Positions 1-64,000 of a stretch of 64,000 nt of DNA are shown piece by piece. Source of the stretch: Candidatus Nomurabacteria bacterium (GTDB taxonomy: Bacteria; Patescibacteriota; Saccharimonadia; Saccharimonadales; Saccharimonadaceae). The DNA is taken from NCBI GenBank assembly GCA_031257295.1, contig JAIROX010000001.1, positions 124,001 through 188,000 of the forward strand, written 5' to 3'. Each line of letters begins with the position of its first letter. Within the stretch, counting starts at the first letter, position 1. Made by a program: the position numbers and the translations under genes. Under the pieces are notes generated by a model, which saw nothing but the letters and a program-made list of their open reading frames with translations, was not told where the DNA came from and searched no databases.

Positions 1-2
1 GA

Positions 3-275
3 CATTTTAAAGATAAGTTTGAAATTTATGGCGTGGGCAAGATTGGCCCAAAGGGGCAGGTGGTTATTCCGGCTGAAGCTCGCGAGCAACTTGGCTTGAA
101 GCCAGGCGGTCGGGTTGTGGTGGCTGGTTTTCCGAGCAAAAAAACCGTGGTCGTTATGGATAACGAAGCTTTTGAGGAACACATGGAGCATGTCCGCCGG
201 CACCACCTTGGCTTTATGGATGAAGCTCTGAAAAATAAAGACAAGATCCTGACTGAGGAAAAGTTTGATGACTAA
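3..275 (+). CDS. AbrB/SpoVT-type DNA-binding protein (5' end outside window)
   Basis: The frame is open to the left edge, so the true start probably lies outside the window. A GTG at 33 is possible, but the upstream in-frame residues (DKFEIYG before VGKIGPKGQVVIP) look like normal N-terminal family sequence. The swapped-hairpin core GKIGPKGQVVIPAEAREQLG is the hallmark of AbrB/MazE-like transcription factors, which bind DNA as dimers. The C-terminal 35 residues are charged and helical. The stop overlaps the start of the next ABC gene by 8 nt, so it may regulate or be co-transcribed with that exporter; this is inference. Family is well supported, target unknown. Confidence 0.8.
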   Translation, partial: HFKDKFEIYGVGKIGPKGQVVIPAEAREQLGLKPGGRVVVAGFPSKKTVVVMDNEAFEEHMEHVRRHHLGFMDEALKNKDKILTEEKFDD

Positions 276-2022
276 ATTCCTGCGTTTTCTGCTACCGTAC
301 TGGTGGCAGGTGCTGGTGCTGTTTGCGGGCTTGGGGCTACAGGTATGGAGTGCCCTGCAGTTACCCGACATGATGAGTCAGATCGTCAACCAGGGCATTG
401 TGGGCGGCGACCAGGGCTTTATCATGACGCAAGGTCTATTGATGCTAGTGGTAACACTGGTTGGTGGCGTGGGCATGCTGGTGGCTGGGTTTTTTGCGGC
501 ACGCGTGGGTGCTGGGCTGGCCCGCCAAGTCCGCGAAGATGTCTTTAAAAAAGTTATGAGTTTTTCGATTAGCGAAATTGGCAAGTTTTCGACCTCCAGC
601 TTAATTACTCGCACTACCAACGATGTGATGCAACTGCAAATGGTGACCACCATGGTGCTGCGCATGAGCTGCCAAGCACCACTGATGGGCGTGGGCGCGA
701 TTATCAAGGCCATGGATACTGCACCAGGTATGAGCTGGATTATCATGCTGGCTGTGGCAGCGCTTTTGGTAGTTATAGTCACGGTCTTCTGCATGGCTTT
801 GCCTAAATTTAAGATTCTGCAAAAGCTGGTCGACAAGTTGAACCTAGTAACGCGCGAAAACTTGACGGGTTTGCGTGTGGTGCGAGCTTTTAATAACGAA
901 AAACACGAGGAGGCCAAGTTTGACACGGCCAACACAGACCTAATGAAGGTTAACTTGTTTGTCAACCGCGTCATGGTGGTGATGATGCCGGTAGTGCAGC
1001 TGGTGCTCAATTTCACTATGCTGCTTGTCATCTGGGTGGGTGCTAGCTACATTGACAGCGGCGCAATTGAGATTGGCAACATGATGGCCTTTATGCAATA
1101 CGCTATGCAGGTAATGATGAGCTTTATGTTCCTAACCATGGCGTTTATCATGGTGCCGCGAGCCGCCGTGTCATGGAAACGCATCACTGAAGTGCTGGAT
1201 ACTCAGCTATCAATAAAGCCAGCCAAAAAGCCCAAAAAAGCGCAGAGTAGTAAGCGCGGGACAGTGGAGTTTAAGAATGTATCATTTGCTTATGAAGATG
1301 CCGAGGAGCCGGTACTAAAGAACATCAGCTTTACGGCCCAGCCTGGGCAGACTACGGCGTTCATTGGTTCGACGGGCTCGGGCAAGTCGACGCTAATCAA
1401 CCTAGTGCCGCGATTTTATGACGCGACGAAAGGTCAGGTGCTGGTGGACGGCGTGAACGTACGAGATTACGAGCAAAAAGATCTGATGCAAAAAATTGGC
1501 CTGGTGCCGCAAAAAGGTGTGCTGTTTAGTGGCAGCGTTAAAAGTAATATTGCTTTTGGTGCTAACGATGCCAGTGGTCAACAGATTAAAAAAGCCGCTA
1601 AAATTGCCCAAGCTTATGATTTTGTTGAAAAGCTAGATGGCGAGTTTGACGCTCATATTGCCCAGGGTGGCAGCAACGTCAGTGGCGGCCAAAAACAGCG
1701 CCTCAGTATCGCGCGGGCTGTGGCCAAGGATCCAGAAATCTATATTTTTGACGATAGCTTTAGCGCACTCGACTTTAAGACTGATCTGAGCTTACGTGCG
1801 GCCTTGAAGCCGGTTACTAAGAAAGCCGCAGTGTTGATTGTGGCCCAGCGGGTCGGCACGATTAAGCACGCTGATCAAATCGTTGTGCTTGATGATGGTA
1901 AAGTGGCTGGTATCGGTACGCACTACGAGCTTCTGAAATCTTGCGCAGTTTACAAGGAGATAGCCGCTTCGCAACTAAGTGAAGATGAGTTGAACGCTGA
2001 GCTGGAGGTTGCAAATGGATAA
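268..2022 (+). CDS. ABC exporter half-transporter with degenerate ATP site (TM287/YheI-like)
   Basis: A 584-residue fusion of a six-helix ABC membrane domain (about 10-300) and a nucleotide-binding domain. I see Walker A GSTGSGKST (about 367), signature VSGGQKQR (about 471) and Walker B IYIFDDS (about 491). The residue after the Walker B Asp is Asp rather than catalytic Glu, and the H-loop His is Gln (VAQRVG, about 525). These are the substitutions known from the non-catalytic half of heterodimeric exporters such as TM287/288. ATG 268 is preferred over TTG 265. The partner gene begins 8 nt before this one ends, so translation is coupled. Substrate cannot be told; drugs or lipids are typical of the family. 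Confidence 0.9.
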   Translation: MTKFLRFLLPYWWQVLVLFAGLGLQVWSALQLPDMMSQIVNQGIVGGDQGFIMTQGLLMLVVTLVGGVGMLVAGFFAARVGAGLARQVREDVFKKVMSFSISEIGKFSTSSLITRTTNDVMQLQMVTTMVLRMSCQAPLMGVGAIIKAMDTAPGMSWIIMLAVAALLVVIVTVFCMALPKFKILQKLVDKLNLVTRENLTGLRVVRAFNNEKHEEAKFDTANTDLMKVNLFVNRVMVVMMPVVQLVLNFTMLLVIWVGASYIDSGAIEIGNMMAFMQYAMQVMMSFMFLTMAFIMVPRAAVSWKRITEVLDTQLSIKPAKKPKKAQSSKRGTVEFKNVSFAYEDAEEPVLKNISFTAQPGQTTAFIGSTGSGKSTLINLVPRFYDATKGQVLVDGVNVRDYEQKDLMQKIGLVPQKGVLFSGSVKSNIAFGANDASGQQIKKAAKIAQAYDFVEKLDGEFDAHIAQGGSNVSGGQKQRLSIARAVAKDPEIYIFDDSFSALDFKTDLSLRAALKPVTKKAAVLIVAQRVGTIKHADQIVVLDDGKVAGIGTHYELLKSCAVYKEIAASQLSEDELNAELEVANG

Positions 2023-4081
2023 GCAGCCGGCTAAACAACAGCGCCGTCGTGGTGGTCCAATGGGCCATGGTGGGCCAGTGCAAATGGCGGTTGAGAAGCC
2101 GAAACACTTCAAGAAGTCTTTGGGCAAACTGCTTGGTATTCTAAAGCCGCACGGAGTGTTGATTGCGGTGACCGTAGCGCTCACGATTTTGGCCACAGTG
2201 TTTAGCATCGTTAGCCCCAAGATTCTGGGTAATATGACTAATCAAATTGTCGATGATTACATTTCGGCTAAAGTTTATGACTCGGTGCACGATAACCTAA
2301 AGGATGTGAAACTACCTAAGGGCACGACTATTGAAAAGTTACCTGAAACCCTAAAAACTATGGCGACGGCTGGTGAGCTATCGCCCGAGCAGCTGGGTGC
2401 TATGGGGCAACTACAGAAACAAGGCGGTGCTAGCGACTTCGAAAAAGTACCTGAAGCGCAGAAGGAGCTGATTCAGAATCTCGATCTTAGCGTAAAGCCA
2501 GAGTTCCACTACGATGTGCTAGGGCGAATCGCGGTATTCTTGGCTATTCTTTATATAATCAGCGCGTTAGCTAACTATATCAGCGGTTGGATATTTACTA
2601 ATATCACTCAACGTGTGGTTTATAAATTGCGCCAAGACTTAAGCGCCAAAATAAATCGCATGCCGATTAGCTACTTTGACAAGCACCAGTACGGCGATGC
2701 TCTGAGCCGCGTAACAAACGACGTTGACACCTTAGCTCAGTCACTCAATCAAGTAGCTAGCCAGGCGATATCGGCGGTTATCATGTTGGTAGGTATCTTA
2801 GTTATGATGCTGACAATCAGCTGGCAGCTAACTATCATTGCGCTACTAGTTTTGCCACTGAGCTTTGGCTGCGTGGCCTTCATCACCAAGCGGTCGCAGA
2901 AGCACTTCAAGAATCAGCAAGATCGCTTGGGCAAGCTTAACGGTCATATTGAAGAAAACTACGCTGGTCAAACCATAGTCAAGGCTTTTAGCGGTGAGGC
3001 CAAAGCTGAGAAGCAATTTAACACAGTTAACGCCAAACTATACGAAAGTTCGTGGAAGTCACAATTTATTAGTGGCCTGATGATGCCGATTATGAACCTT
3101 ATCAGCAACCTTGGCTATGTGGCTACAGCGGTAGCGGGTGGTTGGTTGGCCTTGAACGGCCGGCTCAGCATTGGTGATATCCAGGCCTTTATCCAGTATG
3201 TTAGCCAGTTCAATCAGCCAATTGTGCAGGTGGGGCAGATTGCCAACTTGCTGCAGTCCACTGTAGCGGCAGCTGAGCGCGTTTTCGAATTCTTAGAAGA
3301 AACCGAAGAGGTGCCAGACCCAGCCAAGCCGCAACAGATTACTAAAGTGAAAGGTGAGGTAGTTTTCGAGAATGTGCATTTTGGCTACGAACCGGATAAG
3401 CCAGTTATTAAAAATTTCTCGGCGCATATAAAGCCTGGCCAAAAAGTAGCTATCGTTGGGCCGACTGGCGCGGGTAAGACTACCATGGTTAACTTGCTAA
3501 TGCGCTTCTACGACCCAGATAGTGGGCAGATCAAAATTGATGGCGTGGACACGCGTGATATGAAGCGGGCAGACGTGCGAGATGGCTTTGGCATGGTCCT
3601 ACAGGACACCTGGCTATTTAGCGGCACGATTGGCGAAAACCTAAAGTATGGCGACACGTCGGCCGATAAAGCGCAGATTAAAAAGGCTGCCAAAGCTGCG
3701 CGTGTTGATCACTTTGTTGGCGGCTTGCCGCATGGTTACCGTACGCGCATCGAAGAAGACAGCGAAAATATATCGGCTGGTGAAAAGCAACTGCTAACCA
3801 TTGCTCGCGCCATGCTGGCTGATGCGCCGATGATAATTCTGGATGAAGCTACCAGTAGCGTTGACACCCGCACCGAGGTGTTAATTCAAAGTGCTATGGA
3901 GAAACTAACTCGTGGTCGCACTAGCTTTGTGATCGCCCATCGCTTGAGCACCATCAAAAACGCCGACCTGGTTTTGGTTATGAATGAGGGCAATATTGTT
4001 GAGCAGGGCACACACCGCGAGCTGCTGGCCAAAAACGGTTTTTATGCTGGCTTATATAACTCGCAGTTTGTCGAGGGCTAA
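2015..4081 (+). CDS. ABC exporter half-transporter, catalytic partner (TM288/YheH-like)
   Basis: Start is ATG 2015, with GGAGG at 2004-2008. The 688-residue protein has a basic Gly/His/Met-rich N-terminus, a transmembrane domain and an NBD with Walker A GPTGAGKTT (about 482), Walker B MIILDEA with intact Glu (about 607) and switch His in IAHR (about 640). Its signature is ISAGEKQ instead of LSGGQ, as expected where the signature of this subunit completes the partner's degenerate site. An extra segment of about 90 residues (about 85-170) sits between the first two transmembrane helices and would lie outside the membrane, which is longer than usual. It forms an operon with the preceding gene. 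Confidence 0.9.
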   Translation: MDKQPAKQQRRRGGPMGHGGPVQMAVEKPKHFKKSLGKLLGILKPHGVLIAVTVALTILATVFSIVSPKILGNMTNQIVDDYISAKVYDSVHDNLKDVKLPKGTTIEKLPETLKTMATAGELSPEQLGAMGQLQKQGGASDFEKVPEAQKELIQNLDLSVKPEFHYDVLGRIAVFLAILYIISALANYISGWIFTNITQRVVYKLRQDLSAKINRMPISYFDKHQYGDALSRVTNDVDTLAQSLNQVASQAISAVIMLVGILVMMLTISWQLTIIALLVLPLSFGCVAFITKRSQKHFKNQQDRLGKLNGHIEENYAGQTIVKAFSGEAKAEKQFNTVNAKLYESSWKSQFISGLMMPIMNLISNLGYVATAVAGGWLALNGRLSIGDIQAFIQYVSQFNQPIVQVGQIANLLQSTVAAAERVFEFLEETEEVPDPAKPQQITKVKGEVVFENVHFGYEPDKPVIKNFSAHIKPGQKVAIVGPTGAGKTTMVNLLMRFYDPDSGQIKIDGVDTRDMKRADVRDGFGMVLQDTWLFSGTIGENLKYGDTSADKAQIKKAAKAARVDHFVGGLPHGYRTRIEEDSENISAGEKQLLTIARAMLADAPMIILDEATSSVDTRTEVLIQSAMEKLTRGRTSFVIAHRLSTIKNADLVLVMNEGNIVEQGTHRELLAKNGFYAGLYNSQFVEG

Positions 4082-4082
4082 A

Positions 4083-4124
4083 TCACACTAGCTGTCAACC
4101 AGTATCCCGCTAGTGTGTTACAAT
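4083..4124 (+). promoter_or_regulatory. Hairpin followed by extended -10 (TGTTACAAT)
   Basis: CACACTAGC and GCTAGTGTG form a 9-bp stem after the ABC operon stop. The right arm runs straight into TGTTACAAT (-10 at 4119-4124). The element may both end the ABC transcript and start the desulfurase transcript. There is no U-run, so termination is uncertain. Confidence 0.4.
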
Positions 4125-4151
4125 TGTATAGTTAGTAAGAGGTGATTTTTA

Positions 4152-5315
4152 ATGCGATCAGAAGATTTTAAGTACTTGAGCGATGACGAGATCTACCTTG
4201 ATTCAGCTTGCCAGACTTTACGGCCCGAGCCAGTTGTTGCTGCGCTAAACGAGTATTACTATGAATATAATTCATGTGGTGAACGTGTTAAGTATGCTTG
4301 GGGCGAGAAGGTAGACGAGCTGGTAGAAGACACTAGGGAGCAGGTGCTAAGGTTCTTAAAGCTTTCCTCGCGCGAATATTTTACGAGCTTTACTCTCAAT
4401 ACTACTTACGGAATCAATTTGATCTTAAACCAGCTTAAGGCAGATGGAATTAAGCAGGTCATAACCACAGATATTGAACATAACTCGCCATTTATTGGCA
4501 CGATTGCGTTTGCTCGTAAGCACGACTTGCCGCGTGTGGTGCTGGAGCGCGAGCCCGATGGCTCGATCAACCTAGATGAAGCCAACTTTGATAGCGCGCT
4601 GGTAGTGGTTAACACTAATTCTAATATCGATGGCCGCCCGCTCGGTAATATCCGTGAGGTGGTCAAGAAAGTCCACAAACAGGGGGGTATCATCATCATC
4701 GATGCTGCGCAATCTATGGCGCATTACCACCAAAACCTTGAAAAGCTTGATGCTGACGCGATCTGTTTCTCGGCGCACAAGATGTACTCGGCTTCCCTGG
4801 GTGTGATGGTAGCCAAAAGGTCGCTGGTAAAACGTATCAACCCCACCTTCATTGGTGGCGGTATGGTGGACGACGTGGCACTTGATAGTTATCAACTGTC
4901 AGCTAACTCGCCAGATCACGTTTATACGATTTTTGAAGCTGGCCTGCAGGCTTGGGGTGAGATTATTGCCCTTGGGGAGGCTATCAGTTGGTTGACCGAG
5001 GTTGAGAAAAAGAGTGAACTACATGACTTAGCTGAACAGCTGCACGCTTTTTTGGCGGCACAGCCGAAAGTACACGTAACTAATAAACAGCCAAGCACCA
5101 CTATGGCTTTTTACTACGACGGGCTAGACTCACACCTACTGGCCAAAGCCTTGAGCGATGCTGGTATTATGGCGCGTAGCGGCTATTTTTGCTGCCACTA
5201 CTACCTTGACCACGTGATGCACTATCCGCCGCTAGTCAGGTTTTCACTTGGCCATCATAACACTCAGGCGGATATTGACAAGGCTAAAGAAGTGCTAGAG
5301 AAAGTGTTTAATTAA
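4152..5315 (+). CDS. Class V aminotransferase, cysteine desulfurase-like (SufS/Csd type)
   Basis: A 387-residue PLP enzyme of the size expected for SufS/CsdA. The Schiff-base lysine is K210 in CFSAHKMYSA, preceded by IIIIDAAQSMAH (the PLP-binding Asp and Gln). A Cys pair at 347-348 in RSGYFCCHYY occupies the place of the persulfide cysteine loop of group II desulfurases. Such enzymes move cysteine sulfur to Fe-S assembly or tRNA thiolation. No suf or isc partner is adjacent; the next gene follows directly (5316). An SD-like AGAGGTG lies about 6 nt upstream. Selenocysteine lyase or an isopenicillin-N epimerase-like enzyme is a less likely alternative. Confidence 0.8.
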   Translation: MRSEDFKYLSDDEIYLDSACQTLRPEPVVAALNEYYYEYNSCGERVKYAWGEKVDELVEDTREQVLRFLKLSSREYFTSFTLNTTYGINLILNQLKADGIKQVITTDIEHNSPFIGTIAFARKHDLPRVVLEREPDGSINLDEANFDSALVVVNTNSNIDGRPLGNIREVVKKVHKQGGIIIIDAAQSMAHYHQNLEKLDADAICFSAHKMYSASLGVMVAKRSLVKRINPTFIGGGMVDDVALDSYQLSANSPDHVYTIFEAGLQAWGEIIALGEAISWLTEVEKKSELHDLAEQLHAFLAAQPKVHVTNKQPSTTMAFYYDGLDSHLLAKALSDAGIMARSGYFCCHYYLDHVMHYPPLVRFSLGHHNTQADIDKAKEVLEKVFN

Positions 5316-6407
5316 ATGGTCTGTGTAGCGGCGTTTATAGTCTTGCTGGCCCTGTCTTTGCCAGTAGTGGTACTGTCGGCCATCGGTAGGTTTAAGCCTA
5401 AAGTCGCCAAGTTCACTAAGCCGTATTTCGGTATGTTCAAAAAAGCTTGGTATTGTGTGGGCCGCCGTGTCACGCTGCGTAAATGCGACTCAAACTTCAA
5501 GGACGACATCAAAAACTCAGTGTTACGCAAAGTGGTACTTAAAAAGCCTAAGCTTGTTAAGCCCGTTTCGGTTGGCATTGAGGTCGTGGCCTTTTTGATT
5601 GTGGTGGTTGCAGTTTGGAGTATTTTAACACTCATCAAAAGTGGTACCGCACTTTATGTTTATGGTACCTGCGACGTGTCCAACCCTAAAGGCTGCGTGG
5701 TGGGCGAGAGCCAGTTCTGCGCGGTTGGAGAGGAGACCGACAAGAATTTCTTTGAATCAATTGGCACCTGGTTCACCGAGTGGGGCACTTTGGCTGCCGA
5801 CATTCCAGCTCGTGTTAAGCAATGGGAAGCGCGCGACTACGTACCCGAAACAGCCGACTACTACGGCAGGTTTGACTCAAATAAGCCGGTCGCACTCGAC
5901 ATTTTTGACCCGGGCTGTTTTGTTTGTCGCGACTCATATATTCAACAGAAACGCCAGGGGTTTTTTGATAAATATAATGTGGCGCTTGTACCGTATCCGA
6001 TTACTAGCGGTCACGACGGCTACCGTTTCAAGAACTCCTATCTGATTTCACGCTACATCGTAGCCACGCACTTTGTGCCGCTCACGGACTCAACTTATCC
6101 GGCTGGTTGGCAGGTAGTCGACAAGATCTTCACTGGTTATAACGACAAGAACCAAAACTGGCAAGACGTTTTTAATAACGACGAAAACTACAACGGTGCG
6201 AAAGTTGAGCAAGTTCTGCGCGGATGGTTCTTAGAGTTTGGCTATACCAAGGAGCAGGTCAAAGAAATTGGCGATCTGGCTAATTCTAATCAAGTACGCA
6301 AGGTTATCACAGATGATAAACGGCTGGTCGAAGATGATATTCGGGTTAAAATGATACCGACTATGCTCTATGATGGTCAGCGCCATTCTGGCCTGTGGAA
6401 GGGTTAG
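5316..6407 (+). CDS. Membrane-anchored thioredoxin-fold protein with CFVC motif
   Basis: Starts on the base after the desulfurase stop. It has a hydrophobic N-terminus (1-24), a basic stretch, a second membrane helix (about 85-108) and an external domain. In the domain, IFDPGCFVC (Cys 201 and 204) plus a later IPTML (possible cis-Pro, about 347) resemble a DsbA/thioredoxin-like active site. Cysteines at 119, 127 and 135 precede the domain. It probably makes or exchanges disulfides in secreted proteins. I do not recognise a named family. The ATG of the next gene lies 2 nt after its stop, so the genes are one transcription unit. Confidence 0.65.
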   Translation: MVCVAAFIVLLALSLPVVVLSAIGRFKPKVAKFTKPYFGMFKKAWYCVGRRVTLRKCDSNFKDDIKNSVLRKVVLKKPKLVKPVSVGIEVVAFLIVVVAVWSILTLIKSGTALYVYGTCDVSNPKGCVVGESQFCAVGEETDKNFFESIGTWFTEWGTLAADIPARVKQWEARDYVPETADYYGRFDSNKPVALDIFDPGCFVCRDSYIQQKRQGFFDKYNVALVPYPITSGHDGYRFKNSYLISRYIVATHFVPLTDSTYPAGWQVVDKIFTGYNDKNQNWQDVFNNDENYNGAKVEQVLRGWFLEFGYTKEQVKEIGDLANSNQVRKVITDDKRLVEDDIRVKMIPTMLYDGQRHSGLWKG

Positions 6408-6408
6408 G

Positions 6409-7083
6409 ATGATAGACCTGGCTGTCGCTTTCCTCTTGGTTGGTCTATCGATTCTCGGCGTGATAGCGCTTTTAGAGCTGATAGAAAAGTATCGCAAAAC
6501 AAAGCCGAGCAAGCGACCCAGGTGCGTCAAAAACTTAGCAAACACTATAACCAAAACTCGCATGGCGTTAGCATTTGTGGCGGTAGCTATATGGTGGTGG
6601 TTGCCGCTCAGCGGGGCGGTGCTTTATGCGCTACTGGCTATAACAGACTTCCTGGACGGCAGGGCGGCTCGGCGTCTAAAGCAGGTCAGTAACTGGGGCA
6701 AACTATGGGACCCGCGGGCCGACAAGCTCTTGGTTTGGCTGGGTATGGTGTCGTTTGCAGCCTGGGCTCTAGCCACAACAAACTGGCTAGCCGCGGCGAT
6801 AGTAGTGCTATCGCTAGCCATCACGATCGTGCGTGACACTGATGTAATGAAGCTTCGGGCCAAGGCGTCAAAGAAGGTCGACATTGCAGCCAAGTTCACA
6901 GCCAAACTCAAAACTGCCTTGCAGATGGCGGCCATCTGCTTATTATTTTTGGTACCAGCCTGCCAGACCTATCTTGGCGCGGTTTGGCAAACTGTCTTGG
7001 CGCTAGCCGAAGTTTTGCTGGTGATCGCGACTCTTCTCGCGGTCATATCCTGGGCTGATTATCGCCGGATCTACCGCAAGTAA
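6409..7083 (+). CDS. CDP-alcohol phosphatidyltransferase (PgsA-like)
   Basis: ATG 6409 sits 1 nt after the preceding stop; an in-frame start at 6370 would overlap that gene and is disfavoured. The 224-residue membrane protein carries the complete CDP-OH-P motif: TDFLDGRAAR, then G and the two last Asp in GKLWDPRAD. This matches D-x2-DG-x2-AR-x8-G-x3-D-x3-D. Five or six hydrophobic segments follow or flank it. It likely makes phosphatidylglycerol phosphate or a related phospholipid at the inner face of the membrane. The exact alcohol acceptor cannot be read from sequence. Confidence 0.85.
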   Translation: MIDLAVAFLLVGLSILGVIALLELIEKYRKTKPSKRPRCVKNLANTITKTRMALAFVAVAIWWWLPLSGAVLYALLAITDFLDGRAARRLKQVSNWGKLWDPRADKLLVWLGMVSFAAWALATTNWLAAAIVVLSLAITIVRDTDVMKLRAKASKKVDIAAKFTAKLKTALQMAAICLLFLVPACQTYLGAVWQTVLALAEVLLVIATLLAVISWADYRRIYRK

Positions 7084-7110
7084 TGCTACAACGCATGTTA
7101 CAATAGATAA

Positions 7111-7902
7111 GTGAATTTAATTGAAGACTTAATTTTAGGCCTAGTACAGGGTTTAACCGAGTTTATCCCGGTTAGCAGCTCAGGCCATGAAGTATTGATT
7201 CAGAATCTATTCGCGGGTGGGTCCGATCACTTACTCCTAGAATTTATTAACTTGGGCACACTGCTAGCTCTGCTGGTATTTTTCCGCAAAAAAATCTGGC
7301 GTATCTTAGTCGATATCTTTAAAACTAAAGACTATCGTTTAGCGCGTAACCTGGTCATCACTTCTATCCCTGCTGGCCTAATCGGTTACTTACTTTCCGA
7401 TTTTATCGCTAAAAACAGTTTTTTCGGTAGTTCTATAACAGTGATCGTAGCCCTGGCTATTGTGGGCGTAGTAATGATAGTTCTCGAAAAACTCCCCAAG
7501 GCATCACCAGTTAAAACAGGCGATGATCTGTCGTGGCGTAGAGCACTGGTGATCGGCTTAGCCCAGACATTTGCACTTATTCCAGGCGTATCGCGTTCGG
7601 GCTCAACCATCATTGCCAGTCGGCTGAGCGGCCTTAGTTCTAAAGAGGCCGCAGAGTATAGTTTCTTGGCTTCTATACCGATCATGCTAGGTGTAAGCGC
7701 AAAATTATTCCTTAGTTCCAGCGACAGAGCATACTTTAGCCAAAACTTGTCATCCATGCTGTTAACTAACCTAGTAGCGTTCCTGGCCAGTATGCTTGCT
7801 ATAGGCTTCTTGCTTAAGTATCTGTCTAAGCACGATCTTAAGGTGTTTGGCTGGTATCGGTTATTGGTAGCAGCAGTCGCTTTGGCCATAGTATTATTGT
7901 AA
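7111..7902 (+). CDS. uppP: Undecaprenyl-diphosphatase UppP/BacA
   Basis: A 263-residue polytopic protein with both family signatures: GLTEFIPVSSSGH near the N-terminus (residues 14-26) and PGVSRSGSTI near residue 157. UppP dephosphorylates undecaprenyl pyrophosphate on the outer face of the membrane, recycling the lipid carrier for peptidoglycan and other glycans. The start is GTG 7111. TACAAT lies at 7099-7104, exactly 6 nt before the GTG, and no SD is present, so translation is probably leaderless. Confidence 0.95.
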   Translation: MNLIEDLILGLVQGLTEFIPVSSSGHEVLIQNLFAGGSDHLLLEFINLGTLLALLVFFRKKIWRILVDIFKTKDYRLARNLVITSIPAGLIGYLLSDFIAKNSFFGSSITVIVALAIVGVVMIVLEKLPKASPVKTGDDLSWRRALVIGLAQTFALIPGVSRSGSTIIASRLSGLSSKEAAEYSFLASIPIMLGVSAKLFLSSSDRAYFSQNLSSMLLTNLVAFLASMLAIGFLLKYLSKHDLKVFGWYRLLVAAVALAIVLL

Positions 7903-8001
7903 AAACAACAACACTCAAAGAGTTTATGTTAAATGGCACTTGCACTTAGTTTTAAAGTGTGGTAACATTAAAACATAAGCGCTTGGGGTAAGCGCAGACT
8001 C

Positions 8002-8030
8002 TTGACTGATGCCTAAATGTTTGATAAGAT
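8002..8030 (+). promoter_or_regulatory. Consensus promoter for the 30-aa peptide gene
   Basis: TTGACT at 8002-8007, a 17-nt spacer and TAAGAT at 8025-8030 form a near-consensus sigma70 promoter. Transcription would start near 8037 and give a leader of about 90 nt. Confidence 0.75.
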
Positions 8031-8128
8031 AGTACGTGGCTTCTGTTAATTTATCGTAAAAGGAAGGTCGAAACAGAGGTCGTGTTTAAAAAGGTTTGGC
8101 CTGTTTGGGACAAACCCAAAGGAGTAAC

Positions 8129-8221
8129 ATGCCAATTACAGTCGAATTTGCGCCTTCACGGAGCAAAAAGATTGAGGTTGACGTGGTGCCTGCCGAATGG
8201 CAGCTGTATATTGAACAGTAA
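8129..8221 (+). CDS. Small protein of 30 residues
   Basis: ATG 8129 follows an SD (AAAGGAGT) by 4-5 nt and runs 30 codons to TAA. The product begins MPITVEFAPSRSKKIEVDV and ends with an aromatic/acidic tail. It has no membrane segment. The gene has its own strong promoter, an approximately 90-nt leader with short stems just before the SD (GTTTG/CAAAC), and an intrinsic terminator 30 nt after the stop. That complete, private transcription unit is the evidence that it is real; function is unknown. A regulatory RNA carrying an incidental ORF is the alternative. Confidence 0.6.
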   Translation: MPITVEFAPSRSKKIEVDVVPAEWQLYIEQ

Positions 8222-8248
8222 ATCAATCTACCCGTGAAGGGTAAACTA

Positions 8249-8284
8249 AAAAAGAACCTCCAAGGCACCGGAGGTTCTTTTTGC
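8249..8284. terminator. Bidirectional intrinsic terminator
   Basis: AAGAACCTCC and GGAGGTTCTT pair across a short loop, flanked by an A-run on the left and a T-run on the right. The hairpin can serve both the peptide gene and the convergent DsbA-like gene. Confidence 0.85.
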
Positions 8285-8289
8285 TTGGT

Positions 8290-9003
8290 TTACTTGTCTT
8301 TAGACTCTTCTTTGGCTGTTGGTGGTTTGATGCCAAACTCTTTGAGCTTTTCGTTCAGATAGGCTTTAAGCTTCTCATCGCTACCTAGCGTATCACCGTC
8401 GATATTTTTGCCATTTACGTACACACTCGGAGTAGCTGAGACATCTTGTTTTTTGCCTAGTGCTAGGTCAAAGTCAATCTTGGCACTTGTCCGGGACGAT
8501 TCCATGTCCTCTTTTAGCTTATTCGCGTCAATGCCGATCTGTTTAGCTAGCGTCATAAAGGCTTCGGTGCGACCGTTGATATCGGCACCTATCCATAAGC
8601 TGCGATCTTTAAACAACGCATCGTGCATCTCCCAGTACTTGCCCTGAAAGCCAGCCGCCTCAGCTGCTGTGCTAGCAGCGCGTGAGTTCACATGGCCTTG
8701 AATGATGAAATTGCGATACACAAAAGCTACTTGGTCTTTGTATTCTTCCATGATTTCGCTCATACGTGGCGCCAAGGTGGAACAGCCATAGCATTCGTAG
8801 TCACCGTATTCAATAATCACGACCTTAGAATTTTTATTACCCAACACGTGGTCGGCGATTTGGCCATTTTGATCGTCCGCTGGTTGGATCTTATCAATGT
8901 TGACATTCGAAACATCAACTTTTTTATTGCTACTAGACGCCAACACGAACAGGCCGACAAATACCACCACAATTACACCAAATATGATCCAACTTTTACC
9001 CAT
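8290..9003 (-). CDS. DsbA-family thiol:disulfide oxidoreductase, membrane-anchored
   Basis: The 237-residue protein has an N-terminal signal anchor (about 5-23), a linker, then a DsbA-like thioredoxin fold (thioredoxin_4 type). The active site is CYGC at 71-74 inside EYGDYECYGC; the cis-Pro loop is SATPSVYVNG near residue 191. It should act outside the membrane on secreted proteins. An SD (AAGGAG) lies upstream and TGCTAAAAT provides an extended -10. Together with the CFVC protein at 5316-6407 it suggests active disulfide handling, which suits the cysteine-rich surface proteins of this window. Confidence 0.9.
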   Translation of the reverse strand: MGKSWIIFGVIVVVFVGLFVLASSSNKKVDVSNVNIDKIQPADDQNGQIADHVLGNKNSKVVIIEYGDYECYGCSTLAPRMSEIMEEYKDQVAFVYRNFIIQGHVNSRAASTAAEAAGFQGKYWEMHDALFKDRSLWIGADINGRTEAFMTLAKQIGIDANKLKEDMESSRTSAKIDFDLALGKKQDVSATPSVYVNGKNIDGDTLGSDEKLKAYLNEKLKEFGIKPPTAKEESKDK

Positions 9004-9053
9004 ATAACTCCTTATTACATAGTTAATTTTAGCACATTTGGTATACTGGTTGC

Positions 9054-10046
9054 ATGGTGACTATTCTGATAGTGATATTTCTTGTGGTGGTGCTTGTCAA
9101 CAGTATCCAGCCAGCACGTAGCACTATGAGTTGGTACGAACTGGAGCGGCGCATTGACAGTGGTGATAAGGCTGCTAAAAAGGTCCTGGAGCGTGAGCAG
9201 CTACTACCCGGTATTATGCTTATCCGGCATTTCCTGATGCTAGTATTAGCACTGGTTTTGGTTGGTGTTGCTAGCAAGCTCTACGGTCTTGCTATGGCGC
9301 TGTTTCTGGCTGGTCTGGTGGCGATTTGCCTGGGGCCAATTAGTAAAGTTAAGACGCTTACGCGGCTAGTGGGCAAGCTTTACCAAAAGCTGGAGCCTCC
9401 CTTACTCAAGTTTGTCGCCAAGTTTGCCCCAGTGTTTAACTTCTTCCAGGACCTGTCTGATGAGGCTATCAAAAAAACTTCGTCGAAGGAGGAGTTGCAA
9501 CATCAGATAGAGCTAGTGGGCGAAGATGTGGTGGGCCCAGATGAGAAAACCATCATATTATCGGCGCTGAAGTTTAGTGACAAGCAGGTCTGTAATATCA
9601 TGGTGCCGGTGGAGAGGGTGGAGTTTGTTGAATCCGACGAGATTCTTGGCCCGCTGGTGCTTGACCGTCTGCACCAGACAACTTTTAGCCTGTTTCCGGT
9701 TACCAAAAAAGACCAGAACCACGTGGTTGGTATCTTGTCGGTTAAAGAGCTTCTGACCACTGATATTAAGAGCTCATTGACTGCCGAAAGGGCGATGGTT
9801 GCGAAGATCCACTACATTCGCGACGACCACAGTTTAGAGTACGCTCTGAGCGCTTTTGCGCGTACTGGCCAGAGCTTGTTTGTAGTTATTAATAAAGACC
9901 GCGAAACGATGGGTGTACTGACCTTGCGTGATCTGATGGAGTCATTGCTTGGCAAGCCGCTAAAGGATGATTTTGACGCTGATCACGACAAGAAAGCTGT
10001 AGCTGCCAGGCCCAATAACCGCCCCAGGGGTGGTGTAGATGTCTAG
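9054..10046 (+). CDS. Membrane protein with CBS-domain pair (CNNM/CorC-like)
   Basis: The 330-residue protein has an N-terminal helix, two further helices at about 50-90, then a cytoplasmic part. The segment VGPDEKTIILSALKFSDKQV followed by IMVPVERVEF is the typical junction of hemolysin/CorC proteins into the tandem CBS domains (about 185-310). Full CNNM proteins have a longer DUF21 membrane domain; this one is shorter and divergent. A role in divalent cation transport or sensing of adenosine nucleotides is inferred from family. TATACT lies 6 nt before the ATG, so the mRNA is probably leaderless. Confidence 0.75.
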   Translation: MVTILIVIFLVVVLVNSIQPARSTMSWYELERRIDSGDKAAKKVLEREQLLPGIMLIRHFLMLVLALVLVGVASKLYGLAMALFLAGLVAICLGPISKVKTLTRLVGKLYQKLEPPLLKFVAKFAPVFNFFQDLSDEAIKKTSSKEELQHQIELVGEDVVGPDEKTIILSALKFSDKQVCNIMVPVERVEFVESDEILGPLVLDRLHQTTFSLFPVTKKDQNHVVGILSVKELLTTDIKSSLTAERAMVAKIHYIRDDHSLEYALSAFARTGQSLFVVINKDRETMGVLTLRDLMESLLGKPLKDDFDADHDKKAVAARPNNRPRGGVDV

Positions 10047-10062
10047 ATTTTAGGGCACAGTG

Positions 10063-10091
10063 TTGACAAGCGTTTTAGGGGGGGGTATACT
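10063..10091 (+). promoter_or_regulatory. Consensus promoter with G8 tract in its spacer
   Basis: TTGACA (10063-10068) and TATACT (10086-10091) are separated by exactly 17 nt, of which the last eight (10078-10085) are G. Slippage of the tract would change spacer length and so promoter strength. It drives the giant surface protein gene. Confidence 0.8.
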
Positions 10092-10156
10092 ACTAGCTAG
10101 TAGAGTGTAAAAAACATAACTAATAAACATACGAGAGAGAAAGCAAATAACTCCTT

Positions 10157-13100
10157 TTGCAGTTGTCTAAAATAAAGAAGGGCTTGTTAAAGCCTACAAG
10201 AGCTATCATAAGGCTTACTTGGTTAGCTGGCTTTGCCGTGTCTAGACAGCGTGATGTTTTTAATAAGTCTTCACTGGTGGCTAAGGTTCAGCGTTACTCA
10301 ATACTGGTAGGCCTATTAGTCGTGTTTATTTACCCTGTTGTCGCCCTTGTCTCCGGCCAACTTAGCCAGGAAGCTAGTGCTCTAACCACCCAAAACTTTA
10401 GCTACACCGGTGCAGCTCAAACCTTCACTGCACCACAGACAGGGACTTACCAGCTTGAAGTGTGGGGTGCCTATAGCGGTGGTTATTCTATTGGAACAGT
10501 TAGCTTAAACAGTGGGGATGTGCTTTATGTTTATGCTGGTGGCGCGCCAAACGGAGACTCGGGCGGCTTTAATGGTGGTGGTGACGGTGATGGCAACGGT
10601 GGGGGTGGTGGTGCTTCAGACATCCGAATAAACACTGATTCTGCTTTTGCCAGAGTGATCGTAGCTGGCGGTGGTAGCGCTAGCGGTGATTGTGGGGGTG
10701 GCTCAAGTAGCTGTGATGGAGTGACCAACCAAGTTGTTGGTAGCGGCGGTTTCGGTTGTAGCACCAATGGCTCCCAAAGTGATAGGGGCTGGACAGGTGG
10801 GGGAGGTGGTTGGTACTGTGATGGGGGTGGCCGTGACTATGCCAGCGGTGGTTCGGGTTGGGTGTATACTGCTCCAACTTATTCATATTGGGTTGCTAAC
10901 GCGTCTTCATCACTAACTAGCGGTTGGTTGCTAAGCCCCAGTTACTATCTGTCCAATGCTTCCACTACTAGTGGCAATAGTGCGAACAACGGCTATGCTA
11001 AGATAACACAGTTAACGGCAGGATCATCCACCCCGACTATAACTTCGATAACACCTGACTCTGGGCCAACGACTGGTGGGCAGGTGGTGACTATCACTGG
11101 CACCGGCTTTAACCCTACTCCAACCACTCCCACTACCATGCAACAGATGACCCAGGCCTATTGCGCTTCCATGACAGTCTATAACGGCATCAACACAACA
11201 GCCTTGCTAACCCTGTCGGACACTCGTGGTGGGTCATACACAGTGGGAAAGTTGGCAGATGGTAACTGTTGGATGTTGGATAACCTGAAGCTGGGTAGCA
11301 CAACCGGCACTATGGCCCTCACTAGCAACGACACTGATCTGCATACTGCTTCCAACCCTAATATCACTAACAGCTCTGGCACCTTGCAGTTTACTCTACC
11401 ACAACTAATCACTTCCGGTTCCTCTAGCTACGACAATCCAGGTGCTTACGGTCCCGTCACCGGCGACACTAGTACGGGTAGCACTAATTACGGCTACCTC
11501 TATAACTGGCCAGCTGCCACAGCTGGTGAATCCCGCACTACTATGCCTAATAATTCTGGCAACGCGCCTAACTCTATTTGTCCAGCTGGTTGGCACATGC
11601 CCACCGGCGGCAGTGCCGGCGAATTCGCTTGGCTTAACGCTAAAATGAATAATGTTGCAGCCACTAGTCCATCAACCAATAGTGGCACAGGCTATTACCA
11701 GAACTTCCAGTTTAACGGTCCTTTCCGGGGTGTGTCCTCTGGCTACTGGTTCAACAGTTTCAACGGTCAAGGTGACAGCGGCAACTTTTGGTCAAGTTCG
11801 ACCTATCCGGATAATTCCAGTATCGCATTTCGCCCGTACTTTGGTTCGTCGTACGTCCACGTGGACGACTATGACAGTCGTGTGGTTGGTTATTCTGTCC
11901 GCTGTCTCGCTACTGGTGGTGACTCCACTCCGGTGGTTGATTTTGGTGGCACCGCAGCCACGGTCGTCTCTTATACCGACACTTCCATCACCGTCACCAC
12001 GCCGGCCCACGCCGCCGGGAAAGTGGATGTTGATGTTTCTGTGAATGGTGTTGCGGCCGTCCCGAGCGTTCCCACTGCCGACGACTACACTTACGTCGCC
12101 TCAATTAGCATCACTGCTATCACCCCCAACCACGGCCTCGAGGCCGGCGGCACTTCAGTAACGATTAGCGGTGCGAACTTTGGCGCCAGTGAACCCACTG
12201 CTAGCACTACGGTTCAGGAGTTTGGTACTTGCGGCGCCAGCCAACAGGTCACACTTCCCGCTGGCACATACAGGCTAGAAGCCTGGGGCGCCCAGGGCGG
12301 TTACCGCACGTCTAGCCCCAATAACCCCAACAACGGCGGTAAAGGCGGCTATTCGGCTGGTGATATTGTCCTGACGCAGGCGCAAACTGTGCAGGTAAAC
12401 GTTGGTTGTTCCGGTAATAATGGCGGCTGGAACGGCGGAGGTGCCAGAACGGGCGCTCCGTACCCAGGCGGCGGTGGCGGTACGGACATTCGCATTGGCG
12501 GCACGGCGTTGACTGACCGCATTGTTGTGGCCGGCGGCGGCGGTTCAGAGGGCGGCGACGATGGCTCGTATGGCGGCTACGGCGGCGGGCTAAACGGTGG
12601 TCAGGGGCGGAATTACTATGGTCAAGCCGGTACGGCTGGCACGCAAACTGCGGGTGGTACCGGCTGTACTAACAGCGGTAACTGTACCAATATAACCAGC
12701 ACGGCTGGCATATTCGGTCGGGGCGGCGACAGCGGCACACCCCAGGTGGCTGGCAGTCTGATCCAATCGGGCGGCGCCGGTGGTGGTGGTTGGTTTGGTG
12801 GCGGTGGCTCGTCAGGAGATTATTCTGGATATGATGACGCTGCCGGCGGGGCTGGTGGATCGGGTTATGTGTTTACCACTTCTTCAAATAAAACTGGCTA
12901 TGGCGCCAATATCCCAAACATTCAATATTATTTATCCAACACCTCGCTCGTTGCCGGTAACACCTCGTTTGCGGCACCTGGCGGCGGTAACGAAACCGGC
13001 CATAGTGGCGATGGGTATGTACGCATTACTCCACAAACCACGGGGTTCTTCCCGGTCGTTTTTGACACCGGCGGCACCCCAGCACCCTGCCTGGTCAGCT

Positions 13101-13810
13101 CCTGGACGGATACCCAAATCGTCTGCACTACCAGTGCCCACGTTGCTGGCCTCGTCTCTGTTACCATTACCAACCCCAATACCAGCGCTACGCTCCCTGC
13201 GGTCTATACTAACCCATCTGGTGACCTTAACGACCCCGCCAATGTGTCTTCTGGCTTTTTGTACCAACCGATTTATGTTGAGCTACAGCCAATCGCTAGC
13301 ACTAATTTGAGCATTGCTCCGGGAAGCGCTGGCAGCGTGGCCTCTTCTAGTTCTCAAGGTATTTCTACTAAAACTAATAACCCAACTGGCTATAGCCTAT
13401 CCCTCTATACGACGGACGCAAACTCCAGGCTGGCAAATACGGCTAACAGTTCTTACTATATATCTCCAGTTGGTGATGGCGTAACCACCGGCATACTATC
13501 TAACCCGATCGCTCTTCCTGCTAACACCTGGGGCTTTGCCATACCCAAGACCACAGACGGAACTACGCCAGATAGTGCGCTGGTATCCAACGACTTCGAC
13601 AATAGCTACACTAGCGTAACCAGTCAATCAGGCTATACGGCCAAGTACGCAAAGGTGCCGACTAGCGCTTTAACTGTTAAGAACACTACGTCAGCCAATG
13701 GTGAGTTGCCGAGCAACACCAGCATATACTACGCTGCTAATGTTGACCTCACGAGGCAGGCCGGCACGTATAAGGCAACGGTAGTATATACGGTGACGGC
13801 ACGCCCGTAA
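10157..13810 (+). CDS. Giant secreted surface protein: Gly-rich, IPT/TIG and FISUMP domains
   Basis: The 1217-residue protein starts at TTG 10157 (another TTG at 10163 is possible). It has a basic N-terminus and membrane segment (about 51-70). A Gly-rich domain follows (about 78-290). Next is an IPT/TIG first half (about 292-326), a Fibrobacter-paralogous (FISUMP) domain with GNCWMLDNLKLG, CPAGWHMP and YSVRCLA (about 328-589), then the IPT second half (591-645). A second IPT (649-1020) is likewise interrupted by a Gly-rich domain starting GTCGASQQV (about 685-963). The C-terminal 200 residues form a beta-rich domain resembling that of the RCC1 protein at 41260. No LPxTG tail is seen. Role: probable surface adhesin or stalk; ligand unknown. 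Confidence 0.8.
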   Translation: MQLSKIKKGLLKPTRAIIRLTWLAGFAVSRQRDVFNKSSLVAKVQRYSILVGLLVVFIYPVVALVSGQLSQEASALTTQNFSYTGAAQTFTAPQTGTYQLEVWGAYSGGYSIGTVSLNSGDVLYVYAGGAPNGDSGGFNGGGDGDGNGGGGGASDIRINTDSAFARVIVAGGGSASGDCGGGSSSCDGVTNQVVGSGGFGCSTNGSQSDRGWTGGGGGWYCDGGGRDYASGGSGWVYTAPTYSYWVANASSSLTSGWLLSPSYYLSNASTTSGNSANNGYAKITQLTAGSSTPTITSITPDSGPTTGGQVVTITGTGFNPTPTTPTTMQQMTQAYCASMTVYNGINTTALLTLSDTRGGSYTVGKLADGNCWMLDNLKLGSTTGTMALTSNDTDLHTASNPNITNSSGTLQFTLPQLITSGSSSYDNPGAYGPVTGDTSTGSTNYGYLYNWPAATAGESRTTMPNNSGNAPNSICPAGWHMPTGGSAGEFAWLNAKMNNVAATSPSTNSGTGYYQNFQFNGPFRGVSSGYWFNSFNGQGDSGNFWSSSTYPDNSSIAFRPYFGSSYVHVDDYDSRVVGYSVRCLATGGDSTPVVDFGGTAATVVSYTDTSITVTTPAHAAGKVDVDVSVNGVAAVPSVPTADDYTYVASISITAITPNHGLEAGGTSVTISGANFGASEPTASTTVQEFGTCGASQQVTLPAGTYRLEAWGAQGGYRTSSPNNPNNGGKGGYSAGDIVLTQAQTVQVNVGCSGNNGGWNGGGARTGAPYPGGGGGTDIRIGGTALTDRIVVAGGGGSEGGDDGSYGGYGGGLNGGQGRNYYGQAGTAGTQTAGGTGCTNSGNCTNITSTAGIFGRGGDSGTPQVAGSLIQSGGAGGGGWFGGGGSSGDYSGYDDAAGGAGGSGYVFTTSSNKTGYGANIPNIQYYLSNTSLVAGNTSFAAPGGGNETGHSGDGYVRITPQTTGFFPVVFDTGGTPAPCLVSSWTDTQIVCTTSAHVAGLVSVTITNPNTSATLPAVYTNPSGDLNDPANVSSGFLYQPIYVELQPIASTNLSIAPGSAGSVASSSSQGISTKTNNPTGYSLSLYTTDANSRLANTANSSYYISPVGDGVTTGILSNPIALPANTWGFAIPKTTDGTTPDSALVSNDFDNSYTSVTSQSGYTAKYAKVPTSALTVKNTTSANGELPSNTSIYYAANVDLTRQAGTYKATVVYTVTARP

Positions 13811-13843
13811 TATGCTACAATACTCCCTAGAAAAAGGGGAAAA

Positions 13844-15151
13844 ATGAGAACGCTAGTTAGAGACCTGCCGAAAAATACAGATAAGACTGTGACGATCCAA
13901 GGATGGTTACATAAAAAGCGCCTGTTAGGTGGGCTGAATTTTATTACGGTACGCGATCGTAGCGGTGTTGTGCAAAGCCTGATAGAAGATAAAATCGAGA
14001 TAGAGAAACTCCGCGGTATGCAAATCGGTACTGTAGTGGAGTTTGCTGGTAAGGTTGTTGCCGACGAGCGCGCGCCGGGTGGAGTAGAGCTGCACGACGT
14101 TAAAGTTGCGGTGGTCTCACCAGTAACCGACGAACCGCCAATTGAAATTGACAAACCAATCAGCCATAAACCGGAGCATCTTGAAACGCTATTCGAAAAC
14201 CGAGTGCTCGGCCTGCGCAACTTGCAAGAGCAGAAGATATTTAAGGTTCGCGCGGCACTAACTCAGGCATTGCGTGAATACTTGGTTGAAAACGAATTTA
14301 TCGAAATTGACACACCGAAGTTGATAGCCGAAGCCACCGAGGGTGGTGCAGAGCTATTTGAGCTAGAATACTTTGGCCAGCACGCCTACCTGGCGCAAAG
14401 CCCGCAGTTCTATAAGCAAATCATGGTCGGGGTGTTTGAACGTGTGTTTGAGATCAACCACGCTTATCGCGCTGAACCAAGCGCCACCACGCGCCACGTA
14501 TCTGAGCTTACGATGCTGGATATTGAAATGGGTTTTGTAAAGGACCACCAAGAGGTGTTAGATACGATCGGTGGTACGGTTAAACACACATTAACTAAGG
14601 TTTACGAAAGCTACGCCGACGAGCTAAAAAGCTTGCAAGCCCCGGAGCTTAAGTTGGCTGACGATATCCCGGCTTTCACTATTGCTGAGATTCACGAAAG
14701 GTATACTAAGGCCACTAAAACCGACACGACTAAAGAGAAAGACCTGATCCCGGACGAAGAGCGCTTTATTTGTGACTATGCCCGCAAGGAGCTCGGCAGC
14801 GACCTAGTCTATGCGACTGATTTTCCGCTGGAAGCTGCTAAATTCTACCACAAAGTTGATGCTGTAAAAGGTGTTACTAAGTGGGCCGACCTGCTGTTCC
14901 GTGGTATTGAAATTGCTACCTGCCCGCTGCGCGAGAACGCTTATGAGCAGATGATAAAGCAAATGACAGATGCTGGGCTAGATGTCGACCATCCTGGATT
15001 TAAATATTATCTGCAAGCCTTCAAATATGGACTGCCGGTACATGGTGGCTGCGGCCTGGGCGTGGATAGGCTAGTCCAAAAAACCATCGGTTTAAATAAC
15101 GTAAAAGAAGCGATTTTGTTCCCAAGGGACATTCACCGCTTAACGCCATAA
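13844..15151 (+). CDS. aspS: Aspartyl-tRNA synthetase, archaeal/eukaryotic type
   Basis: The 435-residue class IIb synthetase has an OB-fold anticodon domain (about 15-110) and a catalytic domain: motif 1 near FIEIDTPKL, ATEGGAELF and YLAQSPQFYKQIM, motif 2 with YRAEPSATTRH, motif 3 GGCGLGVDRL and the ending LFPRDIHRLTP. The length and lack of a GAD insertion mark the short archaeal-type enzyme rather than the approximately 590-aa bacterial form. Such enzymes can be non-discriminating (Asp-tRNA-Asn). The usual ISSGGQR segment reads IATCPLREN here. Promoter TGCTACAAT and SD AAAGGGG precede ATG 13844. Confidence 0.88.
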   Translation: MRTLVRDLPKNTDKTVTIQGWLHKKRLLGGLNFITVRDRSGVVQSLIEDKIEIEKLRGMQIGTVVEFAGKVVADERAPGGVELHDVKVAVVSPVTDEPPIEIDKPISHKPEHLETLFENRVLGLRNLQEQKIFKVRAALTQALREYLVENEFIEIDTPKLIAEATEGGAELFELEYFGQHAYLAQSPQFYKQIMVGVFERVFEINHAYRAEPSATTRHVSELTMLDIEMGFVKDHQEVLDTIGGTVKHTLTKVYESYADELKSLQAPELKLADDIPAFTIAEIHERYTKATKTDTTKEKDLIPDEERFICDYARKELGSDLVYATDFPLEAAKFYHKVDAVKGVTKWADLLFRGIEIATCPLRENAYEQMIKQMTDAGLDVDHPGFKYYLQAFKYGLPVHGGCGLGVDRLVQKTIGLNNVKEAILFPRDIHRLTP

Positions 15152-15152
15152 T

Positions 15153-15707
15153 ATGAACAGCGCCAATCGTAAAACTAGCCAAACCTTGCAAACAGTCTTT
15201 TTGCTCCTGATTGCTATTGTCGTAGTAGCCTGTTTGTTGGTTGTGCAGGTGTCAGCGAACGATGGCACCTCTGACAAACGCAAGGAGTCGATTAGCTATG
15301 GCTGCAGCACTATCAAGCTGCGGCTCAAGCAACTTCAGTCTGATGATGCTTCAGTTCGGGTGGTGCTCGGCCAAAACTACGAAAATATGTTAACCAAGCT
15401 AATGGACGCCATGAACAATCGGTTGGCTTCTAATCGTGTAAGCTCTGGCGAGCTGCCAGGTATAACCGTGGAATTCAGCAAAAACCTAGAGTATTTTCGT
15501 AAGAACTATATCAGTTACGATCAAAAAATTGACGACCTTAGAAAGATGAATTGCGAGAAAGACCCAAGCCAGTTTTACGAACAGCTCGAAAAAGCTCGCA
15601 AGTTACGCGGTGAGCTGCGATTCAACTACGATAAATTGAATGAGCTGATTGGTGACTATAGCAGCGAACTAAACAGTGTGTGGAGCGGTCGTGGTGAGTC
15701 GAAGTAA
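15153..15707 (+). CDS. Hypothetical membrane-anchored helical protein
   Basis: ATG 15153 begins 1 nt after the aspS stop. The 184-residue product has a hydrophobic N-terminal helix (about 14-35), then an external, mostly helical charged region with two cysteines (in YGCSTI and MNCEK) that could form a disulfide. No family is recognised. Its end overlaps the start of the next small membrane protein, so both are probably read from the aspS transcript. A signal peptide rather than an anchor is possible. Confidence 0.65.
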   Translation: MNSANRKTSQTLQTVFLLLIAIVVVACLLVVQVSANDGTSDKRKESISYGCSTIKLRLKQLQSDDASVRVVLGQNYENMLTKLMDAMNNRLASNRVSSGELPGITVEFSKNLEYFRKNYISYDQKIDDLRKMNCEKDPSQFYEQLEKARKLRGELRFNYDKLNELIGDYSSELNSVWSGRGESK

Positions 15708-16050
15708 GAAGTTGCTGGCCGGTATCATGGGCAGACTTCGCGAGTATAATAACCTATTTTTGTTAACGGTCTCAGCGCTCCTAGTAACCATGCTAGTTTT
15801 GGGCATGGCACTCTTGTTGTATAAAGTCAGCGGCACTGCTCAGCTAGACCTAAGCCGGCCGGGTTATGAGAGTGCTCGTGACAAGTCGGAATCAGTCACT
15901 TCAGATGATTTCTCACCAACGGGTTCACTCAGCGATAGCGTGGTGTCAGAGTTCAACAATATGTACAGCGCTCGCGCTCAAAAAATCAAAAACATCAACG
16001 CTTTTGGTCCGGAAGCCTTGAGCAACGACGCTTTTGGTATTGCTGAGTAA
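15691..16050 (+). CDS. Hypothetical single-pass membrane protein
   Basis: GTG 15691 (or GTG 15694) begins inside the end of the preceding gene; a longer frame from 15676 exists but is less natural. About 119 residues: a basic N-terminus, a membrane helix (about 21-45), then an acidic Ser-rich external tail. No known domain. The overlap with the gene before it suggests translational coupling and a joint role. Function unknown. Confidence 0.55.
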   Translation: MVSRSKKLLAGIMGRLREYNNLFLLTVSALLVTMLVLGMALLLYKVSGTAQLDLSRPGYESARDKSESVTSDDFSPTGSLSDSVVSEFNNMYSARAQKIKNINAFGPEALSNDAFGIAE

Positions 16051-16054
16051 AGTT

Positions 16055-16912
16055 TCAAGCAAGTTTAATCTTAGCTTTTTTGAAAGCTTTAAATAATTCC
16101 ATTTTAACGTCTGATGATAATTGCCACTGGTCGGCCGGCAAGGTTTTGCCGACAATTGACATCGTAACAGCCGTAGCTGATATATCGCCTATGCGATAAA
16201 AATGAGGGGCTTCAATAATCTTCTTGGCCCAACTCTCGCTAACTGCCAGCTCTTCGCCCACCTTATTAATAACTTCAATAACTTTTTCTATATCGTTATC
16301 AGGGTTCACCTGTATATCAAAGTGGCTCAAACTATAACCCATAGTTTTGTTTTCAACATGCACAATTGAGCCGTTCGGTATAAAGTGCACGTTACCGTCA
16401 AGATCACGCAGGGTAGTAGAACGTATACCGACTCGCTCAACTCGGCCAACCGCACCGCTTATGCCGGCACCAGCTACCTCTATAATATCACCCACACGAT
16501 ATTGATTCTCGGTAATTATAAACAGCCCTGATAGGAAATCTTTAATGAGCGACTGGGCACCAAAACTAATGGCCACACCAACCGCCCCAAGGCCAACTAT
16601 CAGGGAGGATATATTGGTGCTGGGCGAGAACACCTTGACCAAGCATACACAGGCTAGAACAATAACCAAGGCCTTCCAGATAGAATTTGCCAGTAACTCG
16701 ACTGTTTTAGCGCGCTTTTGCTTATCTTTGGTGGTGCCGCCTCGTTTGTGCATTACAATGCTGTAGACGATACATTTAATAAGTTTTGCACCAAAAATGT
16801 AAGCCGCCGCCGCGACAACCAGTAATATCAAGATGCCCATGGTATTATCCTTAAGCCAGTCAATGGTTGCCACTACAAATTTTTCATAAAACCATATAAA
16901 GAAATCATTCAT
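16055..16912 (-). CDS. mscS: MscS-family mechanosensitive channel
   Basis: 285 residues with two N-terminal helices and a pore helix in the MscS signature region: LIVGLGAVGVAISFGAQSLI followed by KDFLSGLFIITENQYRVGD. The beta domain contains VGRVERVGIRSTTLRD and FIPNGSI, also typical. It would open under membrane tension and release osmolytes. It begins 4 nt after the murC stop and is probably co-transcribed with it. Length fits the small-conductance YkuT/MscS class. Confidence 0.93.
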   Translation of the reverse strand: MNDFFIWFYEKFVVATIDWLKDNTMGILILLVVAAAAYIFGAKLIKCIVYSIVMHKRGGTTKDKQKRAKTVELLANSIWKALVIVLACVCLVKVFSPSTNISSLIVGLGAVGVAISFGAQSLIKDFLSGLFIITENQYRVGDIIEVAGAGISGAVGRVERVGIRSTTLRDLDGNVHFIPNGSIVHVENKTMGYSLSHFDIQVNPDNDIEKVIEVINKVGEELAVSESWAKKIIEAPHFYRIGDISATAVTMSIVGKTLPADQWQLSSDVKMELFKAFKKAKIKLA

Positions 16913-16916
16913 AAGC

Positions 16917-18134
16917 TTATTGTATCACTTCTTGCGCTTTTTGGCGTAGCCAGCTATCGGCTGGGCCAGCTGCCAGTAGTAACACCAAGAAACCCTCAGA
17001 GCGTAGTTTTTGAATCTCTAGCCATAACTCATCGTTTAGCTCTGCTGGCTGAGCGGCCTGTTTGTTGGCTAGCCTGTCAATAAATTCGGCAGGAGTGATA
17101 ACTGGCAAGCTAGGATCCTCGCGAGTTAAGTATGTTGGCAACCAAAACACCTTGCTAGCTTGGTCGAAGGCGTGGACGTAGCCACTTTTCACTTGATGCT
17201 GCCGCGTGTTTTGGTGCGGTTGGTAAATCACCGCCACTTTGTCAGATAGTTCTCGCGCCATTTGGATAGTAGCAGCGATTTCGTCTGGGTGGTGTGCGTA
17301 GTCGGTGTATAAGCCCTCGGCCAATTTCTCAAAACGCCGATTGCTGCCAGGAAATCGATTTAATGTGCCCACCAACTTGGCTTGGTCCACCTCTATGCCG
17401 AGCTTTGCCAGCCCGTCAATCACTAAAGTTGCGTTAGCTCGGTTGTGTTGGCCCGGCAGGGTAAGCCCGGCTGCGGCGTTTTTGGCACTATGAACCACTT
17501 GCTCACTCCGAGCCTCAAACTGCTCAAAGGCCCGCCTGTAATCCTCTTTAGTCGGGTAAATGTCGGTATGATCATACGACACGGTAGTGATAAGTGCCAG
17601 TTTGGGGCGAAACTTCAAAAAGTTACGGTCGTACTCGTCGCATTCGTAAACTAGGTACTTAGAATTCGAGTCAAGCTGGCCGCTGCGGGCAAACGGCAAA
17701 GTGGTGCCCACGGCGTAGCTAATCGGTAAACTAAGTTGCTGGCAGGCCCAGATCATCATGGCGGTTGTAGTGGTTTTGCCATGTGTCCCGGCTATGGCAA
17801 TTAGCTCCAGGTTTTTTTCGTTAATTATGTAATTTATCAGATCATCGCGTTTAGTGACTTTTATACCAAGCTTTTTTGCCAGCACCAGCTCCGGATGGTC
17901 AGACGGCAGGGCAGAGGTGTGCACAAACCAGTTGATGCCGTGCCGGTCGTAGACCTTTTGCAAAAACTTGCCGTCTTGCGGTCCAATCTCAAGCTCAGCC
18001 CCACTTTCCAGGATGTCGTCGTAAACTGCACCCCTGGCTAAGTCCGAGCCGAACACCTTGAGGCCAGCATCGCTAGCCAGTAGTGCCAACGGCCCAATAC
18101 CAGTACCACCTATACCCGAAAAATAGATATTCAT
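16917..18134 (-). CDS. murC: UDP-N-acetylmuramate--L-alanine ligase MurC
   Basis: A Mur ligase of 405 residues: Rossmann N-terminus with HFSGIGG-type start (YFSGIGGTGIGPLALLA), ATP loop AGTHGKTTTTAMM (about 114-126), and central motif DHTDIYPTKEDY. The C-terminal domain has TDYAHHPDEI and VIYQPHQNTR, both characteristic of MurC/Mpl. It is shorter than most MurC (about 450-490). It adds L-Ala to UDP-MurNAc in the cytoplasm, the first peptide step of peptidoglycan. Mpl (murein peptide ligase) is the main alternative. TAAAAT lies 6 nt upstream of ATG, a leaderless arrangement. Confidence 0.88.
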   Translation of the reverse strand: MNIYFSGIGGTGIGPLALLASDAGLKVFGSDLARGAVYDDILESGAELEIGPQDGKFLQKVYDRHGINWFVHTSALPSDHPELVLAKKLGIKVTKRDDLINYIINEKNLELIAIAGTHGKTTTTAMMIWACQQLSLPISYAVGTTLPFARSGQLDSNSKYLVYECDEYDRNFLKFRPKLALITTVSYDHTDIYPTKEDYRRAFEQFEARSEQVVHSAKNAAAGLTLPGQHNRANATLVIDGLAKLGIEVDQAKLVGTLNRFPGSNRRFEKLAEGLYTDYAHHPDEIAATIQMARELSDKVAVIYQPHQNTRQHQVKSGYVHAFDQASKVFWLPTYLTREDPSLPVITPAEFIDRLANKQAAQPAELNDELWLEIQKLRSEGFLVLLLAAGPADSWLRQKAQEVIQ

Positions 18135-18187
18135 AATCGTATTTTAACAGTTATGTTACAATTATTACAGATAAGGGTAGGCAAGCA

Positions 18188-18880
18188 GTGGGCAAAGCAA
18201 AAGTTAAGCGAGATCTAAAAATCGTGCACAAGGTTAAAACTTGGCAGTTGTTTTTGATACTTCTCATTATGTTATTTGTAACGGCCACCTTGCTTAGGCT
18301 GAATAATATAGGCATGACTAGCCGCCTAGAAGCTGTTTTAACAGCCGATAAAAATGACAACCGTGATCAGCTGGACCACCGCTTACTAGAGCTCAAAAAG
18401 TACGTTTTTTCGCACGTCACACTTGGCATCAAGCAAGACGGCCAGGGCACCCAGATTTACTCTGGCACCGACACGTTTTACCTAGAAAACAGCTATAAAC
18501 GTGACGCCCAGGCCATTCTTGGCAAGGCCGCTAATAGCGCCAAAGACAACCCTAACGGCAACATCTATAAGCAGGTGTCAGACATTTGCGACCCACTGGC
18601 TAGGCAATATGGTTGGGGTTATTCTCAACCTTATTTTGATTGCTTCTCGAGAGAGCTGGCTAAATTTAACGCTGCTGCCGAGACCCCACTGGCGGTAAGC
18701 CTGCCGAGCACCGAGCTATATCGCTTAAATTACGCTTCACCAATCTGGGCGCCAGACTTCGTGGGCTTCTCGGTGCTGATCTGTATATTACTCATCTTAG
18801 TGTTGTTAATAAAACTAATTCTTTATCTGGTACTCAAGGCTGTACTCCTTGGCTACCAAAAAAGTCTAAAAAAGCGTTGA
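18188..18880 (+). CDS. Hypothetical membrane protein with external domain
   Basis: GTG 18188 starts 230 residues; TGTTACAAT (-10 at 18157-18162) lies upstream, back-to-back with the murC promoter. The protein has a basic N-terminus, one membrane helix (about 18-38), an external region of about 150 residues with two cysteines (CDPLARQYGWGY and FDCFSREL), and a long second helix near the C-terminus (about 195-220) followed by a basic tail. Both ends are thus predicted cytoplasmic. No family recognised. Confidence 0.65.
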   Translation: MGKAKVKRDLKIVHKVKTWQLFLILLIMLFVTATLLRLNNIGMTSRLEAVLTADKNDNRDQLDHRLLELKKYVFSHVTLGIKQDGQGTQIYSGTDTFYLENSYKRDAQAILGKAANSAKDNPNGNIYKQVSDICDPLARQYGWGYSQPYFDCFSRELAKFNAAAETPLAVSLPSTELYRLNYASPIWAPDFVGFSVLICILLILVLLIKLILYLVLKAVLLGYQKSLKKR

Positions 18881-18905
18881 CATCTGTTACTAGGGGTAGT
18901 ACTCT
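18877..18905 (+). promoter_or_regulatory. Promoter of the 68-aa protein gene
   Basis: TTGACA at 18877-18882, a 17-nt spacer and TACTCT at 18900-18905. The -35 overlaps the end of the preceding gene. Confidence 0.7.
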
Positions 18906-18934
18906 AGAGGGGTAAGGTATTAAGGAGGAAAACC

Positions 18935-19141
18935 ATGGCTTACAGTCATACCAACTCAAAGGGTGTAAAATATTACCTACATAAGCAAGACGTGACTCTA
19001 CGTGGCGGCAAACCACAGACGATTTACTTCTTCGCTAAGGTAGAGAAGAATAAAAAGGGTACCCCAACCGATCTGCCAGCAGATCGCGAGGTTAACGAAA
19101 ACCCACGCAACGGTTTCTTGACAGTTTCACGCAAGAAATAG
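18935..19141 (+). CDS. Small conserved-looking basic protein (68 aa)
   Basis: A strong SD (AAGGAGG) precedes ATG 18935. The 68-residue product starts MAYSHTNSKGVKYYLHKQDV, is basic, without membrane helix or cysteine, and contains a beta-like segment PQTIYFFAKVEKN. It has its own promoter and terminator, so it is an independent and probably well-expressed gene. I do not recognise a named family. A nucleic-acid-binding or ribosome-associated role fits the charge but is only a guess. Confidence 0.75.
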   Translation: MAYSHTNSKGVKYYLHKQDVTLRGGKPQTIYFFAKVEKNKKGTPTDLPADREVNENPRNGFLTVSRKK

Positions 19142-19156
19142 TTTCGATCAGACTAT

Positions 19157-19194
19157 AAACTCACCGATTTCGCATGATTTCGGTGAGTTTTGTG
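19157..19194 (+). terminator. Intrinsic terminator after the 68-aa gene
   Basis: AAACTCACCGA pairs with TCGGTGAGTTT around a loop of about 12 nt, followed by TGTG; the U-run is part of the stem. Confidence 0.8.
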
Positions 19195-19244
19195 TTGCAG
19201 CATAAGCTTTTTTGTATTACACTAGTCTTATAAAACAAAAAGGT

Positions 19245-19300
19245 GCTAAAGAGAATCTGCCCGTATGTGGAGTTCGGGCGGATTCTTTTACTCATTTAGC
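19245..19300 (+). other. Long hairpin, possible terminator or small structured RNA
   Basis: GAATCTGCCCG (19253-19263) pairs with CGGGCGGATTC (19275-19285), and outer arms GCTAAA (19245-19250) and TTTAGC (19295-19300) extend the stem. The inner hairpin followed by TTTTA looks like a terminator, but no gene ends just upstream; a terminator already follows the 68-aa gene. A weak TATAAA lies at 19229-19234. It may be a small RNA or attenuator. Confidence 0.35.
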
Positions 19301-19301
19301 A

Positions 19302-19330
19302 TTGACTTTTAAACATAAGTGTGATATAAT
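19302..19330 (+). promoter_or_regulatory. Consensus promoter of the 148-aa gene
   Basis: TTGACT (19302-19307), 17-nt spacer, TATAAT (19325-19330). ATG follows 8 nt after the -10, so the message would have almost no leader. Confidence 0.8.
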
Positions 19331-19338
19331 AGAACAGT

Positions 19339-19785
19339 ATGGCAGAAATACTAGGAAATAAGAGTGAACTAATAATCCAAGCAGTTGATGCTGCTGCAGA
19401 GTATGCCGAAAGCAAGAACAAAGTGTCGTATGAAACAATGAAAGATCTTGCGAAGGCTGCTTGTGATCTATGCAAGTTCCAAGAGGAGTGCGCCGCTCCA
19501 GGCTACCTATATAGGTCACTAGAACTTCCTGGAAATATTAATGTTGATAGTGGGAAAGGAAAAAATGCTAACCTAAAAGCATATAATCAGTTATGCCTAA
19601 AAGGTAAGGCGCCCGATAAGCTTTGTAAAGAAGTTGTTGACAAACCACCGTTACTTAGAAGTGATGTAGAACAAAATATGCCCAACGACAATATACTGGC
19701 GGCCTCTGGCAAAACGTATGCTATGGTATTCAAGGAGAATTTTCACAAAGATGCGGATAAGTTCAACATTATTGAAGACGTGTAG
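19339..19785 (+). CDS. Hypothetical soluble Cys-containing protein (148 aa)
   Basis: ATG 19339 directly follows a consensus promoter without SD. The product is soluble and mixed in charge, with a cysteine cluster CDLCKFQEEC (about 42-51) and two later cysteines (LCLKG, LCKEV). The spacing is compatible with metal binding or an Fe-S site, but no family is recognised. Codon use looks more A/T-rich than its neighbours, which may hint at acquisition. It converges on tRNA-Ile2. Confidence 0.65.
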   Translation: MAEILGNKSELIIQAVDAAAEYAESKNKVSYETMKDLAKAACDLCKFQEECAAPGYLYRSLELPGNINVDSGKGKNANLKAYNQLCLKGKAPDKLCKEVVDKPPLLRSDVEQNMPNDNILAASGKTYAMVFKENFHKDADKFNIIEDV

Positions 19786-19814
19786 ACTAAAGAGCGATTT
19801 GAATAAGGGCTTCT

Positions 19815-19890
19815 TGGTGGGGGATGCTGGACTTGAACCAGCGACCAACCGGTTATGAGCCGGCTGCTCTAACCACTGAGCTAATCCCCC
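19815..19890 (-). tRNA. tRNA-Ile2 (CAT anticodon, lysidine-type)
   Basis: A complete cloverleaf on the minus strand: acceptor GGGGGAT/ATCCCCC, anticodon loop CTCATAA, T-arm GCTGG-TTCAAGT-CCAGC and encoded CCA. The anticodon is CAU. D-arm and T-arm resemble E. coli tRNA-Ile2 more than elongator Met, and a second elongator-like CAU tRNA plus an initiator exist in the window. The tilS gene at 60380 supplies the modifying enzyme. Elongator Met remains the alternative identity. Confidence 0.85.
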
Positions 19891-19933
19891 TTGAAACAAT
19901 TATACCCCATTGAGTGATATAATATAAAGCAGT

Positions 19934-20383
19934 ATGGGCCTAAAAACAAAACTTCGCCAACTCAAATACCGCACTAAGCACGATCTGTTTACGGTGAACA
20001 ATATCGTGATGCTTATAGCGCTGTTCATCTGTGTCAACTGGGTGTGGTCGGCCGTTTCGGCCATGGATAAGAATTACCAGCTGCAGAAACGAGTTGACGA
20101 TAAGCGTCGCCGGCAATTAGTGCTGGAGCTTCAGGCTGCCACTCTGGAATACGAAAGTGGTTTTCATAAAACCAAGGAGTATCAGGAGCTAGCCGCCAGG
20201 GAGAAATTAGGCCTAGCTTTGCCGGGTGAGAAGTTGCTGAGCTTGCCAGAAAATAGCAAAGAAGCTAAAGGCAAGTACCAAAGTGAGGCTACCATGGCCG
20301 TGGACGATGAAAAACCTCAGAGTAACCTTGCTCAGTGGATTAATTTCCTGTTTGGGGCGAATCAGAATAAAGTAGGTGATTAA
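19934..20383 (+). CDS. Septum formation initiator-like protein (DivIC/FtsB/FtsL type)
   Basis: 149 residues: basic N-terminus, one membrane helix (about 24-42), then a coiled coil (about 45-95) with LAAREKLGLALPGE, the usual end of the DivIC/FtsB core. An acidic, Gln-rich tail follows. Such proteins bridge FtsQ and FtsW/FtsI at the division septum. TATAAT at 19918-19923 sits 10 nt before ATG. Which of FtsL, FtsB or DivIC it replaces cannot be decided. The initiator tRNA lies just downstream. Confidence 0.75.
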   Translation: MGLKTKLRQLKYRTKHDLFTVNNIVMLIALFICVNWVWSAVSAMDKNYQLQKRVDDKRRRQLVLELQAATLEYESGFHKTKEYQELAAREKLGLALPGEKLLSLPENSKEAKGKYQSEATMAVDDEKPQSNLAQWINFLFGANQNKVGD

Positions 20384-20427
20384 CTGGTTGCAGTATGTTC
20401 TGTAAGGTGGTACAATGCTAGGTACGC

Positions 20428-20504
20428 CGCGGGGTAGAGCAGTCCGGTAGCTCGTTTGGCTCATAACCAAAAGGTCGGTGGTTCAAATCCACCCCCCGCA
20501 ACCA
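20428..20504 (+). tRNA. Initiator tRNA-fMet (CAT)
   Basis: Acceptor CGCGGGG/CCCCGCA leaves the first pair as a C:A mismatch, the hallmark of bacterial initiator tRNA. D-arm GAGC/GCTC, anticodon arm TTTGG-CTCATAA-CCAAA, T-arm GGTGG/CCACC and encoded CCA are all present. The anticodon stem has only two of the usual three consecutive G:C pairs; the 29:41 pair is U:A. A TACAAT box lies upstream. Confidence 0.93.
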
Positions 20505-20538
20505 AGATAAAACACTCATCACCGATGGGTGTCTTACT

Positions 20539-21465
20539 TTATACTATTAACAATCCGATCATTACTGGCAAAGTGATGATTGATAATACCGTGCTAATTG
20601 CCACTAGCTCACTAGCCTCAACAGGGTTCCCGCCGTAGCGCTCAGCGAATAGCCCTAGACTAGTGGCGGTTGGTAAAGCTTGAATCAATACCAAGATATT
20701 TCTGATTTCGGCTGGTACGTTTAGCAAAGTCAGCGCGATATAAGCTATCAACGGCCCGAGTGTTAGTTGTAGGGCCGCCGTGGCGAACAGCTTCTTATGT
20801 TGCCATAACTTGCTAAACTCAGCTCGGCTAAGCATATAACCAATACAAATTAAACTAAGCGGCGTCATCATAGCCCCCAGGTAGCCAATGGCACCATTAA
20901 CAGGCGTCGGTAGCTTAAGGGAATATACAAAAAACACTGTACCGAGCACTACGGCAATTAAGCAAGGGTTAAGTAGAGTCTCTTTAAATAGTTTTCGGCT
21001 TAACTTACGTTCAAACAGGTAAATCCCATACGAAAATAAAGCTGCATTAAATACCAGGATAAACCCACAGTATGGCATGAGCGCTTCGCGTCCAAACATG
21101 GCCAGCACTAGCGGATAACCCAAAAAGCTAGCATTATTAAAGATGAAAGCAAACTGACTCTCGTGGCTGAGCTCAGTTTTGAACAGTTTTTTCGTGAAAA
21201 TCAGCTTTGAAACGATGGCCACCAGGCCAAGCACCACCACACCACCGCCTAAGCCAATCAGAAACCTGCGCCAGGCCTCAAGGCTAAATTCTTGCGGAAA
21301 AGCACTAAATATAGCACAGGGCCAAGCTACGACTAGCAGCAAATTCACTATATGCTTGTTGGTTTCGGCTGTCACAACTTTGGCTTTGCCTAGCACAAAT
21401 CCCAGTGCGATAATCACTCCCACCGTTGCCAGGCTGGAGTAAAAAACACTAATATCATTCATCAT
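20539..21465 (-). CDS. AEC-family (auxin efflux carrier-like) transporter
   Basis: The 308-residue polytopic protein has about ten hydrophobic segments arranged as two halves, with conserved polar sites such as FNNASFLGYPL in the first half and QALPTATSLGLFAERYGG in the second. This is the layout of PF03547 permeases (malate/organic-anion or unknown substrates). Its ATG overlaps the last base of the stop codon of the upstream flavoprotein gene, so the two are coupled. Substrate unknown. Confidence 0.85.
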   Translation of the reverse strand: MMNDISVFYSSLATVGVIIALGFVLGKAKVVTAETNKHIVNLLLVVAWPCAIFSAFPQEFSLEAWRRFLIGLGGGVVVLGLVAIVSKLIFTKKLFKTELSHESQFAFIFNNASFLGYPLVLAMFGREALMPYCGFILVFNAALFSYGIYLFERKLSRKLFKETLLNPCLIAVVLGTVFFVYSLKLPTPVNGAIGYLGAMMTPLSLICIGYMLSRAEFSKLWQHKKLFATAALQLTLGPLIAYIALTLLNVPAEIRNILVLIQALPTATSLGLFAERYGGNPVEASELVAISTVLSIITLPVMIGLLIV

Positions 21466-22832
21466 TTAAGCTTATTAGCAGCTATTTGAATCGCTTCGCT
21501 CCAGCTCAAGAAGGCGTGAGGCATTTCGGCTAAGTCGCTGGCCAAAATATCGTGGCGGATGGCCAGGGCTATCTCGTGAATCATAGTGCCAGCTTGAGGC
21601 GCAACGATTGAGCTACCGAGAATCTTGCCGTGGTCGTTGGCCACGATCTTTACAAAACCATCATGAAAGTCGGACACATTGCTGCGAGCTACGGCGCTTA
21701 GCGGCACGAGCGATTTTTGGACCTTGGTGTCACGTTTCAAACAATCGTCTTCGGTTAAGCCGACTGATGCGATTTCTGGATAAGTATTTGTGATGCTTGG
21801 GATGCCGGCGGCCAAAAGTGGTAGCTTGTTGCGCCGCGCTAAGTTCTCAACGGCCAGCTGTCCTTCACCCATGGCACGACTGGTAGAATGATGGGCGTTT
21901 ACCACATCGCCAACAGCATAGATTCGCTTATTCGAAGTCTGCAGGTACTCGTTAACAGTTATACCGCCGTTTGTGAACGCCACACCAGCATTTTCTAGCC
22001 CCAAGTCTGTGTTGGGTTCCAGCCCGGTTGCTACCAAAACTTCATCTACGCTAACAGTTTTTTCTTCGCCGCCACGCAGGAAAGTGACTTTCTTCACACC
22101 AGCACCGTTAGTTACGGACACCACTTTAGACTTAGTCAAAACTTTAATACCGTACTTGTCGTTAAGTACTTTGCCAATCAGTACGCCGACTTCTTCGTCC
22201 TCGTTTGGCAGTAGCCGAGCGGCTTTATCGGCCACTAGCACCTTAGAACCTAACTCAGCCAGGTACTGGGCCAGCTCCACGCCCGAGCGCCCGCCGCCAA
22301 CCACAAAGGTGCTGCGTGGTGGGCGAATTATGTTCGGTACGTCGGTAGGAGTTAGGTACTTTATAGCATCCAGGTTCTTGATGTCGGGCTTTTTGAACCT
22401 AGCACCAGTGGCTATCAAAAAGTGCTTAGCCGATAGGCTGCCGCCACCAACTGAGACTTCAGAAGGGCTCAAAAAGTGCGCTAAGCCGCTGTAAGTGTGA
22501 ATGCCCAGCCCACTGTAGAATCGTTGGTTGCCACCGCCGCCACCGCGCTTGATAGCTATATCTTTGAAGTGATTGATAGCTGGGTAATTATAGCGCAGAG
22601 TAGTTGAACTGAGTCCAAAGCGCGAACCGCGCCGAGCCTGATCGTATAAGTGTGCTGTTTGTAGCAAAGCGTTGAGTGGGATATCTTTACTATTAAGCGC
22701 TGTGCCGCCAAAGGTGCCAGACTCCACTAGGGCAGTTTTAAGCCCAGCTTTGGCCGCTGCCACCGCTGCGGTAGACCCGCCGGCCCCGCTACCGATAATA
22801 ACTAAGTCGAAATTGAATTTGCTTTGTGCCAT
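21462..22832 (-). CDS. Pyridine nucleotide-disulfide oxidoreductase family protein lacking redox cysteines
   Basis: The 456-residue protein aligns by eye with dihydrolipoamide dehydrogenase/mercuric reductase: FAD site DLVIIGSGAGGSTAAVAAA, NAD site FVVGGGRSGVELAQYLAELG, second FAD site IYAVGDVVN, and a C-terminal dimerisation domain. The active-site segment normally reading GGTCLNxGCIPSK is GGTALNSKDIPLN (about 42-54), so both cysteines are absent. It cannot do disulfide chemistry. A transhydrogenase or NAD(P)H oxidase-type role is possible. It overlaps the AEC transporter gene. Confidence 0.85.
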   Translation of the reverse strand: MAQSKFNFDLVIIGSGAGGSTAAVAAAKAGLKTALVESGTFGGTALNSKDIPLNALLQTAHLYDQARRGSRFGLSSTTLRYNYPAINHFKDIAIKRGGGGGNQRFYSGLGIHTYSGLAHFLSPSEVSVGGGSLSAKHFLIATGARFKKPDIKNLDAIKYLTPTDVPNIIRPPRSTFVVGGGRSGVELAQYLAELGSKVLVADKAARLLPNEDEEVGVLIGKVLNDKYGIKVLTKSKVVSVTNGAGVKKVTFLRGGEEKTVSVDEVLVATGLEPNTDLGLENAGVAFTNGGITVNEYLQTSNKRIYAVGDVVNAHHSTSRAMGEGQLAVENLARRNKLPLLAAGIPSITNTYPEIASVGLTEDDCLKRDTKVQKSLVPLSAVARSNVSDFHDGFVKIVANDHGKILGSSIVAPQAGTMIHEIALAIRHDILASDLAEMPHAFLSWSEAIQIAANKLK

Positions 22833-22879
22833 TCGCTTTATTTAACCACAAACATTTTATAAATACCAGGTGCACTCAT

Positions 22880-23155
22880 CTAGATAATCCGGTCGCCATG
22901 AGCATAGAAAAAAGCTAGACCAGGGTGAAGCGGCTCAATAGTTTGAGCGGCAACCCGCCGAATGTCTTTGGGAGTAACAACCGCGCGACCTTTTAACCAC
23001 TTGTCGACATTTTTAGTTACCGTATCGGCAATTTGCGTAGCCTGGCCTTCAGGTACGCTATTGGCTAAGGCAGCACTTAAAATACTGGCCCGTAGCTTGT
23101 CGACCGAAAATAGCTCAGACTTTTTATCACTGTGGCGCACTGTGACTTCAGGCAT
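22880..23155 (-). CDS. Stand-alone ATP-cone domain protein
   Basis: The 91-residue product matches the ATP-cone pattern through its whole length: VTVRHSDKKSELFSVDKLRA at the start, a central helical part, then VTPKDIRRVAAQTIEPLHPG. ATP-cones normally sit at the front of ribonucleotide reductases or in NrdR, where they bind (d)ATP. Here there is no partner domain and no zinc ribbon. It starts on the base after the stop of the upstream membrane protein gene. A nucleotide-sensing role is inferred. Confidence 0.7.
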   Translation of the reverse strand: MPEVTVRHSDKKSELFSVDKLRASILSAALANSVPEGQATQIADTVTKNVDKWLKGRAVVTPKDIRRVAAQTIEPLHPGLAFFYAHGDRII

Positions 23156-23866
23156 TTAATAACCCCCGATCAGTGGTACTAACTTAAAGGCTAATAGATA
23201 GGCGGCCAGTACGATCGCACATAGCCCGCTCATAACTTTTAGGAAATTCTTGTTGTGCACGCGCCACTTTTGCACTTCGCTAATAGTGCGCCGACTGCGC
23301 AAGGTAAAACCAATGATCACCAATGGCAGTATGGCAACTAGCACGTACATCAGGCTGGCGATCGGCCGCCAAAAGCTGGTTAGCTCGGCTAGGCTAGTCG
23401 CGCCCACTAGTGTAATGATGATCACAAATGGCAGTTCGCCCACCACGCTAACCACACCAAACCCAAAAGCCTCATGGTTATTGTTGGCTTTTTTAATCTG
23501 AACAGACAAAAACTTGGCCAGTTTGCGTGGCAGGTAAAGCTCAGTATGTTTGCCACGGCGATAATAGAACAGCAGCAAGAACAACCCTAGCCCAACGCTC
23601 AGCGCAATCTCGGTTATCCAAAATGAGGCTGGTATACCACTATGAAAAGCCGACACCACCCAGAAGCTTAGTGCCGATAACACAGTGAAAATAGTTAATC
23701 CAGCCCCAACGATAAAGCTGCCTACATATTCGTGCGTGCGGGCTCGGGTTTTTTTGCCACCAAAGTTGCGATGAAACAGCAAAAGTAGGCAGCCCACGCT
23801 TAATTGAAAGCTGGCGTGTACTAGTGCGGCTAGTAGGATGATGCTGAAGCTAAGAATGGTGTTCAT
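23156..23866 (-). CDS. Hypothetical polytopic membrane protein
   Basis: 236 residues with six predicted membrane helices and a basic cytoplasmic loop between helices 3 and 4 (KLAKFLSVQIKKANNN). The pattern of two groups of three helices resembles small LysE/GAP-type exporters, but no signature is clear and I do not name the family. A TATAAA-type -10 and purine-rich leader precede the ATG. It is immediately followed by the ATP-cone gene, so the two form one unit. Confidence 0.7.
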   Translation of the reverse strand: MNTILSFSIILLAALVHASFQLSVGCLLLLFHRNFGGKKTRARTHEYVGSFIVGAGLTIFTVLSALSFWVVSAFHSGIPASFWITEIALSVGLGLFLLLFYYRRGKHTELYLPRKLAKFLSVQIKKANNNHEAFGFGVVSVVGELPFVIIITLVGATSLAELTSFWRPIASLMYVLVAILPLVIIGFTLRSRRTISEVQKWRVHNKNFLKVMSGLCAIVLAAYLLAFKLVPLIGGY

Positions 23867-23933
23867 TTTTCTTTTTCAATAGTCCCCAAACTATTTATAG
23901 CATAAGAGGCCTACAAGTGTCAAAAAGCTTACG

Positions 23934-23962
23934 TTGTTTGACGTGAGAGCCGATATATGTTT
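23934..23962 (+). promoter_or_regulatory. Possible promoter sharing a half-site with the TetR-adjacent operator
   Basis: TTGTTTGACGT at 23934-23944 equals one side of the palindrome at 41211-41238 and contains a TTGACG -35-like hexamer. A weak TTAATT lies 17 nt downstream. The gene at 24006 has an SD and a leader of about 40 nt. Confidence 0.3.
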
Positions 23963-24005
23963 AATTAGATAAGGTTGTACATTACAAAGAAGGGAGGTGT
24001 AGTAT

Positions 24006-24395
24006 ATGGCTACACCAAAAACCAGCAACCAGCCCTGGACTTGGGGCATGGCAGCTGAAGACTTTAAGGATTACTCTCGCCGAAACGGCAGGGAGTGTGT
24101 TGTCGAGGTGGTCGACAGCATGGGGCTGATCTTCAGGAAGAGGATAAGGAGATCGCACCGTGAAAACGCGGTGTATGTCCCGGGTAGCCAGGTGGTTCTG
24201 CTATTGGGCCCAGTGTCCCAGTGCTCGGACTACAACGGGGACCGGATAGGTGTTCTTGGGCCTGAAGGCGCCTACTGGGCGCACAAGGGCATAGCAGAGT
24301 ATTTCAAGTTTAGCCTGGAAAAAGCAGGCGTAAACACGAATACCCTGTCGGAAGTTCTAAAGAATCTTCCGGAAATCTATAAGCCACAATGCTAA
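24006..24395 (+). CDS. Hypothetical protein (129 aa)
   Basis: SD GGGAGG lies 9 nt before ATG 24006. The product is soluble, Trp-rich near the start (WTWGMAAEDF), has a basic patch RKRIRRSHRE, and a beta-rich middle. Three cysteines are spread along it. No family is recognised. It stands alone between its own promoter region and a strong terminator, like several other orphan small genes in this window. Confidence 0.7.
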   Translation: MATPKTSNQPWTWGMAAEDFKDYSRRNGRECVVEVVDSMGLIFRKRIRRSHRENAVYVPGSQVVLLLGPVSQCSDYNGDRIGVLGPEGAYWAHKGIAEYFKFSLEKAGVNTNTLSEVLKNLPEIYKPQC

Positions 24396-24396
24396 C

Positions 24397-24438
24397 CACA
24401 AGGTACCTTGTGTAACCGCGTCATTTAGACGCGGTTTT
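24397..24438 (+). terminator. Palindrome and intrinsic terminator
   Basis: A 16-bp perfect palindrome (CACAAGGT/ACCTTGTG, 24397-24412) begins 2 nt after the stop codon of the 129-aa gene. It is followed by a terminator hairpin ACCGCGTC-ATTTA-GACGCGGT and TTTTA. Confidence 0.85.
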
Positions 24439-24539
24439 ACCTTACTAAAAGAGTTCGTTTTACCAGATCACTTAACAAAGCCCGGCTCTAACGGAACTTA
24501 TCTCAAGTGTATCATAAAATAGTTAAAATGTCAATATGG

Positions 24540-24616
24540 TGGTACCACCGACAAGGATCGAACTTGTGACCTCAGGCTTATGAGTCCTGCGCTCTAACCA
24601 ACTGAGCTACGGTGGC
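24540..24616 (-). tRNA. tRNA-Met, elongator (CAT)
   Basis: Minus-strand cloverleaf: acceptor GCCACCG/CGGTGGT, D-arm GCTC/GAGC, anticodon loop CTCATAA, T-arm ACAAG/CTTGT, CCA encoded. The last anticodon-stem pair (31:39) is A:G. Overall it resembles elongator Met of other bacteria. A TATAAT lies upstream, on the minus strand near 24635. Confidence 0.88.
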
Positions 24617-24659
24617 TTGCAAGGAAATTATATCATGGTTGCACCCCCGCCCCAAAACT

Positions 24660-24668
24660 GGGGGGGGG
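24660..24668. repeat. G9 homopolymer tract
   Basis: Nine consecutive G, next to a C-rich stretch (CCCCCGCCCC at 24643-24652) with which it can pair. It lies upstream of the tRNA-Met promoter (minus strand) and 3' of the gene at 24683-25084. Confidence 0.9.
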
Positions 24669-24682
24669 TTATATGTATAATC

Positions 24683-25084
24683 TTACTCTTCGTCTGGGGG
24701 AACAAACATAATAACGAGACTTTTTAGCTTTGCCCAGGTGGAGCTATAGGCCCTTACTATCTTGAACCCCTCTTGGGCTCCTCTGTAGCGCAACGCTTCA
24801 AGCAGCTCATCGTCGTTGTTGTATAGGGCAGCGCTAAGCTCGGGATATCGGCCTAATTGCCCGTTGGCGTAACTGGTTAAATCCCAGCATAATCCATTGC
24901 GCCAAACCTTAAAGCCAATTTTGTATTCATCGGTTTTGTAGGTAGGCACATCTTGGAATACTTTGGCTATAGTGTTCACCAGCCCATCAATTTCTGTACT
25001 ATAGGCTAGTTTTTTTGCACCATCTGACACGTTGGCTGGTTGCCCGTGCCAAAGCAGCACCTTGTTTTGGAAGTCTGTCGCCAT
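24683..25084 (-). CDS. Hypothetical protein (133 aa)
   Basis: A strong SD (GAGGAGGTG) precedes ATG. The soluble product contains FKVWRNGLCWDLTSYANGQL, an aromatic-rich central part, and an alpha-helical second half ending in an acidic tail. No family recognised. It is a lone gene, divergent from the operon at 25299. A G9/C-rich hairpin follows its stop and could act as a weak terminator. Confidence 0.65.
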   Translation of the reverse strand: MATDFQNKVLLWHGQPANVSDGAKKLAYSTEIDGLVNTIAKVFQDVPTYKTDEYKIGFKVWRNGLCWDLTSYANGQLGRYPELSAALYNNDDELLEALRYRGAQEGFKIVRAYSSTWAKLKSLVIMFVPPDEE

Positions 25085-25298
25085 AAAATCACCTCCTCGT
25101 GGTGGTCGGCTGCACTAACTTGTTAAGATTACACCTTTTTAGTATATAACGCATGTTATAATAAAACCATCTTGCCACACCTCGGTCACTGGCATTGATT
25201 CAGCTTTGTCGCTTAGGTTTTTTGCTAAGAAACGGGCCAAAAACACCGGCGACACATCAATAAAACGTTTCTTTCAATTAACTTTGGGAGATTTTTTG

Positions 25299-25562
25299 AT
25301 GGAATACGATGCTTTGAATGAACGCGTGGCGGTAGTAGCGGTTTTTGAGCAAGGCTGGCAGCCGTGCCGGCCAGTTAAGTTTAGGCGCAAAAGTGGCCGC
25401 GAGGTGGTGATTACCGAAATTGGCTTGGTTCACCCCAAGCACGATGGTATCAAAACCCGCCATGTGTTTGATGTCACAGACGGCGCAGCGGACTATCGGC
25501 TAGAGTTTGATAGCGAGACTTTGGTGTGGCGGCTGACGGCCGAGGGGGATAGGTATGAATGA
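25299..25562 (+). CDS. Small beta-rich protein paired with Y-family polymerase
   Basis: ATG 25299 has GGGAG 8 nt upstream; an in-frame TTG at 25206 would add 31 basic residues and is less likely. The 87-residue product is predicted beta-rich (VAVVAVFEQG, PVKFRRKSGREVVITEIGLV, YRLEFDSETLVWRLTAEGD). Its stop overlaps the polymerase start by 8 nt. Small beta-rich partners are also encoded beside ImuB/DinB polymerases elsewhere (DUF6504-like); the resemblance here is by layout and only suggestive. Confidence 0.65.
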   Translation: MEYDALNERVAVVAVFEQGWQPCRPVKFRRKSGREVVITEIGLVHPKHDGIKTRHVFDVTDGAADYRLEFDSETLVWRLTAEGDRYE

Positions 25563-26772
25563 TGCCAAGCCGCTTATCATGCACATTGACTTGAACAGCT
25601 GTTTTGCTACCTGCGAGCAGCAGGCGCGGCCGATGCTACGCGGCCGGCCGGTGGCAATTAGCAACCGCACCAGCAAAAACTCGGCCATCATCACGGCCAG
25701 CTACGAGGCTAAAGCGCGTGGTGTAAAGATGGGTATGCGTCGTATAGAGGCTTTGCAGATCTGCCCCGACCTAGTATTTATTGAAGCTGAGCCCAGCAAA
25801 TATCGCTGCGTTTACCACCGCTTGCTTGATATTATGAATGACTATTCGGCGCACGTCACCATGAAGAGTATCGACGAAGGCGTGATCGACTTTTCCGAGG
25901 CTCCACCTTTGCAAGAACGGAGCTTGCAAGAAGTGGGGCACGAAATTAAGCAACGGCTTAAAGCTGAGATTGGCTGCTGGATGCGCTGCAACGTTGGTAT
26001 CAGCACAAATCGATTTTTAGCCAAAACTGCGGCTGGGTTGCACAAGCCAGATGGGTTAGACACCATAACTCCTGATAACCTGCGCGATGTCTTGGCCAGG
26101 CTGCAGTTAACAGACTTGACTGGTGTTGCCAAGCACAATGCTGCGCGCCTGAACGCGGTGGGGATTTTTACACCACTGCAGTTTTTAGATGCTGGCGAAG
26201 AAACCCTTACCAGGCAGGTTTTTAAAAGTGTTTGCGGCAGGCAGTGGCATCAGCGCCTGCGCGGCTACGAGGTTGACGACTACGATTCGGATATCAAGTC
26301 GGTTGGTCGGCAATACGTGCTAGAGAGCAACAAGTTAACCTATGTGCAGATCTTGCAGAGATTGTCCCACCTGGCTGAGGAGGTAGGGGCTAAGCTGCGG
26401 CTTAAAAACAGGCAAGCCCACGGTGTGTATGTTTACGCCAAAACGCATGCTCACGGCTTTTGGCACCGTTGCCACAGGGCTGAATTTCCGTTTTGCACTA
26501 ACCAAACTATTTGGCATATTGTCAAAGCGTTATTTGCCGATGCCCCGCCCGATATCCGCGAGATTGGTGTTACCTGTTACGGCGTTTGTCAGCCTGGTAG
26601 CGAGCAGTTGAGCCTGTTCGGCGACGCACTAGCTCGCGAGCGGCTGGTCACGGGCGCGGTCGATGATATTAACCTACGTTTTGGCCCGCGTACCATTCAC
26701 TCGGCTGAAACTTTGCCGACCAACGATAAAGTCAAGGCTAAAATTCCGTTTGGTAGTACCAGATATCTATAA
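25555..26772 (+). CDS. Y-family DNA polymerase (DinB/ImuB-like)
   Basis: The 405-residue translesion polymerase has catalytic HIDLNSCFATCEQQ (first Asp at about 11), TASYEAKARGVKMGM, and KSIDEGVIDF with the catalytic Asp-Glu (about 105). NVGISTNRFLAKTAAGLHKP and the helix-hairpin-helix region (about 185-235) follow, then a little-finger domain and a C-terminal clamp-binding motif QLSLFGD (about 359). All catalytic acids are present, so it should be active, unlike true ImuB. Its coding sequence contains a copy of the REP hairpin found around the RAYT gene (25907-25929), translated as LQERSLQ. Confidence 0.88.
   Translation: MNDAKPLIMHIDLNSCFATCEQQARPMLRGRPVAISNRTSKNSAIITASYEAKARGVKMGMRRIEALQICPDLVFIEAEPSKYRCVYHRLLDIMNDYSAHVTMKSIDEGVIDFSEAPPLQERSLQEVGHEIKQRLKAEIGCWMRCNVGISTNRFLAKTAAGLHKPDGLDTITPDNLRDVLARLQLTDLTGVAKHNAARLNAVGIFTPLQFLDAGEETLTRQVFKSVCGRQWHQRLRGYEVDDYDSDIKSVGRQYVLESNKLTYVQILQRLSHLAEEVGAKLRLKNRQAHGVYVYAKTHAHGFWHRCHRAEFPFCTNQTIWHIVKALFADAPPDIREIGVTCYGVCQPGSEQLSLFGDALARERLVTGAVDDINLRFGPRTIHSAETLPTNDKVKAKIPFGSTRYL
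25907..25929 (-). repeat. REP-like hairpin inside the polymerase gene
   Basis: CTTTGCAAGAACGGAGCTTG plus CAA is identical to the REP copies near 54463-55304. Stem TTGCAAG/CTTGCAA. It is carried in frame. Confidence 0.85.
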
Positions 26773-26787
26773 AACGTGCTTATACTA

Positions 26788-26816
26788 TTGACTTTTTAGC
26801 CCATCTGTGCTACAAT
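26788..26816 (+). promoter_or_regulatory. Promoter of the LysM protein gene
   Basis: TTGACT (26788-26793), 17-nt spacer, TGC-TACAAT (26811-26816). Confidence 0.8.
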
Positions 26817-26862
26817 AAGTAAGAGTTAGATCATAAACTAACACAAAAAAAGGAAATAAAAA

Positions 26863-27324
26863 ATGATAGAAACAGGAAATGACATTTTCAGAACCCCGCA
26901 TGATGACGAGATAGAGGCCAGGCAGCTTGAACGCCAAGAAAAACGAGCAAAGAGCCGCAAAAACAGAAAGGCCGGTGAGAAGATTATTAAGTTGGTCCTA
27001 GCCGGTGTTATTCTTGCGGGGGGGGGTAAGTTTGCTGCTGACACGATTACTGCAAAGGTGGAAGCAGAAGGTGACCTAACACCTAAGGAACGTGCCGAAA
27101 GGTTTTACGAAAATCATCCTGACTATTCGTCAAACGAGGTGATGGTGCAAAAGGGCGATACGCTATGGGTTATTGCAAAGGATGCAGTGGGTGAAGACCG
27201 TATGGATGTCCGCGATGAAGTTATGGCTATTGAAGATATAAATGGCTTGGACGACCCCATAATTCAGCCTGGTCAAGTGCTAGAAGTGCCAACCTACGAT
27301 GGTGAAGAGGGGCATGAATCATAG
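26863..27324 (+). CDS. Membrane-anchored LysM protein with coding G9 tract
   Basis: SD AAAGGAAA precedes ATG. The 153-residue protein has a highly charged N-terminus, a membrane helix (about 43-60) and an external LysM domain: VMVQKGDTLWVIAKDAVG to IIQPGQVLEVP (about 92-145). LysM binds peptidoglycan or other GlcNAc glycans. Codons for AGGG at 52-55 contain nine G in a row (27018-27026). One extra G gives an immediate TAA; one fewer gives a stop about 18 codons on. Either change removes the LysM domain. Confidence 0.85.
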   Translation: MIETGNDIFRTPHDDEIEARQLERQEKRAKSRKNRKAGEKIIKLVLAGVILAGGGKFAADTITAKVEAEGDLTPKERAERFYENHPDYSSNEVMVQKGDTLWVIAKDAVGEDRMDVRDEVMAIEDINGLDDPIIQPGQVLEVPTYDGEEGHES

Positions 27325-27381
27325 CAGGATAGTTGGCCGCATCTGTTAAGATATGCTAAAATGACATTGTAATGTGAGCGC

Positions 27382-27458
27382 GGGGCTATAGCTCAGCTGG
27401 CTAGAGCGCACGATTCACATTCGTGAGGTCGTAGGTTCGAGTCCTACTAGCCCCACCA
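27382..27458 (+). tRNA. tRNA-Val (CAC)
   Basis: Acceptor GGGGCTA/TAGCCCC, D-arm GCTC/GAGC, anticodon arm CACGA-TTCACAT-TCGTG (anticodon CAC, reading GUG), T-arm GTAGG/CCTAC, CCA encoded. A TGCTAAAAT box lies about 25 nt upstream. Confidence 0.95.
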
Positions 27459-27486
27459 CATTACCTATTAAAGTCAAGGAGTAGAT

Positions 27487-28197
27487 ATGTCGGGACATAG
27501 CAAATGGTCGACCATCAAGCGTCAAAAAGCTGTTACTGATGCTAAGCGCGGCGCGGTATTTACTAAAATTGGCAACCAAATCGCCATTGCGGCGCGTGCC
27601 GGCACTGATCCGACTATGAACACTACCCTGGCTATGGTGATTGAGAAGGCTCGTCAGGCCAACATGCCTAATGCTAACATTGAGCGGGCGATTGCTCGCG
27701 TGGCCGATAAAAACGCTGCCGCGCTGATCGAAGAAACTTATGAAGCTTATGGCCCGGGTGGCGTGGGGATTATCGTGGAAGTTGCGACTGATAACAAAAA
27801 CCGCACCATGCCAGAAGTGCGCACGGCGCTAACCAAAAATGGCGGTCGCGTAGCCGACCCTGGTTCGGTGATGTTCCAGTTTGCGCGCAAGGGCGTGATG
27901 ACTGTCGAGGCTGCGGGCGAAGATGCGCTGTTGGCAGTTTTGGATGCTGGTGCCGAAGACGCTGTCGAAGAAGACGGTGAAATGACCGTTTATACAGCCG
28001 ACAAAGACTTAATGGCGGTGCGCAAAGCTTTAGTGGACGCCGGGTTGAAAGTTAAAGATGCCGAATTACAATATGTGCCAAACAGCGAAGTTGAGCTGCC
28101 CGATGAAGAAACCAAAGCTAAGGTTTTGAAGATTTTGGACGCGCTGGATGATCTTGACGATGTTACGAATGTGCATACCAATGCTAAATTAGACTAG
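27487..28197 (+). CDS. yebC: YebC/TACO1-family protein
   Basis: 236 residues beginning MSGHSKWSTIKRQKAVTDAK, the near-invariant YebC start, with YEAYGPGGVGIIVEVATDN and LQYVPNSEVEL further on. The family acts as a transcription regulator in some bacteria and as a translation factor relieving ribosome stalling at proline runs in others. SD AAGGAG lies 6 nt upstream. It is full length. It sits just behind tRNA-Val. Confidence 0.95.
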   Translation: MSGHSKWSTIKRQKAVTDAKRGAVFTKIGNQIAIAARAGTDPTMNTTLAMVIEKARQANMPNANIERAIARVADKNAAALIEETYEAYGPGGVGIIVEVATDNKNRTMPEVRTALTKNGGRVADPGSVMFQFARKGVMTVEAAGEDALLAVLDAGAEDAVEEDGEMTVYTADKDLMAVRKALVDAGLKVKDAELQYVPNSEVELPDEETKAKVLKILDALDDLDDVTNVHTNAKLD

Positions 28198-28257
28198 CTC
28201 GCTTGCGATTTTGATTCTTGTCTCATAAAATATCTTAAGAAAATTAGGGGGCGCTTG

Positions 28258-29886
28258 GTGCAAAAATTTTTTCGTTGTAGTTTGGTTTTGGTAAGTTTTT
28301 TCATGATGATATCAACTATGCCAGCGCGAGCGCTAGGTGACATTTTGGAAGATACCGACCTTGTGCAAGACGAAACCAAGTCGGTTCCGACTTCAGAACT
28401 TGCTATTGAACTCGCAAGTTCTGGCAATGAGTTAGAGGTCGTCACGCAATCTGATGCCAAGCTGATAGAAGAGAGTAAATCATCGGGCAGCAGTAAATCG
28501 CGGTTGCTAATTAGTGAGTTCCAGTTATCGGGCCGAGCAACAACACCGGGCTACTTTGTTGAGCTTTATAACAATTCCGACGAGCATTTTATAGAGACTA
28601 ACTGGCGGCTGGAATATGCGGTGGCTAATACTAGCGCTAGTGGTTTCGGCGAAGTACGCTTGCTGGCCAACTTGGACTTTAGCAACTTGGACTTTGGCCC
28701 GCACGGCTACGTGGTAGTGGGCGCAGCGGAGAAGGATGATATCAAGATTAATACTGTGACAACTAATGCGTCTCAGGGCTATGTCCGCATAGTTGACGGC
28801 CAGGGCGAAACTGTTGATCTGCTAGGCTATGGCTCGGCTGCCAACGCCAAAAACGCCGAGGGCGGCAAGCCCGTTACGTCCGGTAAGGTAACTGGTAGGT
28901 CGGTACAGCGCTGCGAGAAGTCGCCTGGAATCATATTAGATACAGATATAAATGCTGATGATTTTGCTAATTATGAAACTTCAACTCCAGGAAGAGGCGT
29001 TAGCTGTGCAGGTAGCAGCGATTATGAGTTTGAGGTTGTCAACTCTTGCGCTGGCTTGGTACTAAGTGAGATCGGCGCAAACCTCAGTGAGCAATTTATT
29101 GAGGTTCACAACTCGACCGGCAAAGCACTTGATATTTCTGGTTGTGGGCTTAAAACTAATCGTAGTAGCAAAGTTTTTACATTTGAAAACTTAGAACTAG
29201 ACGCCAATGACTACTTAGCATTTCGGGTGACGGATACCGGATTAACGCTAACTAAAACTACCACTGGCACAGTTTACCTGCTTAATTCGGCAGGAGGTAC
29301 GATGGAGAGTACCTATTACGCAGGTCTAAAATCTAGCACTTCATTTGCGCGCTTTGGCGATAACTGGTTGCAGACTTATGCGCTAACGCCCAACGAAGCC
29401 AACGTTTATGAAGAGTTCGCAGCTTGCGCAGTTGGCTGGGAGCGCAACCCAGATACGGGACGTTGCCGCAAAATTGCGATTGCCGTTTTACCGGCAGATT
29501 GTGGTGAGGGTAAGTTTCGCAATCCTGAAACGAACCGCTGTAAGAGCTTAGCTAGTTTGGCAACCGCCTATTCACCGTGTAAAGAAGGCTATTATCGCAA
29601 TCCCGAGACAAATCGTTGCAAAAAGATAGCTAGCGAAACTGGGTCTAAGCCTTGCCAGGCTGGTTATGAGCGCAATCCGGAAACTAACCGTTGTCGCAAA
29701 ACCCGCGTAAACAACGGCGCAGGGTATGGAGTGGAGCCAGGTGAGCACGGCGATACGGCGAGTTTCATCGGCTGGTTGGCGTTCGGCGGCGTGGTTGCGG
29801 CTGGTCTAGCTTATGTCGGGTTTGAATTTCGACGTGAGATAGTCGCACTCGCCAAGAAAATACCGCATATTTCTGGCAAAAAGTAG
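28258..29886 (+). CDS. Surface protein with lamin-tail domains and four Cys repeats
   Basis: GTG 28258 (or TTG 28255) begins a 542-residue protein with signal peptide (to about ARA, residue 25). A lamin-tail domain starts at SRLLISEFQLSG (about 80-225) and a second at CAGLVLSEIGANLSEQFIEV (about 260-370). Then come four repeats of about 20-25 residues of the form C-x2-G-x2-RNP[ED]T-x-RC[RK] (about 390-482), a spacer, a membrane helix (about 503-520) and a basic tail. Each repeat carries two cysteines, so it is a likely client of the two thiol oxidoreductases. Function is unknown; surface attachment is inferred. Confidence 0.75.
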   Translation: MQKFFRCSLVLVSFFMMISTMPARALGDILEDTDLVQDETKSVPTSELAIELASSGNELEVVTQSDAKLIEESKSSGSSKSRLLISEFQLSGRATTPGYFVELYNNSDEHFIETNWRLEYAVANTSASGFGEVRLLANLDFSNLDFGPHGYVVVGAAEKDDIKINTVTTNASQGYVRIVDGQGETVDLLGYGSAANAKNAEGGKPVTSGKVTGRSVQRCEKSPGIILDTDINADDFANYETSTPGRGVSCAGSSDYEFEVVNSCAGLVLSEIGANLSEQFIEVHNSTGKALDISGCGLKTNRSSKVFTFENLELDANDYLAFRVTDTGLTLTKTTTGTVYLLNSAGGTMESTYYAGLKSSTSFARFGDNWLQTYALTPNEANVYEEFAACAVGWERNPDTGRCRKIAIAVLPADCGEGKFRNPETNRCKSLASLATAYSPCKEGYYRNPETNRCKKIASETGSKPCQAGYERNPETNRCRKTRVNNGAGYGVEPGEHGDTASFIGWLAFGGVVAAGLAYVGFEFRREIVALAKKIPHISGKK

Positions 29887-29898
29887 TAGAATAGTACC

Positions 29899-30534
29899 AT
29901 GAGATTATTCTTGGCCTCTCAAGACTTTGGCCGGCATGTCGATCGGCTAGTTGAGCTGGTTGGCAAAAACAACAAGGCTTTGGTGGTGTTTAACGCCCGT
30001 GACTACGAAACACCGGAAGCTCGTGCAGAAGTGGTTACCAGGAAAGAGGAACTTTTTAAGAAAGCTAGTTTTGAATTTAACGAGCTGGATTTGCGGGAGT
30101 ATTTTGGCGAACCGGCCAAGTTGCGTAAGTTTATAAATAAGTTTAAGCCTGGGGTAGTTTCTCTGATTGGCGGTAATTCATTTCTGTTGCGCCGCGCCTT
30201 GTATCAAAGCGGCTTGGACGAGATATTGAAGGCGGATATTTATGACAACAAGTACGTCTACGCTGGCCATAGTGCTGGCGCCATTGTAGCCGAGCCAAAC
30301 TTAGCTTGCTACGAGACTGGCGATGAGTACGTAGTGCCGCTTAGTTACAACAAGGGCATTGTTTGGGGAGGCTTGGGCTTTGTGCAGGAGCGCACTGTGC
30401 CGCACTGTGATTCATCTAACCCGCGCGCGCTTAGCCGTCAAAAAACCTTTCGTGAACTAGACTTGCCATATATAACTCTGAGCGACAGCGATGTCTACGT
30501 AGTTGACGGCCTTAAAAAAGAGGTTTTGCGATGA
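29899..30534 (+). CDS. Peptidase S51-family protein (dipeptidase E/cyanophycinase-like), copy 1
   Basis: 211 residues. The nucleophile Ser lies in AGHSAGAIV (GxSxG-type elbow, about 131), following VSLIGGNSFLLRRAL, the standard S51 glycine loop; a conserved VPHCD follows. Family members cleave Asp-X dipeptides or cyanophycin-like polymers in the cytoplasm. TAGAAT lies 6 nt upstream of ATG (leaderless). Stop and start overlap as ATGA with the next, paralogous gene. Confidence 0.8.
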   Translation: MRLFLASQDFGRHVDRLVELVGKNNKALVVFNARDYETPEARAEVVTRKEELFKKASFEFNELDLREYFGEPAKLRKFINKFKPGVVSLIGGNSFLLRRALYQSGLDEILKADIYDNKYVYAGHSAGAIVAEPNLACYETGDEYVVPLSYNKGIVWGGLGFVQERTVPHCDSSNPRALSRQKTFRELDLPYITLSDSDVYVVDGLKKEVLR

Positions 30535-31187
30535 GATTGTTTTTGGAATCAATGTGGGGCGAGCACCTAAGCGCGCTTCACGAACTAGTGGGCGACAACA
30601 AAACCGTGCTGGTGATTTTGAATGCTAGCGATCGCAAAAGTGGGTTAGGGCGAGCCTGGAAAAGGTTCAAACACTTACACCACTGGCGCCGTGCTGGGTT
30701 CGATCCGGTCGAGCTCGACCTACGTAAGTTTTTCGACAAAAAAGCTAAGCTAAAAAAGTTTATAAAAAGTAAAAGCCCAGGACTGATTTATGCCGCGGGT
30801 GGTAACACGTTTATTTTGCGCCGGGCTTATAAGCAAAGTAGTTTTGATGATATCTTGGTGGCAGATTTGAAAGAAGATAAGTATGTTTACGCAGGCGGTT
30901 CGGCTGGCGCGGTGATTGTTTGCAAAGACCTGGCCTATTATATTAACCCCGACGATGACCCGACCGAAACTCCGAAAGGCTATGATACTTGGCCAATCAT
31001 GGACGGTCTCGGCATCATCCGCGAATATATTGTGCCGCACTATGATACCGACTGGTTTGGCCCCTATGCTAAGCAAGCTGTTCGTGAAATCACTAAAGCT
31101 GGCAAAAAAGCCATTAAATTACGCGATAGCGACGGCTTGCTAGTCCATGGGCGGCGGGTTGAGCTGCTCAGGAAAGCCAAGAAATGA
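30531..31187 (+). CDS. Peptidase S51-family protein, copy 2
   Basis: A 218-residue paralogue of the preceding gene with the same order of motifs: LIYAAGGNTFILRRAY, nucleophile in AGGSAGAVIV, then VPHYDTDW and KAIKLRDSDGLLVHG. Tandem duplication is evident. The pair might act together or on different peptides. Its last codon overlaps the ruvC start (ATGA). Confidence 0.8.
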   Translation: MRLFLESMWGEHLSALHELVGDNKTVLVILNASDRKSGLGRAWKRFKHLHHWRRAGFDPVELDLRKFFDKKAKLKKFIKSKSPGLIYAAGGNTFILRRAYKQSSFDDILVADLKEDKYVYAGGSAGAVIVCKDLAYYINPDDDPTETPKGYDTWPIMDGLGIIREYIVPHYDTDWFGPYAKQAVREITKAGKKAIKLRDSDGLLVHGRRVELLRKAKK

Positions 31188-31660
31188 GAATATTAGGAAT
31201 CGACCCAGGTACGGGGATTCTAGGCTTTGGTGTTGTAGAGTTCGCAACAGGTAAAAAACCAAAGATGGTAACGGCCGGAGTGGTTAAGACGCCGGCTCAT
31301 ACTCCATTGCACGAACGATTGATAGAAATCTATGATGGGTTGAAAGAGATTGTTACCGAGACTAGCCCAGACGAAGTGTCGATTGAGAAGTTGTTTTTTG
31401 CGCAGAATATCACCACGGCCATATCAGTTTCGCATGCTCGCGGTGTGGCTATGTTGGTGTCGGCGCAGGCTGGCTTGCCGATTTTTGAATATACGCCGCT
31501 GCAAATCAAGCAGACTTTGACTGGCTATGGCCGAGCTGATAAAAAGCAGGTCCAAGAAATGGTTAAGCTGCACCTAGGACTCAAGCAGATCCCTAAGCCT
31601 GACGATGCGGCAGATGCTTTGGCGGCTGCAATCACGCATGACCTAATGTCTAAAGTGTAG
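31184..31660 (+). CDS. ruvC: Holliday junction resolvase RuvC
   Basis: 158 residues starting MRILGIDPGTGILGFGVVE (first catalytic Asp), with SIEKLFFAQNITTA (Glu), TPLQIKQTLTGYGRADKKQV, and final PKPDDAADALAAAITH (acidic pair). All four catalytic acids are present. It cuts Holliday junctions with RuvAB. Here it is linked to the S51 genes, not to ruvA (48889) or ruvB (52240). Confidence 0.96.
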   Translation: MRILGIDPGTGILGFGVVEFATGKKPKMVTAGVVKTPAHTPLHERLIEIYDGLKEIVTETSPDEVSIEKLFFAQNITTAISVSHARGVAMLVSAQAGLPIFEYTPLQIKQTLTGYGRADKKQVQEMVKLHLGLKQIPKPDDAADALAAAITHDLMSKV

Positions 31661-31674
31661 TAGAATAGACCCAT

Positions 31675-34308
31675 ATGTGCGGAATTGCCGGATTTTTTGG
31701 TGTCGAGGCTGACGAGACACTGCTGAAGAACATGAACCAGTGCCAGGCGCACCGTGGTCCGGATGGCCGAGGCGTATTTACGGATGGCCTAGCCGGCTTG
31801 GCGCATCGCCGATTAAGCATTATTGATCTCGCAACTGGTGCACAGCCCATGGAAAGCGGCGATGGCCGCTACGTGATCGTCTATAACGGTGAGGTTTATA
31901 ACTATCTTGACCTAAAGGCTGAGCTAGAAGAGCTGGGCCATGTGTTTAAAACCGATTCAGACACAGAAGTAGTGTTAGAGGCCTACGCCGAGTGGGGCGA
32001 AAAAGCTTTTGATAAGTTTAACGGCATGTGGGGCTTGGCGATTTACGACAAAACTGCTAAGAAACTGACGCTTTGCCGCGATCACTTTGGCATTAAGCCG
32101 GTCTACTTTGCGCGGGTTGGCAAGGGCTTAGTCTTTGCGTCTGAAATTCGCCCGATTTTGGAAAGTGGCTTAGTGCCCAAAAAGCCAAACGACAAAACTA
32201 TCTATCGCTACTTGCGTTTTAGAGTGCACGAAGATTCTAACGAAACATTTTTTGATGGCATTGTTAAGCTTTTGCCTGGCGAGATGCTAACTATCAGCCA
32301 GAGCGGTTCAGAGGTTAAAAGTTACACCGACTTGCGCCAAGACCTATCAAAACTAGCTAAAAAGAAATTACCGTATAGCCGTCAGGCCAGCGCCAAGTAC
32401 TACGATGAGCTGGAGAAGTCGGTGCGCCTGCGCTTACAAAGCGATGTACCGGTTGGTACGTCACTGAGCGGTGGCCTAGATTCATCGTCCGTGGCAGTTT
32501 TGATTAGTAAGCTGATGGGCGAGGACAAAGACTCGACCAGGTCTGTGGGCGCCAAGCAGAATGTTTTTTCGGCTATATTCCCGGGTTCAATCAATGACGA
32601 AGAAAAGTATGTTGATGCGGCTACGGAAGCTTGCGGCAAAAAGCTGGCTGTGCACAAGATCAAGCCCACAGCTGATGAGTTCAAGCAAGACATTTTAGAA
32701 TTTGTGCGCGCTCAGGAAGAACCGCTAATTAGCACTGGCCCGTACGCTCAGTATAAAGTGATGCAAGAGGCCACGCAGCATGTAAAGGTATTGCTCGATG
32801 GCCAAGGTGCTGATGAAACCATGGCCGGCTACATTCCGTACTATTTTGTCTATATGCGTTCACTTAAGAAACAAAAGCGCTACCTTAAACTTGTTGTAGA
32901 GCTCACAACATCACTAGACGTTTTGTTCAGGCTAGCCCGCTTTAGGTTGGCAGACAGGCTAAAGTTCCGTAAAGGTATAGCAGTCAGCAGTTTCCTGAAC
33001 AGTAGGTTCCGCAGCAGTCACAAAAGCGAAAAGTTTGAAGTGGTGCGCGATGACCTCAAAGAGCGCTTGGCTCAGGACCTATTCGAAAACAGCATCCCGT
33101 CGCTGCTGCGCTACGAAGATAAAAACACCATGCATTTTAGCATTGAGGGCCGCGTGCCGTTCCTGGACAAAGACTTGATTAGCTACGTGTTCTCTCTAAG
33201 CGACGACGCGATTATCAAGCATGGCTGGAATAAACGTATTTTGCGTGATAGCTTAAGAAAAGTTTTACCAGAGATGATCGCTCGCCGCCGCAACAAGATT
33301 GGCTTTACTACGCCCGAGCATGAGTGGTTTATTCGGCTCAAAAACTACTTTTACGACATTTTTCTGTCCAGCAAGTTTGCTAGCCGGCCATATTTTAACC
33401 AAGACGAAGTGTTGACTGCATTTGAGGGCTTTATTAAGGGCAAAAACTCAGTTGATAGCATGGCGTTTTGGCGGCTGATCAACGTGGAGCTATGGCTGCG
33501 TGAGTTTTTTGACGAGCCCGAGCCGGCACCAAAAGTTAAGGCCAGCGATTTTGTAGCCAACGACGGCAAGCAACTCGACATAGTGGCTGACGGCAAAGAG
33601 TACCGTCGTTACCCAATTCGCACCGAAAAAGTTGATGCCAAGACCAAACTCGACGACTTTGTGACTGGTTATATCAAGAACTTTTTTAAAGAGCTAAAGG
33701 CTCAAACTTCCGAGCATCAAAAAACAGCTGAAGGCAAGTTCTACCTGTTTATTAGCGAAAAGATTGTGGCTATCACGCAGGGCCGATCATATTTTATTTG
33801 GGATATCAAGGCTGGTTTTTGGGCACGTACGCTGAGCAAGTTTGTAACGCACACACCGGCCGGTATCGGCCTGGGCAGCCCGTTTACCATGCAGCTAGCC
33901 ATTCAGGAAGTTGGTTTACCACGGATCATTTTTGCTTCAATCGGCGGTGTGCTGGGTAAGTTAGTTGGCAAGCGCGGCTTGTTCTATATTTTGGTGGGCA
34001 GTAATGTGCGAGCAATTGATGGCCCAACTGAATACTCGGTCTATCCGGCTAATGTATCGGCTAAACTAGCCCCCAAGGACCCCGAAAAGGTAGCGGCCAG
34101 GTTAACCAAAAAGGTTAAAGAAGTCTTGCCGGCCAAGTACCGTGATGGCTTCGCGGGCGTAGTGGTGATGGATTCTAACGACATCGGCCGCAACGTGCTC
34201 GGCACCGACGCATCAGGCGACCCCAAGCTATACGAAGACATTTTTGCCGATAACCCGCTTGGCCAAGCCCACGAGCAGACCCCAATTTGCTTAGTATTCG
34301 AAAAATAA
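31675..34308 (+). CDS. asnB: Glutamine-hydrolysing asparagine synthase fused to CofE-like domain
   Basis: The first about 610 residues are AsnB: N-terminal nucleophile Cys2 (MCGIAGFFG), glutaminase domain with RGPDGRG, and synthase domain with PP-loop SLSGGLDSSSVAVL (about 263). The extra C-terminal about 260 residues look like a CofE-type gamma-glutamyl ligase domain: RYPIRTEKVDAKTKL, LFISEKIVAITQGR, an ANVSAKLAPKDPEKVAARL segment, then VVVMDSNDIGRNVLG. Metal-dependent ligation of glutamate-like amines would be the related chemistry. The -10 TAGAAT is 8 nt upstream. The CofE call is by motif reading and less certain than AsnB. Confidence 0.8.
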   Translation: MCGIAGFFGVEADETLLKNMNQCQAHRGPDGRGVFTDGLAGLAHRRLSIIDLATGAQPMESGDGRYVIVYNGEVYNYLDLKAELEELGHVFKTDSDTEVVLEAYAEWGEKAFDKFNGMWGLAIYDKTAKKLTLCRDHFGIKPVYFARVGKGLVFASEIRPILESGLVPKKPNDKTIYRYLRFRVHEDSNETFFDGIVKLLPGEMLTISQSGSEVKSYTDLRQDLSKLAKKKLPYSRQASAKYYDELEKSVRLRLQSDVPVGTSLSGGLDSSSVAVLISKLMGEDKDSTRSVGAKQNVFSAIFPGSINDEEKYVDAATEACGKKLAVHKIKPTADEFKQDILEFVRAQEEPLISTGPYAQYKVMQEATQHVKVLLDGQGADETMAGYIPYYFVYMRSLKKQKRYLKLVVELTTSLDVLFRLARFRLADRLKFRKGIAVSSFLNSRFRSSHKSEKFEVVRDDLKERLAQDLFENSIPSLLRYEDKNTMHFSIEGRVPFLDKDLISYVFSLSDDAIIKHGWNKRILRDSLRKVLPEMIARRRNKIGFTTPEHEWFIRLKNYFYDIFLSSKFASRPYFNQDEVLTAFEGFIKGKNSVDSMAFWRLINVELWLREFFDEPEPAPKVKASDFVANDGKQLDIVADGKEYRRYPIRTEKVDAKTKLDDFVTGYIKNFFKELKAQTSEHQKTAEGKFYLFISEKIVAITQGRSYFIWDIKAGFWARTLSKFVTHTPAGIGLGSPFTMQLAIQEVGLPRIIFASIGGVLGKLVGKRGLFYILVGSNVRAIDGPTEYSVYPANVSAKLAPKDPEKVAARLTKKVKEVLPAKYRDGFAGVVVMDSNDIGRNVLGTDASGDPKLYEDIFADNPLGQAHEQTPICLVFEK

Positions 34309-34319
34309 CCTGTTACATA

Positions 34320-34348
34320 TTGACAAAAAGTGCAATCTGTGCTACAAT
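34320..34348 (+). promoter_or_regulatory. Consensus promoter of the 106-aa gene
   Basis: TTGACA (34320-34325), 17-nt spacer ending TGC, TACAAT (34343-34348). Confidence 0.85.
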
Positions 34349-34415
34349 GTACACGAGGTCGTAAAGACGGCCTAAGTTAGCTGTTTCTGCGTTTTGCCAA
34401 AAAAGGAGGCACAAA

Positions 34416-34736
34416 ATGAGTACATTATTTCTGTTTTTTAGTCAGCCACTTACTAAAGTTGAGCTCGGATCATCGGTGGACGATGTCAAGTGCGTAATGA
34501 CACACCCAAACGTACTAGTGTTCACTGGGGAACATAGGTCTTTGACGATCTTTGCCGAAAGCTACGAAGGCTCGGCTAGTTTCGTGAAGGTTCTCGGCGG
34601 AGAGCCTGAGTTTGCGGAAACTGCTGAAGCTAAATATGGCAGAGGGCAGATAAGACTTGCGCAAGAATGTTTCGGCATCGGCGTTCAACCGGACGGTGGA
34701 GAAGACATCGACGACGCAGGCAAGCCCAACGCATAG
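34416..34736 (+). CDS. Hypothetical acidic protein (106 aa)
   Basis: Strong SD AAGGAGG before ATG, a consensus promoter and a downstream terminator frame a single-gene unit. The product starts MSTLFLFFSQPLTKVELG and ends in a long acidic tail (QPDGGEDIDDAGKPNA). No membrane helix is certain and no family is recognised. It may be an expressed regulatory or structural small protein. Confidence 0.65.
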   Translation: MSTLFLFFSQPLTKVELGSSVDDVKCVMTHPNVLVFTGEHRSLTIFAESYEGSASFVKVLGGEPEFAETAEAKYGRGQIRLAQECFGIGVQPDGGEDIDDAGKPNA

Positions 34737-34780
34737 GGGCAGAGAGTAAGCAGAGACCCTCAAAAAACTCTGTGCACAGA

Positions 34781-34812
34781 GGCGCCGCTCATCATGAGCG
34801 GCGCTGTTTCGT
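34781..34812 (+). terminator. Strong intrinsic terminator
   Basis: GCGCCGCTCA pairs with TGAGCGGCGC around a short loop (TCA), then TGTTTCGTTT. Confidence 0.85.
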
Positions 34813-34851
34813 TTAATTGTCCCGACACCTTAAAGATGTTACAATGTACTT

Positions 34852-35241
34852 ATGCTTTTGATGAGCTTGTTTTCGTGGTGGTATGGCGGTGGGGTCAAAA
34901 AAGAGCTGGCTTATCTGCTGGAGGCTATGAGCCGCAGCATAGACTATTTTTCGATTGGCCTGTTATTTAAAACTTGGTTTGCACCGTTTCGCCAGATTGA
35001 TGCTGGTCAGTCTGCCATAGCTCCGGTTGATATCAAGATACGTATGTTCTTTGACCGGCTGGTCTCGCGCTTTATCGGCGCTTTTATGCGCACCATAGTT
35101 ATTATTATCGGCATATTGTCCCTATCGGTGCAACTGGTCGGTAGCGTGCTGGCTGTGGCCGTATACTTGTTGTTACCATTCTTGCCGGTTATCGGCGTAG
35201 TGATGTATATAGTTGGGTGGGTGCCGTCATGGGCGTTTTAA
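34852..35241 (+). CDS. Small polytopic membrane protein upstream of membrane Clp ATPase
   Basis: 129 residues: an amphipathic start (LLMSLFSWWYGGG), a helical part with LLFKTWFAPFRQIDAG, and two long hydrophobic helices (about 77-125). TACAAT lies 6 nt before ATG, so leaderless. Its end overlaps the Clp ATPase start by 13 nt (or 25 if GTG 35217 is used), so the two proteins are probably made together and may form a membrane complex. Family not recognised. Confidence 0.7.
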   Translation: MLLMSLFSWWYGGGVKKELAYLLEAMSRSIDYFSIGLLFKTWFAPFRQIDAGQSAIAPVDIKIRMFFDRLVSRFIGAFMRTIVIIIGILSLSVQLVGSVLAVAVYLLLPFLPVIGVVMYIVGWVPSWAF

Positions 35242-37640
35242 GCTTTAACTACGGTAGCGAAAGGGCTGCCAAGGCACGTTTTGCGGCCAAGCTCGATAAG
35301 TTTGCTCGCATGCTGCTCGGACTGACGGCCGTAGCACTGGTGCTGGCTGGGCTGGGGTTGTTGTATCTAGGGTCGGCGCTTGGCTGGGTAGCAGTTGGAC
35401 TAGCAGCTGTGCCTGTGGTGTTACTAGTTTGGTATAGGCGAGAGCTACATCGGCTGGATGTTGATCACCCAGATTCTGATGCTATAGATGAGCTGATTAG
35501 TAGCAGTGTGCTAGGGCGCCTGCCACGTGACCCGTCACCTAAAGATATTGCTTTGGCGGTTGGGCAAGTGCAATCGGGCCAGTTCCTGGCGGTGCGGTTT
35601 GGTATGGGTGCGCGTTTCCTGCAGGAAATAGCCGCTGATTCGCACGAGCATGCTGACGAAGTCTGGAAAAACGCCATCAATATCCGCAACGCGCTTGGTG
35701 TGCAGGTGATATCTGGCGGGATTTTAGCGCTGGCTATCTTGCAAACTCTGCCGCAACATGAGGAACTGTTGGCCCGCTTACAGCTTGACATGGACGACTT
35801 GATGGACGGCGTGAAATGGTTTGACCATATTTATATGATGATTGAAACCATGAAAAAGCCGATGCATACTGGCGGTATTGCGCGCGACTGGTCGTTTGGT
35901 TTTACACCGCTGCTGAACCGTTTTGGGCGCAACCTGTCACTTAGCTTAAGCGCTGGCCGGCGTATGTCGGCGGATATTCCGACTCACGAGCAGGTTGTCA
36001 GCCAAGTCATCGACACGTTTTCAACTGGTGGCCGCCAAGGTGTGGCGCTGGTGGGAGCGGCTGGTGTGGGCAAGACCACCATAGTGCAAGCTTTGGCTGA
36101 ACGCCTACTGGATGCTTCGAGTAAAGTCCCGTCAAACCTTAAGTTTCGCCAGGTTTTTCTGCTGGATAGCGCGGCGATTATCTCAGCCGCACCGGGCCGT
36201 GGTGAAGTTGAAGAGCTAGTCAACCAAGTTTTAATTGAGGCTTATAGTGCTAAAAATGTCATTTTATGTCTAGACAACGCGCACCTATTTTTCGAAGAGG
36301 GCATCGGCTCGGTGGACTTGTCAAACTTGCTGCTGCCCATTTTGGAAGCGGGTAATGTGCGCATGATTCTCACTATGGACGAACAGCGGCTGCTAGAGAT
36401 CGGCCAGCGCAACCCAGGGCTGGTGAACGCCCTAAACCGCATCAACGTTCAGCCAGCCGACCAAGCTGAAACTATGGCCGCCATGGAGGATGCGGTTATC
36501 GTGCTTGAGTCTCAGCACAAAGTTTACTATATGTACCAGGCGCTTAAAGAGGCTTATCGCCTAAGTCAGCGTTATATTTACGACTTAGCTATGCCAGGCC
36601 AGGCGATTAAGTTGCTTGAGATGGCGGCTAGTCATGCTGATGACAAGTTTGTTACGGCGGAATCAGTTGAAAAAGCCATTGAACAAACTACGGGCGTGAA
36701 AGTTGGTGTGGCTAGTGTGGGTGACGAGAAAGAAAAGTTGCTCAACCTAGAAGATCTAATTCATCAGCGCATGATAAACCAGGTGCGTGCTGTTGAGGTA
36801 GTGAGCGATGCGCTGCGCCGAGCACGGACTGGTGTACGCAATCAAGACCGACCGATTGGCACGTTCCTATTTTTGGGGCCAACTGGTGTGGGTAAGACAG
36901 AGCTGGCCAAGGCTTTAGCAGAGGTTTATTTTAACGGCGAAGACAACATCGTGCGGGTCGACCTAAATCAGTTCGTGTCGATTGACGACGTGGCAAACTT
37001 AACGGCTGATGGCGCCGATAACCCGGCCAGCCTAACGGCGCAGGTCATGAAGCATCCGTTTAGTGTGGTGCTGCTCGACGAGATTGAAAAAGCCCACCCA
37101 AATGTGCTAACGGCACTTTTGCAGGTGCTCGACGAAGGTGTGCTACGTGATGCCAAAAACCGCGAGGTGAGCTTTAAAGATTGCATCGTGATCGCCACAT
37201 CGAATGCTGGAGCCGATAGAATCCGCGAATATATTGACCGCGGTTATGATATTACGCAGTTTGAAGATCAATTTGTGAATGAACTGATTGATAGTCATCA
37301 GTTTAAACCAGAATTTCTGAATCGTTTTGATGAAATCGTGCTATTTAGACCGCTAGGCAAAGAAGAGCTTACGCAGGTGGCCGATCTAATTATTGCTGGA
37401 GTTAACAAAACCCTAGCCAGTCAAAAGGTGAAGGTCGAAGTTGACCCAGAGGCCAAAGCGCTGCTGGTTGAGGCGGGCTATGATCCGCGCTTGGGTGCTA
37501 GGCCGATGCGCCGCGTGGTGCAACGCGTGGTAGAAAACCAAGTAGCTAAGATGATGCTAGCTGGTGAAGCGGCCAGTGGCAGTGTGATAGTTGTTACTAA
37601 AGAAAACGTCGAGCGGAACTTAAGCAAGACTAATTCCTAG
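35229..37640 (+). CDS. Membrane-anchored Clp/Hsp100-type double AAA+ ATPase
   Basis: About 803 residues from ATG 35229 (GTG 35217 also possible). Two membrane helices (about 28-70) precede a Clp-N-like helical region (about 85-210). D1 has Walker A GAAGVGKTT (about 280) but Walker B reads VILCLDNAH, Asn replacing the catalytic Glu. D2 has Walker A GPTGVGKTE (about 556), Walker B VVLLDEIEKAH, sensor TSNAGA, FKPEFLNRFDE and the small domain with GARPMRRVV. I see no clear ClpP-docking tripeptide. It probably unfolds or extracts proteins at the membrane, powered by D2. Its 3' end overlaps the convergent glycosyltransferase gene by 11 nt. Confidence 0.85.
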   Translation: MGVLSFNYGSERAAKARFAAKLDKFARMLLGLTAVALVLAGLGLLYLGSALGWVAVGLAAVPVVLLVWYRRELHRLDVDHPDSDAIDELISSSVLGRLPRDPSPKDIALAVGQVQSGQFLAVRFGMGARFLQEIAADSHEHADEVWKNAINIRNALGVQVISGGILALAILQTLPQHEELLARLQLDMDDLMDGVKWFDHIYMMIETMKKPMHTGGIARDWSFGFTPLLNRFGRNLSLSLSAGRRMSADIPTHEQVVSQVIDTFSTGGRQGVALVGAAGVGKTTIVQALAERLLDASSKVPSNLKFRQVFLLDSAAIISAAPGRGEVEELVNQVLIEAYSAKNVILCLDNAHLFFEEGIGSVDLSNLLLPILEAGNVRMILTMDEQRLLEIGQRNPGLVNALNRINVQPADQAETMAAMEDAVIVLESQHKVYYMYQALKEAYRLSQRYIYDLAMPGQAIKLLEMAASHADDKFVTAESVEKAIEQTTGVKVGVASVGDEKEKLLNLEDLIHQRMINQVRAVEVVSDALRRARTGVRNQDRPIGTFLFLGPTGVGKTELAKALAEVYFNGEDNIVRVDLNQFVSIDDVANLTADGADNPASLTAQVMKHPFSVVLLDEIEKAHPNVLTALLQVLDEGVLRDAKNREVSFKDCIVIATSNAGADRIREYIDRGYDITQFEDQFVNELIDSHQFKPEFLNRFDEIVLFRPLGKEELTQVADLIIAGVNKTLASQKVKVEVDPEAKALLVEAGYDPRLGARPMRRVVQRVVENQVAKMMLAGEAASGSVIVVTKENVERNLSKTNS

Positions 37641-39105
37641 TGTAAACCGACAGGTTCCTTGAAGTGGTTTTCTGGCTAGATAGTTTGGTGTACTTACTGT
37701 TTGGCACGAAACTGGCTTGGTCTTTTTCGGTCACGACCACCAGCTGCTTGGTGTTGATACTGCTTGGCTTTGCAATGCGTCGGTCGGAGCCGTGCAGGGG
37801 CGCGTAACCACCGTTATAATCGACCTCGCCGGGTGACGAGAAATAGTAGTGGCAGTTATCAGCCATGTAGGGCGCCAGCTCAGTGTATACGTATAAGTCG
37901 TCAACCACTATTGACTGATCGCAGTACTGGCTGAGTGTCTTAGCGATATCACGATTAGCTGGCCGATCTAGCCGCTGGTAGTTAAAATTACCAGCTTCGA
38001 ACAGGTTGGCTGTGCCAACTAGCACGACTAAGACGATGGCTATATAAGCGCTATAGCGCGGCTTAGCTTTGTTTGCAAACGCCAGAGCCGAAAATACTAC
38101 AGCTAAGCTGGCATATCCAAAAATGATAAGCTGCGCTAAGTAGCGTTCCAAGTAAATTTTCCAGCCAAAGATCGGCGAGGCGATGATCATGAATAGTGCT
38201 AGTGGGATCAAGAAGTGCATGCTTAGAAAAAGTAGTTTTTTACTATCAACCAGCTTTTTCTTGGTCACATTGATAGCAGTAACGACTATAGCTGCTAGAA
38301 CTGTAACCAACAGAAGCCAGTATATAAAGTCGAGCTGATCACTGGTAGTGTAAATCAGGCCAAACGAAGGCACATTGATCAGTTGGTTGATACCAAAAGT
38401 TACATTAGCGCCGCTGAGCGCTCCGCCTGTCATTTGATGTAAGGCGGTTGGTATCCAGGGTATATAAAGCGCGATCGCGCCAGCGTAGACGAGCAGCCAT
38501 TTTTGCTTTAACCACTTGCCGCGCCTTTTGATAGTGCGAGCTAACAACAAGATAAACTGTGCTGCAAATACTATGAAAGTCATATAGAGCGTCCAGACAC
38601 CAAGCGTCACCAGCAAACCATACAAAACCCAGTAGCGGTTGCGACCAGTTTTGAGCGCATACCACAGGGCGAAGCATGAGCCGACTGTGACGAGTGAGGC
38701 TAAGCTATACATGCGTACCTCAAAGCCATAGCGTAATAGAAACGGCGCCAAAACCAGTATCGGCGCGGAGTAGAGCGCCGTTTTTTTAGAGAATAACTTG
38801 CTGATGAATAATAGCATCAGCCCGATTGATGCTGAGTAAAAGGCGATACTAAGCGCACGCAGCCCCAGCTCATTCCAGCTAACTAGGCCGCCCCAAAAGT
38901 GCAGCAAAAGATAATAAAACGGTGGGTGGGCATCAACAGAAGTTAGGCTGATAATATCTCCTAGGGGCTTCTTAGCTACCACCACCGAGTAGGACTCGTC
39001 GAACCACAGTTGTTGCCCAGCGGCCAGCACCAGACACAGTGCGAACGAGATTAAAGCCGCGCCAACTAGCACAAACCAAAACTTGTGTTTTTTGATAAAT
39101 CGCAT
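37630..39105 (-). CDS. GT-C glycosyltransferase (PMT/ArnT-like, family 39 type)
   Basis: 491 residues from ATG at 39105-39103; the longer frame reads through the antisense of tRNA-Pro and is rejected. About ten to twelve membrane helices and a first loop with WFDESYSVVVAKKP and DAHPPFYYLLLHFW, the acidic/His loop typical of PMT_2 enzymes. These move sugars from polyprenyl phosphates to proteins or glycans outside the membrane. The C-terminal 120 residues form an external domain. TATACT lies 6 nt upstream (leaderless). Confidence 0.8.
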   Translation of the reverse strand: MRFIKKHKFWFVLVGAALISFALCLVLAAGQQLWFDESYSVVVAKKPLGDIISLTSVDAHPPFYYLLLHFWGGLVSWNELGLRALSIAFYSASIGLMLLFISKLFSKKTALYSAPILVLAPFLLRYGFEVRMYSLASLVTVGSCFALWYALKTGRNRYWVLYGLLVTLGVWTLYMTFIVFAAQFILLLARTIKRRGKWLKQKWLLVYAGAIALYIPWIPTALHQMTGGALSGANVTFGINQLINVPSFGLIYTTSDQLDFIYWLLLVTVLAAIVVTAINVTKKKLVDSKKLLFLSMHFLIPLALFMIIASPIFGWKIYLERYLAQLIIFGYASLAVVFSALAFANKAKPRYSAYIAIVLVVLVGTANLFEAGNFNYQRLDRPANRDIAKTLSQYCDQSIVVDDLYVYTELAPYMADNCHYYFSSPGEVDYNGGYAPLHGSDRRIAKPSSINTKQLVVVTEKDQASFVPNSKYTKLSSQKTTSRNLSVYTRN

Positions 39106-39130
39106 GGTTTTAGTATACACTAATTGGGTG

Positions 39131-39206
39131 CGGGGCGTGGCGCAGTTGGTAGCGCGCACGGCTGGGGGCCGTGAGGTCGCTCGTTCAAATCGAGTCGTCC
39201 CGACCA
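39131..39206 (+). tRNA. tRNA-Pro (GGG)
   Basis: Acceptor CGGGGCG/CGTCCCG, D-arm GCGC/GCGC, anticodon arm CACGG-CTGGGGG-CCGTG (anticodon GGG), T-arm GCTCG/CGAGT, CCA encoded. Confidence 0.95.
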
Positions 39207-39211
39207 TGAGT

Positions 39212-40108
39212 TTATTTTCTGTTTCCAATATCTCTCGCGATACCATAAACCATCGAAATACGTGATGGAATGATATGCTTAGCGTCCAGTAGGTCAACTA
39301 TGGTTTTGACACAAATACGCATGCCACGAGTGCCGCGCCACCACTGCTCGTTGCCGGCGCGCTCTATAACATCGTTGAGCGAAGTTTTGTAGAAAAAATC
39401 TTGGTCGCAAGCATGCATAGTGGCGGCGTCAATTTGAAACGGCTGTTTTTGATCGGTGTAAAAACTGTTGCGAACCAGCGGATAGCCAAGAGTTTCGTAA
39501 AACATCAAGTAATCGCCACCGGCTAGTACCAATAGGTCAGCTTGGCTTTGGGGCGGGCTAGCCAGCCCTTTGGCATGATCCAACACCTGGTCGAAGCTCG
39601 AAGTAGCCCTGTCGCCAGCGAGGTCTGGAAAAGCGTGCGTGATATCACCAGCACCAAAACCATGGTTTATGGTTTCAACTGTCTGCCCGTTTTCAATAAT
39701 AGCTAGTTCGGTGGACCCACCACCACCAATCATGACGGCCAGGCGACCACTATAATTAATGCCAGAAGTTACGCCGTGTACAGTGTAGTCGTTTTCCATG
39801 TCTGCCGTAACGGTCTCGAAGCTCAGGCCTGTCGCAGTTTTAAACTCTTTAAGCCAAGCCGCACACTCTTTGTTAGATAAGTTGCGGAAGATACTCGTGC
39901 CATAGACAAATATGTTTGGCGTGATAGTTCTTAACTTTTCAACCAGGTCAAAAAGTTCCTGCTTGTCGCTGGTCAGAATCTTGCCAGATTTGCGGTAATT
40001 GTCCTTAAAATGAATGGGTTTGATGGGCAGTTCGGTAATGTTATCACCCTCAACTAAGTAGGGCTTGGTGTTAGTCGAGCCCACTTCAATGATGATAAAC
40101 TTGTTCAT
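39212..40108 (-). CDS. Ppx/GppA-like phosphatase (ASKHA fold)
   Basis: 298 residues from ATG at 40108; a longer frame to 40171 enters the tRNA-flanking repeat and is rejected. N-terminal phosphate loop IIIEVGSTNTKPYLVE and a second glycine loop LAVMIGGGGSTELAIIE match the ASKHA core of exopolyphosphatase/guanosine pentaphosphatase. It is shorter than canonical Ppx (no HD domain). Likely acts on polyphosphate or (p)ppGpp in the cytoplasm. TACACT lies 6 nt upstream (leaderless). Confidence 0.75.
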   Translation of the reverse strand: MNKFIIIEVGSTNTKPYLVEGDNITELPIKPIHFKDNYRKSGKILTSDKQELFDLVEKLRTITPNIFVYGTSIFRNLSNKECAAWLKEFKTATGLSFETVTADMENDYTVHGVTSGINYSGRLAVMIGGGGSTELAIIENGQTVETINHGFGAGDITHAFPDLAGDRATSSFDQVLDHAKGLASPPQSQADLLVLAGGDYLMFYETLGYPLVRNSFYTDQKQPFQIDAATMHACDQDFFYKTSLNDVIERAGNEQWWRGTRGMRICVKTIVDLLDAKHIIPSRISMVYGIARDIGNRK

Positions 40109-40148
40109 GGTAATAGTGTACCAAAAAGAGACCGCAAAAACGATCTCT

Positions 40149-40342
40149 TCTTGGTCGGGGTGAGAGGACATCGCTACGCTCCTTCGCTCGCACGCTCAGA
40201 AAATAGCCTACGGCTGCTTTCTTCGCTTTGACTCGTTTCGCCGAACCATTTTTGCTAAAGCAAAAATACGGTTCTCGTCCTCTCTAACCAAAACAAGCCA
40301 GCCACTAAAGCGACTGACTTGTCTTGGTCGGGGTGAGAGGAC
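40149..40342. repeat. Region bounded by direct repeats of the tRNA-Pro 3' end
   Basis: A 21-bp sequence (TTGGTCGGGGTGAGAGGAC preceded by TC) occurs at 40149-40169 and again at 40322-40342, where it is the 3' end of tRNA-Pro(TGG). Between them lie a run of CGCTACGCTCC/TTCGCTCGC-type repeats, a strong hairpin (TTTTTGCT/AGCAAAAA flanked by GAACC/GGTTC at about 40244-40275), and an inverted partial copy (GTCCTCTC and AACCAA). It contains no credible ORF. Confidence 0.8.
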
Positions 40343-40401
40343 TCGAACCTCCGACCTCCGCGTCCCAAACGCGGCGCGCTAGCCAACTGCGCCACACCCC
40401 G
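40325..40401 (-). tRNA. tRNA-Pro (TGG)
   Basis: Minus strand: acceptor CGGGGTG/CACCCCG, D-arm GCGC/GCGC, anticodon arm CCGCG-TTTGGGA-CGCGG (anticodon TGG), T-arm GGAGG/CCTCT, CCA encoded. Confidence 0.95.
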
Positions 40402-40534
40402 CGGGTGTGCGTAAATTATATCAATTAGCTACACTTAACACAACGGAGCTAACCGACTGTTGTAATTGTAGCACAAAGTATTAGCATTGTCAAGTAATGG
40501 GGTTGATTCATAAATCTTCCACGGCCATCAGATT

Positions 40535-40562
40535 TTGACTATTCGCCTCAATATGATATAAT
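40535..40562 (+). promoter_or_regulatory. Promoter of the tetR gene
   Basis: TTGACT (40535-40540), 16-nt spacer, TATAAT (40557-40562); ATG 9 nt downstream. Confidence 0.75.
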
Positions 40563-40571
40563 TTTACTAAT

Positions 40572-41210
40572 ATGGCAAAAAGCAAGCAGTGTGTGAGCAC
40601 TAACATGACAGGTCTCAAACGGCAGTTTTTCGAGTCGGCCGTGGAGCTGTTCGCTGACAAAGGCTATGGCAATGTCTCACTCCACGAGGTTGCTGAGGCA
40701 GTCGGCAAAAAAGCTGGTAACTTGAACTACTACTTCCGCACCAAGGACGACATTTTGGCACTGATTTATTCGTTTTTCGAGAGTTATTATTTTAGCAAAT
40801 TGCCATCGGCCGAAACTATGGCTGGTACAGAGCAGAATAATCTACAACAATTTATAAACTGGCAGGAATCCTATTTTCAAGATGTTTTCCTTGATCCGCT
40901 AATCCAAAAAATCCTGACGATTATCATCACCGAAAGCCGCCACGACGAGCGGGCTGAACGGTTGCTTGAGCAAACCGTGCTCGGAACGCCTCGCAAATAC
41001 CTCAGTGTTTTTTTGCCGGCGCTGGTTAAGTCCAAGGTTATCGAGCCTCTGGACGTTGAAGGTTTCATCGCAACCGTTACGGCCTTTGATTATTTTTATG
41101 CTGCGTGTTGCCGAATCCCCTCCATCAATATCGAACAATGGAATAAGCGCCATAGGGCGGTTACTGACGCCATGATAAAACTGATCAGAGGAGACAGCCA
41201 CGACAACTAA
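40572..41210 (+). CDS. TetR-family transcriptional regulator
   Basis: 212 residues. The N-terminal HTH reads FFESAVELFADKGYGNVSLH, then VAEAVGKKAGNLNYYFRTKD, the usual TetR helix-turn-helix and its NLYYHF-like recognition helix. The C-terminal domain (about 75-205) would bind a ligand and dimerise. It is followed immediately by a perfect 28-bp palindrome that covers the -35 of the giant RCC1 protein gene, so it most likely represses that gene and perhaps reads through into it. Confidence 0.88.
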   Translation: MAKSKQCVSTNMTGLKRQFFESAVELFADKGYGNVSLHEVAEAVGKKAGNLNYYFRTKDDILALIYSFFESYYFSKLPSAETMAGTEQNNLQQFINWQESYFQDVFLDPLIQKILTIIITESRHDERAERLLEQTVLGTPRKYLSVFLPALVKSKVIEPLDVEGFIATVTAFDYFYAACCRIPSINIEQWNKRHRAVTDAMIKLIRGDSHDN

Positions 41211-41238
41211 GTATTTTGTTTGACGTCAAACAAAATAC
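41211..41238. promoter_or_regulatory. Perfect 28-bp palindromic operator candidate
   Basis: GTATTTTGTTTGAC and GTCAAACAAAATAC are exact reverse complements with no spacer. The site begins on the base after the tetR stop and overlaps the TTGACG -35 (41220-41225) of the downstream gene. It lacks the GC-rich stem and U-run of a terminator. Confidence 0.75.
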
Positions 41239-41249
41239 CCTGCTATAAT
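41220..41249 (+). promoter_or_regulatory. Promoter of the RCC1 surface protein gene
   Basis: TTGACG (41220-41225), 18-nt spacer, TATAAT (41244-41249). The first in-frame ATG (41248) lies inside the -10, so the real start is ATG 41260, about 10 nt after the -10. Confidence 0.75.
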
Positions 41250-41259
41250 GATCTCTGTT

Positions 41260-44200
41260 ATGGGGATTTGTTTGAACGCAGTCAAGCATCGGCATAACAG
41301 GGGTAATATCGTGAAAAAAGCGGTAATTGTTCTCGTTGTGGCGGTTTTATTTGGAGCTGTGATTTCTTGGATGACAAGTCTCGTGCGAGCCTCTTCGGCC
41401 ACTGGCGTAACGCCTGGTTCCGGGCCGACCAGAGGCTACGACGAAGTGACTATCAACGGTTTGGATATTGGAATTGCTACCAGATATGTGACGCATATCT
41501 CGGCCGGTTATAACCACACACTAGCGCTAACTACTGATGGTAAAGTTTACGCTTGGGGGCGCAATAATTATGGTCAATTGGGTGACGGCACCACAACAAA
41601 CCACAGCAAGCCGGTGCCGGTCGACATGACAGGGGCACTGGCTGGTAAGAAGGTTACCCAGATAGCTGGCGGCGAGGCGTTTTCGTTGGCATTAACTACT
41701 GATGGCAAAGTTTACGCTTGGGGTTATAACAACCGGGGCCAAATGGGTATCGGCAGCACCACTAACCAACCGCGACCGGTGGCAGTTAATATGGTTTCAG
41801 GCGTACTGGCAAACAAAACCGTTACGCAGATTGCGGCTGGCCGTGAGTTCGCATTAGTCCTTACTAGCGATGGGAAGGTCTTCTCTTGGGGACGCAACTA
41901 TTACGGCCAAGCTGGTAACGGCTCTAATGGTGGTAATAACACCTCGCCCGTGGCAACTGACATGAGCGGCAGTAGTAGTTGCTTGAATGGTAAAACCGTT
42001 AAGCAAATTGCGGTAGGCGGCTGGCATTCGTTGGCGCTGACCACTGACGGCGTGCTTTGCTCGTGGGGATATAATAACGATGGCCAGCTGGGCGACGGTA
42101 CTACTAGTAACCGCTCGCGACCAGTGGCGGTCAATGTTACAACTAGCGCGCTGGCTGACAAGACCATTGCTAAAATTTCTGGTGGCAGCTACCATACTAT
42201 GGTACTCGACAATAGCGGCGCGGTCTATGGTTTTGGCTATAACAACCGCGGGCAGCTGGGTGACGGCACCACTACCAACCGCAGCACCGCGGTGGCAGTC
42301 AGCACCGCAGGCGTTCTTGACGGCAAAACCATCACCGATATTTCGGCCGGTGGCATAGATGGCACTTCGTTAGCGCTTGGTAGTGATGGCAAAGTTTACG
42401 CTTGGGGCTATAACAACTACGGCCAGCTTGGTATTGGTTCGACCTCCACGCAAACCACACCGGTGGCGGTCAGTATGGCTGGAGTACTGAGCGGTAAGAC
42501 TGTCACGCAGATTGAGATGGGCTATTATCATGCGGCGGTGCTAACAAATGACGGCCAGGTGTATTCGTGGGGCCGTCGCAATTATGGCCAGCTGGGTGAT
42601 GATAGCACCAGCGGTACCGCTACATCACCAGTGGCGACTGACAAAACCTATTTTGACCATGTGCCTCTGCCGCTAACCATTACTTTTGGCGGTAAATTCT
42701 GCAAGGACATTACCACGCGCGCTAATAATATCACCACGCATATCGCCTCCGACGGCACGAGCGTGCAGTGTCTGACGCCGGTGCACAGCGCGGGGCTGGT
42801 CGATGTGACGATCAACGACACGGTGCACGATCCATCGACGCTGCCGCAGAGTTACCTATATGTGTCGTCGGGCGCGGCGATTGGTGATATTGCGCCAGAG
42901 GCGGGTGCGACGGCTGGCGGGAGTACCATTACGATTGAGGGCGTGGGTTTTGGCGCTTATGACGATTCGTCTACCAAATTCGCCACTTGCGGCTCGACGA
43001 GTAGCCCTTACCAAACATTCACGGCGCCGCAAACTGCCACGTATAAGTTGGAGGTGTGGGGCGCTCAGGGTGGCACGGGGTGGTATAGCACCACGCGGTC
43101 GCATCCGGGCGGTAAGGGTGGTTATTCGGTGGGCGAAATTTCGCTAGTTGCGGGCGAGGAGCTGAACATTTTTGTAGGGTGTAAGGGGCAGGACGGGTTT
43201 ATCAATTCTGGTGTGCCGATTGTGGGTGGATATAACGGCGGTGGCGGGGTGCCGAGGATGGTTTCGACTGGGAATTATGCGCCGGGCGGCGGTGGCGGTG
43301 GGACGGATATTCGGCTGAATGGAACGGCTTTGAGCGACCGGGTGATTGTGGCCGGCGGGGGTGGGGGTGGCGGAAGTGTTAACGATTCTGGTGCTAGTAA
43401 TATGGGCGGATTTGGTGGCGGCGCTAGCGCTGGCAGTGGGATTGGTAGTGGCAGTAAACAGCCTTATGACGGCAGTGGCGCGACGACTTTTTCCGGTGGT
43501 GCGGCGGGCGGCAATGGTCGTGGTGCCGGGGGTGGCGGTTCGGGCTATGTTGGCAGTATGTTGGCGCGAGCGCAAACTTTGGCGGGGAATTTGGCGACGA
43601 TTCCAGACCCGACGGCGGCGAATGTGAGCTTTATGACTGGCAAAGCTGGCGACGGCTATGCGAGAGTCACGGCGATTACTAAACTGCCGAGCGTGACGGT
43701 GGGTGGGCAGGATTGCCCAGTGCAGTCGTGGCAGGACGAGGCTATAACTTGCACTGTGCCGGCGCACGCCAAGGGTGCGGTAGATGTAGTGCTGGGGATT
43801 GGTGGCTCGGCGTTAAACGAGCCGAATGGTTATACTTATGTCGATGCGCCGAGCGTGGCGAGCGTGTCGCCTACGCTAGGGTCGACTGACGGTGGGACTG
43901 GTTTTGGCGGCAGCTACAACCCAGCAGGGCAGGTGACGATTAACGGCAACGGCTTTCAAGTGCCGTCAAGCTCGGACGGCAGCAGTTATTACACACCGGT
44001 GGTGAAGATCAGCGGGCGGGATTGTGCGAACGTGGTTTTGCTGTCGAATACGCAGTTAACTTGTGTGCCACCGGAAAGCGGCTTAGACACCAGCCACGCC
44101 GAGGGCGCGGCGGCGGTAATGGTGTCGGTTATGGGCGCAACGGGTACGCTGAACAACGGCTATACTTATCGCGCGCCGCTACAGGTCGAGACGATTTGCC

Positions 44201-44883
44201 AAGTTGGTACCGGCACCACCACTAACGACCAGATAAAATGCACAACCGCGGCGCGAGATTCGGACTTAGTGACGGTAGTAGTTGATAACGGCTTTGACAG
44301 CGCTATGATGCCACCAATTTGGAGCGATACCGGCAATGCCACATCGGGAGATATATCAGGCGATAATGTTGATTCCGGGTGGCTTTATACTGGACTATTC
44401 TTGTCGTTAGCGTCGGATTCAATGGGCGGATTAGTATCTTTTATGGTCAATCCATCGGGTACTACCAGTTCGAGTTATGATATTATCACTGTTCAAACCA
44501 ACAACGGTCGCGGCTACAACCTGTCGATGGCTACGACTGATAATCGGCTAACCTGCACAACGTTGGCCAGCTGCTCAAGTGTTTGGTTTAACTCAATAAC
44601 GACTGGTGGTGCACTGAGCGATGGTACTTGGGGTTGGAATGTCGACGTGGTCTCAAACCCAACCAACCCAGGAGTAGCAACTCCACCGTCGATCTGGCGA
44701 TTGATTCCGCTTACTACCTCATCATCTAGTGATAAGTTGATCTACAGTATTACATCGCCTACTATTTATACTGACAATATTGGTGATAAATTCCGCCTGT
44801 GGTTTGGTGCCAGAGCTAGCCAAGCTATGCCGGCGACCAGTTATACAAGAGTCGTGACTATCACGGCTGTAGCGAATATATGA
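41260..44883 (+). CDS. Giant surface protein: seven-bladed RCC1 propeller, IPT/TIG and Gly-rich domains
   Basis: About 1207 residues. A signal/anchor segment (about 15-40) ends near VRASS. An IPT first half (about 45-75) is followed by seven RCC1-type repeats (about 76-464), each with a core like LTTDGKVYAWGRNNYGQLGD. The IPT second half (LTITFGGKFC to SYLYV, 470-537) follows. A second IPT (540-865) is split by a Gly-rich domain (about 576-808) with GGGGGTDIRLNGTALSDR. A third IPT (867-970) has no insert. The C-terminal 200 residues are beta-rich and like those of the protein at 10157. No sorting signal is seen. Likely adhesin; expression probably controlled by TetR. Confidence 0.82.
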   Translation: MGICLNAVKHRHNRGNIVKKAVIVLVVAVLFGAVISWMTSLVRASSATGVTPGSGPTRGYDEVTINGLDIGIATRYVTHISAGYNHTLALTTDGKVYAWGRNNYGQLGDGTTTNHSKPVPVDMTGALAGKKVTQIAGGEAFSLALTTDGKVYAWGYNNRGQMGIGSTTNQPRPVAVNMVSGVLANKTVTQIAAGREFALVLTSDGKVFSWGRNYYGQAGNGSNGGNNTSPVATDMSGSSSCLNGKTVKQIAVGGWHSLALTTDGVLCSWGYNNDGQLGDGTTSNRSRPVAVNVTTSALADKTIAKISGGSYHTMVLDNSGAVYGFGYNNRGQLGDGTTTNRSTAVAVSTAGVLDGKTITDISAGGIDGTSLALGSDGKVYAWGYNNYGQLGIGSTSTQTTPVAVSMAGVLSGKTVTQIEMGYYHAAVLTNDGQVYSWGRRNYGQLGDDSTSGTATSPVATDKTYFDHVPLPLTITFGGKFCKDITTRANNITTHIASDGTSVQCLTPVHSAGLVDVTINDTVHDPSTLPQSYLYVSSGAAIGDIAPEAGATAGGSTITIEGVGFGAYDDSSTKFATCGSTSSPYQTFTAPQTATYKLEVWGAQGGTGWYSTTRSHPGGKGGYSVGEISLVAGEELNIFVGCKGQDGFINSGVPIVGGYNGGGGVPRMVSTGNYAPGGGGGGTDIRLNGTALSDRVIVAGGGGGGGSVNDSGASNMGGFGGGASAGSGIGSGSKQPYDGSGATTFSGGAAGGNGRGAGGGGSGYVGSMLARAQTLAGNLATIPDPTAANVSFMTGKAGDGYARVTAITKLPSVTVGGQDCPVQSWQDEAITCTVPAHAKGAVDVVLGIGGSALNEPNGYTYVDAPSVASVSPTLGSTDGGTGFGGSYNPAGQVTINGNGFQVPSSSDGSSYYTPVVKISGRDCANVVLLSNTQLTCVPPESGLDTSHAEGAAAVMVSVMGATGTLNNGYTYRAPLQVETICQVGTGTTTNDQIKCTTAARDSDLVTVVVDNGFDSAMMPPIWSDTGNATSGDISGDNVDSGWLYTGLFLSLASDSMGGLVSFMVNPSGTTSSSYDIITVQTNNGRGYNLSMATTDNRLTCTTLASCSSVWFNSITTGGALSDGTWGWNVDVVSNPTNPGVATPPSIWRLIPLTTSSSSDKLIYSITSPTIYTDNIGDKFRLWFGARASQAMPATSYTRVVTITAVANI

Positions 44884-44965
44884 TGTGCTTTTTCGCTTAG
44901 CTAAGTTTCTCTAAAGGTCTACCGGGTTTAGGTTATTACAACTAAAATTGTGCTAGAATTAAAGC

Positions 44966-45673
44966 ATGAACATTATAGAAACTAAACAACTTGTTAAGAA
45001 GTTTGGTTCGCTAGCGGCACTAGACGGATTAAACCTAACTGTCGGGGAAGGCGAAGTGCACGGTTTTTTAGGACCGAACGGCGCCGGCAAATCAACTACT
45101 ATCCGCGTGCTACTGGGCCTGCTCAAAAAAACTAGTGGTGAAGCGACTTTATTTGACGAAGACCCTTGGGGAAAGTCGGTTACACTGCATAAGAAGTTGG
45201 CTTATGTGCCGGGTGAAGTTAATTTCTGGCCAAACTTAACGGGCGGTGAAATTATAGACTTACTAGGTGAACTGCGTGGTGGGTTAGATGAAAAACGTCG
45301 GGCGAGTTTGTTGGAGCGTTTTGATCTAGATGCTACCAAAAAATTCCGCACTTATAGCAAAGGTAATCGCCAAAAAGTTGCCTTAGTAGCGGCGCTGAGT
45401 AGTGATGTGCCACTTTATATTTTGGATGAGCCAACTAGTGGCTTGGACCCCCTGATGGAAAATGTTTTTCAAGAAGAGATCCGCGATCTTAAGAAGCAGG
45501 GTAAAACAGTCTTCTTGTCGAGCCATATTCTAAGCGAAGTTGAGGCACTGTGCGACCGCGTTACACTTATCCGTCTAGGCAAAGCAGTGTCTGAATATAC
45601 TTTGGCTGAGCTGCAAAAAGATCACAAAAATCTTGAGAAACTATTTCTAAGTAAGTACGAAGAGGAACAGTAA
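44966..45673 (+). CDS. ABC transporter ATP-binding protein
   Basis: 235 residues: Walker [10 protein letters not shown] (about 37), degenerate signature YSKGNRQK (about 131), Walker [14 protein letters not shown] with catalytic Glu (about 151), switch His in LSSHIL. Such subunits power ABC-2 exporters for drugs, antibiotics or polysaccharides. TAGAAT lies 6 nt before ATG (leaderless). The stop overlaps the permease start by one base (TAATG). Confidence 0.93.
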
Positions 45674-47292
45674 TGTTTGCCGGTACGTGGACGCTGATAA
45701 AACTGATTCTTCGGCGTGATCGCATCAAGTTGCCAATTTGGATCTTGAGCGCCGCTGGCTTTGCGGTTTTAATGGTGCCGTTGCTCGTTAAAACCACAGG
45801 TTCGGCTGCTAGCTTGGCTGAGTTGGCGACGAGTATGCAGCTCAATGATGTAGTGAAGCTGTTGACTGGACCACTTGACCAAGCCACATTAGGTGGGCTG
45901 TTTTTAGTTAAAACTTCGCTTTACACAGCATTGATTTTGGCCTTCTTTAACACGCTTCTGGTGATTCGTCACACCCGTCAGAATGAAGAGCTGGGTGCTC
46001 AAGAATTGATTTTAAGTGGTCGAGCGTCACGTTATTCACCGCTTCTAGCGGTATTGACTGTGGCGCTGGTAAGCAATATTTTGATAACGGCCTTGATGGG
46101 ATTAGGTATCGCCACGATTGCTAACGAATGGCCAGTTGGCCAAAGCTGGTTGTATGCACTGTCGATGGGCGGTCTAGGCTTGGCCTTTGCGGCGATTGCT
46201 AGCATCGTGGCACAACTCACTGAGACCAGCTCTGCGGCTAACGGCATTCTAGCAGGCGTAATTGGTGCTACGTTTTTGCTGCGCGGAGCCGGTGATGTAC
46301 TTGGAACAGTTGTGGCGGGTGTGCCAACACCAGCGTTTTGGTCGTACTTATCACCGTTTGGTTGGATGCAGCTAACGCACTCCACAACATTTGGTTATTG
46401 GTGGCCTCTGCTTATACCGTTAGTATTCTGTTTGGCAGCGGTGCCTTGTGCATTTTGGCTGTTGGCCCGGCGTGATCTGGGCGCAGGGCTTTTACCGGGC
46501 CGACGCGGACGGGCTAGAGCCAGCCGTCTACTGCGTACGCCGTTTGGTTTGACTTGGCATCTGCAGAAGAACGTTTTTATGGGATGGTTGGTAGGCAACT
46601 TGGTGCTGGTAGTGGTTATTGGCTCCATGAGCAACCAAATGGATAAGGTTTATAGTGCATCGTCGCAGTTAAAGGATTTTATCATTTCGTTAGGCGGTAG
46701 TGGTGCTATTGAAAAGGCTTTTTTGTCAGCCATGTTAACTTATGTAGCAGCTTTAACGTTGGCTTATGTTATCCAGTCGCTTGGAAAGTTACGCTCTGAG
46801 GAGGTTAGCTCTCATCTGGAAAACCTTTTAGCGACTAAGCTGTCGCGTATCAAGTGGCTTGCACTGCACGTTGCAACTGCTTTAACAGGCGGTGCAGCCA
46901 TGTTAGCCCTAAGTGGTGCAGTGCTAGCTATTTCAGTTAATGTGGCTGGTGGTGGCTCGGCAGATATCTGGGCTTATACTTGTGGGGCGTTATCATATTG
47001 GCCATTGCTGCTGGTGTTCACTGGCGTGTATGTCTTACTTTTCGGTATCTTACCGATGGCGGCTAGCTTGGTGGCGTGGCTCGGGCTATGTTGGGTGGTG
47101 TTTGTGGGTGAGCTAGCGGCATTAATTGGCATACCAAACTGGCTACGCGACTTGTCGCCAATGGTCCATATCCACCCCGCGCCTGCCGAAGCAATCGCAG
47201 CTGGGCCACTGATCGCAATGTCACTCATCGGTCTGGCATTGTTGGCTGTTGGTGCTATTAGTTGGTACCGTCGTAATTTGGCTGAACAATAG
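45673..47292 (+). CDS. ABC-2-type permease, double-length
   Basis: 539 residues with twelve or so hydrophobic segments in two similar halves (about 1-265 and 290-539), the layout of large tetronasin/antibiotic exporter permeases. The linker is basic ([16 protein letters not shown]). It pairs with the ATPase before it to form a complete exporter. Substrate unknown; self-protection or export of a secondary product or lipid are family possibilities. Confidence 0.85.
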
Positions 47293-47315
47293 AATAGATG
47301 TAAAATATATACATT

Positions 47316-47392
47316 CGGGGCTTGGCGCAGCCTGGTAGCGCGCACCGTTCGGGACGGTGAGGTCGGCGGTTCAAATCCGCCAGTCCCGACCA
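47316..47392 (+). tRNA. tRNA-Pro (CGG)
   Basis: Acceptor CGGGGCT/AGTCCCG, D-arm GCGC/GCGC, anticodon arm CACCG-TTCGGGA-CGGTG (anticodon CGG), T-arm GGCGG/CCGCC, CCA encoded. Confidence 0.95.
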
Positions 47393-47396
47393 AGTA

Positions 47397-47456
47397 TTGA
47401 CATATTTAACAATCTGTGATAAAATGGTAGTATAAACCCGTACTCACGGGTATAAT
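47397..47456 (+). promoter_or_regulatory. Promoter and leader hairpin of the L,D-transpeptidase gene
   Basis: TTGACA (47397-47402), 17-nt spacer, TAAAAT (47420-47425). A small hairpin ACCCGT-ACTC-ACGGGT (47436-47451) and a second TATAAT (47451-47456) follow. The second box lies 6 nt before an in-frame TTG at 47463, so two promoters are possible. Confidence 0.65.
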
Positions 47457-47477
47457 ATTAGGTTGTCGGCTGCATAT

Positions 47478-48887
47478 ATGGAACGAAAAGATATAAAACT
47501 AACCAAACATCACTTCCTGGCATGGGGCATCGTTACAGCAGCGATAGCTGTGGTGTCGGGTGCTTTTATACTGGCGAACACCTATTTTCACGACAAGGCT
47601 CTGCCGGGCTCTAGCTTGGCGAGTATCGATGTGACGGGCAAAGATCGGCAAGAACTGACCGAGATGATTGGTAAAGTTAAAAAAAGTATTAAGCTTGAAA
47701 TTACCGTCGATAAAAAGACTGTCACCGCTACGGCGGATGACCTGGGTATTAAGATAGACACTATCAGAACAGTTGATAACATCCTGAACTATGAAGGTTC
47801 TAACCCGATGTCTTCGGCCAACTTTTTGGTTAAAAGGCCGGTTAGATTAGTTGCCACTCGCGATAACAAAAAACTGCAACAGTACCTGGATAAGGCTTTC
47901 GTTGACCAACTGGTGTGGGTGCAAGACGCCGGCATCCAGTACGACGATGGCGTAGGGCGCTTTGTGGTTGTTGCGGCTCAACCTGGTACGAAGGTTAAGG
48001 CAGAAAGTTTGAAGCCAACTGTTGTTAGCTTGATTGAAAACCCGCGTGCTGAAAAGTTAAAACTGAAGCCAACTGTGGAGCAGCCGGCCATTTCGAATCA
48101 AGCCGCCGAGGAGGCTGCTGGTTATATGAACCAACGCCTGGGGCTACGCCTGAACCTTAATTACAAGGGCCGCTTGATTTACTACGCTGATCCGCCAGAT
48201 ATTGCAAAGTGGATTATCGCCAAGCCAGATAAAGATCGCGGTAAAATTGGTATAGATTTTAGTGAAGAGGCTGTGGCTGGGTTCTTGAACGGCACGGTGG
48301 CGCCATATATTGCTTCCACGCCGGTTGACTCTAAAGTGTTGGTTGACAAAAGCGGTCGAGAAATCGCTGTGCTGACCCATGGCCGTAACGGTTATAAAAT
48401 CCGTGACACCTCTGCGGCCGCTCGGGCCTTGGTGGGCGCCGTTAAAAGCAACCAAGGTATCAACCAAGAGCTTGACATTGAAGAAGCTGGCCATGGCCGG
48501 GTGACTATAACTGCCGCTGAGGGTGAACGCTGGATTGAGGTAAACTTATCTACCCAAACGGCTACGTTATGGACGGGCAGCTCCGTGGTTGCAAGTCACC
48601 GTATATCATCTGGCACGGCTGCCACGCCAACTCGCCCTGGCGAGTTTAGGGTTTGGCACAAGGTGCGAGTTCAAACTATGAAGGGCATAATTAACGGCGA
48701 GGCCTATAATGTGCCAAATGTGGAATGGATTAGCTATTTTGACGGCGGGGAGGCTTTTCACGCCACCTACTGGCACAACAATTTTGGTACACCCATGAGC
48801 CACGGCTGCATCAATATGACTTATGAGGCCGCAGAGTTCTTGTACAACTTTGCGCCAGTCGGTACTAGAGTTGTGGTACACTACTAA
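47478..48887 (+). CDS. L,D-transpeptidase (YkuD) with N-terminal PG-binding-type domains
   Basis: 469 residues from ATG 47478 (TTG 47463 is an alternative). A membrane anchor (about 15-35) precedes two repeated alpha/beta regions of the PG_binding_4/VanW-like type (about 45-340). The C-terminal YkuD domain carries the catalytic motif HATYWHNNFGTPMSHGCINM with His and Cys intact (about 435-455). It crosslinks peptidoglycan by 3-3 bonds or attaches proteins, outside the membrane. It fits with uppP, murC and murJ in this window. Confidence 0.9.
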   Translation: MERKDIKLTKHHFLAWGIVTAAIAVVSGAFILANTYFHDKALPGSSLASIDVTGKDRQELTEMIGKVKKSIKLEITVDKKTVTATADDLGIKIDTIRTVDNILNYEGSNPMSSANFLVKRPVRLVATRDNKKLQQYLDKAFVDQLVWVQDAGIQYDDGVGRFVVVAAQPGTKVKAESLKPTVVSLIENPRAEKLKLKPTVEQPAISNQAAEEAAGYMNQRLGLRLNLNYKGRLIYYADPPDIAKWIIAKPDKDRGKIGIDFSEEAVAGFLNGTVAPYIASTPVDSKVLVDKSGREIAVLTHGRNGYKIRDTSAAARALVGAVKSNQGINQELDIEEAGHGRVTITAAEGERWIEVNLSTQTATLWTGSSVVASHRISSGTAATPTRPGEFRVWHKVRVQTMKGIINGEAYNVPNVEWISYFDGGEAFHATYWHNNFGTPMSHGCINMTYEAAEFLYNFAPVGTRVVVHY

Positions 48888-48888
48888 T

Positions 48889-49455
48889 ATGATTGCTCAC
48901 ATACTTGGTAAGGTTGTTGAAAAATACGGTTCGTCGATAATTATTGATGTGCACGGTGTGGGCTACGAAGTGGTCGTGGCAGCGCCAGACTTTGACAGGA
49001 TTGGTATTGGTGAAGAGGTTGAGCTTAAGACCTATCACCATATTCGCGAACAAAGCCAGGAGTTATTTGGTTTTGCCAACTTGTCGGCTAAGCGCCTATT
49101 TGAGCTACTAATTACGGTGCAGGGCGTGGGGCCAAAAGCTGCCATGGCGATTATGAGTATAGGCGAAAGTGAGGCAGTGCGCAGCGCTATTGCTAATTCC
49201 GACGTAGTTTTTATTGCCCAGGCAGCCGGTGTAGGTAAAAAATCTGCCGAGCGAGTTATCGTTGATCTGAAAGACAAGGTAGGTCTACCCGACATGAGCA
49301 TTCAAAGGAATTCCTTTGGAAAGAGCGGTGATGAAGCACTCGAGGCTCTGATGGCGCTGGGCTATAGTTTGAACGATGCCAGTCAGGCTTTGGCGAATGT
49401 GCCGCAGGGCTTATCAACCTCAGAACGAGTCACTCAGGCGCTAAAAAGTAAGTAA
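48889..49455 (+). CDS. ruvA: Holliday junction branch migration protein RuvA
   Basis: 188 residues from ATG 48889; a longer frame overlaps the preceding gene and is rejected. Domain I (MIAHILGKV to LFGFANLSAKRLFE), helix-hairpin-helix domain II (VQGVGPKAAMAIMS and AAGVGKKSAERVIVDLKDK), and domain III (about 145-188) with DEALEALMALGYS are all present. TACACT lies 6 nt upstream, so leaderless. Confidence 0.95.
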   Translation: MIAHILGKVVEKYGSSIIIDVHGVGYEVVVAAPDFDRIGIGEEVELKTYHHIREQSQELFGFANLSAKRLFELLITVQGVGPKAAMAIMSIGESEAVRSAIANSDVVFIAQAAGVGKKSAERVIVDLKDKVGLPDMSIQRNSFGKSGDEALEALMALGYSLNDASQALANVPQGLSTSERVTQALKSK

Positions 49456-49471
49456 GGCTGTGGAAAAACTC

Positions 49472-49500
49472 TTGACAAATTAGCATAAACGATATATGCT
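49472..49500 (+). promoter_or_regulatory. Promoter of the TasA-like gene
   Basis: TTGACA (49472-49477), 17-nt spacer, TATGCT (49495-49500). It gives a leader of about 58 nt with SD AAAGGAG. Confidence 0.8.
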
Positions 49501-49564
49501 CACCTTGTATGGCGCGCAAACTGCCAGGTTTGAGCGTGTAGAGTAAAACAAAAAAGGAGAAGAT

Positions 49565-50221
49565 ATGGCAAAACAAAAAGAAGAAAAAAAGAACAGGAAG
49601 GTTCTATTTGGCTTTCTGTTTCTATTTGTAGCTGTTGGCATCATTGTCGGTACAGTGTTCGCGTTCTTCAGTGACGTGATTATCGGTGGCGGTACAGCTA
49701 CAGCTGGTACACTCGACATAACAGGTAGCTTCACTATGAAGCATTATAATGCGGCCGGTACGGAACTCACCGACACTAACGAGACTAACACCACGATACC
49801 AAACTTAAACCCTGGTGACTTGATCCACATTTCTGGTGCTGCCACTAATGCTGGTAATAAGAGTGCTCATGTGCGTGGCAACTTTGCTTTAAGCGGCGAC
49901 CTGGCTTCTTTGGTTAAGGTTGTAGCCGGCACTACAACTAAAACGCTAGCGGGTTGTACGGGCGCTGCAGCTCTCACGCCAGCCGGTGGTCCTTACCTAA
50001 CAGCTGCGGCCATTTTGAATGGTACCGGTGCCAATGCTGAGACTGAAGGTGCTGGCGTAAGTAGCTATAATCAAGGTATTTTGATTTGCTTGCCATCGAC
50101 TACGGGCAACGCTGCTCAGGGTAAAGCTCTAAGCATCGACGCTAAAGTTCAGGCCGTTCAGTATCGTAACAACACTGCCGCTGACTGGTCTGATGTTGTG
50201 ACTAGCGCATTTGGTAGCTAA
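49565..50221 (+). CDS. TasA/camelysin-like secreted fibre protein
   Basis: 218 residues. A basic start and hydrophobic segment are followed by VFAFFSDVIIGGGTATAGTL, very like the SipW-cleaved signal and mature start of Bacillus TasA/CalY (AYFSDxE..TxNTFTAGTLDL). The mature part is Thr/Gly/Ala-rich, beta-type, with two cysteines (AGCTGAA, LICLPS) able to form a disulfide. It probably builds surface fibres. A SipW-type peptidase is encoded two genes downstream, supporting the assignment. A strong promoter and SD suggest high expression. Confidence 0.75.
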   Translation: MAKQKEEKKNRKVLFGFLFLFVAVGIIVGTVFAFFSDVIIGGGTATAGTLDITGSFTMKHYNAAGTELTDTNETNTTIPNLNPGDLIHISGAATNAGNKSAHVRGNFALSGDLASLVKVVAGTTTKTLAGCTGAAALTPAGGPYLTAAAILNGTGANAETEGAGVSSYNQGILICLPSTTGNAAQGKALSIDAKVQAVQYRNNTAADWSDVVTSAFGS

Positions 50222-50321
50222 TAGACAAACTTTTAAGACAGCTAAACTATCAAGACCGAAGCTTTTATGTAAGACAGCTAAAACTCGCTATGAACCAAGA
50301 CAGATAAGTAAAACTAATAAT
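50222..50321 (+). repeat. Short direct repeats in the TasA-like 3' region
   Basis: AAGACAGCTAAA occurs at 50235-50246 and 50271-50282, and a variant AAGACAGATAA at about 50297. Nothing coding is seen. Possibly a small duplication. Confidence 0.5.
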
Positions 50322-50358
50322 TGCAAACGGCAGCCGATGAGGTTGCTGTTTGCGTTTA
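50322..50358 (+). terminator. Intrinsic terminator after the TasA-like gene
   Basis: GCAAACGGCAGCC pairs with GGTTGCTGTTTGC (13 bp, two G:U) around GATGA, followed by GTTT. Confidence 0.8.
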
Positions 50359-50373
50359 TGCTATAATTACACC

Positions 50374-51099
50374 ATGAAACTACGCTTGTATGGACTAACG
50401 GTAGCGGCGTTCACGATTGCCCTGTTATCGTCTGCGCCAGTTTCAGCTGCTGATGCGACGATTACTATTAGCAACGCAACAACTTCGCATCCGGTGGAGA
50501 TGATTTTTGATGAACATGATATTGTGCCCGGTTTTTCATCTACGTACGAGGTCGCTATTGATAATCGATTAAGCTCACTCGCTATGGTGAAGCTTGATTC
50601 AACCGCAGAAGACCTGCCAGCAGGAAGTGACTTGCTCAAATATGTGACATTTGCAGTTTATTATAACGGCGAACAGATAACGGCAGGTAAGCATCTGTCA
50701 CCAGGGTTGACCGACCGAGAGCTGATATGCGTTGCTCCCCATACGCGCGACAAACTAGACCTTAAGGTAGATTTTGATAAGTCTGCCGGGAATGGTCTGC
50801 AAGCCACTAATTTTAAATTATTGTTTAATTTCTCAGTTAGCGAGGTGCAGTCATGCGCGGGTTTTGACAGTGCCCCCCTGCCTCCAAACACTGGTGGTAC
50901 AGTCTTGCCGCCAACCAAAGAGGGCACAACTATCCTCAAAACAAGCATAGGGCTTATCGTTGGTAGCTTGTTCTTGACATTATTATTTGGCTTGCTGGTA
51001 TTGTTTAGCCGCAAAAAAGACGATGACGACAAGAAAAAACCAATCTATACTCCAAAAAGACGAAGTGGGCTGGAGATTAAGCATGAAAAAAGTCATTAA
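50374..51099 (+). CDS. Surface protein with LPxTG-like sorting signal (LPPNTGG)
   Basis: 241 residues from ATG 50374 (TATAAT 6 nt upstream, leaderless). Signal peptide to about AVSA-like APVSAAD; a beta-type external domain with cysteines in LICVAPH and QSCAGF; then APLPPNTGGTVLPP, a spacer, a membrane helix (about 188-212) and a charged tail RKKDDDDKKK. This is the order of a cell-wall sorting signal, though the motif deviates from strict LPxTG and the tail is longer than usual. It overlaps the signal peptidase-sortase gene by 17 nt. Confidence 0.75.
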   Translation: MKLRLYGLTVAAFTIALLSSAPVSAADATITISNATTSHPVEMIFDEHDIVPGFSSTYEVAIDNRLSSLAMVKLDSTAEDLPAGSDLLKYVTFAVYYNGEQITAGKHLSPGLTDRELICVAPHTRDKLDLKVDFDKSAGNGLQATNFKLLFNFSVSEVQSCAGFDSAPLPPNTGGTVLPPTKEGTTILKTSIGLIVGSLFLTLLFGLLVLFSRKKDDDDKKKPIYTPKRRSGLEIKHEKSH

Positions 51100-52168
51100 C
51101 AAGGTTTTGTCTAATACCTTCTTCATTGTTTGCCTAGCGATACTAACCGTCGTAGTGGTGTTTTGTGTACTGCTCGGAAGAGCAGATGATTTTTACGTAT
51201 TTGGTTACAAGCCATTCATCATTGCTACTGGATCCATGGAGACGAACTACATGGCCAACTCCATGGTAGTGGTTAAAAAAGGTGGCTACGATGATGTGAA
51301 AAAGGGCGATGTGATTGCTTTTCGAGCTCAAGCTATGGGCGGAAAAATGGCCTTTCACCGGGTTATCGAGGTCACCGATGCTGGATTTACCACTAAAGGC
51401 GATCATAATATGGTAGCAGATCCGGCTCTTGTGGCGCGCGATAACTATATCGGTCGTGAGGCTTTTCACACTAACGCCACGGCCTATTTTATTAATGAAC
51501 TAAACAGACCAGGCGGTTTTGTGCGCGTTATAGCGTTGCCAGTTTTGGCTATCATGCTGATATTTGCTGCGGTTTATATCATCCGCAACTGGGAAGCTGA
51601 CATTCGTGTCAAACTGCTGGCTGTGTTTGGCTTTGTGTTGGCCGCCAGTATATTAGTACTGGTCTCTTACGTGCTATGGAACGGCAAGCGCGTTGAATAT
51701 ACCAACGAGACACTGGCTTCTTTGGCAAGTCGGTTTAATAGCAGCGAACCGCTAGCGAACCTGGAGCTAAATAACAACAAGGTGATCGGCACACTGAAGA
51801 TCGAAACTCTAGGTATCAACTACCCGATTATTAAGTATTCCTCGCCGGATTCTTTGGAACAGTCTATCACGTGGTTTGCTGGAGCTGGCTTGAATGAAAA
51901 CGGCAATGCTGTGCTAGCCGGCAACCTAGCTAATGGTAAACTATTCTTTACTGACCTTGACTACTTGCGAAAAGGCGATAAAGCGGTTGTAGTTGATGCT
52001 AGCCGTCACAAAGTTGAGTATGTGGTGATTGACTCGTTTGTAACTGATCCGAACGATAAGTCTGTCTTGAGGCAAGATAGAGCTAAACGAGAATTAACCC
52101 TGATCTCTTGCCAGAAAGACCTGGGGGATCGCTATATAGTTAAGCTTGAGGCCAAGCAGCTCAAATAG
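51083..52168 (+). CDS. SipW-type signal peptidase fused to a sortase domain lacking the catalytic His
   Basis: 361 residues from ATG 51083 (SD GGAG). N-terminal helix, then an S26B peptidase with nucleophile in IIATGSME (about 51), MAFHRVIEV (general-base His) and TTKGDHN. Two helices follow (about 148-200). The C-terminal sortase-like domain (about 230-361) runs IGTLKIETLGINYPIIK, GNAVLAGNLANGKLFF, LISCQKDLGDRYIV. Cys and Arg of the sortase triad are present, but the His of the usual AGH is Asn. It may cut TasA-like preproteins and bind or process the LPPNTGG protein encoded just before it. Confidence 0.82.
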   Translation: MKKVINKVLSNTFFIVCLAILTVVVVFCVLLGRADDFYVFGYKPFIIATGSMETNYMANSMVVVKKGGYDDVKKGDVIAFRAQAMGGKMAFHRVIEVTDAGFTTKGDHNMVADPALVARDNYIGREAFHTNATAYFINELNRPGGFVRVIALPVLAIMLIFAAVYIIRNWEADIRVKLLAVFGFVLAASILVLVSYVLWNGKRVEYTNETLASLASRFNSSEPLANLELNNNKVIGTLKIETLGINYPIIKYSSPDSLEQSITWFAGAGLNENGNAVLAGNLANGKLFFTDLDYLRKGDKAVVVDASRHKVEYVVIDSFVTDPNDKSVLRQDRAKRELTLISCQKDLGDRYIVKLEAKQLK

Positions 52169-52239
52169 CAGCTCGACCTAACCAGATAATGCCATTTTAG
52201 CATAAACTTTATAAAATGTCAATATGGTATACTGAGAAT

Positions 52240-53256
52240 ATGGCAATTGAACGCATAGTTGATGTTGATGCGCACGAATCGGGTGATGAGCAGGAGATCG
52301 AGGTTACTCTTCGTCCGCAAAATTTTAAAGAATACATTGGCCAGGAGCGGCTGAAAAACAACTTGAAACTGGCCATTGCAGCGGCCAAAAAACGCGGTGA
52401 GCCGGTCGACCACGTTTTGCTCTATGGCCCGCCAGGGCTGGGCAAAACAACCATGGCTGGTGTGATTGCGCACGAAATGAGTACCGGGTTTAAGGTAACT
52501 AGTGGGCCTGCCATTGAGCGGGCTGGTGACCTAGCTAGCATCCTAACCAATCTAGCCGACGGCGACATCTTATTTATCGATGAGATCCATCGGTTAAATC
52601 GTACGGTTGAAGAAGTACTGTACTCTGCCATGGAAGACTACAAGCTGGACATCGTGATTGGTAAGGGTCCGGCGGCGCGCTCGGTGCGACTAGATCTGCC
52701 AAAGTTCACCGTGATTGGCGCTACTACGCGCACTGGCAGCCTAGCGGCACCACTGCGTGATCGCTTTGGGCATATCCATCGCTTGGAGTTCTATAAAGAG
52801 GACGAGGTTGTGAAGATTATTCGGCGGGCGGCCAAGATTTTAGAAAGCCAAATCGAGCCAGGTGCGGCTGAGCTGCTGGCTTCGCGTTCGCGCTTAACGC
52901 CCCGCATTGCTAATCGCTTGCTGAAGCGGGTGCGCGACTACGCTGATGTTAATGGCGACGGAATCATTGACACGAAGGTTACCACTGAAGCCTTGCAGCT
53001 TTTGGAGATCGACGACTTGGGGCTGGACGCAGGCGACCGTAACCTTCTGGTTAAGATGATAGATAATTACAGCGACAGGGCTGTAGGCCTGGGTACCATG
53101 TCGGCCTTAACCGGCGATGAAGCTAGCACTATAGAGGATTTTTACGAGCCGTATCTGATGCAACTGGGCCTACTAGAGCGTACCCCACGGGGGCGCAAAG
53201 TGACTCATAAAGCCATCAAGCATCTAGGTAAAGACAAACAGAGCAGTTTGCTATAG
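52240..53256 (+). CDS. ruvB: Holliday junction helicase RuvB
   Basis: 338 residues from ATG 52240 (TATACT 6 nt upstream, leaderless). [19 protein letters not shown], Walker [11 protein letters not shown], Walker [17 protein letters not shown], sensor [19 protein letters not shown] and the winged-helix end with [10 protein letters not shown] are all canonical. It drives RuvA-bound junctions. It is about 2.8 kb from ruvA. Confidence 0.97.
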
Positions 53257-53319
53257 ATTAAAACTACCGTTAACTTGTCATTTAAGATATAATAGCAAAA
53301 AGTAAGCGGAGGACGGCGT

Positions 53320-54057
53320 ATGAGTGAAGACGAACAAGTCGTGGCATACGACGCGGAAGGGCAGCCACTTTTCCATCACAAAGGTACGGCGGCCCCAGAG
53401 GCAGCTGAATCTAAGGTCAAAAAAGAAGAGGTCGATGGGTCACTCACCAAACTCAAGCATGATCGGTCGCTACGAGAATTTCCGAGTGTTAAACTAGATG
53501 ATGATGAGTATGTCGAAATGTCTGTTGAGCGGCACAAGTTGGGCTATGTGCTTATTTGGGCGGTGGCCGGTGCTGTGGTGATCGCAATGCTGATAACTGT
53601 GATAATCGCCCTGTTTTTTGATAACTATCTACCAGGCATGGTCGGCTCTGGCGCAGATGGTTATATTGCAATGGCTTGTGTGGCGGTGTTGGCTCTAGCT
53701 GGCGTCTCCGGCTACATAGCTACTGTATTGTTCCGTGATAATCAGTTTATCGTTACTAACAAAAAAGTTGAGCAACATATTGTGCGCGGTTTATTTAATA
53801 AGACGATCCAGACTATAAACCTGGTTATGATAGAAGATATCAGCTACACGCAATCTGGGTTTTTCCAGTATCTGTTTGACTTTGGCAAGATTCGCCTGTC
53901 GACTATCGGCGATGAGACTACCTATACGTTCACTTTTGTGAAAGACCCCGATCAGCAGGCTAAAGACGTCACTAAGATTGTTGAAGAAACTCGCAAGCGT
54001 ACCATGGCTAATAATGTGACTGGCCCTGGTGTGACTTTTAATGTCGGCTCTTCTTGA
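53320..54057 (+). CDS. Membrane protein with bacterial PH-like domain
   Basis: 245 residues: an acidic/basic N-terminal 70 residues, two membrane helices (about 75-98 and 110-133), then a PH-type beta domain (about 137-235): FRDNQFIVTNKKVEQHI, LFNKTIQTINLVMIEDISYT, FGKIRLSTIGDETTYTF. This is the layout of bPH_2/YdbT-like proteins. SD GGAGG is 8 nt upstream. Role unknown. Its 3' end overlaps the convergent pilin gene by 20 nt. Confidence 0.78.
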   Translation: MSEDEQVVAYDAEGQPLFHHKGTAAPEAAESKVKKEEVDGSLTKLKHDRSLREFPSVKLDDDEYVEMSVERHKLGYVLIWAVAGAVVIAMLITVIIALFFDNYLPGMVGSGADGYIAMACVAVLALAGVSGYIATVLFRDNQFIVTNKKVEQHIVRGLFNKTIQTINLVMIEDISYTQSGFFQYLFDFGKIRLSTIGDETTYTFTFVKDPDQQAKDVTKIVEETRKRTMANNVTGPGVTFNVGSS

Positions 54058-54421
54058 TAAAATCGTCTTCTTTTTCGAGCTCGGCGCGTAGGGTGTAGCT
54101 AGCGCACTTGCTGTCTTTGCAATCGGTTGGCTCATAGCGGTAGCTTGAGTATTCGTCGCCTATGTTAAAGCCAAATGGGTCAGTAAATAACTGCGGGTCC
54201 ATAGCTTTTAGATTGTTTTCGCCGATTGTTTCTGGGTAGTGGTTGTTGTCGTTGTAGAATAACTCTTCTAAGTTGTAGAACATCGCGTTGATGGCGGTCT
54301 TGCGCTGCTCGTCACGTTTGACGGCGTCGTAGTTTGATTTTTGAACAAAAAATAGCCCAGTTGCCAGGCCAAACACGACAATAACAACGATCAGCTCAAT
54401 GACAGTGAAACCTTTTTTCAT
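54038..54421 (-). CDS. Type IV pilin-like protein
   Basis: 127 residues from ATG at 54421; TATAAT lies 7 nt upstream. The N-terminus MKKGFTVIELIVVIVVFGLA is a class III prepilin: cleavage after Gly4, Phe at +1, Glu at +5, then the N-terminal helix. The C-terminal globular part has a cysteine pair (TDCKDSKCAS) and resembles pseudopilins (YPETIGENNLKAMDPQ, FTDPFG). No prepilin peptidase is nearby, but a degenerate PilB-like gene is at 59119. Major versus minor pilin undecided. Confidence 0.85.
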   Translation of the reverse strand: MKKGFTVIELIVVIVVFGLATGLFFVQKSNYDAVKRDEQRKTAINAMFYNLEELFYNDNNHYPETIGENNLKAMDPQLFTDPFGFNIGDEYSSYRYEPTDCKDSKCASYTLRAELEKEDDFIKKSRH

Positions 54422-54462
54422 GTTACCTATTATAGCATAACCTGGTTTTGAGGTAGGTGAAC

Positions 54463-54488
54463 TGCAAGCTCCGTTCTTGCAAAGGAGA
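54463..54488 (+). repeat. REP-like hairpin, copy 1
   Basis: TGCAAGCTCCGTTCTTGCA followed by AAGGAGA. Stem TGCAAG/CTTGCA, loop CTCCGTT. It sits just before the RAYT gene promoter. Confidence 0.85.
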
Positions 54489-54509
54489 GTTCTATGGTAG
54501 AATGGGCTC

Positions 54510-55121
54510 ATGGCTTATAAAAATACTACTAGGCACGATGGTGATGATTCGTTCTATCATGTCTACAATCGTGGTATCGCTAAAATGGACATTTTTCTTG
54601 AGGAGGAAGATTTTAGCTATTTTGAAAAGTTGTTGGCTCGCAGCTTGTCACGCAAACCAGTACAAGACAAATATGGCCGTTTATATAGCAATTATTTCGA
54701 TGCTATTCAAATTCATGCTTATTGCCTAATGCCTAACCATTACCACTTGTTGATTTTGCAGAAGAATAAGGGTGAGATAGAGAAGTTTATGCGTAGCCTC
54801 AATGTGGCCTATTCCATGTACTTCAACAAAAAATACAAGAGGGTGGGCCCTATTTTTGAATCTAGATATAAAGCCGTTTTGATAACTGAAGACGAACAGC
54901 TGAGACATGTTTCGCGCTATATACACTTAAATCCAGTGGGATACCGTTTGTGGGATCACAGCAGTTATAGTGACCATGTGTATGAGGCACGAGACTGGGT
55001 GACTACTGACTTTATTTTAGGGATGTTCGCGTCTAAACAAAAATATTTAGATTTTGTTGATGATTACGAAGACGTGAAACGGCAAAACGACAGATATAAA
55101 CGTGTTATTGGCAATTCTTAG
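54510..55121 (+). CDS. REP-associated tyrosine transposase (RAYT, Y1/IS200-like)
   Basis: 203 residues. FYHVYNRGIAKMDIFLEEED start, HUH motif YCLMPNHYHLLI (about 70-82), GPIFESRYKAVLI with candidate catalytic Tyr (about 118), and SRYIHLNPV. This is a TnpA-REP family protein that nicks single-stranded hairpins. TAGAAT lies 6 nt upstream of ATG. REP hairpins flank it: 26-bp identical copies directly before and after, and two inverted copies further on. The gene looks intact. Confidence 0.9.
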   Translation: MAYKNTTRHDGDDSFYHVYNRGIAKMDIFLEEEDFSYFEKLLARSLSRKPVQDKYGRLYSNYFDAIQIHAYCLMPNHYHLLILQKNKGEIEKFMRSLNVAYSMYFNKKYKRVGPIFESRYKAVLITEDEQLRHVSRYIHLNPVGYRLWDHSSYSDHVYEARDWVTTDFILGMFASKQKYLDFVDDYEDVKRQNDRYKRVIGNS

Positions 55122-55136
55122 TTTCGCAGACCACTT

Positions 55137-55162
55137 TGCAAGCTCCGTTCTTGCAAAGGAGA
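55137..55162 (+). repeat. REP-like hairpin, copy 2
   Basis: Identical over 26 bp to copy 1, 15 nt after the RAYT stop. Confidence 0.85.
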
Positions 55163-55191
55163 CCTGCCACGCAATTATTAATCGCTAACAT

Positions 55192-55216
55192 CTTTGCAAG
55201 AACGGAGCTTGCAAAG
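55192..55216 (-). repeat. REP-like hairpin, copy 3 (inverted)
   Basis: TTTGCAAGAACGGAGCTTGC then AAAG: the reverse complement of copies 1 and 2. Confidence 0.85.
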
Positions 55217-55283
55217 AAAAGTCGCAAAAACGCTAGACATAAGCATGATAAGTAGATAGTATGCCTGTATGACAAGTAACTTA

Positions 55284-55304
55284 TTGCAAGAACGGAGCTT
55301 GCAA
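55284..55304 (-). repeat. REP-like hairpin, copy 4 (inverted)
   Basis: TTGCAAGAACGGAGCTTGCA then A, 16 nt before the recA ATG and followed by an A-run and GGG. It may affect recA translation initiation. Confidence 0.85.
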
Positions 55305-55320
55305 AAAAAGGGCGGATGAA

Positions 55321-56355
55321 ATGGCAAGAAAGAAAGAAGCGAAAGAGGCTCCCACCAAGGTCGCAGAAGACGGCAAGGCACAGGCGCTAGGCCTGGCGAT
55401 GGACCAAATTACCAAGCAGTTTGGTGATGGTTCAATCATGAAACTGGGTGATACTTATAAAGTAGACGTGGAATTATTGTCTAGTGGCGCACTGAGCTTG
55501 GACTTGGCGCTGGGCGGTGGATACCCCAAGGGTCGTATCATTGAAATCTACGGTCCAGAATCAAGCGGTAAAACAACTTTGACACTCCATGCTATTGCCG
55601 AAATCCAAAAACAAGGCGGCACAGCTGCTTTCATTGACGCCGAGCACGCACTCGACCCAGCTTATGCTAGGCGCCTAGGTGTTGATACGGAAAATCTGCT
55701 AGTTAGCCAACCCGACAACGGTGAGCAAGCTTTAGAAATCGCCGAAACGCTGGTGCGTAGTGGCGCAGTCGATCTAATTGTGGTGGACTCGGTGGCAGCT
55801 TTGGTACCACAGGCTGAAATTGATGGTGATATGGGTGACAGCCACATGGGGCTGCAAGCGCGCTTGATGAGTCAGGCCTTGCGCAAGCTAACTGGCATTA
55901 TCAGTAAATCCAAGGCTACAGTGATCTTTATCAACCAAATCCGCATGAAGATCGGCGTGATGTTTGGCAACCCAGAAACAACCACAGGTGGCAACGCGCT
56001 CAAGTTCTACGCTTCGGTTCGCATAGACATTCGTCGTATTGGCCAGATTAAATCAGGTGATGATATCACTGGTAACCGCACAAAAATTAAGATTGTTAAA
56101 AATAAGATAGCGCCCCCATTCCGCGTGGCCGAGTTCGACATCATGTACAATGAAGGGATTAGCCGTACGGGTGATGTACTCGACCTGGCCGTTGAGCACG
56201 ATATTGTACAAAAGTCCGGAGCATTTTATAAATATAGTGATGGAAATATCGGCCAGGGTCGTGAAGCCGCTAAACAATACCTGAAGGACAATCCAGAGGT
56301 GTTGGCTGAGATTGAGCAGAAGGTTCGTGAAAAGTCCAAAGAGGAAGGCGAATAG
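55321..56355 (+). CDS. recA: Recombinase RecA
   Basis: 344 residues with Walker [12 protein letters not shown], Walker [31 protein letters not shown], loop 2 [20 protein letters not shown], and a short acidic C-terminus. All canonical. The 5' region is unusual: two inverted REP hairpins lie within 130 nt upstream and the SD is weak (GGGCGGATG). recX follows 215 nt downstream. Confidence 0.98.
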
Positions 56356-56434
56356 TCTTACACTGACGGGTTGTGATAAAAAGTACCAGCGCCGAATGTT
56401 CGACGCTGGGGCGTTGAAGAGGTGTGAAGAATGC

Positions 56435-56557
56435 ATGAGTTACTCTGCAGCTTATCCGGGGCTTAAAGTTGCAATCTTCAATTATCTCAGGGCAGGTCAT
56501 ACCTGGAACGTGCTTGCATTGTATCGGGAGAGGGTGTTAGTTGTCAAACTGGCGTAG
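56435..56557 (+). CDS. Possible small protein (40 aa) between recA and recX
   Basis: ATG 56435 preceded by AGAGGTGTGAAG could encode 40 residues starting MSYSAAYPGLKVAIFNYLRA with a hydrophobic end (VLVVKLA). An in-frame ATG at 56396 would add 13. There is no homology clue and the promoter is unclear. The alternative is a simple untranslated recA-recX spacer; this call is weak. Confidence 0.3.
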   Translation: MSYSAAYPGLKVAIFNYLRAGHTWNVLALYRERVLVVKLA

Positions 56558-56569
56558 TAAAATTGTAAT

Positions 56570-57220
56570 ATGAAGATCACAGCTATTACCGCGCAGCTGC
56601 GCGATCAGAACCGAGTGAATATATCGATTGACGGCAAGTATGCCTTTAGCCTGGATATCGCTCAGGTGGGTGAATTAGGTGTTAAAGTTGGTGTAGATAT
56701 CGACGAGGCCCAGCGAAGTAAGCTGGAGGAGGCTAGTCAGTTTGGCAAGCTTTATGCTCGCACGTTAGAATATGCGCTGAGCCGTCCGCATAGTCAGCGT
56801 GAGATGTGCGACTATCTGCGTCGTAAAACTCTGGACAAAAAGTACAAACCGCGCGGCCAAAGTGAGCTAAAAACCAAACCAGGTGTGAGCCAGGCGGTAG
56901 CCGACGCGGTGCTAAAACGATTGCTTGAGCGCGGTTACGTAGATGATGTCAAGTTCGCGCGTTTTTGGGTAGAAAACCGCAGTCTCACAAGGGGCGCGTC
57001 ACGACGTAAGCTGACTGTGGAGCTGATAAAGAAGGGTATCAGCCAAGATATCATTAACGAAGCCTTGGGTGACTCTGGGCGTGATGACGCAGAAGAACTT
57101 CGCAAGATGATTTCTAAAAAGGCAAGTAAGTACGACGACGAACAGAAGCTGATGACATATCTTGCCAGACAGGGCTTTAGTTACGACGACATCAAGGCTG
57201 CGCTAAAAAACGAACATTAG
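56570..57220 (+). CDS. recX: Regulatory protein RecX
   Basis: 216 residues with three-helix repeats: LEYALSRPHSQREMCDYLRR, LLERGYVDDVKFARFWVENR and KKGISQDIINEAL, typical RecX core. The N-terminal about 60 residues are beta-type as in longer RecX. It binds RecA filaments and limits their activity. TAAAAT lies 6 nt before ATG (leaderless), so it has its own promoter besides following recA. Confidence 0.92.
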   Translation: MKITAITAQLRDQNRVNISIDGKYAFSLDIAQVGELGVKVGVDIDEAQRSKLEEASQFGKLYARTLEYALSRPHSQREMCDYLRRKTLDKKYKPRGQSELKTKPGVSQAVADAVLKRLLERGYVDDVKFARFWVENRSLTRGASRRKLTVELIKKGISQDIINEALGDSGRDDAEELRKMISKKASKYDDEQKLMTYLARQGFSYDDIKAALKNEH

Positions 57221-57231
57221 CACAAAACTAC

Positions 57232-57286
57232 TTGCAAATGTTTTTATAGCACGTTATACTCTAAATAGTAATAGTTACTATTACTA
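57232..57286 (+). promoter_or_regulatory. Promoter with Fur/PerR-like operator
   Basis: TTGCAA (57232-57237), 17-nt spacer, TATACT (57255-57260). A perfect 21-bp inverted repeat, TAGTAATAGT-T-ACTATTACTA (57266-57286), covers the expected transcription start. It drives the perR-rubrerythrin-rubredoxin operon. Confidence 0.75.
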
Positions 57287-57387
57287 GATGACCAGCTATC
57301 AAACCAGTAGCTAATTTATATAAAACTTGAGGTGTTTTTTTGGAAGAGGTGTTTTGTGAATATTGATTTGCAAAACAGAAAGGTACG

Positions 57388-57807
57388 ATGCGGAATTCAC
57401 GACAAAAAACAGTAGTCAGACGGGCAGTTATACACCGCTACGACCATCCGACGGCTATGGATGTTTATATAACTGCTCGCGAGCTTGATCCGCATATCAG
57501 TTTGGGCACAGTATATCGCAACTTGAGTGAGCTGGCTAACTTGGGTGAGATTAAAAAGCTCACAATGCCCGATAAGTCAGATAGGTTTGATTGGGCAACC
57601 CATGAGCATCATCACGTGTTGTGCAATAAATGTCACGCGGTTTTTGATATTGATATAGCACTAACGCGCAGGTTAAGTGATAAAATTAAACGCAGTACCG
57701 GTGTGATATTAGATGATCTGCAGCTTGTCGGCACCGGTGTCTGTAAACATTGTTTGAACGATAATTTAACTAAAAGGAGGAACTATGCCAGAATTAAAAG
57801 GCACTAA
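57388..57807 (+). CDS. Fur-family regulator, PerR-like
   Basis: 139 residues: winged helix with [13 protein letters not shown] and [17 protein letters not shown], hinge with [18 protein letters not shown] and a second CKHC, forming the structural zinc site (two CxxC). Metal-site residues HEHHH are present. Linkage to rubrerythrin and rubredoxin and a palindrome at its promoter suggest peroxide-sensing autoregulation. It overlaps the rubrerythrin gene by 23 nt. A plain Fur or Zur is less likely. Confidence 0.88.
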
Positions 57808-58321
57808 GACAGAAAAAAACTTAATGGATGCATTCGCGGGTGAAAGCCAAGCGCGCAACAAATATGAATTTTATGCATCGAAGGCTCGCAAGGAAGGTTA
57901 CGAAAAAATCGCGGCTTTCTTCCAGGAAACGGCCGATAACGAAAAGGAGCATGCTGAGCAGTGGTTTAAATATTTTCATGGTATTGGCAGTACAGCCGAA
58001 AACCTAAAAGATGCTGCCGAGGGTGAGAACTACGAGTGGACCGATATGTATGCTCGTATGGCAGAAGAAGCCAAAGAAGAAGGCTTTAGCGAGGTTGCGT
58101 TTAAGATGGAAAAGGTTGCGGAAGTCGAGAAGACTCATGAGGAACGCTACAACAAGATTTTAGAAGTGGTCGAGGCCGGTAAGGTCTTCAAAAAAGATGG
58201 TGTAGTGATTTGGCGCTGTCGCAAGTGCGGCAACATTCACGTTGCTAAGGTTGCACCGGAAAAGTGCCCGATTTGCGGCCACGAACAGGCGTTCTTTGAA
58301 ATTAAAGCAGAGGAGATTTAA
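57785..58321 (+). CDS. Rubrerythrin
   Basis: 178 residues: a four-helix di-iron domain with [26 protein letters not shown] and [11 protein letters not shown] (Glu and ExxH ligands), then a rubredoxin-like C-terminal domain CRKCGNIHV...[11 protein letters not shown]. It reduces hydrogen peroxide in the cytoplasm using electrons from rubredoxin, encoded next. SD AAAGGAGG lies inside the end of perR. Confidence 0.96.
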
Positions 58322-58322
58322 G

Positions 58323-58460
58323 ATGAAGTATATTTGCCCACCATGCGGTTATATTTATGACGATGAGGTAGAAGAGGCGCCATTTGCTGATCTACCAGAA
58401 GATTGGGTTTGCCCACTTTGTGGCGCACCAAAGAGCATCTTTGAGCCAGTCAAAGATTAG
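58323..58460 (+). CDS. Rubredoxin, short form
   Basis: 45 residues from ATG 58323, 1 nt after the rubrerythrin stop. [11 protein letters not shown] and [14 protein letters not shown] hold the four Fe-binding cysteines. It is about 7-8 residues shorter than usual rubredoxins, mainly in the loop before the central Pro-Trp segment (LPEDWVCP). It passes electrons to rubrerythrin. Confidence 0.93.
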
Positions 58461-58476
58461 CCGAAGTTATGGTAAT

Positions 58477-58510
58477 AGGGGCAGTCGCCAGGGTGCGGCG
58501 CCCCTTTTAT
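58477..58510 (+). terminator. Terminator of the peroxide operon
   Basis: AGGGGC and GCCCCT close a GC-rich hairpin with inner pairing (TCGCC/GGTG-GGCG region), followed by TTTATTT. Confidence 0.75.
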
Positions 58511-59103
58511 TTGAGCTCAGTTTTGGCGGGTTCTACTAGGGTTTCTTCTTTACGAAACGGATTAACAAATCCAGATGTATCCTTGGTGGCTACTGGCGCT
58601 ACGACATTCACCTTGTCTTTGTCATCGTCAATAACGACTTTATAGTCATCAATTTCAACAATTTGCGAGCGGTGAATTGTCAACTCCGACGCGCCTAGAC
58701 TACTCATAATTGGGCGCTGGACGATCAACTGCTGTATCATAAACGAACTAGAGTCAACTGAATAATCTATCACGCGGCCAACTTTTTTGCCTTTTTTGGT
58801 TACAACTTTATATTTAACAAGCGCAAAACCAAGCTTCAATATATCGCGGATTTTAATAACATCTTCTTCTGATACCAAATCATCAATCGAGTCGACTATC
58901 ATGCCCATTGACCCAAATTCACGCACTTCGTCCATGCGCAGAATGTTTTCAGGTTGCTGCTTGATAAGAGGCCCATCCACAAAATATGCGATAACCTTGA
59001 GGTTTGACGGGTTAATAATTGGACGCTCCACCACACCTATTGGCCGGCCAGTTTGCAGGCTTAGCACGTTAGTTCCGATTAGTTTTGATCCGAGTAATAG
59101 CAT
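58507..59103 (-). CDS. PRC-barrel domain protein
   Basis: 198 residues with two PRC-barrel-like halves: KLIGTNVLSLQTGRPIGVVE (about 7-80) and YKVVTKKGKKVGRVIDYSVD (about 97-160), and a charged tail. PRC-barrels occur in RimM, photosynthetic reaction centres and small adaptor proteins. SD AAAGGAA upstream. It follows the PilB-like gene by 15 nt on the same strand, so may be part of the same unit. Partner unknown. Confidence 0.78.
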   Translation of the reverse strand: MLLLGSKLIGTNVLSLQTGRPIGVVERPIINPSNLKVIAYFVDGPLIKQQPENILRMDEVREFGSMGMIVDSIDDLVSEEDVIKIRDILKLGFALVKYKVVTKKGKKVGRVIDYSVDSSSFMIQQLIVQRPIMSSLGASELTIHRSQIVEIDDYKVVIDDDKDKVNVVAPVATKDTSGFVNPFRKEETLVEPAKTELK

Positions 59104-59118
59104 GGCGTTCCTTTTATT

Positions 59119-60339
59119 CTATGATACATCATACGGCAATAAACCGCGCAAAGCTTTTGCTAGATAGTCAAGTTCCTTGGTTATGCCGCCACTAGCGATA
59201 AACGTGTTACGAATTTCCTTAGGGCGCAGACCGGGCAAAAAATAGCCGTTCGTGGTTTCGTTCGCCTCTATAACTTCGAAAATAGCTAATAGGCGTGTCA
59301 GGTTCTTTGGCGCTGTTTGGTAAAGTCGAGTTATATGTTTTTCACTGCTACTAAGTGGTAGGTGTTGGCTTAGGCCAGCTTTTTTGGCTTGTTTTTCAAG
59401 CTTGTGTAAGCCTTGTGCGTCTATAGAGACATCGGTAAGAATTTGCGTAGACCTTCCAGGTGTTATTTTAATGAGCCTTAGCGCATCGACTGGTGCGGCT
59501 GGCACTAGGCTTTGGCCAACAATCAGGCGCAGTTGGCTGGACACCAAGAATGGTCGAACGCCCAGATGTGCTATGTAGGACGGCACCAAAAAACTATCAT
59601 CAATCGGTAACCCAGCGATAACTAGCTTACCACTCAGGCTAGCTTCTAAAGCTAGTTCGGCTAACTTGGGTGTGTCAATGCGACTTATCATGATCACATC
59701 TGCGTTCTGTCGCATGGCTACTCGAAGGGCCTTCTCAGCTAGCTCGTCATAGTTTTGCTCGGCTACAAACTGATTAACTAGTGGCAAGTTAACAGTTTGT
59801 AGGTGCTCGATTGTAGCTAAGTTGGTGATGTGGGCATCAAACCGTGCCAGCATGCTAAACATAGTTTGCAGGCTACCTTTACCTAGCGCGAACACTAGAC
59901 CACCGCTGAGCCTAGTTATACCTTGAACAGCTTTAAGCCCATCGCCCCATAGGCCAAGTTCGCGCAAGTCTTTTATTTTGCCGTTGCTCTTGGCTGTTTT
60001 AAGACTGATCTTTTCGCCATCAATAACTGGTAGGCTATAGATTTTTACCAAAAAGTCACCGCATATAAAACCGCCTTCCTCTGGCGAGCGTGAACGGTGG
60101 GCTTTAAGCCCGGAGCGTGCCTTGACGTACCTGGTGAATTTTTCACTGGCGTCATTTTTGTATTCGCCAGCGCTAACCAGGTTTTTACCTTGCCTTAACC
60201 GCACTAGCGTACTATCGTCAAGCGGATCTAGGTGGATGTTGAATACACCTTCACTGTGTAGGTTGTCGATAAGGCTTAAGAAATTAGCGTCTGTGATATC
60301 ACCAGCTAAAAACTTCCTAAATAGCCCACCAAAATTCAT
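59119..60339 (-). CDS. Degenerate PilB/GspE-like protein
   Basis: 406 residues. The frame follows type II/IV secretion ATPases: DSTLVRLR region, KISLKTAKSNGKIKDLRELG, a Walker A place reading LGKGSLQTMF without GxxxxGK[ST], TIEHLQTVNLPL in place of TIEDPVE, and NADVIMISRIDTPKLAELAL where DPDVIMVGEIRD is expected, then SSQLRLIVGQSLV. Key nucleotide residues are missing, so it is probably not an ATPase. It may be a structural or regulatory partner of a pilus motor. TAAAAT lies 6 nt upstream (leaderless), back to back with tilS. Confidence 0.7.
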   Translation of the reverse strand: MNFGGLFRKFLAGDITDANFLSLIDNLHSEGVFNIHLDPLDDSTLVRLRQGKNLVSAGEYKNDASEKFTRYVKARSGLKAHRSRSPEEGGFICGDFLVKIYSLPVIDGEKISLKTAKSNGKIKDLRELGLWGDGLKAVQGITRLSGGLVFALGKGSLQTMFSMLARFDAHITNLATIEHLQTVNLPLVNQFVAEQNYDELAEKALRVAMRQNADVIMISRIDTPKLAELALEASLSGKLVIAGLPIDDSFLVPSYIAHLGVRPFLVSSQLRLIVGQSLVPAAPVDALRLIKITPGRSTQILTDVSIDAQGLHKLEKQAKKAGLSQHLPLSSSEKHITRLYQTAPKNLTRLLAIFEVIEANETTNGYFLPGLRPKEIRNTFIASGGITKELDYLAKALRGLLPYDVS

Positions 60340-60379
60340 ATGTTAATTTTACCACACCCAGAGGGTATATAATGAATGC

Positions 60380-61222
60380 ATGAAGGTTTTGGCAGTTTCG
60401 GGCGGTGTAGACTCAGTAGTAATGCTAGATATGTTAGCAAGTGATGCTGCTGTGGTGGCGCATTTTAATCATGGTATCCGCCCAGACAGCGATGAAGACG
60501 AAGCGCTTGTAGGGAACTTGGCTAAAAAGTATGGCTTAAAGTACGAACACGTAAAAGAAGACTTGGGTAGTGGCGCTAGCGAAGAGCTGGCTCGTGAGAG
60601 AAGGTATAAGTTTTTGCGTGAAGTGGCGGCTCGGCATGGCGGTAAGATCTGTACGGCGCACCATGCTGACGACGTGGTTGAATCAATCGCAATTAACTTG
60701 ATTCGTGGTACTGGTTGGCGCGGGCTGGTGCCGTTAGACAGCCCAGATATTGAGCGTCCATTACTCGGAATGTTTAAGGTGGATATTCGTGAATATGCCG
60801 AGGAACATGGGCTGGAATGGCGAGAAGATAGCACTAATTCTAGCATGGATTACCTTCGCAACCGCGTCCGGCACGCTTTGCAAAGGATGGCTTTGCAAGA
60901 TAAGCAGGACATTCTGCGGCTGTATAGAGAGCAGAAAACGCTGAAACAACAGGTTGATGCGTTGGTGCAAGAGATGTTATCGGTGGATGACATTTATGAG
61001 CGGGCTTGGTTCACTGATCTAGATGAGGCTGTGGCGCTAGAGTTTTTGCGAGCGGCGCTGGAGAAGGTTGGTCGCTCAGCCACTCGACCGCAGCTCAAGG
61101 GGTTTTTGCAGGCCATTAGAACTTACGAAACCGGTAAAAAGTTCAATCTGCCGGGCGATTTTTTGGTCAAAATGGGCAAAACTCGCTTTAGGTTGGGCGA
61201 GGATGGTTCTAATCAGCGCTAA
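60380..61222 (+). CDS. tilS: tRNA(Ile)-lysidine synthase TilS
   Basis: 280 residues with PP-loop AVSGGVDSVVML, VAHFNHGIRPDSDEDE, CTAHHADDVVESIAINLIRG, and EDSTNSSMDYLRNRVRH, all TilS signatures. The C-terminal tRNA-binding domain is short. It makes lysidine at the CAU anticodon of tRNA-Ile2, found here at 19815. TATAAT lies 6 nt before ATG (leaderless). Confidence 0.95.
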   Translation: MKVLAVSGGVDSVVMLDMLASDAAVVAHFNHGIRPDSDEDEALVGNLAKKYGLKYEHVKEDLGSGASEELARERRYKFLREVAARHGGKICTAHHADDVVESIAINLIRGTGWRGLVPLDSPDIERPLLGMFKVDIREYAEEHGLEWREDSTNSSMDYLRNRVRHALQRMALQDKQDILRLYREQKTLKQQVDALVQEMLSVDDIYERAWFTDLDEAVALEFLRAALEKVGRSATRPQLKGFLQAIRTYETGKKFNLPGDFLVKMGKTRFRLGEDGSNQR

Positions 61223-61300
61223 CTTTCGGAAAGGGTCTCATCTTCTGTCGTTTCGTGGTAGAATTAATAGGTAATCTAAGATGGAAAGGACTTATTTTTG

Positions 61301-63145
61301 ATGGCTACGAAAAATCAACCGCAGAAGGGTAAAGTTTCGAAAATCACACGGCTGACGGCTTTTTGGGTGATTGCCTGTCTGATTGGCTTGGCGGTGATTT
61401 CGCTATTTACACCTGGTGGTAACCTTAAAGAAGTGCCGATTAACGAAGTGGTGTCTAGGGCTAATGCTGGCAAGGTGGTGAAGCTGGATATCACTGGCAA
61501 CGATATAGAAGTGACTGTTAAGGGCGAAGACCGACCTACCGAAAAGACTATCAAGGAAGACGGCACGATTTACGACCAAGGTCTAAAAAAGGACGCCAAG
61601 GTGCAGGTTAACGTTAAACAGCCATCCGTAGCTGGCGATGTTATTCTTAGCGTGATAACGATCTTTCTACCGATCGCTATTATTATCGGTTTCTTCATGT
61701 TTATGATGCGCCAGGCACAGGGGCAAAACAACCAGGCCATGAGCTTTGGTAAGAGCAAGGCTAAATTATATGGTGCTGATAAGAAGAAAGTATTGTTCAA
61801 AGACGTGGCCGGCAACGAAGCTGCCAAGCAAGACCTGGAAGAGATTGTCGACTTTTTGAAATTTCCTAAAAAATATGAGCAATTAGGTGCTAAAATTCCG
61901 CGTGGTGTGTTGCTGTCGGGTTCACCGGGTACTGGTAAAACCATGATGGCGCGAGCTGTGGCTAGCGAAGCCGGCGTGCCATTCTTTTCAATTTCTGGCT
62001 CGGAGTTTGTCGAAATGTTTGCCGGTGTGGGCGCTAGCCGCGTGCGCGATTTGTTCAGCAAAGCCAAGAAGAACGCGCCGAGCATCATCTTCGTCGATGA
62101 AATCGATGCGGTGGCACATAAGCGCGACACTCGTGGTGGCAATGGCCGCGAAGATGAGCAGACCCTAAACCAGATTTTAGTGGAGATGGACGGGTTTGAT
62201 AACGAAACTGGCGTGATTGTGATTGCAGCGACTAACCGCGCAGATATGCTTGACCCAGCGCTGCTTCGCCCGGGGCGTTTCGATCGCCGCATCACAATAA
62301 CCTTACCAGAACGGGCTGATCGCCTGGAAATTTTAAAGGTTCATTTTAAAAACAAGCCGTTAGATAGTTCGGTCGACTTAGACAAGCTGGCTGCCAAGAC
62401 CGCTGGTAGTAGTGGTGCCGACTTAGCTAATATTGCTAACGAAGCGGCTATTAATACAGCGCGCGCTAACCGCAAAACCATCACGGGCGAAGATGTTGAT
62501 TCAGCCTTTGAGAAGGTGGCCATTGGCCCGGAACGCAAGAGTAAGATCATGAATGACAAAGATCGGGAGCTGAGCGCTTATCATGAGGCTGGACACGCTA
62601 TCGTGGGCCATATATTGCCCGACAGTGACCCTGTGCACAAGGTAACTATCATCCCACGTGGTCAGACTGGCGGCGTGACATGGTTCTTACCGCCCGAAGA
62701 CAAAAGCTATACCAGCGTGTATGAATTTAAAGACATTCTAGCGCGAGCACTGGGTGGGCGCATGGCCGAAAAAATCGTATATGGTGATGACGGCGTGACG
62801 ACTGGTGCTGGTTCTGACCTAAAACATGCTTCCGAGATGGCACGCAGTATGGTCACCGAAGAGGGAATGGGATCGGGCCTGCGCAACCAAGTGTTTACTG
62901 AAGACCGTGACTTTTTCGGCGTAGTTAAGCCATATAGTGATCAAACGGCTGAAAAAATTGACGAAGAAGTTGCCAAGCTAATGGCTGAAGCTGGCAAACG
63001 CGCCGAGGTAGTATTGGCCGAGAACCGTAAATATCTAGATGGACTAGCTAAAGTGTTACTTGATAAAGAAACTATTGAAGAGGAAGAAGTAGGTAAGATT
63101 TTGAAAGGCACAACTTTGCCTGGTACGGCTAAGCTGCACAACTAA
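61301..63145 (+). CDS. ftsH: ATP-dependent membrane metalloprotease FtsH
   Basis: 614 residues from ATG 61301 (TTG 61298 rejected). Two membrane helices (about 18-37 and 110-130) flank an external domain. AAA module: Walker [17 protein letters not shown], Walker [39 protein letters not shown]. Peptidase: [12 protein letters not shown] zinc motif and third ligand Asp downstream. It degrades unassembled membrane proteins. murJ follows 2 nt after its stop. Confidence 0.97.
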
Positions 63146-63147
63146 AC

Positions 63148-64000
63148 ATGGCCAACGGGTTTAAAAAAGTTACAGAAAGGTTCGCCAGCACCAAGCTGTC
63201 AATCAAAATGGCGGCATTGGTGCTGTCTGGCTCAACGCTGATCTCGGCGTTGCTTGGCTTGTTCCGCGATCGCTTGTTGAACGGCTATTACCTGGATACT
63301 TACCCCACTGGTATTGACGCCTACACGGCGGCTTTTACGATTCCGGATTTCATGTTCTTTATATTAGTTAGCGGTGCGCTAAGCGTCACGTTTATTCCTG
63401 TGTTCAACCAGCGCTTAGTGGCTGGTAATAAAAAATCAGCCTGGGAATTGAGCTCCAGCATACTTAACTTAATGGCCATAGTGACACTTGTGGCTAGTGT
63501 TTTAATAATCATTTTTGCCGAGCCTCTGGTGCGCTATGTAGTCGGTCCAGGGTTCGACGAGGCGACACGAGCGTTGGCTGTTAGCATGATGCGCGTAATC
63601 GCAGTCAACCCATTTTTGTTCGCAATTAGCACGGTGCTGGCCAGTATGCAGCAAGCTGTGGGGCGATTTGTGTTTTATGCCTTAGCGCCAGCCATTTATA
63701 ACATTGGCATCATTATTGGTACGGTATTTTTCACAAGTGGTATTAACATTTTTGGCTGGCAGATTTTTGAGGGCGGCATTATGGGTGTGGCGTTAGGCGT
63801 GGTGCTTGGTTCGGTTATGCAGTTTGTAGTCAGCGTGATCGGCATAATTGGTATGGGGTTTGACTATCAATTTAAGATTTTTTGGAAAAACCTTGGCGTT
63901 CGCACAGTGTTAAAACTTTTGCCAGCTCGTTCTATGGACCAGGGTATTGACTATGTGAATGGTATTGTTGAAATTAACCTAGCCTCGCATATGGCAAGCG
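63148..64000 (+). CDS. murJ: Lipid II flippase MurJ/MviN (3' end outside window)
   Basis: ATG 63148 begins a frame open to the right edge (284 codons visible). It has many hydrophobic helices, starting KMAALVLSGSTLISALLGLF then RDRLL, and DAYTAAFTIPDFMFFILVSG with GALSVTFIPVF, matching the MurJ N-terminal lobe. It flips lipid II for peptidoglycan synthesis. The C-terminal part is not visible. Confidence 0.92.
   Translation, partial: MANGFKKVTERFASTKLSIKMAALVLSGSTLISALLGLFRDRLLNGYYLDTYPTGIDAYTAAFTIPDFMFFILVSGALSVTFIPVFNQRLVAGNKKSAWELSSSILNLMAIVTLVASVLIIIFAEPLVRYVVGPGFDEATRALAVSMMRVIAVNPFLFAISTVLASMQQAVGRFVFYALAPAIYNIGIIIGTVFFTSGINIFGWQIFEGGIMGVALGVVLGSVMQFVVSVIGIIGMGFDYQFKIFWKNLGVRTVLKLLPARSMDQGIDYVNGIVEINLASHMAS

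Follow-up and report, generated by a model that had tools for sequence, protein, structure and literature searches.

A single-chain fusion of a SipW-type signal peptidase and a sortase-like domain, encoded with a TasA-like protein in Saccharimonadaceae

SipW-TasA fibres and sortase anchoring are usually viewed as separate systems. In the Bacillus loci tapA-sipW-tasA and sipW-tasA/calY, an S26B peptidase is encoded with a secreted protein of the TasA/camelysin family that has an aromatic P2' residue at its cut site; SipW is a stand-alone enzyme, and these loci contain neither a sorting-signal protein nor a sortase domain. Filament assembly in B. cereus has been described as sortase-independent (PMC13082335). 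In C. perfringens the locus sipW-bsaABCRSD, with srtB in its 5' flank, brings SipW, a TasA-like polymer former and a sortase gene side by side as two separate enzymes, and deletion of srtB leaves BsaA polymers and pellicles unaffected (PMC7395162). A signal-peptidase fold and a sortase also share a fibre locus in the FCT pilus island of Streptococcus pyogenes, where they are separate proteins and the sortase is the active partner; the signal peptidase SipA, of the bacterial Ser/Lys type and not S26B, is dead, and its inactive fold is required for sortase pilus assembly (PMC4049620).

The window analysed here, a stretch of 64,000 nucleotides, contains a locus that shares features with each of these. 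As in Bacillus, an S26B peptidase is encoded with a TasA/camelysin-like protein with an aromatic residue at the predicted P2' position; as in C. perfringens, a sortase belongs to the same locus; and as in S. pyogenes, one of the two enzyme folds appears to be dead, although here it is the sortase. Unlike in those loci, the two enzymes form one polypeptide, and a gene for a membrane protein with a degenerate sorting signal lies between it and the TasA-like gene.

The fusion is encoded by an ORF of 361 codons (51083 to 52168, plus strand), the start of which overlaps the end of the middle gene by 17 bases. The first-pass annotation had recognized an S26B-type peptidase and a sortase-like domain in this polypeptide, and both score above curated cut-offs. 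The peptidase domain (51182 to 51523; residues about 34-147) matches TIGR02228 at 79.7 bits (E 2.1e-22; cut-off 51.85), and the sortase domain (51779 to 52156; residues about 233-358) matches PF04203 at 70.2 bits (E 1.7e-19; cut-off 26.6); the fusion also matches PF10502 (26.8 bits, cut-off 22.9) and TIGR01076 (48.8 bits, cut-off 39.35). Scores with the narrower models lie below their cut-offs, at 64.6 against 190 for the Bacillus SipW model NF046067 and at 54 bits against a curated 140 for the SrtD model. S26B enzymes have a catalytic His where bacterial signal peptidases have Lys, and the fusion carries the S26B residues Ser51, His92 and Asp107. Because both profile and triad are those of S26B, we class it as a SipW-type maturase, a function predicted from sequence. 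It is the sole TIGR02228 protein found in a profile search of the window's genome. Sortases are defined by a Cys-His-Arg triad. The fusion retains Cys343 (codon 52109 to 52111) and Arg350 (52130 to 52132), but in the alignment the position of the catalytic His is occupied by Asn281 (AAC, 51923 to 51925), a substitution that the first-pass annotation had overlooked. The sortase half thus belongs to the superfamily by profile, fold, Cys and Arg, and because the defining His is absent we do not file it as an active sortase.

Structure prediction, which had been proposed as a check, produced a sortase fold in an AlphaFold model with a mean pLDDT of 69.6, its sortase active-site loop falling below 50. 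The best PDB match of the model is 4d70, C. perfringens SrtD (Foldseek E 8.8e-7, prob 1.00). The same entry is the closest solved relative of the sortase half by sequence, making the class D sortases, which stand alone and have an active Cys-His-Arg site, its best relatives in both respects; the closest solved relative of the peptidase half is eukaryotic SEC11, matched weakly. Between the domains lies a membrane hairpin of two helices (51524 to 51682; residues about 148-200). Hydropathy indicates one N-terminal helix followed by peaks at 142-172 and 172-202, and the model contains helices at 145-169 and from 174 onwards. With the N terminus taken as inside, the hairpin would bring the sortase domain back to the outside, where the peptidase would also lie.

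Searches for S26B and sortase domains in one chain found the arrangement in the window and in six further lineages (G192, G399, G401, G417, G421 and L061), whose full-length fusions are 37-48% identical to the window protein. The samples searched comprised 380 phylum, 393 class, 393 order and 394 family genomes, with overlap between them. BLAST returned one further full-length fusion among the class genomes, and the profile search returned five beyond the window's own among the family genomes; three of these turned up again among GTDB contigs (L060 = G417, L062 = G192, L063 = G399), which also yielded L061. No full-length fusion was found outside the window's own family (f1) in any of the four samples, and none in a scan of viral contigs. 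Separate profiles run on all retrieved ORFs detected S26 and sortase domains together in these seven lineages alone; no sortase domain was present in ten long S26-containing ORFs of other Patescibacteria or in the S26 ORFs of 380-720 aa of Saccharibacteria. Because the same domain order recurs in six independent relatives from other assemblies, a frameshift, an assembly artefact or a chance fusion is rejected. The isolate prefixes Th196 and Lab288 denote the termites Termes hospes and Labiotermes labralis (PMC7024585), and at least two of the fusion-bearing Patescibacteria come from termite guts. The fusion was a form unfamiliar to the first-pass annotation. In the open-access library searched, neither fusions of a signal peptidase with a sortase nor degenerate sortases were the subject of any paper found, which is weak evidence.

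Other Saccharibacteria join an S26-type peptidase to LamG (L036 4335-6017, L049 919-2649), to a lamin tail domain (L037 2815-4245, L050 4250-5521) or to DUF5305 (L051 4113-6278), so fusions of this peptidase to various extracellular domains are a recurring theme. There is also a family of proteins of about 390 aa in which the N-terminal half crosses the membrane several times and an S26 domain lies at the C-terminal end (L032 4157-5338, L043 4189-5340 and about ten similar loci). It is common in genomes of the same family, including one of the window's genus (G387), and was not found in the window's genome.

The first gene of the locus (49565 to 50221, plus strand) encodes a secreted protein of 218 aa with a SipW-type signal ending in GTVFA|FFSD. 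A TasA-like protein with a FAFFSD start had been read here, and it is indeed present, its putative assignment to the camelysin family coming from its homologues. On the window copy alone PF12389 scores 16.8 bits against a cut-off of 22.5. Each of the seven homologues reaches E<0.1 with this model, the best 2.9e-10 and the window copy 0.0064, and the NCBIfam TasA model matches three of the seven. When the profiles of the TasA-like and middle proteins were searched directly against sequences in the PDB, nothing beyond chance matches appeared. The structural model, at a mean pLDDT of 65, has a TasA fold; at E<=0.001 it matches a single PDB entry, the TasA fibre solved by cryo-EM (8aur; E 3.8e-4, prob 1.00, TM 0.41). 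Ala33, Phe35, Ser36 and Asp37 are invariant across the seven lineages. Cleavage is predicted after Ala33, which would put Phe at P2', as at the cut site of B. subtilis TasA (PMC10269814). A signal of the form [FY]A[FY]FSD is present, with the fusion encoded downstream, in all seven lineages.

A pattern search located a 14-bp hairpin (50322 to 50354, plus strand) between the TasA-like and middle genes. The surrounding region, 50300 to 50372, folds at -26.6 kcal/mol (z = -5.7), and none of 200 shuffled sequences was as stable. The hairpin is possibly an attenuator or terminator with a tail that is just moderately T-rich; its position is like that of the terminator with read-through that follows the fibre gene bsaA in C. 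perfringens (PMC7395162).

The order TasA-like gene, sorting-signal protein, fusion is the same in all seven lineages (the middle gene of G399 being taken from frame 7043-7711 of L069). The first-pass annotation had staked its reading on the three genes occurring together in relatives, and they do so wherever the fusion was found. Conversely, a TasA-like profile matches seven of the 394 family genomes, namely six with the fusion, the window's included, and G222, where the TasA-like gene directly precedes a standalone S26B peptidase and no sortase adjoins. A simple probability for this pairing would overstate it because the genomes are related. L061 goes one step further: its middle protein is joined to the fusion in a single chain of 651 aa that links the anchor protein to the enzyme, with a K/R-rich stretch joining the anchor's helix to the first helix of the peptidase; this topology is sensible because both joined ends should be cytoplasmic. 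A cluster in another genome (L098 4945-8337, G054) encodes a standalone S26 peptidase and, after it, three more proteins, of which two have YFTD-type signals and the third has a PDTG-type signal at its C terminus. It resembles the fusion locus, but its sortase would be supplied in trans.

A giant protein with a SipW-type signal, containing RCC1-like or glycine-rich ALK/LTK domains, adjoins five of the seven loci. On another contig of the window's genome (L123 1499-9460, G000:C4) we found a secreted protein of 2653 aa with a YSYFSD signal, which resembles the glycine-rich giant beside the G417 fusion (52% over 43-525). This protein is likely a second substrate, and the fusion may therefore have at least two. 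Within the window, 10157 to 13810 and 41248 to 44883 encode giant surface-type proteins of 1217 and 1211 aa; these resemble the glycine-rich and RCC1-like giants that adjoin the fusion in relatives and have no SipW-type signal.

The middle gene (50374 to 51099, plus strand) encodes a membrane protein of 241 aa with a signal peptide, a probably beta-rich ectodomain, a degenerate C-terminal sorting signal, a transmembrane helix and a K/R-rich tail. It had been described as ending in an LPPNTGG-type sorting signal. That string exists (50878 to 50898), but it lies well upstream of the membrane helix and nine residues before LPPTKEG (50905 to 50925), the sequence that aligns with the [LV]PxTGES signal of the relatives and is its degenerate counterpart. 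Another sortase might use LPPNTGG. Two NCBIfam LPXTG-type anchor models match four and two of the seven homologues, with the window copy below the cut-off. By its LPPTKEG the window's middle protein is not classed as an LPXTG surface protein, whereas the motif is present in the four lineages with an intact sortase. Aligned at the membrane helix, the signals beside intact sortases read LPKTGES, VPNTGES, LPNTGES and LPPTGES, and those beside broken ones LPPTKEG (window), LPPSGEG (G401) and VPNTGET (G192). TGES is thus found in 4/4 intact and 0/3 broken lineages, a chance of 1/35 for a motif picked after seeing the data, on seven points; by the plain LPxTG core G192 counts as intact, since it keeps VPNTG despite the loss of its Cys. 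Because the motif was chosen post hoc and the G192 core is intact, the pattern suggests, and does not prove, that the product of the gene directly before the fusion is the substrate of the sortase.

The peptidase Ser, His and Asp and the sortase Arg are present in all seven lineages, and the sortase His and Cys are both intact in G421, G417, G399 and L061. In the window the conserved VL[AL]GH reads VLAGN; in G192 the Cys is replaced by Val, and in G401 the His by Arg and the Cys by Gly, leaving the catalytic His in five of the six relatives. Trees of the peptidase half and of the TasA-like protein resolve the same two clades (97-99% support), and the sortase tree does not contradict them. Since both clades include intact as well as broken members, the trees require at least three separate losses of the sortase site. 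All three broken lineages keep a full-length sortase domain (PF04203 58-70 bits in the two measured). Of the 40 positions at which the intact sortases all agree, the window shares 38, and the catalytic His is one of the two that differ. Branch lengths give a sortase-to-peptidase ratio of about 4-5 for the window, higher than for any other lineage. Relaxed constraint was considered as a divider of broken from intact members and rejected: of the two tree topologies used, one leaves G401 and G192 with ratios that overlap the intact ones, and only the window stands out under both.

The window sortase is probably inactive at present. One tentative explanation for its persistence is that the dead half has been put to use as a binding module that keeps either the fibre subunit or the middle protein beside the peptidase, a mirror image of SipA (PMC4049620). 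The conserved core of the window copy and the untruncated domains of all three broken lineages argue for such a role; the long window branch fits relaxed constraint equally well, and the would-be ligand, the sorting signal, has changed too. It is just as conceivable, and no better than a possibility, that the sortase half is vestigial, having decayed along with its target signal after anchoring was no longer needed or had passed to another sortase. Repeated losses through different residues, altered signals in the same lineages, the faster evolution of the window sortase and the dispensability for BsaA polymers of the sortase gene flanking sipW-bsaA (PMC7395162) are all consistent with decay, whereas the preserved frame, fold and core positions, and branch ratios in G401 and G192 that need not differ from intact ones, are not what decay predicts. 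That the window sortase still works with Asn in place of His is improbable: Cys343, Arg350 and most of the core are kept, but the missing residue is part of the defining triad, the three other sortases of the same genome retain both His and Cys, and the target signal is degenerate as well. Model geometry is no help here because the active-site loop is below pLDDT 50. A sequencing error at codon 281 or a mis-join is very improbable, for although AAC differs from CAC by one base and the draft genome is in 6 contigs, the fusion recurs in six other lineages, the residues around Asn281 differ as well (GNLANG against GHxxxxG in relatives) and the sorting signal has changed independently.

On balance we favor a model in which the locus produces and matures a TasA-type surface fibre, with the fusion as its peptidase and with sortase and signal degenerated in this organism. 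The TasA-like protein would be exported by Sec, and the S26B half, whose substrate is suggested by adjacency and by the cut site, would remove its signal peptide at FA|FFSD. The released subunit would polymerize outside the cell, where the membrane-tethered middle protein, judging from its sorting signal and position, is likely the surface anchor or nucleator. In the ancestral fusion the peptidase would have shared its side of the membrane with an active, class-D-like sortase, which may have cleaved the middle protein at its [LV]PxTGES signal and so coupled subunit release to anchoring. Since the sortase site (His281 to Asn) and the signal (LPxTG to LPPTKEG) have both degenerated here, cleaving TasA-type signal peptides is most likely the only function left to the fusion, its attached sortase fold being non-catalytic, and the middle protein would stay membrane-anchored or be processed by another sortase. 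The earlier description of a self-contained system for secretion, maturation and anchoring consequently holds in part: the maturation component is intact in every lineage and the whole fits the relatives with intact sortases, but the anchoring component has lost its His here and its signal is degenerate, and two of the six relatives have also lost sortase residues. A bolder proposal, that this is a novel maturase whose two outer-face active-site domains release the subunit and anchor its partner in one step, with the sortase half serving as a non-catalytic assembly clamp in several lineages, we regard as speculative.

The fusion appears to be a new form of the known SipW-type maturase system, and its sortase is degenerate in this organism. 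A single-chain enzyme that keeps the same two neighbouring genes in seven lineages, and is once fused to its presumed substrate, provides a physical tie between the fibre-forming and anchoring systems. It suggests that sortase genes near other sipW loci, such as srtB of C. perfringens, may target a partner protein and not the subunit of the fibre. Because the active site was lost repeatedly, the lineages offer a natural series of active and inactive versions of one enzyme, which bears on whether the sortase fold has a non-catalytic role as fibres assemble. Fibres of this kind would be plausible attachment structures for ultra-small bacteria that depend on a host.
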